From NCBI GenBank assembly GCA_016928955.1, contig JAFGJV010000041.1, forward strand, positions 1-35,787: a stretch of DNA of 35,787 nucleotides. Reading direction: 5' to 3'. The notes under the pieces are model-generated. The model was not told the DNA's origin and ran no database searches. It saw nothing but the letters and a program-made list of their open reading frames with translations. Below, in pieces: positions 1 to 35,787 of the stretch. The translations under genes were made by a program, and so were the position numbers. How positions within the stretch are numbered: position 1 is the first letter of the stretch; every line of letters begins with the position of its first letter. This DNA is from Spirochaetales bacterium (GTDB lineage: Bacteria; Spirochaetota; Spirochaetia; Treponematales; UBA12059).

Positions 1-60
1 ACATCTGAGCAGTGGCTCAACGGCAAACGGTATCTACCGGCTGAACAGACCCAATCGTAA
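1..60 (+). CDS. possible C-terminal end of a transposase-like protein (partial)
   Basis: Frame 1 is open from the window edge to a TAA at 58-60 and reads ...SEQWLNGKRYLPAEQTQS. It is followed directly by a sequence resembling an IS terminus. The residues look like a genuine basic/aromatic protein tail and fit a DDE-type transposase end, but 19 residues cannot establish a family. I infer the transposase link only from the adjacent terminal-repeat-like sequence. It could equally be chance coding in the margin. Confidence 0.3.
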   Translation, partial: TSEQWLNGKRYLPAEQTQS

Positions 61-82
61 ATTTACAGAAAAGAGCTTGACC
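60..82 (-). mobile_element. IS-like terminal repeat, outer end facing right
   Basis: The reverse complement of this stretch reads GGTCAAGCTCTTTTCTGTAAATT. About 19 of 22 positions match, with one 1-nt gap, the sequence at the other edge of the window (GTAAAGTTCTTTCTGTAAATT, 35708-35728). Ends of this kind (GTnAAG..CTTTnTGTAAATT) recall IS256-like terminal inverted repeats. The family assignment is a guess. The element body would lie left of the window. Confidence 0.35.
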
Positions 83-90
83 AATCTTTT

Positions 91-350
91 CCTTACTATC
101 TACAAGCAATTTTCCTTACTATCTACGATGGCTATCCTTACTATCTAAGAGGACCATTCTTACTATCTACGAGGACTATCCTTACTATCTGCTGATCAAA
201 TCCTTACTATCCGCCGCTCAAATCTTTACTATATAGTCACCGTAGATAGACTATCTAATCTGCTAAAGATAGACTATGTAATCCGTAAAAGATAGACTAT
301 CTAATATGGAAAAGATAGACTATGTAATTCGTGAAATATAGACCATAAGC
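91..350. repeat. 12-copy iteron-like array, 22-23 bp period
   Basis: The core ACTATCTA starts at 95, 118, 140, 162, 184, 206, 228, 250, 273, 296, 319 and 342, the later copies degenerating. The spacings are 23, 22, 22, 22, 22, 22, 22, 23, 23, 23, 23. The first seven units share CCTTACTATCTAC (91-236). The last units share AAAGATAGACTATSTAATC (242-344), which contains the 13-bp palindrome AGATAGACTATCT. The period is two helical turns and is not a multiple of three, so the array is not coding. This is the geometry of protein-binding iterons: a plasmid-type replication origin, a partition centromere, or Tn7/Mu-type transposase sites. No Rep, Par or Tns gene is visible in the window. The region is clearly AT-richer than its neighbours, consistent with foreign DNA. 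Confidence 0.85.
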
Positions 351-430
351 CCTCCCTTGAACGTCTCTGGTTAGCTTTATCGTTTTTTACTTTAGCCCGT
401 GCGATACACCGACATGTCCCAACAGACGCG

Positions 431-568
431 CTCTGTGTCTCTGTAGTTAGCCTTTTGTAAGGGTCCGTTGGACACGGGGGGATACCCCGGGATTTCCACT
501 GGCGTTGTTCTCTGTGTATCTGTGGTTAGCTCTACAGTTCTGGTCCTTCGGACACGGGGGGATACCCC
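431..568 (+). repeat. two imperfect 58-bp direct repeats, each with two small hairpins
   Basis: Copies lie at 431-488 and 510-568. Both begin CTCTGTGTNTCTGTRGTTAGC and end GGACACGGGGGGATACCCC. Each holds a short stem GTCC-NNN-GGAC followed by a G-run/C-run stem around an ATA loop. A shorter third match, GTCTCTGGTTAGC, lies at 363-375. No coding frame is preserved between the copies. Function is unknown. The region 351-580 otherwise shows no recognisable gene. Confidence 0.6.
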
Positions 569-580
569 CCTGTACCCCCT

Positions 581-604
581 GCGCCGCTACGTGTCTCGCG
601 GCGC
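581..604 (+). other. hairpin with loop TACGTGTCTC
   Basis: GCGCCGC (581-587) pairs perfectly with GCGGCGC (598-604) around a 10-nt loop. The following hairpin at 606-635 has a different stem and a loop that matches 9 of 10 positions. Stem divergence with loop conservation points to selection on an RNA or single-stranded DNA structure. Confidence 0.6.
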
Positions 605-605
605 A

Positions 606-645
606 CCTGCGGTCCTACGAGTCTCGGACCGCAGGTTTTGACTTT
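606..645 (+). terminator. intrinsic-type terminator with loop TACGAGTCTC
   Basis: A perfect 10-bp stem (606-615 with 626-635) encloses a 10-nt loop and is followed by TTTTGACTTTTCC. It would end any rightward transcript coming from the repeat region. The first T-run overlaps the -35 box of the next promoter. Confidence 0.6.
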
Positions 646-665
646 TCCTGTCACCGCGCTATGCT
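638..665 (+). promoter_or_regulatory. sigma70-type promoter for the beta-barrel gene
   Basis: TTGACT (638-643), a 16-nt spacer and TATGCT (660-665) lie about 50 nt upstream of the ATG at 716. Confidence 0.45.
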
Positions 666-715
666 TCTGTCCGGGCATGCGCCTGGCGTTGCCTATTTCT
701 TTAGGGGAGGATTCA

Positions 716-1465
716 ATGAGAAAAGTGCTCGTGCTCGCAATTCTTGTCCTTGCCGCCGCGCCCGCGGCCTTGTTAGCCCAGGACGCCGACCTGTTCGACG
801 CCGGTTCCTGGGAGTTCGGCGGTAGCTTCATGTACACATACATGCCCACCCAGCCGATCTTTTCTGACCAGGTCAGCGAGCTGGACAAAAAGGACGGCTA
901 CCATTTTTTGGAGATCAACGGACGCGTCGGCATCTTTCCTGTTGATCGCCTTTCTATAAACATAAGCCCTGCTTTTACCTTGCTTTACCGTGAAAATTCC
1001 GAGCCTACCGGAGACGACAAAAGCACAACCGCCCTGATAGATATTGGAGCCGGCGCTATGTACTATATACCCCTAGGCGGTCCATCCGTTATGTCCGTGG
1101 GCGCTGGCTTTTCCGTGGGGTTTATGCCTGGCATAGATGGTCTGTCGGATGGCCTGGATGATCCGGATGACAGTTTTGCCATGAGTTTTTCTCTTGAGCC
1201 GCTGGTCTCATACTATCTGTTCGTCAGCGACCGGCTCGCGCCTTACGCGGAGCTTGGCTTCAGGCTGGGCTATATCTGGGAAATTCTGAATCAGGACGGC
1301 TCAGACGTAGCCTATCCTTCAGATTACTCTATTTTTGATGACGTGACAGGCCGCGTCCGCTTGACCATTGGACTGAAATATTTCCTGCTTCCTGGAAGCC
1401 GCTCCTACCAGGAGCAGGACTCTAGCGTATTCGACATCATCACTGACGGCCGACTGATCAACTGA
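716..1465 (+). CDS. exported outer-membrane beta-barrel-like protein
   Basis: The protein has 249 residues and is unassigned. The start ATG is chosen because AGGGGAGG (703-710) sits 5 nt upstream and the resulting N-terminus MRKVLVLAILVLAAAPAALLAQ is a clean signal peptide, with cleavage likely after LLA or LLAQ. The mature part alternates polar and hydrophobic residues with many aromatic-glycine strands (GGSFMYTYMP, GAGAMYYIPLGG, PYAELGFRLGYIW, LTIGLKYFLLP). That is typical of small outer-membrane barrels of the opacity-like type, which serve as porins or surface structural proteins. There is no catalytic motif. Codon use is noticeably less GC-biased than in the rest of the window, so recent acquisition with the left-edge DNA is possible. 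It is transcribed alone and converges on zupT. Confidence 0.7.
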   Translation: MRKVLVLAILVLAAAPAALLAQDADLFDAGSWEFGGSFMYTYMPTQPIFSDQVSELDKKDGYHFLEINGRVGIFPVDRLSINISPAFTLLYRENSEPTGDDKSTTALIDIGAGAMYYIPLGGPSVMSVGAGFSVGFMPGIDGLSDGLDDPDDSFAMSFSLEPLVSYYLFVSDRLAPYAELGFRLGYIWEILNQDGSDVAYPSDYSIFDDVTGRVRLTIGLKYFLLPGSRSYQEQDSSVFDIITDGRLIN

Positions 1466-1473
1466 ACATGGGT

Positions 1474-1504
1474 CGCGCCGGGGACCCGTGGGGACGCCGG
1501 CGCG
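1474..1504. terminator. stem-loop between convergent genes
   Basis: CGCGCCGG (1474-1481) pairs perfectly with CCGGCGCG (1497-1504) around a 15-nt loop, in the 49-bp gap between the beta-barrel gene and zupT. There is no U-tract on either strand, so efficient intrinsic termination is uncertain. Confidence 0.4.
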
Positions 1505-1514
1505 GCCTTGTCGC

Positions 1515-2354
1515 TTACATGAACAGGATCAGGCTCACGGCCATGACGGCCATGCCGGCAAAGAGGCCGCCTATGGCCAGGTGGTGCTCGCCGTATTCAC
1601 GGGCGGCTGGCAGGAGCTCGTCCACCGATATGTACACCATGATGCCAGCCACCGAGGCGAACAGCACGCCGAACACCACGTCGTTCACAAAGGGCTTGAG
1701 TATGGTGTAACCGATGAGCACGCCGGCGGGCTCCGCCAGGCCAGAGGCAAAGGAATACCAGAAAGCCTTGGCCCGCGAGTTGGTGGCGTAGAACACGGGC
1801 ACTGCCACGGATATGCCCTCAGGTATGTTGTGTATCGCGATGGCAAAGGCTATGGCCACGCCCAGGCTCGGTTCCTGGAGAGCCGCCAGGAAGGTGGCAA
1901 GGCCTTCCGGGAAATTATGAATGCCCACGGCCAGGGCCGTGAACATGCCCATGCGGAGAAGCCGCTTCTGGTCCTTGTGCCTGAGCGTGCCCGTGCCCGG
2001 CGGCACGGTCTCATGGGCTGCCACTTCTTCCTTGGTATGCGCCTCGTGAGGGTTGATGCTTTCCGGAATCAGCTTGTCAATGATGGCGATAACGGCCACG
2101 CCGCCAAAAAAACCGGCGACCGCTGCCCATGAGCCGCCACGCTCGCCAAAGGCTTCCATCAGGGGGATGCGGGCCTTCTGGAATATCTCCACCAGGGACA
2201 CATATATCATGACCCCGGCGGAGAAGCCCAGCGATATGGACAGAAAGCGCGCGGACGGCTTGCGCGTGGACAGGGCGATGACGCTGCCGATTCCCGTCGC
2301 CAGGCCGGCAAAAACCGTTAGCCCGAAGGCCGACAGCTCGTTGGCCGTGATCAT
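1515..2354 (-). CDS. zupT: ZIP-family metal transporter (ZupT-like)
   Basis: The protein has 279 residues and about eight membrane segments. It imports divalent metals (Zn, Fe, Mn) across the inner membrane. The family-defining transmembrane metal-site motifs are present, HNFPEG and HNIPEG (about residues 145 and 175), with a further conserved SLVEIF segment near the N-terminus and SVDELLPAA near the C-terminus. A His/Glu-containing cytoplasmic loop (PHEAHTKEEVAAHE) precedes the motifs. The start ATG has AAGGG about 8 nt upstream. It begins only 12 bp after the stop of the second nucleoside permease gene, so it is probably the last gene of that operon. A metal importer is an unusual partner for a nucleoside transporter. 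Confidence 0.88.
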   Translation of the reverse strand: MITANELSAFGLTVFAGLATGIGSVIALSTRKPSARFLSISLGFSAGVMIYVSLVEIFQKARIPLMEAFGERGGSWAAVAGFFGGVAVIAIIDKLIPESINPHEAHTKEEVAAHETVPPGTGTLRHKDQKRLLRMGMFTALAVGIHNFPEGLATFLAALQEPSLGVAIAFAIAIHNIPEGISVAVPVFYATNSRAKAFWYSFASGLAEPAGVLIGYTILKPFVNDVVFGVLFASVAGIMVYISVDELLPAAREYGEHHLAIGGLFAGMAVMAVSLILFM

Positions 2355-2366
2355 CGCCCGTACCCT

Positions 2367-3317
2367 TTAGCGCTTGCCCTGGTCGTATATCTCGCCGGCT
2401 GCCTTGGGACCCACGGTCTTGCCCGCGAACATGATCAGGGCGACTATGGTCAGCACGTAGGGCAGGATATAGAAGGCCTCGTTGGGCAGCCACGCCAGGA
2501 AGGATATGTCCTTGGCGTAATACGACAGGGTCTGGGCAAAGCCGAAGAACATGCCCGCGCCCAGGACGCCCCAGGGGCTCCACTTGCCGAATATGAGCGA
2601 CGCCAGGGCTATGAAGCCCGTGCCGTGGATGCTGGTCACCGTGTACTGGATGTCCTGGGTCAGCACCATGGCCGAGCCGGCCAGGCCGGCAAGGGCGCCC
2701 GATATCATGACGCCAGCGTAGCGCATCTTGTACACGTTGATGCCCATGGACGCGGCCGCCTGCGGGTGCTCGCCGCAGGCTCGGAGCCTGAGGCCAAATG
2801 GCGTCTTGAACACCACGAACCAGGTACCCAGCACCAGGAGTATCATAACGAAGAACGTGGGATAGATGTCCTCAAAGAATATCTGCCCAAGCACGGGTAT
2901 GTCCCGCAGCCCTTCGATGCTCATTTTACGGAGGCCCGCGCTGAAGGTGCGCGTGCGCTGCTGGTTGAAGAATATCTGCGCCAGGTACACGGTCAGGCCG
3001 GTGGCCAGGATATTGAGCGCCGTGCCCGACACCACCTGGTCGGCCTTGAAGTTTATGCTGGCCACGGCGTGCAGGAGCGAGAACAGCACGCCCGCCGCCA
3101 TGCCCACAAAGAGGCCAATCCACGGCGCCATGCCGGGCATGACCGGCTCAAGCACCACGGTCAGCGCGGCGCCGGCAAAACCGCCAACCATCATGATGCC
3201 CTCAAGGGCAATGTTCACGATGCCCGAGCGCTCGCTGAAGAGCCCGCCGAGCGCAGCCATGATGATGGGCGCCGCGAACATGAACGAAATGGGGAGCATG
3301 TCCAAAATGATGCTCAT
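2367..3317 (-). CDS. ABC transporter permease, nucleoside/BMP type (second permease)
   Basis: The protein has 316 residues and is strongly hydrophobic, with about 8-9 membrane segments. It belongs to the branched-chain amino acid/ribose-type permease superfamily, in the subgroup paired with BMP-family receptors (compare NupQ/YufQ of Bacillus). Supporting features are the N-terminal LFSERSGIVNIALEGIMM segment and the cytoplasmic coupling loop around RACGEHPQAAASMGINVYKMRY, both hallmarks of this subgroup. The ATG overlaps the stop of the upstream permease by 4 bp (ATGA), so translational coupling is likely. It would form a heterodimeric channel with that permease, powered by the ATPase at 4552-6072. 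Confidence 0.88.
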   Translation of the reverse strand: MSIILDMLPISFMFAAPIIMAALGGLFSERSGIVNIALEGIMMVGGFAGAALTVVLEPVMPGMAPWIGLFVGMAAGVLFSLLHAVASINFKADQVVSGTALNILATGLTVYLAQIFFNQQRTRTFSAGLRKMSIEGLRDIPVLGQIFFEDIYPTFFVMILLVLGTWFVVFKTPFGLRLRACGEHPQAAASMGINVYKMRYAGVMISGALAGLAGSAMVLTQDIQYTVTSIHGTGFIALASLIFGKWSPWGVLGAGMFFGFAQTLSYYAKDISFLAWLPNEAFYILPYVLTIVALIMFAGKTVGPKAAGEIYDQGKR

Positions 3318-4549
3318 ACGCCGACCTCCCCGGTGTCTCCGCTGGCAAGCGCGGCCAGCTTGTCAGCCTTCCTGCCGCGCAGCAGGTCAATGATGCGCTC
3401 TATGCCGAGCTTCATGGCGACAAAGTAGACGATGGACGCCTGGATGATGCCGCCTATTTCCTTGGGTATGCCCGCCGACTGCATGAGGGTGCCGGCTGCC
3501 TTGAGCATGCCGAACAAAAGGCCGGCCAAAAGTATGCCGGGGGCCTGGTTCATGCCCACCAGCGCCACGGCTATGCCGTCAAAGCCGTAGCCTTCCGCGG
3601 CCGGAAGCACGCGGCCAAAGTTGAACGTGCCCGTGGTGATGATGGCGCCGGCAAGGCCTGCAAAGGCGCCTGCAATGACCATAGACATGACCACGTTGCG
3701 CTCCACCTTGAGGCCGGCGTAGCGGGCTCCTTCCTTGTTGAAGCCCACGGCCCTGAGGCCGTAGCCAAAGCTTGTCTTCTCCACCACGAACCAGTACACC
3801 ACCACCGACAGGATCACGGGGATGATACCCCAGTTCAGGCGCGACCCGTTGGTGATCTCCGACAGCCAGGGGTCCTTGAGCAGGGCCGTAACCGGGAACT
3901 CGGCCGTCTTGACGCGGTCCGCGGACCCCAGCACGTTCAGTATGGCCCAGTTGTTTATATGCAGGGCCGTGTAGTTGAGCATGATGGTGACGACTACTTC
4001 GTGCACGTTGAAGCGGGCCTTGAGCCAGCCGGGTATCGCGCCCCACAGGGCACCGGCTCCCGCGCCTGCCAGCAGCACCAGCGGCACGTGGATGACGGCG
4101 GGCGCTTTGACCGCGAGCGCCACCACGGTTGACGCCAGGGCGCCGACCATCAGCTGACCTTCCGCGCCAATGTTGAACAGGCCCGTTCTGAAGGCAAAGC
4201 CCACGGACAGGCCGGTCAGGATGATGGGCATGGACTGCAGGATGAACTCGCCTATGTAGCGCGGGTTGAACGAACCGGAGGCCAGGTTCAGGCCGGTCAC
4301 GCCTTGGATCATCGCCCTGAACATGATGAAGGGATTCTTCCCCGTGATCACGATGATGATGGCGCCAAGGACAAAGCCCAGGCCAACCGCCACCAGGGGA
4401 ACCAGGAACTTGCCTGTCTTCTTGGCCACGGGCAACTGCTCCGCCGCCACCGGATGGTCTCCGGCGCCCGCGTCGGACATGATGGCGTTCCGCGCGGTAT
4501 CGTCGCCCGGCAGGCTCTCCACGCCAGTCTTCTTCTTGCGTTCGGCCAT
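3314..4549 (-). CDS. ABC transporter permease, nucleoside/BMP type (first permease)
   Basis: The protein has 411 residues. A hydrophilic N-terminus of about 45 residues, rich in Lys, Asp and Ala, precedes the membrane domain and is longer than usual. About nine membrane segments follow. The LFNIGAEGQLMVGA segment and the coupling loop GLRAVGFNKEGARYAGLKVERNV are those of the NupP/YufP-type permease. The ATG at 4549 is preferred to a TTG at 4555: it lies 2 nt after the ATPase stop and a GGAAGG sequence is within reach. It is inferred to pair with the permease at 2367-3317 to import nucleosides delivered by the BMP lipoproteins. Confidence 0.88.
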   Translation of the reverse strand: MAERKKKTGVESLPGDDTARNAIMSDAGAGDHPVAAEQLPVAKKTGKFLVPLVAVGLGFVLGAIIIVITGKNPFIMFRAMIQGVTGLNLASGSFNPRYIGEFILQSMPIILTGLSVGFAFRTGLFNIGAEGQLMVGALASTVVALAVKAPAVIHVPLVLLAGAGAGALWGAIPGWLKARFNVHEVVVTIMLNYTALHINNWAILNVLGSADRVKTAEFPVTALLKDPWLSEITNGSRLNWGIIPVILSVVVYWFVVEKTSFGYGLRAVGFNKEGARYAGLKVERNVVMSMVIAGAFAGLAGAIITTGTFNFGRVLPAAEGYGFDGIAVALVGMNQAPGILLAGLLFGMLKAAGTLMQSAGIPKEIGGIIQASIVYFVAMKLGIERIIDLLRGRKADKLAALASGDTGEVGV

Positions 4550-4551
4550 GG

Positions 4552-6072
4552 TCAACCGGCCTTCCTGACGGAACCGGACATCATGAGGCCCAGCTCGTTC
4601 TCGTTGGTATTCTTGGCGTCAACAACGCCAACAATCTCGCCGCCGTATATCACGGCTATGCGGTCCGACACGTCCAGTATCTCGTCCAGCTCCAGGGACG
4701 CCAGCAGTATGGCCTTGCCCTTGTCGCGCTCGGCCACCAGTCGCTTGTGTATGTACTCTATGGCGCCCACGTCCAGGCCGCGGGTCGGCTGGGCCACCAC
4801 GAAGGCGTCCGGAGAACGGTCTATCTCCCGCGCCACGATGGCCTTCTGCTGGTTGCCGCCGGACATGGAGCGCGCAGGCGTGGCCGCGCCCTGGCCCGAG
4901 CGCACGTCGAACTCGTCTATCAGGCGGTCGGCGTTTTTCTTGATGGCCTCAAAGTCCAGGATGCCGTAGCGCGAGTACGGGGGTTTTCCGTAGGTATGGA
5001 TGACCAGGTTCTCGTCAAGGCGGAAATCCAGGATAAGGCCGTGGCGGTGCCGGTCCTCTGGGATATGGCCCAGGCCCCTGTCCAGGCGCTGGCGCACGGG
5101 CAGTTTGGTTATGTCCGTGCCGCGTATGGACACCGTGCCGGATTCTATGGGCGCAAGGCCGGTGAGCGCCTGTATCAGTTCCGTCTGGCCGTTGCCGTCT
5201 ATGCCGCACAGGCCCAGTATCTCGCCCTCGCGCACGTCCAGGGACAGGTTCTTGACCCCCATGAGGCCCTTGGCGTTCTTCACGCACAGGTCCTTGATGG
5301 ACAGGACCACGTCGCCCGGTTTTGCCGGTCCCTTGTCCACCTTGAAGTTGACCTCGCGGCCGACCATCATCTCGGCCATCTTGGCCTCGCTGGTGTCCGC
5401 CACGGGTACGGTCCCTATGAGCCTTCCGCGGCGGAGCACGGTGCAGGTGTCCGCCACTTCCTTGATTTCCTTGAGCTTGTGCGTGATGAGGAGTATGGTC
5501 TTGCCCTCGTTCACCAGGCGCCGCATGATGTCCATGAGCTCCCGGATTTCCTGGGGCGTGAGCACGGCGGTCGGCTCGTCAAAGATCAGGATTTCAGCGT
5601 CGCGGTAGAGCATCTTGAGGATCTCCACGCGCTGCTGCATGCCCACCGTGATGTCCTCTATCTTAGCGTTTGGGTCGACGTCCAGGCCGTACAGCTTTGA
5701 CAGCTGTGCCACCTTGGACCCGGCCATGGCCAGGTCCAGAAGGGGGCCGCGGGTCGGCTCCAATCCCAGGACTATGTTCTCAGTCACGGTAAAATTGTGG
5801 ACCAGCTTGAAATGCTGGTGGACCATGCCTATGCCCAGCGCGTTGGCCACGTTGGGATCGTGGACGGTAACAGCCTCACCGCGCACGCGGATGGTGCCGC
5901 CGTCCGGCTGGTACAGTCCGAAAAGGATGCTCATCAGCGTGGACTTGCCCGCGCCGTTCTCGCCAAGCAGGGCATGGATTGAGCCCTTTTCCACTTGGAG
6001 GGTCACCGCGTCGTTGGCGCGGATGCCAGGAAAGTCCTTGGTGATGTCGAGCATCTCGATGATATACGCCAT
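4552..6072 (-). CDS. ABC transporter ATPase, nucleoside/sugar type with two ATPase domains
   Basis: The protein has 506 residues. Two nucleotide-binding domains lie in tandem, as in ribose/galactose (RbsA, MglA) and nucleoside (NupO) ATPases. Domain 1 has a normal Walker A (GENGAGKST), a degenerate signature (VGMQQRVEI) and Walker B ILIFDEPTAVLTP. Domain 2 has the degenerate Walker A GIDGNGQTE, an intact signature MSGGNQQK and VVAQPTRGLDV. Such asymmetry is standard for this family. The start MAYIIEML at 6072 is preferred over an ATG at 6087 because GGGGG lies about 7 nt upstream, while the upstream ATG has no ribosome site. It is first of the ATPase-permease-permease-zupT operon and has its own promoter. 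Confidence 0.92.
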   Translation of the reverse strand: MAYIIEMLDITKDFPGIRANDAVTLQVEKGSIHALLGENGAGKSTLMSILFGLYQPDGGTIRVRGEAVTVHDPNVANALGIGMVHQHFKLVHNFTVTENIVLGLEPTRGPLLDLAMAGSKVAQLSKLYGLDVDPNAKIEDITVGMQQRVEILKMLYRDAEILIFDEPTAVLTPQEIRELMDIMRRLVNEGKTILLITHKLKEIKEVADTCTVLRRGRLIGTVPVADTSEAKMAEMMVGREVNFKVDKGPAKPGDVVLSIKDLCVKNAKGLMGVKNLSLDVREGEILGLCGIDGNGQTELIQALTGLAPIESGTVSIRGTDITKLPVRQRLDRGLGHIPEDRHRHGLILDFRLDENLVIHTYGKPPYSRYGILDFEAIKKNADRLIDEFDVRSGQGAATPARSMSGGNQQKAIVAREIDRSPDAFVVAQPTRGLDVGAIEYIHKRLVAERDKGKAILLASLELDEILDVSDRIAVIYGGEIVGVVDAKNTNENELGLMMSGSVRKAG

Positions 6073-6140
6073 CTCGAGCCCCCACATGAAAGTTGTACGT
6101 ATGATGCAAGCCGTTCCGGGCGCTAACGCCGCGAGCGGGA

Positions 6141-6169
6141 AGTATACAAGATTACACCGAAACGATAAA
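6141..6169 (-). promoter_or_regulatory. promoter of the ABC ATPase operon
   Basis: On the minus strand the -35 TTTATC (6164-6169), a 17-nt spacer and the -10 TATACT (6141-6146) give a start near 6134 and a leader of about 60 nt. Confidence 0.5.
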
Positions 6170-6232
6170 TAATGGAAGATGCCGAATGTGCCGAGCCAGC
6201 GGTTCTGCGCCTGTTTTTACCTTCCGGAGATA

Positions 6233-6263
6233 CGAAGGGCCGCCCCATTGAGGCGGCCCTTCG
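6233..6263 (-). terminator. strong hairpin after the BMP lipoprotein gene
   Basis: A perfect 12-bp stem (6233-6244 with 6252-6263) encloses a 7-nt loop, 18 nt past the stop codon of the receptor gene. No U-tract follows on the minus strand. It may attenuate or stabilise the mRNA, giving high receptor and lower transporter levels, rather than terminate fully. Confidence 0.5.
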
Positions 6264-6280
6264 CGTTGTACCCAGCGTTC

Positions 6281-7321
6281 TTACTTGGCGGGGATTTCGG
6301 AAACGACCAGCTCGCCGGAGGCGATCTTCTGGGCGTACTCGTTGACCTGGCTGATGATGTCAGCGGACAGGTTGGGGTTGGAATCGGGGATGCCAACGCC
6401 GTTGTTCTTGAGGGAGAACACCATCACGGTGCCGCCGGGGAACTGGCCGTCCAGGGTCATCTGGGACACGGTCTCGGCAGCCACGTCGACGCGCTTCATC
6501 ATGGAGGTGAGCACGGCGGACTTGTCGCCATACTGACCGTCGGTGTACTGGTCCTTGTCAACGCCGATGGCCCAGCGGATGTCGCCCTTCTCGGAGCGTT
6601 CCTTGGCCTCTTTGATCATGCCGTTGCCGGTGCCGCCAGCGGCGTGGAAGATGATGTAGGCGCCGGCCTTGTACTGCTTCTGAGCCAGGGCCTGTCCCTT
6701 GTCGGGAGCGCCGAAATCGCCGGCGTAGTCAACCAGGATGGTGGCTTCGGGGTACACGGCCTTGACGCCCTGCTCGAAACCGGCCTGGAACTTCTCGATG
6801 AGCGGGAACTGCATGCCGCCGAGGAAGCCGAGGACGGACTTGCCGTCGGCCTTGGCCTGGAGGCCGGCAGCCACGCCGACGAGGAAGGAACCTTCGTGCT
6901 CGGCAAAGGTGGCGCTGACCACGTTGGGCTTCTGGACCACGGTGTCAATGATCATGAACTTCTGCTCGGGGAAGCTGTCGGCGACCTCGCCCATGGCCAT
7001 CTCGAAAAGGAAGCCGGGGGCGATGATCAGGTCGAGCTTCTCATCGGCGAACGCGCTGAGGTTCGGAACGTAATCGGCCTCGGCGCCAGACTGCAGGTAC
7101 TTGTAATCGGTGCCCTGGACCAGGTTGTGGGCTCCACCGAAGCGGACAATGCCTTCCCAGGTGCCCTGGTTGAACGACTTGTCGTCAATACCACCGATAT
7201 CGGTCACAAGGCCGACCTTGAACTCGGGCTTCTCAACGACGGGGGTGGCGTCCTTCTTGGCGCAGCCGGTGAAAACAAGGGCTACGGCGAGGAGGGCAAC
7301 GAGGATTGTGCGGTACTTCAT
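6281..7321 (-). CDS. BMP-family nucleoside-binding lipoprotein (PnrA/TmpC-like)
   Basis: The protein has 346 residues. MKYRTILVALLAVALVFTGC is a lipoprotein signal with the lipidated Cys at about residue 20, so it is anchored outside the inner membrane. The mature protein matches the basic membrane protein family: VGLVTDIGGIDDKSFNQGTWEG at the start, LIIAPGFLFEMAMGEVADSFPEQKFMIID, FLVGVAAGLQAK, and the sugar/base pocket region HAAGGTGNGMI. Characterised members such as Treponema PnrA (TmpC) bind purine nucleosides. The start at 7321 is set by AAGGAGAG 7-8 nt upstream. It has a good promoter of its own and a terminator upstream, so it is expressed apart from the second receptor at 7454-8593. 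Substrate identity is inferred. Confidence 0.92.
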   Translation of the reverse strand: MKYRTILVALLAVALVFTGCAKKDATPVVEKPEFKVGLVTDIGGIDDKSFNQGTWEGIVRFGGAHNLVQGTDYKYLQSGAEADYVPNLSAFADEKLDLIIAPGFLFEMAMGEVADSFPEQKFMIIDTVVQKPNVVSATFAEHEGSFLVGVAAGLQAKADGKSVLGFLGGMQFPLIEKFQAGFEQGVKAVYPEATILVDYAGDFGAPDKGQALAQKQYKAGAYIIFHAAGGTGNGMIKEAKERSEKGDIRWAIGVDKDQYTDGQYGDKSAVLTSMMKRVDVAAETVSQMTLDGQFPGGTVMVFSLKNNGVGIPDSNPNLSADIISQVNEYAQKIASGELVVSEIPAK

Positions 7322-7363
7322 GTTCCTCTCTCCTTTACATCCCATTTGGCGGGTAGTGGAACG

Positions 7364-7392
7364 ATAGTAAATCCGGTTTTAAAAATAAGCAA
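7364..7392 (-). promoter_or_regulatory. promoter of the BMP lipoprotein gene
   Basis: On the minus strand TTGCTT (7387-7392), a 17-nt spacer and TACTAT (7364-7369) give a start near 7357, about 35 nt ahead of the ATG. No riboswitch-like fold is evident in the short leader. Confidence 0.6.
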
Positions 7393-7414
7393 GGGCCAAT
7401 TACGCCCAAAATGT

Positions 7415-7433
7415 TAAAAAAAGCTCGTGGAGC
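7415..7433 (-). terminator. intrinsic terminator after BMP paralogue 2
   Basis: On the minus strand GCTC-CAC-GAGC (7423-7433) is followed by seven T residues (7416-7422). The stem is short but the U-tract is strong. It lies about 20 nt beyond the stop at 7454. Confidence 0.6.
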
Positions 7434-7453
7434 GGGGTTTGGTTGTAATAAAA

Positions 7454-8593
7454 CTACCATAATCCATCGATGAACGCCCTGGCGCCCTGGTCGGTATAGG
7501 GGACGACGATGTCCCCGTTCTGTATCAGCTTGCGCAGGCCGCTGATGGCCGTCTTGTCCGCGGCGTCCATGCTGGCCGACACAAAGTCCACGCCCCCGTT
7601 GGCCAGGCCGAGCACCGTGTAACCGCCCTTAAAGGGCATGTCCTGCATGATTGCCATGCACTGGTCCCTGACCACCGGTCCCACGTTGCGTATCACCGAG
7701 CCCATGATAACGGGTGCCAGCGCCGCAAGTTCGGGATCATCGGACGCGGCGTATTCCGCCGCCTGGTCCATGTCCGAGCCAATGGCCAGCCGCCCGTAGC
7801 GGGCCGCGCTTTTGAACACGCCCGTGCCGGATGCGCCGGCCGTGTGGAACACCAGGATGGCGTTGCTGGTCCTGTAGAAAATCGACGCGTATTCCTCGGC
7901 GCGCTTAGGGTCGTTGTAGGCGCTGGCGTCCCGGCCCACAAAGCCCGACAGCACCATGCCGGTTTCCCTGAGACCGGGATTTGTCCATGCCGCGCCCGAG
8001 CTGAAGCCTGCCAGGGCCCCGCGCGCGACGGGCATGTCCAGGCCGCCCAGAAAGCCTATTTTGGATCCCTCTCCCGCGCGCGCGGCCAGCATGCCGGCAT
8101 AGGCTCCCGCCAGGAAGGCGCCTTCCTGGTCGGCAAAGCTCACGCAGGACACGTTGGACGAGCCGTCAAGGTCGGGCACATGGCCGTCTATCAGTACAAA
8201 GCTGGTGTCGGGATAGTCGCGGGCCACGGCGGCCAGGGACTCTGAGAACAGGTAGCCAACTGCTATGACCAGGTCGCGCTTTTCCTCGGCCAGCATGCGC
8301 AGGAGCTCGCGTCGCTCGCCGCCGTCCACCCCGACCTCCAGGATGCGTATCTCCAGGTTGCCGCCAAAGTTGGCGTTCTCGTCCGCCACGATGCGGCCGC
8401 GCACCGACGACACCACGCTCACGGCCGCCTCGTACACGGCCTGGTTGACGGCCCTGTCGTTCCGGCCGGCGGCGTCCAGGACGATGCCCGCGGTGGGCAC
8501 AAGGTCGGCCTTGGCCCTCTGCCCCCGGGCGAGCCCGCAGGACGAGGCAAGGACCAGGATAGCGGCAGCTGCCGCCAGGGTATTTCGCATCAT
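7454..8593 (-). CDS. second BMP-family substrate-binding protein (divergent paralogue)
   Basis: The protein has 379 residues. The N-terminus MMRNTLAAAAAILVLASSCG is a lipoprotein signal with Cys at about residue 19. The rest aligns with the receptor at 6281-7321: AGIVLDAAGRNDRAVNQAVYEA, DLVIAVGYLFSESLAAVARDYPDTSFVLID, EGAFLAGAYAGMLA, KIGFLGGLDMPV, FHTAGASGTGVF. In the first motif the usual GGIDDKSFNQ reads AGRNDRAVNQ, so ligand preference may differ. GGAGG lies 6 nt before the first ATG. It follows deoC by 55 bp with no promoter visible between, so deoC and this receptor are probably co-transcribed. It is inferred to share the single ABC transporter or to act as a sensor. Confidence 0.88.
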   Translation of the reverse strand: MMRNTLAAAAAILVLASSCGLARGQRAKADLVPTAGIVLDAAGRNDRAVNQAVYEAAVSVVSSVRGRIVADENANFGGNLEIRILEVGVDGGERRELLRMLAEEKRDLVIAVGYLFSESLAAVARDYPDTSFVLIDGHVPDLDGSSNVSCVSFADQEGAFLAGAYAGMLAARAGEGSKIGFLGGLDMPVARGALAGFSSGAAWTNPGLRETGMVLSGFVGRDASAYNDPKRAEEYASIFYRTSNAILVFHTAGASGTGVFKSAARYGRLAIGSDMDQAAEYAASDDPELAALAPVIMGSVIRNVGPVVRDQCMAIMQDMPFKGGYTVLGLANGGVDFVSASMDAADKTAISGLRKLIQNGDIVVPYTDQGARAFIDGLW

Positions 8594-8648
8594 TACCTAC
8601 CTCCCCTGTGCCGTTCCGGGCGGAGCGGCCAAGCCGCGCTGTGGCGCC

Positions 8649-9320
8649 CTATTCCGGCAATTCCGACACGATGGTCACGCCGCTGGACGATCCGAGCCTG
8701 TCGGCTCCGGCGTCCAGCATTTTTATGGCGTCATGGTAGCTGCGCAGGCCGCCTGAAGCCTTGATTCTAATGCGATCGCCCACGGTCTTGCGGATCAGGC
8801 GCACGTCCTCGGCGCTGGCCCCGCCGGTGCCGAACCCGGTGCTGGTCTTGACGTAGACGGCGCCCGCCTTGATGGCTGCCTCGCAGGCGCGGACCTTCTC
8901 AGCGTCGGTCAGGTAACAGGTTTCCAGTATGGCCTTGACCGGGGCCGTGCCCGCGGCCTTGACCACGGCGCGGATGTCTTCCTCAACGGTTTTCCAGTCG
9001 CCGGACTTGGCGGCGCCCAGGTTGATCACCATGTCCAGCTCGCCGGCGCCCTGCTTGACCGCCAGGCGGGCTTCCTCCGCCTTGACCGACGTGGCGTTGG
9101 CGCCCAGGGGATAGCCCACCACGGCGCACACCGTTATGCGGGTGCTGGACAGCTCGCGGGCGCATAGCGGCACCCAGAACGGATTGACGCACACGGCCGC
9201 AAAGCCGTTGGCGCGCGCCTCGGCGCACAGTTCGCGTATCTGCTGTTCGGTGGCGACGGCCTTGAACACGGTGTGGTCGATTGTTTTTGCCAGGCTCGAC
9301 TTTGTCCACTCTCTGGGCAC
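8649..9320 (-). CDS. deoC: deoxyribose-phosphate aldolase
   Basis: The protein has 223 residues, a normal family length. It cleaves 2-deoxyribose 5-phosphate to glyceraldehyde 3-phosphate and acetaldehyde in deoxynucleoside breakdown. The catalytic residues are visible: the Schiff-base Lys158 in VKTSTGFGTGG, Lys187 in RIKASGGLR and Asp96 in ELDMVINLG, plus the phosphate-binding RLGSSSG near the C-terminus. The start is a GTG at 9320 with AAGGAGC 6-7 nt upstream. The gene lies at the head of the BMP receptor/transporter block, which supports deoxynucleosides as a transported substrate. It begins about 20 nt after a palindromic repeat element and has no separate promoter that I can see. Confidence 0.95.
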   Translation of the reverse strand: MPREWTKSSLAKTIDHTVFKAVATEQQIRELCAEARANGFAAVCVNPFWVPLCARELSSTRITVCAVVGYPLGANATSVKAEEARLAVKQGAGELDMVINLGAAKSGDWKTVEEDIRAVVKAAGTAPVKAILETCYLTDAEKVRACEAAIKAGAVYVKTSTGFGTGGASAEDVRLIRKTVGDRIRIKASGGLRSYHDAIKMLDAGADRLGSSSGVTIVSELPE

Positions 9321-9341
9321 AGCTTGCTCCTTGTCGCTTTA

Positions 9342-9376
9342 GGGAACCTCTAAAAACTGCAGTTTTTAGGGGCTCC
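9342..9376. repeat. single-palindrome copy of the MITE-like repeat family
   Basis: GGGAACCTCTAAAAACTG pairs with CAGTTTTTAGGGGCTCCC with two G-T or mismatched positions. The sequence CTTTA flanks it on both sides (9337-9341 and 9377-9381). The core CCTCTAAAAACTGCAGTTTTTAG is shared with the element at 12741-12766. It fills most of the gap between the HD hydrolase gene and deoC and could act as a transcriptional attenuator. Confidence 0.6.
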
Positions 9377-9378
9377 CT

Positions 9379-9981
9379 TTATATTTCGAAACACCGGGTC
9401 AGGAAGGCCCGCCTGGTCGTTACCAGTTCCTCCAGTTCAGCCCTCATGTCCCTGTTTGCCTTGTCCGCTATCGGGTATACGTAGCGCTCCGTCTCGTCTG
9501 AATAGCGCTTGATGAAATCCACGTCCGTGGTGTAGCCCAGCGATATCATGTTGCTGATGCGGTCGGCCGCCTTGAGCACCAGGGCGTTGGGCGACCCGAA
9601 GTCGAGTATGCGCGTGAGGAACTCCGGCTTGGTCTCCACCTGGCGCCGCGTCACCTCGAGCACCAGCTGGAACACGTCTGAGCTTTCCTCGTCTATGTCC
9701 AGGATGCCGTCCCGGTCAAAGTCCGGCAGGTCCTCCAGGAGGTCGTGGATGACGGACGCCTTGAGCAGGATCGAGTCGATGTAGCCGTAGTCCATGAGTA
9801 TGGCCATGGTGTCTATCTGGTGGCGGAACATGTTGCCGCCCGAGCGCCTGCGCTTGCCTATCAGGAAGGTGGCCAGCTGGATATACGGCGCCAGGTGCAT
9901 TTCCCTGAGCCGTATCATGCCGTCCTGGTCCATGATCGCGCGGGAGTCCTCCGCCCGCGGCGGTTTCACCTTCCTGGGCAT
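9379..9981 (-). CDS. SpoT/RelA-type HD hydrolase with EF-hand-like loop
   Basis: The protein has 200 residues. The metal-binding HD set is present: His54 in MFRHQIDTMAIL, HD79-80 with ED83-84 in VIHDLLED, and the RelA/SpoT-like LVLKAADRISNM, in which Asp completes the site. This order and the VIHDLLEDLP...VFQLVLEVTRR spacing follow the (p)ppGpp hydrolase domain of SpoT and small alarmone hydrolases. No synthetase domain is present. I infer, without proof, pyrophosphohydrolase activity on alarmone or another nucleotide. Residues 87-98 (DFDRDGILDIDE) form a textbook EF-hand loop at the point where relatives carry a short helix. The start is an ATG 9 bp after the valS stop, so it is likely co-transcribed with valS and ends in a palindromic repeat. 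Confidence 0.75.
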   Translation of the reverse strand: MPRKVKPPRAEDSRAIMDQDGMIRLREMHLAPYIQLATFLIGKRRRSGGNMFRHQIDTMAILMDYGYIDSILLKASVIHDLLEDLPDFDRDGILDIDEESSDVFQLVLEVTRRQVETKPEFLTRILDFGSPNALVLKAADRISNMISLGYTTDVDFIKRYSDETERYVYPIADKANRDMRAELEELVTTRRAFLTRCFEI

Positions 9982-9990
9982 GGCGACAGC

Positions 9991-12618
9991 CTACTCCAGG
10001 TCCTTGAGGTAGTTTTCAAGGCGGCCGGCGCGCGCCTGGGCCGCCTGGAGCTTGTCCCGCTCTTTTCCTACCACCTCGGCCGGCGCGGAGTCCGTAAAGC
10101 CGGGGTTGGCCAGCTTGGCCGCCACCTTCTGGGCAAACTGGCGTTCCTTGTCGGCCTCCTTGCGGAAGCGCGCGGCCAGCTGGGCCGTATCCACGGCTTC
10201 CCGCGCGAACACGTAGCAGTCAAAGCCCCTGCCGGCCAGGGCCAGGGCGCCCGCCGGCTTGTCGTTAACAAAGGACACGGATTCCGCGTTGCACAGCAGG
10301 GCCACCAGGTCGGCGTTGCGTCCAAGGAACTCAGCGTCTGGGCCGGCGTCCGGACGCACGGCCACCTTGAGCTTGCGCTCGGGCGCTATGCCGAACTCGC
10401 TCCTGAGGGCCCGCACCAGACTGACCAGCTCCTTGAGGGCTGCAAAGCCAGAGTCCAGCCCGGGATCCGCTCCGCGCTCGTCAGAGCTGGCGGGATAGGC
10501 ATGGCTGATGAGGCGGCCGGCGGCGTCCGGCAGGGTACCGTATATCTCCTCCGAAACAAAGGGCAGGAAGGGATGTATCAGGGCCAGGCTCCACTCGAGC
10601 ACGTCCAGGAGCACGCTGACGGCGCGGTCCTTCTCGGCGGCGTCCGGGGAGCGCGTGGACAGCTTGGTGGCTTCCAGGTACCAGTCGCAGAAGTCGTTCC
10701 AGAAGTACTCGTACACGGCAGCCGCCGCGTCGTTGAAGCGGTAGGCGGCCAGGGCGTCGGCAACGGCGGCCGACGAGGCGGCCAGCCGCCGGTATATCCA
10801 GCGGTCCGCGTCGTTCAGCCGGGGATCGGCCACGCGCGTCCTGCCGTCCAGGTTCATGAGTATGTAGCGGCTGGCGTTCCAAACCTTGTTGGCGAATTTG
10901 GACCCCAGCTTGAAGCTGTCCTTGTCCACCAGCACGTCCTGGCCCTGGCTGGTCAGGAAGGCCAGGGTGAACTTGAGGGCGTCAGCGCCGTATTCGTCGA
11001 CTATCTCCAGCGGATCAATGCCGTTACCCAGGCTTTTGGACATCTTGCGGCCCTGCTTGTCCCGCACCAGCGTGGTTATGTACACGTCGCGGAAGGGCAC
11101 CTGGCCGGTGAATTCCAGACCCGCCATCACCATGCGGGCCACCCAGAAGAAGATGATGTCGTACCCGGTCACCAGGGCGCTGGTCGGATAGTAGTTCCGG
11201 AGGTCGGCCGTGCTTTCCGGCCAGCCCATCACGCTGAAGGGCCATATCCACGAGCTGAACCAGGTGTCCAGCACGTCCTCGTCCTGGGTCAGTTCCGTGG
11301 ACGCGCAGTACGGGCAGGACAGCGGCTCCTCTCGGGCGACCACGGTCTTGCCGCAGTGGGCGCAGTGCCAGGCGGGTATGCGGTGCCCCCACCACAGCTG
11401 GCGGCTGATGCACCAGTCGCGGATGGTGGTCATCCAGTGCTCGTAGGTGTTCTCCCAGCGCTGGGGGAAGAAGCGCAGGTCGCCGTCCCGCCAGGCCTTG
11501 AGGGCTTTCTCGGCCAGCGGCTTCATCTTGACGAACCATTGCTCGGACAGGTACGGCTCGACCACGGTGTGGCAGCGGTAGCAGTGCCCCACAGAGTGCG
11601 TGATGGCCTCCTCCGACACAAAAAGGCCCAGGGCCTTGAGGTCTTCCACCACCAGCTTGCGGGCGTCCAGGGCCGACAGGCCGCGGTATTTTTCCGGCAC
11701 CTCGTCATTGAGCGTGCCGTTGGGATTGAGGATGTTGATGCGCGGCAGGTCGTGGCGGTTCCCCACCTCGAAGTCGTTCGGGTCGTGGGCCGGGGTGATC
11801 TTCACCAGGCCCGTGCCGAACTCGCGGTCCACGTAGGCGTCCGCTATCAGCGGTATGTCGCGGCCGGTCAGCGGCAGGCTCAGGCTGCGGCCGACCAGGG
11901 AGCTGTAGCGCTCGTCGTCCGGATGGCAGGCCACGGCCGCGTCTCCGAGCAGGGTCTCCGGCCGCGTGGTGGCTATCTCTATGGAGCCCGAGCCGTCGGC
12001 AAAGGGATAGCGTATGCGGTACATGGCGCCCGGCTCGTCGTCGTGCTCCACCTCGTCGTCCGCCAGGGCCGTGCCGCAGGACGAGCACCAGTTGACCAGG
12101 TACTTGCCCTTGTATATGAGGCCGCGCTCGTACAGGGTGACGAACACCTCGCGCACTGCCTTGGACAGACCCTCGTCCAGCGTGAAGCGCTCGCGGCTCC
12201 AGTCGCAGGACGCGCCTATCCTCTCCAGCTGCCGGGTGATGACCTCGTGGTGCTCCTTCTTGACCTTCCAGGTTTCCTCTACGAACTTCTCCCGGCCAAG
12301 CTCGTGCCTGCGGATGCCCTGCTCACGCAGGCGCTTCTCCACCACGTGCTGGGTGGCAATGCCCGCGTGGTCCGTGCCCGGGACCCAGAGCGTGGGCCTG
12401 CCGCCCATGCGGTGGAAGCGCACCAGGATGTCCTGCAGCGAGTTGTTGAGGCCGTGTCCCATGTGGAGGACGCCGGTCACGTTAGGCGGCGGAATGACGA
12501 CGACGAACGGCTTGCCCGAGCCCGTGGGCTTGAACGCCCCTTCGGCCTTCCAGGCCTTGTAGATGCGGTCTTCGAATTCTTTCGGGTCGTAGGCTTTGGC
12601 CAGTTCGACGGATTTCAT
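9991..12618 (-). CDS. valS: valyl-tRNA synthetase
   Basis: The protein has 875 residues and charges tRNA-Val in the cytoplasm. It is a class I enzyme. The HIGH motif is HMGH (residues 52-55 in PPPNVTGVLHMGHGLNN), and KMSKS is at about residues 525-529 (GRKMSKSLGNGIDP). An editing (CP1) domain region lies between (IEIATTRPETLLGD, ITPAHDPNDFEVG). A zinc-ribbon-like CAHCGK...CPYC pair precedes DEDVLDTWFSSW. The C-terminus is the usual coiled coil (ARFRKEADKERQFAQKVAAKL). The start MKSVELAKAY has GGAGG about 10 nt upstream; an in-frame ATG at 12687 lies upstream of the predicted transcription start and is rejected. Confidence 0.97.
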   Translation of the reverse strand: MKSVELAKAYDPKEFEDRIYKAWKAEGAFKPTGSGKPFVVVIPPPNVTGVLHMGHGLNNSLQDILVRFHRMGGRPTLWVPGTDHAGIATQHVVEKRLREQGIRRHELGREKFVEETWKVKKEHHEVITRQLERIGASCDWSRERFTLDEGLSKAVREVFVTLYERGLIYKGKYLVNWCSSCGTALADDEVEHDDEPGAMYRIRYPFADGSGSIEIATTRPETLLGDAAVACHPDDERYSSLVGRSLSLPLTGRDIPLIADAYVDREFGTGLVKITPAHDPNDFEVGNRHDLPRINILNPNGTLNDEVPEKYRGLSALDARKLVVEDLKALGLFVSEEAITHSVGHCYRCHTVVEPYLSEQWFVKMKPLAEKALKAWRDGDLRFFPQRWENTYEHWMTTIRDWCISRQLWWGHRIPAWHCAHCGKTVVAREEPLSCPYCASTELTQDEDVLDTWFSSWIWPFSVMGWPESTADLRNYYPTSALVTGYDIIFFWVARMVMAGLEFTGQVPFRDVYITTLVRDKQGRKMSKSLGNGIDPLEIVDEYGADALKFTLAFLTSQGQDVLVDKDSFKLGSKFANKVWNASRYILMNLDGRTRVADPRLNDADRWIYRRLAASSAAVADALAAYRFNDAAAAVYEYFWNDFCDWYLEATKLSTRSPDAAEKDRAVSVLLDVLEWSLALIHPFLPFVSEEIYGTLPDAAGRLISHAYPASSDERGADPGLDSGFAALKELVSLVRALRSEFGIAPERKLKVAVRPDAGPDAEFLGRNADLVALLCNAESVSFVNDKPAGALALAGRGFDCYVFAREAVDTAQLAARFRKEADKERQFAQKVAAKLANPGFTDSAPAEVVGKERDKLQAAQARAGRLENYLKDLE

Positions 12619-12677
12619 GGGAACGCGCCCTCCGATGCTACACTCGCGCCCCTTGAAGGTGGGACGCCATTCATTCC

Positions 12678-12706
12678 ACTGTAGCAAAAACGGGGAGCAT
12701 GTGCAA
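12678..12706 (-). promoter_or_regulatory. promoter of valS
   Basis: On the minus strand TTGCAC (12701-12706), a 17-nt spacer and TACAGT (12678-12683) give a start near 12671 and a leader of about 53 nt. That is too short for a T-box. Confidence 0.6.
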
Positions 12707-12738
12707 TCGAGCGGACGCGCGCGCGGCCGGCTCGAGAG

Positions 12739-12842
12739 AGCCTCTAAAAACTGCAGTTTTTAGAGGGTTACCTTAAAAACCTTGCGTTTTCGGTCGAAAA
12801 CGCAGGGGACCTCTAATAACCATGGGGTTTTTAGAGGTCCCC
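12739..12842. repeat. three-hairpin MITE-like element, copy A
   Basis: There are three consecutive palindromes. A perfect 26-bp palindrome at 12741-12766 (CCTCTAAAAACTG and its complement) comes first. TGCGTTTTCG (12783-12792) then pairs with 12795-12804. GGGGACCTCTAA (12805-12816) pairs with 12831-12842. The outer ends form an inverted repeat (CCTCTAAAAAC). It shares structure and the linker GGGTTACCTTA with the element at 18648-18752. It sits between the cyclase gene and the valS promoter, and its edge overlaps the TAG stop of the cyclase gene. Confidence 0.8.
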
Positions 12843-14959
12843 TAGAGTCCCTCGCTCGGCCTTCCCCCGCCCCGCCACGTGAGCATGTCCTCCAGGTAGC
12901 GGCGCGTAGGCCCGTCGCCGGGCAGTATCACGTCGGCGGCCTCCAGTCTTTCCCGAGCCTGGTCAAAGTCGCGCTCGTAGTACGCCTCCACGCCGCGCTC
13001 GAAATCCGCGCGCGCCTTGTCCTTGCGGTCGCGGATCTGCGGCATGTCGCCGTCGTACAGGTCGAACACGGACACCGGCTTGGTCTTGCCCTTGACCCGC
13101 ACCTTGCCGATGAAGCGCATGCGGTACAGCGTGGGGTCCGGCAGGTCGGCCAGCACGCACTCGCTGGCGGCCACGCCGAGACCGAACTCCTTGGCCACGC
13201 CCTCAAGGCGGCTGGCCGTGTTCACCGCGTCGGCTATGACCGTGCCGTCCATGCGCACGGTCTCGCCTATGGTGCCCAGCATGAGGCGGCCAGTGTGGAC
13301 GCCTATGCCCACGGCCACCGGCTCCTGGCCGCGGGCAAAGCGCTCCTCGTTGTACTCGGCCACGCGGGCCTGTATGTCCAGCGCGCAGCGCACAGCGTCC
13401 TCGGAGCCGCCGGGGAACAGGGCCATGAAGCCGTCGCCCAGGTACTTGTCTATGAAGCCGCCGTGGGCACGCACCGCCGGCCCCGTGCGCGCCAGGTACT
13501 CGTTGATGAAGGCAAAGGTCTCCTCCGGGCTCAGGCGCTCGGCCAGGCGCGTGAAGGCGCGCACGTCCGCAAAGAGCACGGCCATGTCCTCCGCGCTGTT
13601 GTCGCCCAGCTGTATGTCCTCTATGGTGTCCCGCTTGAGGAAGCCCAGAAACTGCCTGGGCACAAAGCGCTCCAGGGACTCGTTGACGCGCTGCAGGTCC
13701 ATGGACAGGCGCTCGGCCATGGTGAAGGCGCCGGCAAAGAGGCGCGTCAGGTTGAGCGACAGCGCGAACAGGAATCCGACCAGGCCAAGCTGGAGCACGA
13801 AGGTGCCGTTGATGACGCCTGACGACACCAGCACGTCATGGACCATGGCGCCGAACAGGGCCAGAAAGCCCAGGCCGAACAGCCCCGAACCCCGGCGCCG
13901 GCGCACGGCCGCCAACACGATGGACGCGGCTATCCCGAGGCCCAGCACCACGATGCACAGCTGGTACCAGCGCAGGATCGTCGACGAGAGGAACGTGGGA
14001 GCCGCCACGATGACGGCTGAATAGGCGGCCGAGCTGACCACGGCCACCAGCACGCCTATGCGGGGAAATTCCCTTGGAAAGGTGGCGCGCACAAAGGCCG
14101 CGAACAGGGCGGCGGCCGCGGTAAAGGTCAGGTAGCCGCCCACGAACAGGGCGCGGAACGTCATGCCGGGAAACAGCGCCTGGATGTAGTACTCGTCGTA
14201 GAAAAGGACGCGGAGGCCGAGCACCAGGCAGATCAGGCCGAACCACAGGGACGCCCGGTCCCGGCGCCTGAAGGCAAAAAGCCCCAGGTAATAGGCGCCC
14301 ATCACCACGATGGCCCCGACCACGAAAAGCTCGTAGGCCACGGCCCGCTCCTTGGCCCCGAGCACGGCCCAGGGCGTGCCGAACAGGATGCTGGTGCGTA
14401 TGCCGCCCGAGCGGTCCGCGAAATTCGACACGTGGAGCACCAGGTCAACCACGCCGTCCGGGTCCGCCTGGAACAGGGCCACGGACGATTTCCAGCCGGG
14501 CTTTTCCGCGGCCGCCGTGGCGCCCGGCGATCCGTGGCTGTCCACCAGCTCGCCGTTAACGTAGATAAAGGCAGCGCTCAGGAACGACGACGCCTTGATC
14601 CCGTACGCCGAGCCGGGCTTTAGGCCCCGGACGCGCAGGTGCCAGGTGCCGTAGCCCCGCATGTCCACGCCGGCTATGCTGTAGGAGGACCACTCGGACG
14701 GAAACAGGTCCACCGTATCCGCGCGCGGCGCCGTTCCGTCTAGAAAGGCTCCTGGATCCACAAAGCGCTTCCAGTGGAACTCCCAGTCGCCGTCCAAGGC
14801 CACAGGACGTTCTAGATCCACGCCGCGCAGGTCCATGGCCCCGGCCGATGCTTTGGGTGCCGGCAGGACCGGCTGGGCGCAGGCTGAGAAGGCCAGGGTG
14901 GCGATTACTAAAATAACGCTGACTAAAAACGGGCGGATGGCGCCAGGGGATGCTCGCAT
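12842..14959 (-). CDS. membrane-bound class III adenylate cyclase with 7TM-DISM-like sensor
   Basis: The protein has 705 residues. An export/lipoprotein-like signal (LAFSACAQP) is followed by a periplasmic jelly-roll region of about 30-195 (DGDWEFHWKRF, GYGTWHLRVRGLK, IYVNGELVDSHG). About seven membrane segments follow (205-405) and then a cytoplasmic cyclase domain (455-635). This is the 7TMR-DISM layout. Catalytic residues are intact: metal Asp465 (FADVRAFT) and Asp509 (YLGDGFMALF), transition-state Asn580 and Arg584 (ADAVNTASRLE). Lys505 with Thr573 at the purine-selecting positions favours ATP, so cAMP is the likely product. All residues occur in one chain, so a homodimer is expected. A TPR-like C-terminal tail follows. 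It is transcribed alone, and its promoter lies almost on the ATG. The ligand is unknown. Confidence 0.88.
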   Translation of the reverse strand: MRASPGAIRPFLVSVILVIATLAFSACAQPVLPAPKASAGAMDLRGVDLERPVALDGDWEFHWKRFVDPGAFLDGTAPRADTVDLFPSEWSSYSIAGVDMRGYGTWHLRVRGLKPGSAYGIKASSFLSAAFIYVNGELVDSHGSPGATAAAEKPGWKSSVALFQADPDGVVDLVLHVSNFADRSGGIRTSILFGTPWAVLGAKERAVAYELFVVGAIVVMGAYYLGLFAFRRRDRASLWFGLICLVLGLRVLFYDEYYIQALFPGMTFRALFVGGYLTFTAAAALFAAFVRATFPREFPRIGVLVAVVSSAAYSAVIVAAPTFLSSTILRWYQLCIVVLGLGIAASIVLAAVRRRRGSGLFGLGFLALFGAMVHDVLVSSGVINGTFVLQLGLVGFLFALSLNLTRLFAGAFTMAERLSMDLQRVNESLERFVPRQFLGFLKRDTIEDIQLGDNSAEDMAVLFADVRAFTRLAERLSPEETFAFINEYLARTGPAVRAHGGFIDKYLGDGFMALFPGGSEDAVRCALDIQARVAEYNEERFARGQEPVAVGIGVHTGRLMLGTIGETVRMDGTVIADAVNTASRLEGVAKEFGLGVAASECVLADLPDPTLYRMRFIGKVRVKGKTKPVSVFDLYDGDMPQIRDRKDKARADFERGVEAYYERDFDQARERLEAADVILPGDGPTRRYLEDMLTWRGGGRPSEGL

Positions 14960-14968
14960 GGTGCCTTC

Positions 14969-14996
14969 ATACTAACGAAAAATCAGGTAAACTCAA
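14969..14996 (-). promoter_or_regulatory. promoter of the cyclase gene
   Basis: On the minus strand TTGAGT (14991-14996), a 16-nt spacer and TAGTAT (14969-14974) lie so that only 9 nt separate the -10 box from the ATG. The transcript would start within 2-3 nt of the start codon. Confidence 0.45.
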
Positions 14997-15004
14997 GAGC
15001 TCTG

Positions 15005-15033
15005 TTGTCAGGCCATGCCGCGGGCTCTATACT
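15005..15033 (+). promoter_or_regulatory. promoter of the small basic protein gene
   Basis: TTGTCA (15005-15010), a 17-nt spacer and TATACT (15028-15033) form one of the best sigma70 matches in the window. The start near 15040 gives a leader of about 125 nt before the ATG at 15165. It is divergent from the cyclase promoter. Confidence 0.6.
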
Positions 15034-15164
15034 AACGGCGTGGGCTGGTTCATGACATGGATGCAGCTCCACCGCCGCTGTCACGCAGAAGCTCGCGCTT
15101 ACGGACACAGCAGGGGCGCCGCAGTGCGTACGGGGCCCATAGACCGCCAGAGGAGGAACCCGGT

Positions 15165-15275
15165 ATGGCAGAAAAAAGCAAACAGCCCAAAGAGCCAAAG
15201 AAGAAGGCTCAGAAGACGCTCATGGAGAAGCGCAAGGAGAAACGGGAAAAGGCAGCTTCCAAGCACGAGGAATAG
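15165..15275 (+). CDS. 36-residue Lys/Glu-rich small protein
   Basis: The sequence starts MAEKSKQPKEPKKKAQKTLM and continues with Lys-Arg-Glu-rich residues to the stop. It is very hydrophilic, strongly basic and probably helical or disordered, with no Cys, no aromatic residue and no membrane segment. The start is firm because AGGAGG (15151-15156) lies 8 nt upstream. It has its own promoter (15005-15033) and intrinsic terminator (15295-15334), which argues for a real gene despite its size. I do not recognise a named family. The composition suggests binding to RNA, ribosome or another polyanion, but that is inference. An upstream in-frame ATG at 15057 lacks a ribosome site. Confidence 0.7.
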   Translation: MAEKSKQPKEPKKKAQKTLMEKRKEKREKAASKHEE

Positions 15276-15294
15276 AACGCGCGCTTAAAACGCC

Positions 15295-15334
15295 ACGGCG
15301 GCCCGGCTGTATGACAGCTGGGCCGCCGTTTTTT
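15295..15334 (+). terminator. intrinsic terminator of the small basic protein gene
   Basis: A 16-bp stem (15295-15310 with 15314-15329, one G-T pair) with an ATG loop is followed by TTTTTTG. It lies between convergent genes. The other strand carries GCGTTTTAAG after the stem and may also terminate the peptidase transcript. Confidence 0.85.
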
Positions 15335-15339
15335 GTTGC

Positions 15340-17250
15340 TCAGCTCGATGCCAGGCCCTCAAAGCGCTCAACCTTGGCCCTGACCATGTCGATGGCGCCT
15401 TCCCAGAACGCGGACTTGGTTATGTCCACGCCCAGGTGCTTGGCAGCCAGGTCCTCTGCCTCCATCCTGCCTGTGTCGCGGAGCAGGCCCACGTACGCCG
15501 TGTGGAAGCGCGGCCCCAGTTCGTCCTTTTTGGCGTACACGCCCAGGCTGAACAGGTAGCCGAACGAGTACGGAAAGTTGTAGAAGCTGACGCCCGGCAT
15601 GTGGAAGTGCAGCTTGGACGCCCAGTAGTAGTCGTCATAGTCCGACAAGGCGTCGCCGTACCACTCTTCCCACGCCTCGCGCGTCAGGGCGCACAGCCCG
15701 TCGGCGCTCACCGGGCCGGATGGCCGCTTTTCGTAAAAACGACGCTCGAACTCGAAGCGGGCCGGTATGTTGACCAGGAAGGTGGCCGCGTCCTGCGCGT
15801 CGGCCCAGGCCAGGTCAAAGACCGTGCCGGGATCAGCGGCATCCTTGGCCAGGAGGTCCCCCAAGGCCGCCTCCCCAAACGTGCTGGCCGTCTCAGCCAG
15901 GGTCATGGGGTAGTCCGCCTCCACCAGAGGTATGTCGCGCATCACCTCGCAGTGGTATGCGTGTCCGAGCTCGTGGGCCAGGGTGGACAGCTCTGACAGC
16001 GCGCCCTGATACGTGGTGAACACGAAAGGATTGCGGCTGGCGGGGAATTCCGTGCAGTACGCCCCCGGGCGTTTGCGGTCCAGCACCCGGCCCTCTATCC
16101 GGCGTTTTTTGGCCATGTCGGACACAAAATCGCCCATGGACGGATCCACGGCGGCGTACGCTCGCCGGACCACTTCAAGGCCGTCCTTGAAGGCTATTCC
16201 CGGTCCCGCTCCGCCGCGCGCCGGCGCGGGAGCCAGTATGTCCCAGGGGCCAAGCCGCTCCACGCCGTAATGACGGGCTTGTGCGCGCAGGGCGCGCCGG
16301 CCCAGCTCCCTGGACGCTCGCAGGGCGTCCATCAGCGCGTTCAGCGTGGCCAATCCTATGCGGCTCTGGTGCAGGGCCTTGTCCAGGAAATGGACCTTCT
16401 CGGTATGGGACCGAAGCCCCGCCTCAGCGTAGCGCCAGCCCGATATGGAGTTCAGGATGGACGCGAACGACTCCCGGTGCTCGGCCATGGCGGCGTTGAT
16501 GCCGCGCCAGGCCGCTTCCCTGAGCGCTCGGTCAGGCTTTTTGAGCATGCTGGCCGCCGCCGCCAACCCGAGGGTGTCGGTGGCGCCGTCCGGCTTTTTG
16601 ACCTGGCAGCGCACGGTGCCCGTGATGTTGTTGTACATGGAACCCCAGGCAGACAGGCCGTCAGGGCTCATGGTCGACAGGGTTTTTTCCACATCCAGGG
16701 GCAGGAAACGCGCCTTCAGCTTCCGTTCCTGGGTCAGGCTGAACCGGAAGGGCGCCGTGGTTTCCGACGACAGGAAGGCCTCAAAAAAGGCGTCCGGGCA
16801 CAGGGCCATGACCAGCTTGAAGGCGGCGTGGGCGGCGCCTATGCCCGCGCCCAGGGTTTGCAGCACGCCGCGCGCCGTCTTGGCCGCGTCGTCTGAGCCG
16901 TCCACGCTGGACGAGCAGTTGGCGTACACAGCCAGGTTGCCCTGCAGGGTGAACGCCTCTACCAGGCGACCGGCAAAGGCCTGGCACGCGTCCACCACCG
17001 CCCGGTCCTTGGCCGGATCCAGGCCGGCCGCGCGTGGCACGGCATCGGCTATGGGTTTGGACATGGCATCCAGCTGGGTTATGAGGCCCCTGAGCCTGTC
17101 CATGTCCGCCGTGTAGTCGGGGGACGTGACGGAAGGGTACTCGCCCGACAAATCCCAGGCGGGTCCCGCGTGTTCCTGGCCCGTTCCCGTGGCTCCATCG
17201 GGAGCGAACAGGGAAGGCGGGAACATCGTAGTGTCGTGGATGGTGATCAT
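15340..17250 (-). CDS. pepF: M3-family oligoendopeptidase (PepF-like)
   Basis: The protein has 636 residues, the usual length for oligoendopeptidase F-type enzymes, which degrade short peptides in the cytoplasm. The zinc site HELGH is at about residues 426-430 (STLAHELGHAYHCEVM), and the third ligand lies in the following LAETASTFGEAAL helix. The substrate-binding C-terminal helices are present, including HMPGVSFYNFPYSFGYLFSLGVYA. No signal peptide is seen. The start is uncertain: MITIHDTT (ATG 17250) is chosen, while a GTG at 17265 and an ATG nearer MFPPSLF are alternatives, none with a strong ribosome site. The neighbour on the other side is a divergently transcribed kinase, with no evident functional link. 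Confidence 0.92.
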   Translation of the reverse strand: MITIHDTTMFPPSLFAPDGATGTGQEHAGPAWDLSGEYPSVTSPDYTADMDRLRGLITQLDAMSKPIADAVPRAAGLDPAKDRAVVDACQAFAGRLVEAFTLQGNLAVYANCSSSVDGSDDAAKTARGVLQTLGAGIGAAHAAFKLVMALCPDAFFEAFLSSETTAPFRFSLTQERKLKARFLPLDVEKTLSTMSPDGLSAWGSMYNNITGTVRCQVKKPDGATDTLGLAAAASMLKKPDRALREAAWRGINAAMAEHRESFASILNSISGWRYAEAGLRSHTEKVHFLDKALHQSRIGLATLNALMDALRASRELGRRALRAQARHYGVERLGPWDILAPAPARGGAGPGIAFKDGLEVVRRAYAAVDPSMGDFVSDMAKKRRIEGRVLDRKRPGAYCTEFPASRNPFVFTTYQGALSELSTLAHELGHAYHCEVMRDIPLVEADYPMTLAETASTFGEAALGDLLAKDAADPGTVFDLAWADAQDAATFLVNIPARFEFERRFYEKRPSGPVSADGLCALTREAWEEWYGDALSDYDDYYWASKLHFHMPGVSFYNFPYSFGYLFSLGVYAKKDELGPRFHTAYVGLLRDTGRMEAEDLAAKHLGVDITKSAFWEGAIDMVRAKVERFEGLASS

Positions 17251-17293
17251 GGCCCAGGATAGCACGGCCCCCGGGATCCAACAAGTTTAGCCC

Positions 17294-17430
17294 AGTGTCA
17301 CGAAGCTTTGATGTGCCGATTTGTGCCCGAGATAGCCACTGGAAGCAGCCGCGCTCGCCGCAAGACGGCCGCGGACGGAAAGCAAAGCTTCCTCCGATAC
17401 TCATGGCCCACATCAAAGCTTCGACACACT
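17294..17430. repeat. inverted copies of CACATCAAAGCTTCG motif
   Basis: AGTGTCACGAAGCTTTGATGTG (17294-17315) is the near-complement of CACATCAAAGCTTCGACACACT (17409-17430). A further CAAAGCTT lies at 17383-17390. A related copy is at 32299-32318. All lie between divergent genes. They could be regulator sites or remains of a small repeat. Confidence 0.45.
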
Positions 17431-17464
17431 CGTCTCGTCCAGCCGGCGCCGCCGAGCGCCCGAC

Positions 17465-17493
17465 TTGAAGCATTCCCGCACCCGATGTATAAC
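17465..17493 (+). promoter_or_regulatory. promoter of the histidine kinase gene
   Basis: TTGAAG (17465-17470), a 17-nt spacer and TATAAC (17488-17493) precede the ATG by only 8 nt. No Shine-Dalgarno sequence lies between, so the mRNA should be leaderless or nearly so. Confidence 0.55.
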
Positions 17494-17501
17494 TACCCCA
17501 C

Positions 17502-18638
17502 ATGCCGACGCCTGTCCCCAATAGCAAAAACCCCGATCTGTTGTCCACGCCCCTCGACAGGCTGGTCCGCCGGGCCCATGCCCGCTTCATAGGACCCGGC
17601 GGGTTCTGGATCGTGTTGCTGAACTGGGCAGGCTACGCCGCGGCCATGCTGATCCTCGGCCCGTACCTGGCGGTATCGGCGAACTACATCATCATCATAC
17701 CCGTCATCGTGTCGGCCATAGCCTACGGCTTTACCGGCGGCCTGATAGCCGGCGCCATGGGCCTTCCGGCCAACCTGCTGATGTTCGCCATCCTGGGCCA
17801 CCCCGAATTTTCGCCGGCGTCCAAGCCAATAGCCGAATTGTCCGGCATCGTCATAGGCTCGGCCCTGGGCTACCTCTCGGATTTCTACCGGCGCCTGGAA
17901 ACCGAGCGGGTCCTCAGGAAGGAAATAGAGGAAGAGCTCAGGAGGGCCCTGCGCGACAAAGAAGCGCTGTTTCGGGAACTGCACCACAGGGTCAAGAACA
18001 ATCTCAACCTGGTCAAAAGCCTCATCGGCCTTCAAAGCCGGCGTTCATCCAACTCGGAGTTCAAACGGGCGGCGGCGGACCTGGCCGGCCGCATCATGTC
18101 CCTGTCCCTGGTCCACGAGCAATTGTACAAAAAAGCCGAGCTGTCGGCCGTGGCCATAGACGACTATCTTGCCCAGCTCATCCGCCTGGTTTCGGACGGG
18201 ATGGCCGATCCCAACACGCAGGCCACCATGAGCACGAAACTGCCCAAGCTCGAGCTCACCATGGATATGGCCATTCCGCTGGGGCTCATACTCAACGAGG
18301 CGTTGACCAACGCGTTCAAGCACGGGGGCAGGAACCGGCCGACCCTGGCCGTGGACGTGCGCTTTGCCCACGATGACGGCCTGTATACGCTGGAAGTTGA
18401 AGACGACGGGCCGGGTATGAGCCCGGCCGATCCCTTGGATATACCTCAGGGCGTGGGCCTGGGCATGACGCTCATAGAGCTCTTGACCGACCAGCTGGCC
18501 GGTCAGAGCCAGTATCGCAGAAAGGGCGACCGCACCCTGTTCAGCCTGAGTTTCCCGGGCAAGTCAGGCGCTGGCCGTCCGGGCCCGACGCCCGGCAAAC
18601 AAACAGCCAACCGAGCTAGCGGGCGAACCCAAGCGTGA
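17502..18638 (+). CDS. membrane histidine kinase, HWE/HisKA_2 type
   Basis: The protein has 378 residues. The N-terminal part (about 30-125) has four hydrophobic segments and no large extracytoplasmic domain. A coiled-coil linker (RRLETERVLRKEIEEELRRALRDK) leads to the HisKA_2 phosphoacceptor helix LFRELHHRVKNNLNLVKSLIGLQ, with the candidate His at 161 or 162. The ATPase domain has the N-box LILNEALTNAFKHGG and the G-box VEDDGPGM...GVGLGMTLIELLTDQL. Such kinases commonly signal to stand-alone or CheY-like receivers. No response regulator is adjacent, so the partner is elsewhere or orphaned. A Pro/Arg-rich tail follows the domain. The gene seems to be expressed from a leaderless mRNA and converges on the feo operon. 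Confidence 0.88.
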   Translation: MPTPVPNSKNPDLLSTPLDRLVRRAHARFIGPGGFWIVLLNWAGYAAAMLILGPYLAVSANYIIIIPVIVSAIAYGFTGGLIAGAMGLPANLLMFAILGHPEFSPASKPIAELSGIVIGSALGYLSDFYRRLETERVLRKEIEEELRRALRDKEALFRELHHRVKNNLNLVKSLIGLQSRRSSNSEFKRAAADLAGRIMSLSLVHEQLYKKAELSAVAIDDYLAQLIRLVSDGMADPNTQATMSTKLPKLELTMDMAIPLGLILNEALTNAFKHGGRNRPTLAVDVRFAHDDGLYTLEVEDDGPGMSPADPLDIPQGVGLGMTLIELLTDQLAGQSQYRRKGDRTLFSLSFPGKSGAGRPGPTPGKQTANRASGRTQA

Positions 18639-18647
18639 CACTAGTGG

Positions 18648-18752
18648 GACCCTCTAAAAACTGCAATTTTTAGAGGGTTACCTTAGAAAACCCAGCGTTT
18701 TCGGCCGAAAACGCTGGGAACCTCTAATAACCAAGGCGTTTTTAGAGGTTCC
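18648..18752. repeat. three-hairpin MITE-like element, copy C
   Basis: The layout matches the element at 12739-12842. A first palindrome with CCTCTAAAAACTG is at 18651-18676. A perfect 28-bp palindrome is at 18691-18718 (CCCAGCGTTTTCGG and its complement). GGGAACCTCTAA (18716-18727) pairs with 18742-18753. Compared with copy A the stems differ at both partners, which is compensatory change. CTAGTGG occurs on each flank (18641-18647 and 18753-18759), which looks like a target-site duplication. The right copy supplies the stop codon of the small FeoB-associated gene. Confidence 0.8.
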
Positions 18753-18920
18753 CTAGTGGCACGCGCACCCGTTTTTGGCGTATGGGCACCCAGCGCAGCC
18801 TGAGCTCCCGGAGCAGGTGCCAGGGCGCCTGTTCCGGGCTAACCTGACCGCACGTGCGGCGGTCCACAGGGCGGCGACGGCCACGACCAGTACGGTACCC
18901 AGAATATCCAGTGTTTCCAT
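18753..18920 (-). CDS. FeoB-associated Cys-rich small membrane protein
   Basis: The protein has 55 residues. METLDILGTVLVVAVAALWTA forms one membrane segment. A basic linker (RAVRLARNRRPG) and a Cys-rich tail (TCSGSSGCAGCPYAKNGCACH) with six Cys and a terminal His follow. This is the layout of the FeoB-associated Cys-rich protein family. It is thought, though not proven, to bind iron or help FeoB at the membrane. The start ATG lies 2 nt after the feoB stop, with GGAG about 6 nt upstream. The stop codon TAG is shared with the edge of a palindromic repeat, so the natural C-terminus may have been trimmed. Confidence 0.75.
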   Translation of the reverse strand: METLDILGTVLVVAVAALWTAARAVRLARNRRPGTCSGSSGCAGCPYAKNGCACH

Positions 18921-18922
18921 AC

Positions 18923-21058
18923 TCAACTCCATAACCCAAAGGCCAGGCCGAACATCCGGAGACCGAAGGACAGGACCCAGCCCACAACCAGCATGTAGGC
19001 AACCGCGAAACCAAGCCACTTCCAGCCCAGCTCTGCCTTCAGCGCGCCTAAGGCGGCGAAGCAGGGCGGGATGGTCAGTATAAAGAGCATGAGGACCAGC
19101 GCGGTCAGCGGCGTGAAATTGGGGTCGGCGCGCAGGGCCTCGGTGAGGCTTTGGCCTTCCCCGCTCTCGGAAGCGGCGTACATGACGCCAAGCGTGGACA
19201 CCACCACCTCCTTGGCCGCAAAACCGGTAACCACCGCCACTCCCGAACGCCAGTCCAGGCCCAGGGGCCTGACCAGGGGTTCAATGGCCTTGCCAAGCCG
19301 CCCCGCCATGCTGAACTCAAGCCCTGCCTTGGCGCGCTGGCTTTCCACGGCAGCGGCCACGGCCTCTGGACCGGCCGCCGGTTCGGCGGCGCTGTAGCTG
19401 GCCGCCCAGGCCGCGTCGCGCGCCGCGTCGTCAGGCAACTCCGGGAAGGCTGTCAGGGCCCATATCAGGATGGACGCCGCGAGGATCACGGTACCAGCCT
19501 TCTGGGCGTACTGCAGGGTTTTCTCACCCACGTGCCACAGGAGGCCCCGCAGGGTCGGAGCCCGATAGGGCGGCAGTTCCATCACAAAGGGCGCCGACTC
19601 GCCACGCAGGATTGTGCGGCGCCACAGGAAAGCCGAGCCAAGGGCCAGGAGCACGCCCACGCCGTATATAGCCATAACCGCGCCGCCCGGCCTCTGCGGG
19701 AAAAAGGCACCAGCCAGAAGCACGTACACGGGCAGCTTGGCGCCGCAGCTCATGAAGGGTATGGCCATGGCGGTGACGATTCGGTCTCGCGGGCTTTTCA
19801 GGGTCCTGGTGGCCATGATGGCCGGCACCGAGCAGCCAAAGCCCAGGATCAGGGGCAGGAAGGACTGGCCGTGAAGGCCGAAGGCGTGGAGAAATTTGTC
19901 CGTTATGAAGGCGGCCCTGGCCATGTAGCCCACGTCTTCCAGTATGGACAGGAAAAAGAACAGAATGATGATCAGCGGGACAAAGGACAGCACCCCGCCC
20001 ACGCCGCCTATGATGCCATCCACCACCAGGGACGCGAACCGTCCGTCCGGCAGAATTGAGCCGGCGGCCTGGCCCAGCCACGCAAAGCCGCTTTCCAGCC
20101 AGGCCACCGGGTACGAGCCCAGGGCAAAGGTCAGCTCGAAAAGCCCCCACATGACCAGACCAAAGATGGGCAGGCCCAGGTAGCGGTTCATCAGCACCTT
20201 GTCTATGTTCTCGGTGACCGTCTCGCGGCTCCGCGGCACGCGTCGTACGGATTCCCTGGCCGCGCCGTGCACGTATGCGTAGCGCTGCTCGGACACCACA
20301 ATCTCCGAGTCTTTGCCAAAGTGCTTTTCCACCCAGGCCACGGAAGCGGCCGCCATGTCCCGGATATCCTTCTCTCCTGAATGTCCAGCCAGGCGCTCCA
20401 TGGCGTCAGCGTCCTTTTCTATCAGCTTGACGGCCAGCCAGCGGGGAGGAAAGCGTTCCGCAAAGCCCGGGTCGGCCTCTATGGCCTTGACCAGCGGCTC
20501 GAGCCTGGCTTCCAGCTCGGGTCCGTAGTCCATGCGGCGCTCAGGGTCCAGACCGCCGCCGTCGGCGGCTGTCAGGGCGGCGTCAAGCAGGGCATCCACG
20601 CCCTCTCCGCGCGGGCCAACGGTCCTGACCAGCGGCATGCCAAGGATGCTGGACAGCCGGTCGGCGTCCACGCTGACCCCGGCGGCCTCTGCCTCGTCGG
20701 CCATGTTGAGGGCGCCAACCACCGGCACGCCCAGCTCCCTGAACTGCATGCACAGGTACAGGTGGCGCTCCAGGTTGCCCGAGTCCATCACGTCTATGAC
20801 CACGTCCGGGCGCTCGTCCAAAAGGAAGTCTCGCGCCACCATCTCGTCAAGGGAGTAGGCCGACAGGCTGTACGTGCCCGGCAGGTCCACCAGCTTAACG
20901 TCCACGCCCTTGTGCTTCCTGTGGCCTTCCCGCTTCTCCACCGTAACGCCAGGATAGTTGCCCACCTTGTGGTGGGCTCCGGTGATGGCGTTGAATATGG
21001 TGGTTTTGCCGCAATTCGGGTTGCCGGCCACCGCTATGACCACACGGCGGCCGGTCAC
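18923..21058 (-). CDS. feoB: ferrous iron transporter FeoB
   Basis: The protein has 711 residues and imports Fe2+. The N-terminal GTPase has G1 GNPNCGKTT (12-20), G2/G3 region GNYPGVTVEKREG and DLPGTYSL, and G4 ALNMADEAE, which replaces the usual NxxD with NMAD. The membrane domain carries the Cys-containing segments PLILGFGCSVPAIMATRTL and PFMSCGAKLPVYVLL, both characteristic of FeoB. A long polar insert rich in Ala and Glu (ELPDDAARDAAWAASYSAAEPAAG...) sits between membrane segments. It starts with a GTG that overlaps the feoA stop by 4 bp (GTGA), so it is translationally coupled. The operon lies behind a Fur box. Confidence 0.96.
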   Translation of the reverse strand: MTGRRVVIAVAGNPNCGKTTIFNAITGAHHKVGNYPGVTVEKREGHRKHKGVDVKLVDLPGTYSLSAYSLDEMVARDFLLDERPDVVIDVMDSGNLERHLYLCMQFRELGVPVVGALNMADEAEAAGVSVDADRLSSILGMPLVRTVGPRGEGVDALLDAALTAADGGGLDPERRMDYGPELEARLEPLVKAIEADPGFAERFPPRWLAVKLIEKDADAMERLAGHSGEKDIRDMAAASVAWVEKHFGKDSEIVVSEQRYAYVHGAARESVRRVPRSRETVTENIDKVLMNRYLGLPIFGLVMWGLFELTFALGSYPVAWLESGFAWLGQAAGSILPDGRFASLVVDGIIGGVGGVLSFVPLIIILFFFLSILEDVGYMARAAFITDKFLHAFGLHGQSFLPLILGFGCSVPAIMATRTLKSPRDRIVTAMAIPFMSCGAKLPVYVLLAGAFFPQRPGGAVMAIYGVGVLLALGSAFLWRRTILRGESAPFVMELPPYRAPTLRGLLWHVGEKTLQYAQKAGTVILAASILIWALTAFPELPDDAARDAAWAASYSAAEPAAGPEAVAAAVESQRAKAGLEFSMAGRLGKAIEPLVRPLGLDWRSGVAVVTGFAAKEVVVSTLGVMYAASESGEGQSLTEALRADPNFTPLTALVLMLFILTIPPCFAALGALKAELGWKWLGFAVAYMLVVGWVLSFGLRMFGLAFGLWS

Positions 21059-21393
21059 GCGCTTCTCCTTCCGCGTCCAGGGCCACGGCCACCCATGCCC
21101 ATGCCCCTGCCGCGCCCGCTCCTGCCGGCGCCAAAGCGGCCGCGCGCGCAGCCGGCCTCCAGGAGATCCACCTCAACCTCAGCCGCTTCTTCCCTCCTCA
21201 TAAGGAGGTCGTAAGCGCCCAGGCGGACCTGCATGGGCCCGCCCATGATGCCGCAGCGTATCATTTGACCTTCCATGCCCTCGGTAAAGCCGAGATCGGC
21301 CAGGCGGCGGCCGGTTTCCCTGCCCACCATCACGGCCTTGACGCGGAAACGGTCGAATCTATACAGATCGGATAGTCTCACGATGCTCTCCAT
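21055..21393 (-). CDS. feoA: FeoA-like protein with Gly/Arg/Met-rich tail
   Basis: The protein has 112 residues from MESIVRLSDLYRF. The core (about 1-80) is the SH3-like FeoA fold: GRETGRRLADLGFTEGMEGQMIRCGIMGGPMQVRLGAYDLLMRREEAAEVEV. It is a small partner of FeoB. An extra tail of about 30 residues follows, GRFGAGRSGRGRGMGMGGRG and on, rich in Gly, Arg and Met and absent from ordinary FeoA (75-85 residues). The start is uncertain: an in-frame ATG at 21438 would add 15 residues but has a poorly placed ribosome site. The gene is first in the feo operon and overlaps feoB. Confidence 0.88.
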   Translation of the reverse strand: MESIVRLSDLYRFDRFRVKAVMVGRETGRRLADLGFTEGMEGQMIRCGIMGGPMQVRLGAYDLLMRREEAAEVEVDLLEAGCARGRFGAGRSGRGRGMGMGGRGPGRGRRSA

Positions 21394-21461
21394 ACCGGCC
21401 GGTCCCCGGCCCGTCGTCAAGGACGGCTCGCCTGCCATGCGGTAGGCACGTCGTCCTTATT

Positions 21462-21480
21462 GATAATGATTATCATAATC
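21462..21480 (-). promoter_or_regulatory. Fur box upstream of feoAB
   Basis: GATAATGATTATCATAATC; read on the minus strand it matches 18 of 19 positions of the classical Fur consensus. On the minus strand TTGACT (21490-21495) is a plausible -35 box, with its -10 region inside the Fur box. Iron-loaded Fur would block transcription of feoA-feoB. Confidence 0.9.
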
Positions 21481-21577
21481 ATGCCCGGGAGTCAAGTGCC
21501 GTCTGTCCGGGAGGAAAGGGAGCGCCCTTCCCTCCCGGCCCCACCCATCCCCTATGATCAAGATACTATAGCATACG

Positions 21578-22033
21578 TCAGCGCGAGCGCTTTTTGGAAC
21601 AATCCGGGCAGCGCCCGAACAGTTCAAGCCTGTGCCCGCTGGACGTGAACCCGTAGCGGCGGTACACGGCCTCCTGGGCCTTCTCTATGGCAGGGTCCAC
21701 GAATTCCACCACCTTGCCGCAGTCCACGCAGGTCAGATGGTCATGGTGGGCATGGCGCCACGCGTGCTCGTACTGGCGCCCGCCGTCGTCGCGGCAGGCT
21801 TCCCGCGCCAGGCCAGCGTCGGCGAACAGCTTCATGGTCCTGAACACGGTGGCCTGGCCTATGCCAGGATCCAGGGCGCGGGCCGCCTCCAGTATGTCGT
21901 CGACCGTCACATGGGTTTCCAGCCCCAGAAAAGCCTCCAGCACGGTTTCCCGGGCAGCCGTCATCTTGAGTCCGCGTTCCTTGAGGTACCGTTCCAGCAC
22001 GGCTCGCTCTTCCCTATGCACCTGCCCTCCCAC
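21578..22033 (-). CDS. fur: Fur-family metal-dependent regulator
   Basis: The protein has 151 residues. The winged-helix half (LKERGLKMTAARETVLEAFLGLETHVTVDDILEAARALDPGIGQATVFRTMKLFADAGL) has the recognition helix pattern ATVFRTMKL. The metal/dimer half has HAHHDHLTCVDCGKVVEF, with CVDC and a His cluster, and ends with a second CPDC pair, so a structural zinc site is expected. Its place 139 bp upstream of feoA, with a strong Fur box between, makes it the likely iron sensor. PerR or Zur cannot be excluded from sequence. The start is uncertain: a GTG at 22033, or a GTG at 22021 with GGAGG 4 nt upstream, which I find slightly better. Confidence 0.88.
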   Translation of the reverse strand: MGGQVHREERAVLERYLKERGLKMTAARETVLEAFLGLETHVTVDDILEAARALDPGIGQATVFRTMKLFADAGLAREACRDDGGRQYEHAWRHAHHDHLTCVDCGKVVEFVDPAIEKAQEAVYRRYGFTSSGHRLELFGRCPDCSKKRSR

Positions 22034-22103
22034 GACGTGTCGATGCCGGCTTGCCGACCAACCTGATATTCACCCCTGGGCGTCCGCTCGTCAAGGCCGG
22101 TAC

Positions 22104-22132
22104 TTCTTCCGGAAGCCAAGGCAGGCTATACT
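22104..22132 (+). promoter_or_regulatory. promoter of sbcB
   Basis: The -10 TATACT (22127-22132) ends 6 nt before the ATG at 22139. A weak -35 (TTCTTC, 22104-22109) lies 17 nt upstream. No Shine-Dalgarno sequence precedes the ATG, so a leaderless transcript is likely. Confidence 0.45.
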
Positions 22133-22138
22133 GCGCCC

Positions 22139-23662
22139 ATGGGAAGCATCCTGTGGTACGACCTGGAAACCTTCGGCCTGGAAAGCAGGCACGACCGCAT
22201 AGCCCAGTTCGCCTGCCTGCGCACGGACGAACAGCTCAATCCCCTCTCCGGCGGCCTGACGCTGTACAACAAAATCACCCCGGACTACCTGCCCAGCCCC
22301 TACTCGTGCCTGGTCCACCGCATCAGTCCCCAGCACACCCTGGCCGAGGGCCTGCCGGAATACCAGTTCGCGCGGGCCATCCTGGACGAAATGGGCCAGC
22401 CGGGAACCTGCTCCGCCGGGTACAACTCGGTCAAATTCGACGACGAATTCATACGCAATCTCCTGTACCGCAACCTGTTTGACCCGTACGAGCGCGAGTG
22501 GGCGGACGGCAACAGCCGCTGGGATGTCATCAACCTGTTCCGCGCGGCCCGAGACCTGCGGCCGGAAGGCTTAAGCTGGCCGAACGGCGCGGACGGCAAA
22601 CCTGATTTCAAACTGGGCTCCCTGGCCGCCGCCAACGCCGTCGACCTGACCCACGCCCATGACGCCCTGGCCGACATAGAGGCAACCGTGGCCCTGGCCC
22701 GTCTGGTCAAGGAGCGCCAAGGCCGCCTGTACGACTGGTACTGGCGCCACCGCACCCGCGACTCCCTCCGGCCCCTGGTCGACCTTGCCGGCCACGAGCC
22801 CCTGGTGCACACGGCCGCCGAATACACCAGCACCCGCGGCTGTAGCGCCATCGTGGCGCCCGTGGGCATGATTCCCGGCCGCCGCGACGCCCTCGTGGTC
22901 ATGGACCTCAGGCAGGATCCCGCGCCCGTCCTGGACCTGAGCGTGGACGAGCTCAAGCGCCGGGTGTTCGCGCGCTCGGGGGAGCTGCCTGAAGGCCAGC
23001 GCGTGTCCCTGGGCGTGGTCAAGCTGTCCAAGTGTCCCTACCTGGCCCCGCTGTCCATCCTGGACCGGGCCGCTGAGGAGCGCCTGGGGCTGGATTCCGG
23101 CCTGGCCAGGCAACGAGCGGCCGAATTCGCCCGCCAGCCCGGCTGCATACAGAAACTGGCGGCCGTGTTCGCCCCGCGCGGACCCGAATTCGCAGAGGCC
23201 GACGCCGACTACAAGATATACTCCGGGGGCTTTTTCCGGGACGAGGACCGCGACGCCATGGCCGCCATCCATGAGGCCATAGCCACCCAGGGTCCGGCTG
23301 CAGCCAGGGCCCAGGCCTATGCCCAGCATTTCCTGGACGAGCGCCTGCCCCAGATGGTGCGCAGGCTGTTCGCGCGCAACTGGCCGGACACCCTGTCCGC
23401 CAAGGAAGCCGCCCGGTGGCGCTCTTTCTGCGCCGGCCGCCTCCTGTGCCCGCGCATAGAGGGAGCCACCGACCTGGCGGCCTTTGACAAGACCGTGGCC
23501 ACCCTGATGGCCAGCATGGAAACGCCGCCTGAGGACAAACTCATGCTGCACACCCTGCTGGACTACCGCCAGGGCCTGGAGCGCGATGTGCTGTCCATGG
23601 ATACCGCGACTAATCCGGGTTCGGCCTGGGGAGCCCTTGCGCCCGGGCTCCCCAGGGATTAG
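22139..23662 (+). CDS. sbcB: exodeoxyribonuclease I (SbcB)
   Basis: The protein has 507 residues. It degrades single-stranded DNA 3' to 5' in recombination and mismatch repair. The DEDD-family exonuclease residues are visible: Asp8 and Glu10 in WYDLETFG, Asp in GYNSVKFDDEFIRNLLYRN, and the THAHDALADIEATVALARLV block with the general-base His and final Asp. The sequence DPYEREWADGNSRWDVINLFRAARDLRPEGLSWP closely follows the E. coli enzyme by memory. C-terminal SH3-like and helical domains are present. It is typical of gammaproteobacteria and rarer in spirochaetes. It stands alone and no recombination gene is adjacent. Confidence 0.93.
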   Translation: MGSILWYDLETFGLESRHDRIAQFACLRTDEQLNPLSGGLTLYNKITPDYLPSPYSCLVHRISPQHTLAEGLPEYQFARAILDEMGQPGTCSAGYNSVKFDDEFIRNLLYRNLFDPYEREWADGNSRWDVINLFRAARDLRPEGLSWPNGADGKPDFKLGSLAAANAVDLTHAHDALADIEATVALARLVKERQGRLYDWYWRHRTRDSLRPLVDLAGHEPLVHTAAEYTSTRGCSAIVAPVGMIPGRRDALVVMDLRQDPAPVLDLSVDELKRRVFARSGELPEGQRVSLGVVKLSKCPYLAPLSILDRAAEERLGLDSGLARQRAAEFARQPGCIQKLAAVFAPRGPEFAEADADYKIYSGGFFRDEDRDAMAAIHEAIATQGPAAARAQAYAQHFLDERLPQMVRRLFARNWPDTLSAKEAARWRSFCAGRLLCPRIEGATDLAAFDKTVATLMASMETPPEDKLMLHTLLDYRQGLERDVLSMDTATNPGSAWGALAPGLPRD

Positions 23663-23728
23663 CCTTAAGCTACCGGGAACCCTCACGGGTTACCGGCCTC
23701 CCCATTTCCTGCTCGCGGGAAGGACAGG

Positions 23729-24739
23729 TTGAACGCTTATAAAGGTAAAAACGAGTTTTTCTCGACCATCTGGAACGTGTCGCCGGATCCCTACTGGATA
23801 TGCCGGCCTGAGGGCGATGACTTCATAGTCATGGCCCTAAACCCGGCAGCCGTGGATGCCTTTCCCGGAGCCAAAGAGGGGTTCTCCCTGGCCCAAGCCC
23901 TGGGCTCAGGGGCAGAAGCCGTCATGCTGGCCTTTGCCCGCTGCATGGACGGCAAGGTATCCGTCACCTTTGACTACTCAGACCAGCGCGCCGGCCGCGA
24001 GCGCTATTTCCGCGCCGTCATCGTGCCCATATCCACGGCCGGCGGCAAGGTTACCCGGATTTGGGGTACCGCCAGGGAACTGACCGACCTCTTGGAAGCC
24101 AGAAAACGCTCCGAGGACCTGGTCCAGAGGCTGGAATCCGAGGTGCGCGAGCGGACGGCCATGCTTCTGGCAGCCAACGAGGAACTGGCCATTGCCAACG
24201 TGGAGCTCAAGAAAGCCAACGACCGCTACCAGGACCTGGCCCTCAAAGACGCCCTTACCGGCCTGGCCAACCGCCGCGCCTTCCAGGAAGCGGGCGTCCG
24301 GGAGTTCAGCCGGGCCCAGCGCTACGGCCGCGGCCTGGCCCTGGTGCTGTTTGACCTGGACAACCTCAAACGCCTGAACGACGAGCACGGCCACCCCTCC
24401 GGAGACGAGGCCATACGCCGCGTGGGCAGGGTCCTGGCGGAAGCGTCCCGGGGCGCCGACCTGGCGGCAAGGCTGGGTGGCGACGAATTCGCCCTCATAT
24501 TGCCTGAAACTGACATGGACAAGGCCGTGTCGCTGGCCAAACGCTCCATAGACGCCCTGTCCGACGAACTTCTGGATCCCCGAGACCCCGAATCCCCGCG
24601 GATAGGCGCGAGCGCCGGCGTGGCCGTGTTCCATTTATCCGACACGGCCTTTGACGACCTGTACGCGCGCTCCGACCACGCCCTGTACCGGGCCAAGAAC
24701 CGCGGCAAGGCCAGGGTGGAGGGCGAGAAGGCGGGCTGA
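23729..24739 (+). CDS. PAS-GGDEF diguanylate cyclase
   Basis: The protein has 336 residues and is soluble. An N-terminal PAS-like domain (about 8-120; FSTIWNVSPDPYWICRPEGDDFIVMALNPAAVDAFPG) is followed by a coiled coil (LEARKRSEDLVQRLESEVRERTAMLLAANEELAIANVELKKAND). The GGDEF domain has DALTGLANRRAF, FDLDNLKRLNDEHGHPSGDEAIRRVG and the catalytic GGDEF at 250-254. An inhibitory RxxD site (RGAD, 241-244) lies exactly five residues before it. It should make c-di-GMP with product inhibition. The start is a TTG at 23729 behind GGGAAGGACAGG, as no better start exists in frame. No membrane segment is present, so the PAS domain senses an internal signal. Confidence 0.88.
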   Translation: MNAYKGKNEFFSTIWNVSPDPYWICRPEGDDFIVMALNPAAVDAFPGAKEGFSLAQALGSGAEAVMLAFARCMDGKVSVTFDYSDQRAGRERYFRAVIVPISTAGGKVTRIWGTARELTDLLEARKRSEDLVQRLESEVRERTAMLLAANEELAIANVELKKANDRYQDLALKDALTGLANRRAFQEAGVREFSRAQRYGRGLALVLFDLDNLKRLNDEHGHPSGDEAIRRVGRVLAEASRGADLAARLGGDEFALILPETDMDKAVSLAKRSIDALSDELLDPRDPESPRIGASAGVAVFHLSDTAFDDLYARSDHALYRAKNRGKARVEGEKAG

Positions 24740-24847
24740 CGGGCTTGCCCCCGCGGTCCATCCTGGCTACTTTCAAGCCCAGGTCCCGCGCGGGGGCTGT
24801 TTCTTGCATACCATTCCCCGGCATACGGACAGACACGGAGGATAATC

Positions 24848-25816
24848 ATGGAATACAGGCGTTTGGGACAGGCCGGCGTCAAGGTCAGCGCCTTGTCCCT
24901 TGGCTCGTGGGTTACCTATGGCAAACAGGTGGACATAGACGCCGCGGCGGCGTCTATGAAGGCGGCCTATGACCGCGGTGTCAACTTCTTTGACAACGCC
25001 GAGGCGTACTCGGGGGGCCAGGCTGAGGAGATCATGGGAGCGGCCCTGAAGCGCCTGGGTTGGCGGCGCGGCTCGTACCTGGTATCCACCAAATTCTATT
25101 GGGGCCTGGCGGACGGCCCGAACGAGAAGAACACGCTCAACCGCAAGCGCTTGATGGAAGCCATAGACGGGTCTCTCAGGCGCTTTGGGCTTGAGTACAT
25201 AGACCTGGTCTTCTGCCACCGCCCCGATCCGGACACGTCCATGGAGGAAGTGGTGCGCGCCATGAGCGACATGGTGTCGTCGGGCAAGGCCGTGTACTGG
25301 GGCACCAGCGAGTGGTCTGCCGAGCAGATCAGGGAGGCCTACGCCATTGCGGACAGGCGCAACCTGCATGTGCCCTGGATGGAACAGCCCCAGTACAACA
25401 TCTTTGTGCGAGACAAGGTGGAGAAGGAATTTGCCCCCCTGTACGACGATCCAGGGCTGGGCCTGACCACCTGGAGCCCCCTGGCAAGCGGCGTGCTCAC
25501 GGGCAAGTACGCGTCCGGTGTGCCCCTCAATTCCCGCCTGGCCCTGCCCGGCATGGAGTGGCTCAAGGAGAGCGCCGCAACGCCCGAGCGCGTGGCCGCC
25601 GTGGAGCGCCTGCGCCCCCTGGCCGCCGACCTGGGCGCCAGCCTGGCCCAGCTGGCCATAGCTTTCTGCGCCAGGAATCCGCGCGTCAGCACGGTGATCA
25701 CCGGCGCGTCCAGGCCAGAGCAGGTGGCCGAGAACCTCAAGGCCATCGAGCTGTTGCCCAAGCTGGACGATGGCGTCATGGCGGCCATACAAGAGGCGGT
25801 ACGCGGTGTCAAATGA
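24848..25816 (+). CDS. aldo/keto reductase, potassium-channel beta-subunit type
   Basis: The protein has 322 residues and is a cytoplasmic NADPH-dependent (beta/alpha)8 oxidoreductase. The catalytic tetrad is intact: Asp49, Tyr54, Lys82 and His124 ([22 protein letters not shown]). [29 protein letters not shown] and the cofactor segment [20 protein letters not shown] are typical of the KCNAB/AKR6-like group. GGAGG lies 7 nt upstream of the ATG. Its stop overlaps the GTG of the next gene, so the two are coupled. Substrate is unknown. Confidence 0.92.
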
Positions 25817-26123
25817 GGACCCGGGCCGCGCGCCGGCCAGCGAGGGCGACCCGAACCCGGACTTTGGCGGCCAGCGCGTGCGCTATCCGGTCAGCTTTGA
25901 GCTCAGGATCATATACGTGATAGCGTCGGGGGCCACGCTCGAGGAGGACGCCCTTCGCATCCTGTCGGCGCGCCGGGCATCTCCGGCCATGCCCAAGATA
26001 CTGCCCGCGTCGGGAACCCGCTACGGCCGCATGGCCATAGCGGTGACCTTTGCCGACCAGGACAGCATGCGCGCGGCCTACGCGGACCTGGCCGCCCTGC
26101 CCTGCGTCAAGGCCGTGATGTGA
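25806..26123 (+). CDS. DUF493 (YbeD-like) family protein
   Basis: The protein has 105 residues. From about residue 35 the sequence [27 protein letters not shown]...[38 protein letters not shown] follows the ACT-like alpha-beta fold of YbeD/DUF493. The family's regulatory role is unsettled. The N-terminal 25 residues ([21 protein letters not shown]) are polar and probably flexible. The start is a GTG (25806) inside the end of the aldo/keto reductase gene. The stop overlaps the start of the pseudouridine synthase gene by one base, so the three genes form a tight operon. Confidence 0.75.
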
Positions 26124-26962
26124 TGGTCCAGCGCCTCGATGTGCTTTACCAGGACGACGAGCTTTTGGCCGTGGACAAGCCCTCAGGCCTTGCGTCCATA
26201 GCCCCGGACGGATCCAAGGCCCGGTCGGCCCTGTCCATAGCCACGGCCATACTCAGGCGCCGCAACCCCAAGGGGCGTGCGGCCGTGGTGCACCGCCTGG
26301 ACCGCGACACCTCCGGGGTGCTCCTGTTCGCGACCAACGCCCGGGTCAAGACCGAGCTGATGGCCGGCTGGGACAGGCTGGTGCTGGAGCGCAGGTACGT
26401 GGCCGTGGTCGAGGGGTCCCTGCCCGCCGACCAGGGCACGCTGGACAACTGGCTGGTGGAACGGAACGTGGGGCGCGTGATGGTGGCCGGACCAGGCGAG
26501 CGCGGAGCCCTGCGCGCCCTGACCCGCTACCGGGTGCTCAGAAAGGGAGCGGTGTACAGCCTGGTCGAGCTGGATCTGGAAACGGGGCGCAAGCACCAGA
26601 TACGGGCCCAGTTGGCCGCGGCCGGCTGTCCGGTGGCCGGCGACCAGCGCTACGGCGCCCGGTGCGATCCCCTAGGCCGCCTTTGCCTCCACGCAACCTT
26701 GTTGTCACTCAAAAGGCCCGCCCCCCGGGAACCCGAGCGGGTCCTGCGCTTTGAAAGCCCCGTGCCCGAGTCCTTTGAGTCGGCCGTAAACCGGGCCGAG
26801 GCTCAGGGGCGCGGGCCGCCTGACCGTTCCGGCAGAGGCCGGGCGTACGGGGGAAGACCCCCAGCACCGTCGGGAACCAGGAGTGGCCCCAGGAAGTCGT
26901 CCTCTCGGAAGCCGACGGATACCAGGCGGAGGCCAAAGGCACCCAGGGCGCCTGGCACCTGA
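26123..26962 (+). CDS. RluA-family pseudouridine synthase with basic tail
   Basis: The protein has 279 residues and isomerises uridine in rRNA or tRNA. The catalytic motif is HRLDRDTSG with Asp60. Other family landmarks are LAVDKPSGL near the start and ETGRKHQIRAQLAAAGCPVAGDQRYG. The usual fold ends near LRFESPVPESFE (about residue 219). The remaining 60 residues are Arg/Pro/Ser-rich (GRGRAYGGRPPAPSGTRSG and on) and lie opposite the 3' end of truA over 160 bp. No S4 domain is present. A GTG at 26120 is an alternative start. The target position is unknown. Confidence 0.88.
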   Translation: MVQRLDVLYQDDELLAVDKPSGLASIAPDGSKARSALSIATAILRRRNPKGRAAVVHRLDRDTSGVLLFATNARVKTELMAGWDRLVLERRYVAVVEGSLPADQGTLDNWLVERNVGRVMVAGPGERGALRALTRYRVLRKGAVYSLVELDLETGRKHQIRAQLAAAGCPVAGDQRYGARCDPLGRLCLHATLLSLKRPAPREPERVLRFESPVPESFESAVNRAEAQGRGPPDRSGRGRAYGGRPPAPSGTRSGPRKSSSRKPTDTRRRPKAPRAPGT

Positions 26963-27675
26963 GCGCGGTCACCCGAGTCCAGGGCCCGGCGTATGCTGTC
27001 CTCGTTCATGCGCCCCTGGCCGGCGGCCAGCACCGACGCGGCCATCAACCGCGCCTGGTTGTACAGAAAACCGTCCGCTGTGAACCGGAGGTCGACCGCC
27101 GGCCCGGCGCGCTCCACCCTGGCGTGCGCAAGCGTCCGCCTGAAATCCAGGGCGTCGCTCTTGGCGTTGGTGAACGCGCGGAAGCGGTGCGGACCCTCAA
27201 AAGCGGCGGCCGCTCTGATCATGGCCCGGTCGTCTAGGGGCTTGGGCACCTTGAACGACCAGCGTCGCTCGCTCCTGCCTCCCGAACCATCCAGCAGGCG
27301 GTACGCGTAGGTCTTGTCCACGGCCCGGTAGCGGGCGTGGAAACCCGGCCTGGCTTCCCTGAGGCCCGCGCAGGCCATATCCGCTGGAAGGACGCCGTTC
27401 AAGGCGCGCCCGAGCTCGGCCAGCGGCAGGGCGCAGTCCGTCCACAGGCTGGCAGCCTGACCGTCCGCGTGCACGCCGGCGTCGGTCCTGCCAGCCCCAG
27501 CAACCCTGGACGCCTGTCCGGTCACGGCTTCCAGCGCCCGCTCCAGTTCCTCCTGGACGGTCCTGGCCGCACCCGGCAGACGCTGCCAGCCCTTGAAGTC
27601 CGTTCCGTCATAGGCCACCACGAGGAGGATACAACGGGCCGGTCCCGCCCCTCCCCGCGTCCCGCGCTTTGCCAT
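26803..27675 (-). CDS. truA: tRNA pseudouridine(38-40) synthase
   Basis: The protein has 290 residues. Catalytic Asp65 sits in VAGAGRTDAGVHADGQ. The family landmarks YDGTDFKGWQRLPGAARTVQEELE, HARYRAVDKTYAYRL and GFLYNQARLMAA are present. The start MAKRGTRGG (27675) has GGAGG 4-5 nt upstream. An in-frame ATG further upstream (27717) is possible but would run into the divergent acetyltransferase region. The C-terminal segment (GGLPPYARPLPERSGGPRP) is opposite the RluA tail. The divergent neighbour starts 58 bp away. Confidence 0.93.
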   Translation of the reverse strand: MAKRGTRGGAGPARCILLVVAYDGTDFKGWQRLPGAARTVQEELERALEAVTGQASRVAGAGRTDAGVHADGQAASLWTDCALPLAELGRALNGVLPADMACAGLREARPGFHARYRAVDKTYAYRLLDGSGGRSERRWSFKVPKPLDDRAMIRAAAAFEGPHRFRAFTNAKSDALDFRRTLAHARVERAGPAVDLRFTADGFLYNQARLMAASVLAAGQGRMNEDSIRRALDSGDRAQVPGALGAFGLRLVSVGFREDDFLGPLLVPDGAGGLPPYARPLPERSGGPRP

Positions 27676-27733
27676 GCCGCCTCCGGCCGCGCCACCTTGC
27701 CAGCGCGCCCGCTTCATGCTACCACGGAGTCCT

Positions 27734-28654
27734 ATGGAAGGCCCACACTTCGAGTTCCGGCCCGTTACCCGGGCGGACAAGGCGGCGGTCAACGCCCTGT
27801 GCTCAAAAATCTGGGGTGGAGAAGACTATCTGCCCGGCTGCTTTGACAGCTGGGTGGCCGACGAGCGCGGCCGCTTCACCGCCTGCGTGCTGGACGGCCG
27901 CGTCATAGGCCTGGGCAAGCTGAGCTTTCTGGCGCCCGGCCACGCCTGGCTGGAAGGCCTCCGCAAGGACCCTGACGTCCAGGTCAAAGGCGTGGGCAAG
28001 GCCATGTGCCTGGAGCAATTGCGCGTCCTTGCGGGCCTGCCCGGCATCAGGTCCGTGCGCTTTTCCGCCTACGCCCACAATCCACCGACCATAGCCCTGA
28101 ACGAGAGCCTGGGCTTCAAACGCGTCGACACATACACGGTCAAGTCCAAGGTCCTGCGCGGCGGGCAGGGACGGGCCTTTGGGCGAGCGCTCAAGGAGCC
28201 GAGCCCGAGGGGCTTCAGCCTGCGGCCGGCCGCGGCGGACGCTGTCATGGAGCGTTTCAAAAAAGCCGGCTGGTTCAGGCGCTACCGACTGGAAGCGTGG
28301 AAGGCCTATCCCCTGGACGCCTGCCCCGCCCTGCGCCCTGACGACACGGTGCTGGAGGCCGTGGACCAGGCTGGAGCGTCCGTTGGGGCCATTGCCTGGG
28401 CCCTCGATACCCTGAAACGCCAGGTCAGCATACTGGCCCTGTCGGCGGACGCGCCTGCTGTGGCCGCGGCCCTCTGCCACGCGGCGGAAAACGCGGGCAG
28501 GGACGCGGGCCTGTACTCTATGGAGGCCATTGTGCCCCTGGACAGGGCGCTGTGCGGCATGTTCGACAAGGCCGGGTACCGGAGCTGGGATACCGAGGAG
28601 GATTTCCTGGTGTACGAGTACCCCCTGGCCGAGCTGGCCAGGCACGCCACCTGA
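27734..28654 (+). CDS. GNAT-family acetyltransferase-like protein
   Basis: The protein has 306 residues. The first half (about 1-145) is a GNAT domain: FEFRPVTRADKAAVNALCSKIW, ACVLDGRVIGLGKL, the acetyl-CoA loop VKGVGKAM and the AYAHNPPTIALNESLGFKRVDTY helix-strand. The second half has a similar pattern (VGAIAWALDTLKRQVSILALSAD, GYRSWDTEEDFLVYEY) but no clear acetyl-CoA loop. It may be a degenerate second GNAT fold. The start ATG (27734) has GGAG 4-5 nt upstream. Substrate is unknown. Confidence 0.8.
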   Translation: MEGPHFEFRPVTRADKAAVNALCSKIWGGEDYLPGCFDSWVADERGRFTACVLDGRVIGLGKLSFLAPGHAWLEGLRKDPDVQVKGVGKAMCLEQLRVLAGLPGIRSVRFSAYAHNPPTIALNESLGFKRVDTYTVKSKVLRGGQGRAFGRALKEPSPRGFSLRPAAADAVMERFKKAGWFRRYRLEAWKAYPLDACPALRPDDTVLEAVDQAGASVGAIAWALDTLKRQVSILALSADAPAVAAALCHAAENAGRDAGLYSMEAIVPLDRALCGMFDKAGYRSWDTEEDFLVYEYPLAELARHAT

Positions 28655-28669
28655 GGGCGGGCGGAAACG

Positions 28670-29206
28670 CTAGGCCGTGCCCTTTTCCAGTTCCAGGAGG
28701 AATTTCTTGCGCTCAAGGCCGCCTGAGTAGCCGCCCAGGCCGCCGCCAGACGCCACCACGCGGTGGCAGGGCACCAGGATGGCCACCGGGTTGCGAGCGT
28801 TTGCCTGGGCCACGGCGCGCACGGCCGCCGGCCGGCCCAACGAGCGGGCTTCCTGCGCGTAACTGACGGTTGTCCCGTAAGGTATGGCCGCAAGGGCCTT
28901 CCACGCGTCCTTCTGGAACGCCGTGCCGTTCAGCTCAAGCTCGATATCAAAAGAACGGCGGCGGCCGCCAAAGTACTCGGCAAGCTGGGCCTCTAGTCTG
29001 TCATGCAGGGTTTCCCGGCCGTCGCGCACGGGGGTGGCCAGGGCGGCGGCCAGGGCCGAAAGCCCCTTGCCCGCCGCGGGCCTGTCCGCAAAGTCCAGGT
29101 AGCACAGGCGCCCTCCGCGCACCCCGGCCATTATGGGACCGAGCGGGGAATCCATACGGGCCATAACGATGGGGGCGGAATCGGACGCCGGCCGCCTGGC
29201 TTTCAT
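28670..29206 (-). CDS. ogt: methylated-DNA-protein cysteine methyltransferase
   Basis: The protein has 178 residues and removes alkyl groups from O6-guanine by suicide transfer. The acceptor Cys147 lies in ILVPCHRVV. The helix-turn-helix/arginine-finger region GTTVSYAQEARSLGRPAAVRAVAQANARNP precedes it, and GGYSGGLERKKFLLELE follows. No AdaA or AlkA domain is fused. The start MKARRPASD has AGGAG 8 nt upstream, inside the end of the upstream small gene's stop region. The 10-nt gap to that gene implies one operon. Confidence 0.93.
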   Translation of the reverse strand: MKARRPASDSAPIVMARMDSPLGPIMAGVRGGRLCYLDFADRPAAGKGLSALAAALATPVRDGRETLHDRLEAQLAEYFGGRRRSFDIELELNGTAFQKDAWKALAAIPYGTTVSYAQEARSLGRPAAVRAVAQANARNPVAILVPCHRVVASGGGLGGYSGGLERKKFLLELEKGTA

Positions 29207-29216
29207 GCCGGTGCTC

Positions 29217-29423
29217 CTACTTCTTCTTGTTGGACGCGCGATACTCGTCCACGGTCTTCTTGAACGACGACTTGTCGCCACCGTAGACCTTGTCTATGTA
29301 CTCGATGATGAGGTCGATGGCGCCCTCGCTGTCCGTCTTGCCGTTGATGGAGCACAGGCCCCTGAACATGGTCAGGATGTTGTTCGGTATGCCTTTGACC
29401 AGAAAATCCACTTTATCAGCCAT
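29217..29423 (-). CDS. 68-residue ribbon-helix-helix-like protein
   Basis: MADKVDFLVKGIPNNILTMF begins the sequence; the rest contains FRGLCSINGKTDSEGAIDLIIEYIDKVYGGD and a Lys-rich tail ending NKKK. A short strand (DFLVKGI) followed by two helices split at GKT recalls the Arc/CopG ribbon-helix-helix fold, but no firm match can be claimed. GGAGG lies 7 nt before the ATG. It is the first gene of a two-gene unit with ogt, so an operon regulator or a small repair accessory are the obvious guesses. Confidence 0.65.
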   Translation of the reverse strand: MADKVDFLVKGIPNNILTMFRGLCSINGKTDSEGAIDLIIEYIDKVYGGDKSSFKKTVDEYRASNKKK

Positions 29424-29531
29424 TGCGTCCTCCGTTGTTTTGCTCGCGCGGCGGCCGGGCTTTTAAGGCACGGGCCGGCGCGCCGCACGCCACCAGTGTA
29501 CCACAGCCGCGCCGGGCGCGATAGCGCAGGA

Positions 29532-29560
29532 ATAAAAACAGAGGGCCCCCAAGGGGGCCC
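29532..29560 (-). terminator. intrinsic terminator of the PEGA-protein gene
   Basis: GGGCCCCC (29543-29550) pairs with GGGGGCCC (29553-29560). On the minus strand TCTGTTTTTATT follows. It lies about 34 nt past the stop codon at 29594. Confidence 0.75.
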
Positions 29561-29593
29561 CCGCGTCGTCCGTTCAGATACCGGCGTACCGGC

Positions 29594-30757
29594 TCAGTCA
29601 GCTTCCTTGATGCCGAAGAAGGGCATGAGCACGTAGTTCTTGCCGCCCTCAAACACGAACTCCATCTGGATCTGGAAGGCGCCGCTCACCAGGCGGATGA
29701 TGTGCTTGCCCGGCGCTATCTGGCCCTGGAAATTCTTCTGGGCAACGTTGTCGATGTACAGCTTGATCTGGCCCCAGGGATTGCGCTTGACCGCCGGGTT
29801 CACCAGCTCGTCGGGCAGCTCGAAGCTGTAGGTGGCCATCTGGGGCTGGAGGTTGGGCGTTAAGCTGTAGCCGCCGCCGCCTATGGTCACCTGCATGTTG
29901 AGGTCTATGAAACCGGCCAGGCGTATGGTCAGCGCGTAGGTGCCCGGCTGTACCTGGATGGTGAACTGGCCGCCCTGGCTCTTGCCGTAGCTGATGCCGT
30001 TGAGGAACACCTCTGCGCCTGGCAGGAGATTGCCCAGGCTGAAGGGTACCAAGGCCGCCTGCATGATGGCGTTGACCGTGACCGAGCCGGACACCATGAT
30101 GTTCTGGCTGTAGTCGTTGTAGCCGGCAGCCTTGACCACCACCAGGTGGTTGCCCATGGATATAGGCGCCACGTACGGCGTCTTGCCCACCATCATGTTG
30201 TCCAGGTACACGTCGGCGCCCTGCACGTTCGAGTTGACGCTCAGGGTCTGGGACGCCTGCAGGACGGCGTTGATGGTCAGGGCGCCGCTCACGCGCACGT
30301 TCTGCACATAGTCGTTGTAGCCCGGCGCCTTGACCGCCACCGTGTACGAGCCGGTGGCCAGGAGGGCGGTAAAGGGCGTCTCGCCGGCGTACACGTTGTT
30401 GATGTACACGTCCGCGCCGGGCACGTTGGCCGTTATGGTCACGTTGTTGGTTGTCACGGGCGTGGTGCTCTGGCCGGTGGGCACCAGGACCACGTTCAGG
30501 GTAACGGGCATGGTGCCTATGGTCACCTTGGTGACGAAGGGCTGGAAGCCCGTCTTCTGGACGCTGACGTCATAGGTGCCCTTGGACAACAATATGGAGA
30601 AATTCGGGCTCGTGTTGCCGGCTATCCTGCCGTTTATGTACACCTGGGCCCCGGCCTGGTTGCACACTATATTGAGCGACACCCGTGTCTGGGCGGACAC
30701 CGCAACGGCGCCCAAGGCCAGAAGCGCCATGATGACAAGGACAGTCTTCCGTTTCAT
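29594..30757 (-). CDS. exported PEGA-repeat protein
   Basis: The protein has 387 residues. MKRKTVLVIMALLALGAVAVSAQ is a signal peptide. Four PEGA-type units follow: NQAGAQVYINGRIAGNTSP, NVPGADVYINNVYAGETPF, NVQGADVYLDNMMVGKTPY and LLPGAEVFLNGISYGKS. Each is completed by a GxYxVxVxxxGYNDYxQNxxVSG strand pair. A C-terminal beta-rich domain (KRNPWGQIKLYIDNVAQKNFQGQIAPGKHIIRLVSG) looks like a fifth, diverged unit. PEGA modules are extracellular or periplasmic surface-layer-like domains of unsettled function. The ATG at 30757 is preferred because AAGGAG lies 7 nt upstream; the ATG at 30763 is too close. It is transcribed alone and divergent from the beta-barrel gene. Confidence 0.88.
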   Translation of the reverse strand: MKRKTVLVIMALLALGAVAVSAQTRVSLNIVCNQAGAQVYINGRIAGNTSPNFSILLSKGTYDVSVQKTGFQPFVTKVTIGTMPVTLNVVLVPTGQSTTPVTTNNVTITANVPGADVYINNVYAGETPFTALLATGSYTVAVKAPGYNDYVQNVRVSGALTINAVLQASQTLSVNSNVQGADVYLDNMMVGKTPYVAPISMGNHLVVVKAAGYNDYSQNIMVSGSVTVNAIMQAALVPFSLGNLLPGAEVFLNGISYGKSQGGQFTIQVQPGTYALTIRLAGFIDLNMQVTIGGGGYSLTPNLQPQMATYSFELPDELVNPAVKRNPWGQIKLYIDNVAQKNFQGQIAPGKHIIRLVSGAFQIQMEFVFEGGKNYVLMPFFGIKEAD

Positions 30758-31175
30758 TCGCATGCTCCTTATACGGCGGGCTCTTGCGTCCCCGCCCGAT
30801 CGTTATCCACCAGCGTGGCCCGGCGCGAGCGCCGCCTGGCACCTTGGCAAGTATACGACGTAAAAATCCCCAAATCCACGGGGGGTTACCGAGAATCGGC
30901 CCTGAACGCGCGGCGGCCCGCGGAACCCTGGCGGGCGTTTTGTCCCGGGGCTATGGTTTTCCGGTCCCGCCGCGTTATACTGAAAGGTACGACGCTCGTT
31001 AACCCGGCGCCCGGCACGACGGGTCCCTGGCACACCGGGCGGCAAAAATGTTGGAGCGCGCCGCGCCCTCCATCCCGCCCCGGGCGGCGGACAGGGGCGG
31101 CGCGCGCAGAAATCGGCAGCCGCCGTATCCTGGCGGGGCCTATGCTTGTTATCGTGCGTGTCAAGGAGGATTACC
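30758..31175. other. 418-bp divergent intergenic region
   Basis: It is very GC-rich in the middle (30890-31120). Two -10-like TATACT boxes are seen, one on each strand (minus at 30850-30855, plus at 30976-30981), neither with a convincing -35 box. No coding frame with a ribosome site and no stable conserved hairpin stands out. I see nothing more in it. Confidence 0.4.
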
Positions 31176-31805
31176 ATGACGAGGAAGATCATAGCCATGG
31201 CCGTGTTCGCGACGCTGGCCGCCTCTGGAGCCTTTGCCCAGATCGGCTTGGGCCTGAGCGGCGCCTACTATTCGGACACCAACCTGACCGCCAGCGAGAC
31301 GGTCAACATCTTCCAGGAGGGCGAGGGCATCTTCTACGGACCCTTTGCCGAGCTGGGCCTTGGCAAGCTGGCCCTGGGCATAGCGGCCAACGTGTCCGCC
31401 TACGACTACGACTACTTTGGCAACGGCGACCTCTACCCCATGATGGAGTATGACGTCAACTTCTACATGCAGAGCCACTTCCTGGGCTACGCGTCCTTCC
31501 TGGACCCCTTCCTTGAGCTGGGTCTGGGCGGCATGGGCTTTGACTTCCAGGACGAAGTGGACCCGGATCCGGACAATCCCCTGATGGCCTCCAATTACTG
31601 GCACTTTGGCGGCGGCCTGGGCGTCAACGCCGGCTTCCTGGGCGCCTTCTTCAAGGTTCTGTACATGTTCGACCTAGGCGCCGCGGACATGACCTACTAT
31701 CAGGATGATGATGGTGATGGTCACTTCGAAGAAGCGCTCACCGAAGGCACCCCCTACCCCCTGCGCCGCCTGAAGGTGCTCTTGGGAGTCAAGGTCAACC
31801 TGTAA
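31176..31805 (+). CDS. exported outer-membrane beta-barrel-like protein
   Basis: The protein has 209 residues. MTRKIIAMAVFATLAASGAFAQ is a signal peptide, cut after AFA. The mature chain consists of amphipathic strands (GLGLSGAYYSDT, YGPFAELGLGKLALGIAANVSAYDYDYFG, FLDPFLELGLGGMGFDF, HFGGGLGVNAGFLGAFFKVLYMF) and ends VLLGVKVNL, a typical barrel closure. A loop near residue 180 (YYQDDDGDGHFEEAL) resembles a Ca2+-binding D-rich loop. AAGGAGG is 7 nt upstream of the ATG. It is distinct from the barrel at 716-1465 in sequence. Confidence 0.75.
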   Translation: MTRKIIAMAVFATLAASGAFAQIGLGLSGAYYSDTNLTASETVNIFQEGEGIFYGPFAELGLGKLALGIAANVSAYDYDYFGNGDLYPMMEYDVNFYMQSHFLGYASFLDPFLELGLGGMGFDFQDEVDPDPDNPLMASNYWHFGGGLGVNAGFLGAFFKVLYMFDLGAADMTYYQDDDGDGHFEEALTEGTPYPLRRLKVLLGVKVNL

Positions 31806-31827
31806 GGCTCACGCGTTTTGGACACAC

Positions 31828-31863
31828 AAGCCCCGGAGGCCACGGCCCCCGGGGCTTTTTTTT
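31828..31863 (+). terminator. intrinsic terminator of the beta-barrel gene
   Basis: AAGCCCCGG (31828-31836) pairs with CCGGGGCTT (31849-31857), running into eight or more T residues. It lies 22 nt past the stop. Confidence 0.9.
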
Positions 31864-31880
31864 ATAGCCGCCGCCGCCGC

Positions 31881-32243
31881 TCAGCCGGGCTTGTGGGCGT
31901 CCTTGAAGGCGGCGGCCATCCTGGCCCAGCCTTCGGCCTGGTCGCCCAGCACAGCGTCGGCCCCGTTCCTGACCGCAGGCGTCCTTAAGAGCAGGGGATC
32001 GGCCAGAATCTCCTCCACCGGGTCAATGTCCATGTAGGCCAAGCCGCGCTTTTTGTACCTGGCCCCGTCAGTGTCCAGAAGGCCGTCCGTTCCGGCCGCC
32101 CTGCGCAGGGCCTCTAGCTCGCCCGGGCTTATGCCCGTGTCGGCAAGGTCCACAAACTGGTACGGCACGTCCCGTTCCTTGAAAAAGCGCTCGGCCTTGC
32201 GCGACACGGCGCACTTTCTGCTCCCAAAGATCTGTATGCCCAT
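31881..32243 (-). CDS. ArsC/Spx-family thioredoxin-fold protein
   Basis: The protein has 120 residues. MGIQIFGSRKCAVSRKAERFFKERDVPYQFVDL is the start of an ArsC/Spx fold with a single Cys11 followed by Ala-Val-Ser rather than a CxxC pair. LLLRTPAVRNGADAVLG corresponds to the cis-Pro/second substrate-loop region. Such proteins are glutaredoxin-dependent arsenate reductases or Spx/YffB-like proteins; the absence of neighbouring ars genes favours the latter group. The ATG at 32243 has GGGAGG about 6 nt upstream. Function is not assigned. Confidence 0.8.
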   Translation of the reverse strand: MGIQIFGSRKCAVSRKAERFFKERDVPYQFVDLADTGISPGELEALRRAAGTDGLLDTDGARYKKRGLAYMDIDPVEEILADPLLLRTPAVRNGADAVLGDQAEGWARMAAAFKDAHKPG

Positions 32244-32302
32244 GGTCGCCTCCCGCCAGGCTCGCAGTATACTCCCTGGTCGACGCTCGGGGCCAGCCAC
32301 AT

Positions 32303-32326
32303 CAAAGCTTCGATACACAAGCTTTG
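32303..32326. promoter_or_regulatory. inverted repeat CAAAGCTT-N8-AAGCTTTG
   Basis: A perfect 8-bp inverted repeat with 8-bp spacer lies between the ArsC-like gene and the DUF401 gene. Its left part (CACATCAAAGCTTCGATACAC, 32299-32319) is also found at 17409-17429. It could be a dimeric regulator site. It directly abuts the -35 region of the DUF401 gene. Confidence 0.45.
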
Positions 32327-32328
32327 GC

Positions 32329-32357
32329 TTCACAAACGGCCGTCAGCCATGCATACT
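32329..32357 (+). promoter_or_regulatory. promoter of the DUF401 gene
   Basis: TTCACA (32329-32334), a 17-nt spacer and CATACT (32352-32357) precede the GTG start by 17 nt. The leader would begin close to the GGAGG ribosome site. Confidence 0.4.
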
Positions 32358-32374
32358 GGCTGCGGAGGACAGCC

Positions 32375-33661
32375 GTGCCCGTTATCGTCCTGGTGCTTGT
32401 CATTTTTGCCCTGGTGGTCGTGGCCACCGCCAAAAAGGTCCACCTGGGCCTGGCGGCAGCGCTTGGCGGCCTGGCTTTTGCCCTGGCGCGGGGCATGCTG
32501 GTCTTGGATGTCCTGCGGGCCGCCCTGGCCGAGGCCCTGTCTGCCGACACCCTGCTCCTTCTCGGCATCATGGCGGGCATCATGGCCTTCTCCAGGGCCA
32601 TGAAGAACGCCGGAGCCATGGACCGCCTGTCCTTGGCCCTGGTGCAGGCGGCTCCTTCTCGGCGCGTCGCCCTGGCCGCAGCTCCCCTTCTGATAGGCAC
32701 CCTGCCCATGCCCGGCGGGGCCATCATGTCGGCCCCGCTGGTGGACGCCATGGACCCCGAGCGCAGTCTGGGAGGCGCGCGCCTTTCCGCTACCAACTAT
32801 TGGTTCAGGCACAACCTGGAGCTTGCCTGGCCCCTGTACCCGGCCTTCATCCTGACATCGTCCCTCTCAGGCATAGCCACGGGCAGGCTGATGCTCCTCA
32901 ATGCCTACGCTTTTCCGGTCCTGTTCGCGCTGGGACTGATCTTCATCCTGCCCAAAACGAGCCTTCCGCCGGTGGAGAGGAAGCAGGGCGGCCTTTCCGC
33001 CCTGGCGGCTGGGCTTGCGCCCCTGGCCATGGTGCTTGCGGTATACGCGGCCCTGGATATGGTCCTGCGCTCGGTCCTGCCCGGCCTGGTGGCAAACGCG
33101 AGCCTTCGCGCCCTGGTCCAGCGATATCTGCCCATCGGCCTGGGCCTGGCGGCCGGGTGCGCCTGGCTCCTGTCCCGCACGCCGCGCGGAGACGCCCGCA
33201 AGGGCTTGTTCAAAGGCGCCCTGAACGCCGGAACGGTAAAGCTCCTGGCCGTCATCATGGGCATACGCGTGTTCTCGGCCCTCCTGGGCGCGGCCGGGGC
33301 GGCCACGGACTCGGCGGCCGAGCTGGCCGCGTGGGGCATACCGGGCCTGGTGGCTGTGGCCCTTTTGCCCTTTGTGGCGGGCCTGGTGACCGGCGTGGGC
33401 TTTGGCTACGTGGGCCTGGCCTTTCCCATCATCCTGGGCCTCATACCGTCGGGCTTTCCCCTGGAGGCCGGCGTGGTGCTGGCGGGCGCCTTTGGCTACG
33501 CGGGCATGATGTTGTCGCCCCTGCACGTGTGCATGGTGGTGAGCGCCGAGCACTTTGGGACGGGCCTTGCGGGCACCATACGGCGCTTTGCCCTGCCATT
33601 GGCCGCCTTTGTGGCCGTGGGTAGCGCGTACGCCTTTGTGCTCTCGACCGTGTTGCGCTAA
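32375..33661 (+). CDS. DUF401-family integral membrane protein
   Basis: The protein has 428 residues and about ten membrane segments, resembling the DUF401/GntP-like permease group. Characteristic segments are LLLGIMAGIMAFSRAMKNAGAMDRL, IGTLPMPGGAIMSAPLVDAM, SATNYWFRHNLELAWPLYPAFIL, VTGVGFGYVGLAFPIILGLI and AGMMLSPLHVCMVVSAEHFG. The substrate is unknown; related transporters move carboxylates or gluconate. The start is a GTG at 32375, with GGAGG 6 nt upstream; an upstream in-frame ATG at 32324 has no ribosome site. It stands alone. Confidence 0.82.
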   Translation: MPVIVLVLVIFALVVVATAKKVHLGLAAALGGLAFALARGMLVLDVLRAALAEALSADTLLLLGIMAGIMAFSRAMKNAGAMDRLSLALVQAAPSRRVALAAAPLLIGTLPMPGGAIMSAPLVDAMDPERSLGGARLSATNYWFRHNLELAWPLYPAFILTSSLSGIATGRLMLLNAYAFPVLFALGLIFILPKTSLPPVERKQGGLSALAAGLAPLAMVLAVYAALDMVLRSVLPGLVANASLRALVQRYLPIGLGLAAGCAWLLSRTPRGDARKGLFKGALNAGTVKLLAVIMGIRVFSALLGAAGAATDSAAELAAWGIPGLVAVALLPFVAGLVTGVGFGYVGLAFPIILGLIPSGFPLEAGVVLAGAFGYAGMMLSPLHVCMVVSAEHFGTGLAGTIRRFALPLAAFVAVGSAYAFVLSTVLR

Positions 33662-33690
33662 ATGCGCCGGCCCTGGAGCGTCGCCCCGGG

Positions 33691-35682
33691 CTAATTGTTA
33701 ATAGAGCTGACGGTACGCTGGGTTTCCTCGGATATCTCGGCTATGCCCTTGATCATGTCCAGGATGGTGCCCACGCCGCTGATCATGTCGCCGTACACGT
33801 CCTTTACGCCCATGGACACGTTCCGCAGTTCCTCTATGCCCTTGACCACCTGGGCCCCGCCCGAGGACAGCTCGCCAAAAGAGTCTATCAGCGACGACAT
33901 CTCGTCGGTCATGACACCCACGCCGCGCGATATGTCCCGTATGGACGTGCCCGTGCGCTCGGTCAGCTCGTCCGAGCTCCTGATCTGGTCGATGATGGCG
34001 CCCAGCCGCCCGGCTATGTCCCTGGCCTGGCCGCCGGTTGTCTCGGCCAGCTTGCGGATTTCCGACGCCACCACGGCAAAGCTCTTGCCGGCGTTGCCCG
34101 CGTGGGCTGCCTGTATGGCCGCGTTCATGGCCAGGAGGTTGGTCTTGTCCGCCACGTCGTGGATGACGTCTATCATCTGCCCTATGCCGGTCACGCCGCT
34201 GGCCGCCGTGCATATGGTATCGACCGTTGACGCCATGTCCCGCTCGCCCACGGCCGCCGCCTCGGCCAGCCTGGTGATTTGGTCGCGCTTGGTGGCCGCT
34301 ATGCTGGACGCGCTGGTCAGGGTGGCTATCATCTCCTCAACGGCCGCCGCGGACTGCTCGATGGCCGCGAACTGGGCCGCGCCGTCGCTCCGGAGCCTCT
34401 CCAGGGCCGTCCGTATGCTGTCCACCTGGCCCAGGGCATCCTGGATCTCGTCGTGCAGCCTGGCCGTGGACTGGTCCACAGCGGATTGTTCCTTCAGAAT
34501 GACCTTCTGCCGGTACAGGTGGCAGTTGTCCTTTTTGTTGAGCCCGTTGAATATGGCCACCGCCATGCCCTTGCAGGTCTTGTACCCGCAGGCCGCGCAG
34601 TTCAGGTGGTCTTCCGGGGTTTCCTTGAGCATGGCCGCGTAGATCTCGGCCAGCTGTTGCTCCGTTGGCATGACCAGTTGGTAGTTGCCGGAGCGGTCCA
34701 CGTAGGAGCGGTCGTACAGGCCGGGTTTCCAGTATCTGGACAGTACCTTGTCCACCGAACGCCTGGACACGGCGTCCGAGCCCTTCTTGCCGGCGTACTG
34801 CCTGCGCCGCTCCTCTGCCAACAGTTCCACGTGCCGTTCTATCTCGTCAGGCGACTTGCCGCGGTTGAGCGTCCCGGGTCCCGCGTTGCAGCCAAAGTCG
34901 CAGTTCAGGCAGTCGACCAGCGCGGGGTTGATGCCCTGCTCCACCGACTCGGCCAGGCCGTTGAGGTAGGGATATATCAGGTCCGGCCCCTCTATCTTGC
35001 GGGTTTTGGCCTGTATGCCGGGCACGTCCCGCATGGCCGTGCGCAGAAGCCCTCCTGGCGACGAGAACAGCACCGCCCGTTCGGCGGGCGGGTTGTCGAA
35101 ATCAGCCTCCGGCTGGGAGGCCAGGCTTACCTTGCGCCGTTCCAGCTCGGCCTTGAACGATAGGATGGTAACGTTCCAGTCCCCCACGGCAGTTTCCTCG
35201 AACTCGCGTTTCTTGGCGGCGCAGGGCGACACCACCACCACGCGGTGCCCGGAATACTGCGGGTAAAACTGCCTGATCATCTTGATGGTGTGCAGCATGG
35301 GGCTGTCCGCGGGGGCCAGATGCCGGAGCAGTTCGGGCCGGTAGATTTCCACGTAGCTGACTATGGCCGGACAAGGCTGGGCTATGACCATCGCGGGTTT
35401 GTTTTTTTTCAGGTGACTGACGTAGGACTTGACCGTGAGCTCGGCGCCAAAGCTGACGTCAAAGCACGCGTCCACGCCCAGCGACTTGAGCCAGCCCAGG
35501 AAGCGCTTGTGCTGGCCCGGGAAACTGGACACCAGGGCGGGTGCCGCTATTGCCACGATCTTCTGCCCTTCGGCCAGAGCTTTGAAAAAGCCCTCGGCGT
35601 CGTCCAGGATGTAGCGCGCCTTCTGGGTGCAGGCGGCAACGCAGCTGCCGCAACCTATGCACAGATCCGCGTTGATGGACAC
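33691..35682 (-). CDS. [FeFe]-hydrogenase-like/chemoreceptor fusion, N-terminus lost
   Basis: There are 663 residues from the first GTG. Order of domains: one ferredoxin cluster ([11 protein letters not shown], 9-19); an iron-hydrogenase large-subunit domain with H-cluster-like Cys motifs ([35 protein letters not shown]); a second FeS domain ([14 protein letters not shown]...DNC); and a methyl-accepting signalling domain with the canonical tip [21 protein letters not shown]. No membrane segment is present. This layout belongs to hydrogen or redox sensors, so taxis toward H2 is inferred. Relatives begin with another CxxCxxCxxxCP cluster followed by NDGSGD. Here DGSGDKVSI is preserved but reads straight into an IS-like end. 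The GTG has no ribosome site, so the gene is probably broken or expressed from the element. Confidence 0.85.
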
Positions 35683-35703
35683 CTTGTCGCCCGAGCCGTC
35701 TAG

Positions 35704-35787
35704 GTAGTGTAAAGTTCTTTCTGTAAATTGGTGGGGCTTGAAGCGGTGGGCCGATCCGGTCTTCCATGGGTTTGTCGAGAACTCAGA
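35704..35787. mobile_element. terminus of an IS-like element (partial)
   Basis: The segment GTAGTGTAAAGTTCTTTCTG followed by TAAATTGG is an IS256-like terminal-repeat sequence. It begins exactly where homology to the chemoreceptor family ends. The frame of the chemoreceptor stays open through it (ending ...[15 protein letters not shown]). The element body lies beyond the window. Family assignment is uncertain. Confidence 0.55.

Follow-up and report, generated by a model that had tools for sequence, protein, structure and literature searches.

A previously unnamed family of short dispersed palindromes with a constant hairpin loop in one group of uncultured spirochaetes

Background

In the palindromic repeats known from bacteria, a tag usually marks the stem foot, and RAYT transposases are associated with the best-studied of them. 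Near the start of a contig from a Spirochaetales bacterium, two adjacent hairpins present almost the same 10-nt loop on stems of different sequence, which raises the question of what is recognised here and whether the pair acts in RNA or spreads as DNA. The window analysed in this study, a stretch of 35,787 nucleotides, is the start of contig C54 in a draft genome of 2.87 Mb and 59 contigs. The hairpins were examined by folding, covariance-model searches and comparison of their genomic surroundings, focusing on their structure, distribution, architecture and possible mode of spread.

The two hairpins and their surroundings

The features of the region are listed in Table 1. The preliminary description of this DNA had reported two adjacent perfect hairpins with loops of equal length and nearly the same sequence, and they are present as described. 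The stems comprise 7 bp in hairpin 1 (581-587/598-604; 8 bp including T580-A605) and 10 bp in hairpin 2 (606-615/626-635; 11 bp including A605-T636). The fold energy of positions 570-645 was -36.4 kcal/mol, compared with -22.6 +/- 2.7 kcal/mol in shuffled sequences (z -5.0). When a hairpin pair was defined by 7-bp stems with 10-nt loops, a distance of no more than 100 nt and at least 9 of 10 loop bases in common, one close pair with matching loops was found in the window and none in 60 dinucleotide-preserving shuffles. The stems had been called unrelated; placed in register, however, they read TGCG-CCGC/GCGG-CGCA in hairpin 1 and TGCG-GTCC/GGAC-CGCA in hairpin 2, both of the form TGCGnnnn/nnnnCGCA, with equal outer TGCG/CGCA pairs and inner pairs that differ only by compensatory changes. 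An open reading frame for an exported protein (716-1465), the start codon and ribosome-binding site of which were read from the sequence, lies downstream of the promoter-like sequence and had no match in Pfam.

Table 1. Features identified around the hairpin pair in the window
Feature	Position	Strand	Sequence and remarks
Repeat, first copy	462..488	+	GGTCCGTTGGACACGGGGGGATACCCC; first copy of the 542-568 repeat
Arm-like repeat	512..532	+	CTCTGTGTATCTGTGGTTAGC (CTCTGTGTCTCTGTGG family); also CTCTGTGTCTCTGTAGTTAGC at about 431-451
Repeat, second copy	542..568	+	GGTCCTTCGGACACGGGGGGATACCCC; repeats the stretch 462-488; C41 and C43 carry related copies
Companion module	555..579	+	GGGGGGATACCCCCC hairpin, then TGTACCCCC linker touching hairpin 1; same order in C41, G020 and G022 copies; reads GGGGGGATACCCCCC-TGT-ACCCCC in the window (about 555-579)
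Hairpin 1, type a	580..605	+	TGCGCCGC-[TACGTGTCTC]-GCGGCGCA; covariance-model match 40.8 bits
Hairpin 1 loop	588..597	+	TACGTGTCTC, 10 nt; family loop consensus TRCGAGTCTC
Hairpin 2, type a	605..636	+	ACCTGCGGTCC-[TACGAGTCTC]-GGACCGCAGGT; covariance-model match 43.4 bits
Hairpin 2 loop	616..625	+	TACGAGTCTC, 10 nt; family loop consensus TRCGAGTCTC
Promoter-like sequence	638..665	+	TTGACT-16-TATGCT; directly after hairpin 2; weak consensus match only

Identification and distribution of related hairpins

A similarity search of the own genome detected related intergenic copies on C41 (TGCGGTCT[TGCGAGTCTC]GGACCGCA) and C43 (AGCGCCGC[TACGGGTCCC]GCGGCGCA), and at least three further hairpins of the form TGCGnnnn-TRCGAGTCTC-nnnnCGCA were found there on C41, C43 and C10; the second locus with the same loop on paired stems, proposed as a check at the outset, therefore exists. 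A first covariance model recovered additional copies in the own genome and in relatives. One copy of the family lies between the terminator of an upstream gene and the start of smc. A second model, built from 30 distinct copies and applied with a cut-off of at least 34 bits, gave 39 matches in 11 genomes of the same uncultured spirochaete family. In a phylum-wide sample of 393 genomes, scores below 5e-4 occurred only in members of this family; a few copies lay outside it, in a single further family of its order (for example in G080). Exact pattern matching against 85,000 species genomes returned 14 stretches, all in spirochaete metagenome-assembled genomes. Viral contigs yielded five pattern matches, none of them in element context, and no similarity to the element was found among plasmids. 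Strict and permissive Rfam scans gave no gathering-level match in the element (chance-level hits only, E 0.5-8), and none of the papers available to the literature search had the arm sequences or tRNA-tail palindromes bearing these hairpins. Being multi-copy, intergenic and stem-loop forming, the copies have the general properties of dispersed palindromic or stem-loop repeats, and they are a previously unnamed family of short dispersed DNA palindromes in one uncultured spirochaete group.

Loop conservation and stem covariation

Among the 30 distinct copies, six of the ten loop columns (T9, C11, G12, G14, C16 and C18) were invariant and two more nearly so. The stems varied in sequence and remained paired: 95.8% of stem cells were paired (80.6% in shuffles), 34 stem cells carried double changes (8.3 in shuffles), and seven of the eight stem pairs covaried, that is, were changed on both sides, G-U pairs being tolerated in some stems. 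The idea of a recognised structure, in RNA or single-stranded DNA, whose loop is conserved on paired stems of diverging sequence is thus supported. As the search model itself favours paired stems, matches to the loop core alone were used as a stem-free control, a purpose for which the loose pattern is suited, although it is too degenerate for counting copies. Loop-core matches in coding DNA had no stem, and none of 17 had the upstream modules described below; since they lack both, the matches form a bimodal population, and selection by the model alone does not account for the covariation.

The loops had also been suggested to kiss. This was not supported, because self-pairing was equal or better in 41% of shuffled loops and the duplex between the loops of hairpins 1 and 2 reaches only -2.7 kcal/mol. 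Mimicry of a tRNA T-arm was considered, as the loop resembles TTCGAGTC, and was rejected: nearly every copy has A or G at the second loop position, and the C-G closing pair around a 10-nt loop also contradicts it.

Module architecture and outer arms

The hairpins were found to be parts of a larger module. A G-run/C-run hairpin lies upstream in 29 of 37 copies and CCCC abuts the loop hairpin in 26 of 37, compared with 0/17 controls in both cases; the usual order is G-run/C-run hairpin, CCCC linker and loop hairpin, often within a larger inverted repeat. The outer arms of this repeat fall into two classes, namely CACAGAGACACAGAG/CTCTGTGTCTCTGTG (CACAGAG-type), which is the arm type that flanks GxxExxY genes, and copies of the 3' end of the neighbouring tRNA. 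Each of the 13 tRNA-linked copies runs antisense to its tRNA, and tRNA-tail copies lie close to nearly all of them. In the window, the stretches at about 431-451 and 512-532 are, as read from their sequence, relics of the CACAGAGACACAGAG/CTCTGTGTCTCTGTG-type arm, and the arm type of the 512-532 repeat recurs around elements in other genomes and around GxxExxY genes.

A second loop class (type b), TGCGCACTGCTC, 12 nt in length, occurs on the same TGCGnnnn stem framework and, among 149 relatives, only in this family. In G022, elements of about 145 bp carry the type b hairpin in opposite orientation to type a; minimal forms in G019 consist of arms and one hairpin of either class, and tandem hairpin repeats are present in G011:C260.

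At L167 (G015:C18), a type a hairpin ends 3 bp into its 3' stem and is joined without a gap to another module, which bears a type b hairpin; this junction suggests recombination inside the hairpin. At L097 (1-600), L077 and L087, the 3' end of a tRNA gene recurs in inverted form behind the gene and its terminator; such tail-to-tail units occur several times over, separated by DNA rich in hairpins.

GxxExxY genes (TIGR04256) were present in 14 of 23 genomes of the family and absent from G011, G021 and the own genome (G000, 99.5% complete). Arms of the same kind as those of the hairpin elements (CCACGGAG.../...CTCCGTGG) border GxxExxY genes in 6 of 18 loci, so that the gene family is a candidate partner of this arm class only. 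In related genomes, the palindromes flanking the genes resemble the hairpin elements in the type of outer inverted arm; the hairpin elements, in contrast, are gene-free, and mobility of GxxExxY loci is a candidate property only. At L197, L203, L206, L209, L210 and L213, the genes adjoin inverted arms of the CCACGGAG/CTCCGTGG type or are enclosed by them; these arms vary in sequence from one GxxExxY locus to another but still match each other within a locus. No transposase or other enzyme could be linked to the hairpin copies.

Filled and empty sites

Two pairs of sites bear on mobility. On C10 of the own genome (L097), there are two tRNA-Leu tail/terminator units of near-identical sequence; in one of them, a block of about 70 nt with a G-run hairpin and a loop hairpin takes the place of TTTTTC between the terminator and the tRNA-Leu tail copy. 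At L077 in G019, two tRNA-Ser tail units can be compared, and a plain hairpin loop in one corresponds to the module in the other. Both pairs show the gain or loss of a discrete block and, as comparisons between paralogous units, do not give its direction; loss from filled sites is also compatible with them. Inverted outer arms and these two paralogous filled/empty pairs may point to a MITE-like non-autonomous element, but the arms differ between loci, and no target-site duplication was found at the copies.

At L082 (G001:C435), two hairpin copies lie within direct repeats of 174 bp that are separated by 2.47 kb, and repeats of a gene 3' end, GGGACAGGAAGAGG(T/C)TGGAACC, border each of them; in this possible composite, the listing of open reading frames contained no recognisable transposase.

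Proposed mode of spread and alternative explanations

We favour, with a probability of roughly 0.55, a non-autonomous palindromic repeat that spreads as DNA into palindromes and whose loop is the recognition tag. The module, an 8-bp stem TGCGnnnn/nnnnCGCA with the loop TRCGAGTCTC, would insert into or beside the loops of existing palindromes and would be recognised through its loop while folded as a single-stranded or cruciform hairpin. Recognition of this kind would demand of the stem only that it stay paired. The recognising enzyme is postulated, and one candidate partner is the GxxExxY family, with which the outer arms are shared. On this view, two modules in tandem would have landed in the window, just upstream of the promoter-like region of the exported-protein gene. 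If the loop is the tag, it points to a structure-recognising enzyme and provides exact bait sequences for finding it.

A bolder form of this reading, which we put forward tentatively and regard as doubtful, takes the hairpins as mobile cassettes in which the apical loop is the sole tag and the stem is free. They would be moved by a putative enzyme, and their targets would be loops in other palindromes, some of these built from copies of tRNA 3' ends; two or more loop specificities would exist, TRCGAGTCTC and TGCGCACTGCTC among them.

Strong covariation around a constant loop, tolerance of G-U pairs and the position of hairpins near tRNA and mRNA ends could also be expected of an RNA element. 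Folded within a leader or 3' UTR, the hairpins would then either bind an RNA-binding protein or act in processing or stability next to tRNAs and mRNAs, and selection on the RNA fold would produce the covariation. We consider this unlikely. The antisense placement at every tRNA-linked locus, together with the mixed orientation of the two hairpin types in G022, disfavours a single transcript-level function; moreover, the copy ahead of smc indicates that the location is not tied to one transcript position, and Rfam holds no relative.

The hairpins could instead have been copied by tandem duplication and template switching, which would keep the stems paired with no dedicated enzyme. Taken as a full account, this makes them a by-product of palindrome mutagenesis, in which replication by fold-back or template switching maintains perfect stems and yields duplicate hairpins, and the loop has no dedicated recognition. 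Nested palindromes, tail-to-tail copies of tRNA ends around terminators and the tandem hairpins of G011:C260 are compatible with such a process, and template switching itself alters stems on both sides. It would, however, leave unexplained why a 10-nt loop and a second 12-nt loop are kept across several genera despite the turnover of stems, and why the order of G/C-run hairpin, CCCC linker and hairpin is fixed, which makes it improbable as the whole explanation.

The preliminary description had further noted a T-run at the end of hairpin 2 and suggested that a small RNA starting within 351-570 could have its 3' end here, near 640; a terminator is a related reading. The T-run does exist, as TTTT only (636-639); it is no part of the feature, since the 3' flanks of other family members vary and have no T-runs. 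As the copies lie in many unrelated intergenic contexts with neither a conserved T-run or terminator nor an Rfam match, and 351-570 is itself composed of dispersed repeats, a small-RNA end or terminator of this kind is very unlikely. Least tenable is a REP element mobilised by a RAYT (Y1 transposase), which short, dispersed and often paired intergenic palindromes would suggest: within 8 nt of the foot, CGTC was found in 1/37 copies (chance) and GTAG in 0/37, while Y1_Tnp (PF01797) is absent from the hairpin-bearing genomes G000, G004, G010, G011 and G020 and most numerous in G006, G007, G008 and G014, all without strong hairpins, so that the missing tags and the lack of correlation with Y1_Tnp genes exclude RAYT transposases as a general partner.

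Comparison with known palindromic repeats

REPs with GTAG or CGTC tags are short intergenic palindromes with stems of 6-13 bp, complementary stem changes, heterogeneous families and dimers, and the CGTC type has been reported in Spirochaetes (Di Nocera et al. 2013, PMC3733652). The spirochaete hairpins share the short palindromic intergenic form, the complementary stem changes, the heterogeneous families and the dimers. They differ in having neither a GTAG/CGTC tag nor an association with RAYT genes, in a conserved loop of 10-12 nt where most REPs have 2-5 nt (PMC3733652), and in being nested in tRNA-tail or CACAGAG-arm palindromes. Bacterial stem-loop sequence (SLS) families are likewise dispersed intergenic families that form stem-loops (PMC2267715); a term search of its main text gave no mention of Treponema, Borrelia, compensatory changes or covariation, and the spirochaete family was not identified in that text.

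Hairpin and double-hairpin elements of mitochondria (sponges and Allomyces) are often tandem and thought to be mobile, and those of Allomyces are without flanking duplications (PMC2800124); GC-rich palindromes flank tRNA genes in Neurospora mitochondria, according to a reference cited there. The mitochondrial elements thus resemble the spirochaete hairpins in form, frequent tandem arrangement and supposed mobility, but they belong to organelles and are not related to them by sequence. Sponge elements keep their stems and vary in their loops (PMC2800124), whereas the spirochaete hairpins show the reverse. By kind, the family is a dispersed bacterial palindromic repeat, distinct from tagged REPs and from the sponge mitochondrial hairpin elements. 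What sets it apart from known repeats is the constant loop, the two loop classes on one stem framework and the copies within tRNA-tail palindromes; through these nested palindromes, the DNA behind tRNA genes is also remodelled in an unexplained manner.

Other repeats at the contig start

Positions 1-86 of the window are identical to the starts of contigs C43, C26 and C20, all of which diverge from base 87. This stretch reads as a protein C-terminus (SEQWLNGKRYLPAEQTQS*) followed by about 26 bases and is probably the right end of a multi-copy insertion sequence that breaks the assembly. Positions 87-358 hold CTTACTATCTAC repeats at 22-bp spacing and then AGATAGACTATCTAAT repeats at 23-bp spacing. 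Similar arrays occur at C26, C40, C44 and C59, near contig edges and in some cases beside ends that resemble those of insertion sequences.

Follow-up and report, generated by a model that had tools for sequence, protein, structure and literature searches.

The window, i.e. the whole stretch of 35,787 nucleotides that was analysed, encodes a protein of 200 amino acids (positions 9379 to 9981, minus strand) which very probably acts as a Mn2+-dependent small alarmone hydrolase (SAH), probably made from one transcript with valyl-tRNA synthetase (ValRS), beside a long RSH that has become a mere synthetase. This explanation draws on sequence comparison, with activity and metal requirement carried over by analogy from an orthologue. 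The enzyme would be of the Tde-SAH (ActSpo2) type and would remove the 3′-pyrophosphate from (pp)pGpp and probably from (p)ppApp. Alarmone would be made by the long RSH, which here and in most of the order appears to have kept its synthetase site and lost its hydrolase site, and by a small synthetase bearing TPR repeats, and it would be removed by the SAH. A RelA-like synthetase and a stand-alone hydrolase would replace one two-way Rel.

The gene had been described in an earlier note on this DNA as coding for a SpoT-like alarmone hydrolase, and this assignment is supported by sequence, by a predicted fold that matches the structure of a solved orthologue, Tde-SAH of Treponema denticola, and by the published biochemistry of the latter. 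The protein has a single HD domain and no synthetase domain (no match to PF04607 in the Pfam search), as expected for SAHs of about 180–210 aa; its only Pfam match is a weak one to HD_4 (17.9 bits, cut-off 27.2). The closest solved chain is 7p1y (phmmer, E 2.5e-63), whose record is entitled small alarmone hydrolase TdActApo2 mutant T78N. An AlphaFold2 model calculated from a 51-row alignment (mean pLDDT 90.5) matches this chain with Z 29.6 and an rmsd of 0.9 over 174 residues, and other SAH and MESH1 structures with Z 18–20. A stretch of the 7p1y sequence shares 98.8% identity over 170 aa with a locus (L129) of genus g3; the differences are an N in the crystal at the site equivalent to D84 of the window SAH and one other. 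All residues of the RSH hydrolase site (R45, H54, H79, D80, E83, D84, D140 and N144) are present in the window SAH and in 80/80 orthologues, the best 80 of 134 loci from one genome scan. HD (aa 79–80) and ED (aa 83–84) make up the metal and catalytic motif (aa 79–84, positions 9730–9747, minus strand). By orthology to Tde-SAH the protein would belong to the ActSpo2 subfamily. The consulted parts of the published study describe Tde-SAH as a homodimer with Mn2+-dependent hydrolysis of pppGpp, ppGpp, pGpp, pppApp and ppApp, an inactive D74A variant and negligible activity with Ca2+ as the tested metal (PMC10434055). These parts contain no description of Ca2+ modulating the Mn2+-driven enzyme, and no mention of the PDB code 7P1Y was found in the literature searched.

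Just behind the metal motif a calcium-binding EF-hand that tunes alarmone hydrolysis had been proposed. The stretch DFDRDGILDIDE (aa 87–98) is indeed encoded exactly at 9688–9723 on the minus strand, two residues past HD..ED, and the letters D1, D3, D5, G6, hydrophobic 8 and E12 are all there. Nevertheless, conservation, pattern, profile and predicted structure all speak against an EF-hand, which we reject. In the alignment at the loop, neither Gly6 nor the full pattern occurs in any of the best 80 of 134 orthologues, and D1, D3 and D5 are found jointly in only eight of them. A looser pattern without Gly fits 16 of these best 80; thus an acidic turn is common, while the calcium-loop letters are not kept, even among the closest orthologues and in a family in which the catalytic residues are invariant. 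Such a lack of conservation in close orthologues had been named in the earlier note as refuting the proposal. Position 98 (E12) is E in 24/80 and Y, S, F or A in 44/80, and around the loop P86 (77/80), D97 (76/80), V103 (79/80) and L106 (80/80) are retained (best 80 of 134 in each case). Gly6 is likewise found in none of a second set of 49 loci that overlaps the first in species, one locus of which does not cover the site and one of which is gapped there. At aa 92 most relatives carry L, R, K, S or Q; since the family consensus is already acidic, the single G in the window SAH completes the EF-hand-like pattern. The closest relative found (80% identity) has DLDRDRILGIDE at the loop, and 7p1y has DFNVNEILSIDS. 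Residue 13 of the loop is E, so that PROSITE pattern PS00018, which we take to require a hydrophobic residue here, fails on the window SAH, as it does in all of the best 80 of 134 orthologues. Pfam EF-hand families gave no match to the window SAH at E ≤ 0.1 and none among 51 family members at E ≤ 0.01. The model has helices at aa 81–84, 91–94 and 100–109, with pLDDT 92–96 in the blocks of the loop; the second helix would put a helical turn at loop positions 5–8, and the secondary structure of the model shows neither a loop open at positions 1–9 between two helices nor a long entering helix. A loose form of the pattern at the DNA level hits five sites in the 2.87-Mb genome (all frames) versus none for a reversed-pattern control, and is thus uncommon, not unique. 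Judged by alignment and model, the EF-hand-like letters are a one-off coincidence in the acidic turn that follows the metal motif and very probably form no calcium site.

Upstream of the SAH gene lies valS for valine–tRNA ligase (9991–12687, minus strand, likely start ATG at 12618; NCBIfam NF004349 above cut-off). The 9-bp link between the two genes that had been pointed out is confirmed: with the end of the valS ORF at 9991 and the start of the SAH ORF at 9981, positions 9982–9990 lie between valS stop and SAH start codon. The linkage is also conserved among relatives. It is found in 78/80 loci (best 80 of 134; absent from L035 and L081), where the distance from the valS stop codon to the aligned SAH start ranges from −46 (stop past the start) to 205 bases, with a median of 35; the negative distances arise because some alignments begin upstream of the start codon. 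Among 75 SAH hits in 74 genomes, valS is located upstream on the same strand within 3 kb in 66, which represent four families and include two genomes (G281 and G081) with 1.0–1.6 kb between the genes. The nine unlinked hits come from five g3 genomes, from G275, G306 and G310, and from a second copy in G297. Of these, G306 is a split assembly and G310 a fragment in which no valS was found. In 5/5 g3 genomes (T. denticola type) and in G275 the link is broken and the SAH is kept; the g3 genomes carry it about 15–21 kb from the small synthetase. From the spacing and the conserved gene order, SAH and ValRS are probably translated from the same transcript. In searches for control elements, no Rfam family reached its gathering score anywhere in the window, be it T-box or other RNA control of valS, and the three terminator-like matches between 9250 and 13000 are no excess over the shuffle mean of 3.0.

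Several observations were made on these loci and their surroundings. The second copy in G297 (L132, G297:C9:20590-21153) is a SAH-like gene with 45% identity, in a genome of the same family, that is located away from valS. In L081 the 740 bp upstream of the SAH (L081:1-740) contain no valS; the gene found there resembles the manganese efflux pump MntP by reading of its translation, and the SAH family is Mn2+-dependent. In the window the valS-SAH pair is flanked on both sides by the dispersed palindromic repeat CTAAAAACTGCAGTTTTTAG, downstream of SAH at 9350–9369 and upstream of valS at 12744–12763. With a further copy at 18654–18673 it occurs three times (one copy with a mismatch) versus none in shuffles, and genome-wide its half-site pattern gives 32 strand matches, many at the same places. 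Between valS and the next gene upstream, which encodes a 7TMR-DISM receptor fused to an adenylate/guanylate cyclase domain (12842–14959, minus strand), a terminator-like hairpin with a T run (12783–12804, minus strand) would make valS-SAH a separate unit, although such matches are overall at chance level in the scan. On the other side, two adjacent genes for PnrA/Bmp-like substrate-binding proteins (6281–7345 and 7454–8593, minus strand), the second scoring much lower, stand beside a gene for a DeoC-type aldolase (8649–9320).

The synthetases of the same genome are a long RSH of 681 aa (contig C32) and a small synthetase of 414 aa with TPR repeats (contig C13). The long RSH matches HD_4 at 134.5 bits. 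At the HD..ED site it reads LLHHAMEHA, i.e. HD..ED has become HH..EH, and in LADKLDSM the N is replaced by S. Only 5/8 hydrolase residues are left, and D, R, K, Y, E and Q of the synthetase site are retained, a pattern of loss and retention that marks it as a putative RelA-like, synthetase-only enzyme. We scored the eight hydrolase residues in this protein and in 58 of 59 further long RSHs of the order. All eight are present in just two of the 59 (G191 and G262), and in each of the remaining 57 one or more of the HD and ED residues are gone. Conversely, the synthetase residues are complete in 59/59 (D and R of DLFGIR; D, Y, K, N and Y of DYIAMPKSNGY; E, Q and R of EIQIRT). All eight hydrolase residues are found in 19/19 long RSHs of the same class that come from other-order, SAH-less genomes among the matches listed in the phylum survey. 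A genome of the same order without SAH would be predicted to retain the site, and this is the case for G312 (83% complete; HDILEDT, ADKLNNM). In two further genomes without a detected SAH (G305 and G314) the long RSH is degenerate; valS was found in neither assembly, so these assemblies may just not include the SAH locus. G191 and G262 carry a SAH and keep both sites; thus the presence of a SAH does not force loss of the hydrolase site.

A tree of 78 long RSH rows, restricted to spirochaetes and rooted for drawing only, separates the 19 outgroup rows with support 100/96. The degenerate label needs two changes on this tree, one of them within family f3, in which G209 has a degenerate site and G191 and G262 an intact one. 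If the intact state is ancestral, there were at least two losses of the hydrolase site. Acquisition of the order's long RSHs from elsewhere was considered and is unsupported, the 19 outgroup rows forming one side of a branch in this spirochaete-only tree. The titles and abstract beginnings of the open-licence PMC articles listed contained no report of hydrolase-site loss in treponeme long RSHs.

A SAH was detected at E ≤ 1e-10 in 57/296 genomes of the phylum, all of them in the order of the window as labelled. The only same-order genome listed without SAH in this set is G056 (1.1 Mb), which has no RelA_SpoT match either. Among the 30 nearest relatives 26 have a SAH; it was not found in G056, G305, G312 and G314. 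Eight genomes with a SAH have no match to a long RSH, namely the five of g3 and three of family f3 (G138, G173 and G294), and keep a small synthetase; this extends the absence of a long RSH, reported for other species, to members of f3. Decay of the long RSH site in 57/59 proteins versus invariance of the SAH residues in the best 80 of 134 orthologues suggests that the destruction of alarmone has probably moved to the SAH. In most spirochaetes of the order the SAH is probably the sole alarmone hydrolase, because the long RSH residues are lost in the order, while all eight are kept in the SAH-less relatives from other orders and HD..ED is kept in G312. The lost residues are strong, though indirect, evidence. 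Against the sole-hydrolase reading, other enzymes, e.g. of NUDIX type, could degrade alarmones too.

Other explanations have to be weighed against this one. That the loop is a working EF-hand which binds Ca2+ and tunes hydrolysis is extremely improbable, even with all six named positions matching. Conservation, residue 13, the Pfam results and the predicted helix within the loop are against it; furthermore, EF-hands are usually paired, and no second one was seen in the window SAH. According to the part of PMC3153485 consulted, an EF-hand domain that binds calcium is present in plant Rsh4 enzymes, but the Tde-SAH data given above for Ca2+ alone argue against a similar role here. It is also improbable, though less so, that the main substrate is not (p)ppGpp but a different molecule with a 3′-phosphate or 3′-pyrophosphate, be it (p)ppApp, NADPH (as for MESH1) or pyrophosphorylated tRNA ends, with the valS link serving to protect tRNA charging. 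Some SAHs act on tRNA, the neighbouring gene charges tRNA, and the fold matches include structures of human MESH1 with NADPH and with PAPS. In the published data consulted (PMC10434055), Tde-SAH cleaves (pp)pGpp efficiently and (p)ppApp about half as fast, and the occurrence of SAH alongside synthetases and long RSHs with a degenerate hydrolase site fits (p)ppGpp.

For the valS link itself the balance is even: it may equally well be a mere inherited gene order without regulatory meaning. Its loss in the whole T. denticola group and in G275 with retention of the SAH and the lack of an Rfam element in the window are in line with this, as are the open-licence PMC articles listed, whose titles and abstract beginnings yielded no report of valS linked to an alarmone hydrolase. 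On the other hand, the order persists in diverged genomes of four families, usually within tens of bases. A regulatory meaning of shared transcription is a guess, which the conserved order favours and the loss in g3 and G275 disfavours. We therefore put forward only tentatively, as a rather unlikely reading, that the two-way Rel is now synthetase-only in most of the order, that the SAH encoded with valS is the sole hydrolase, and that exit from the stringent response is set by how strongly a tRNA-charging operon is expressed; the sole-hydrolase half of it is well supported by the residue comparisons. In a bolder form, tRNA ends carrying a 3′-pyrophosphate may be a further substrate of the SAH, and this would account for the position of its gene next to that of a tRNA synthetase. 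If synthesis and destruction of alarmone are indeed divided between long RSH and SAH in the order, cells with active synthetases should be unable to do without the SAH, T. denticola without a long RSH would be the end point of a trend and not an oddity, and the valS operon could be tested as a point at which the stringent response is controlled.

In a whole bacterial order, the synthesis of alarmone seems to be left to a RelA-like long RSH and its destruction to a single small hydrolase, separately from the RelA/SpoT split of gamma-proteobacteria. In the latter, synthesis and hydrolysis are split between two long RSHs. In both systems the hydrolase domain of one long RSH is non-functional, as predicted here, and a separate enzyme hydrolyses alarmone, but the hydrolytic partner in spirochaetes would be a small SAH instead of a second long RSH, and we infer a separate origin within the spirochaetes. 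The consulted part of PMC3153485 also bears on the RelA/SpoT split, and according to it plant Rsh4 is a long RSH that has a synthetase domain and a C-terminal EF-hand domain. The Ca2+-activated Rsh4/CRSH and the window SAH share the RSH superfamily and the calcium motif once claimed for the latter, which has neither an EF-hand domain nor a synthetase domain. Corynebacterium RelH, Leptospira RelH, Pseudomonas SAH and MESH1 are HD-fold single-domain alarmone hydrolases as well (the Z 18–20 matches), but with only 17–24% identity they represent other SAH families. The nearest counterpart is Tde-SAH (TDE1690, ActSpo2, PDB 7p1y), a single HD domain with about 57–59% identity, all catalytic residues and the same fold, which likewise co-occurs with a TPR-bearing small synthetase. 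T. denticola differs in having no long RSH and, judged by the g3 genomes, a SAH that is not beside valS, whereas in the genome of the window a long RSH is present, its hydrolase site lost, and the SAH follows valS.
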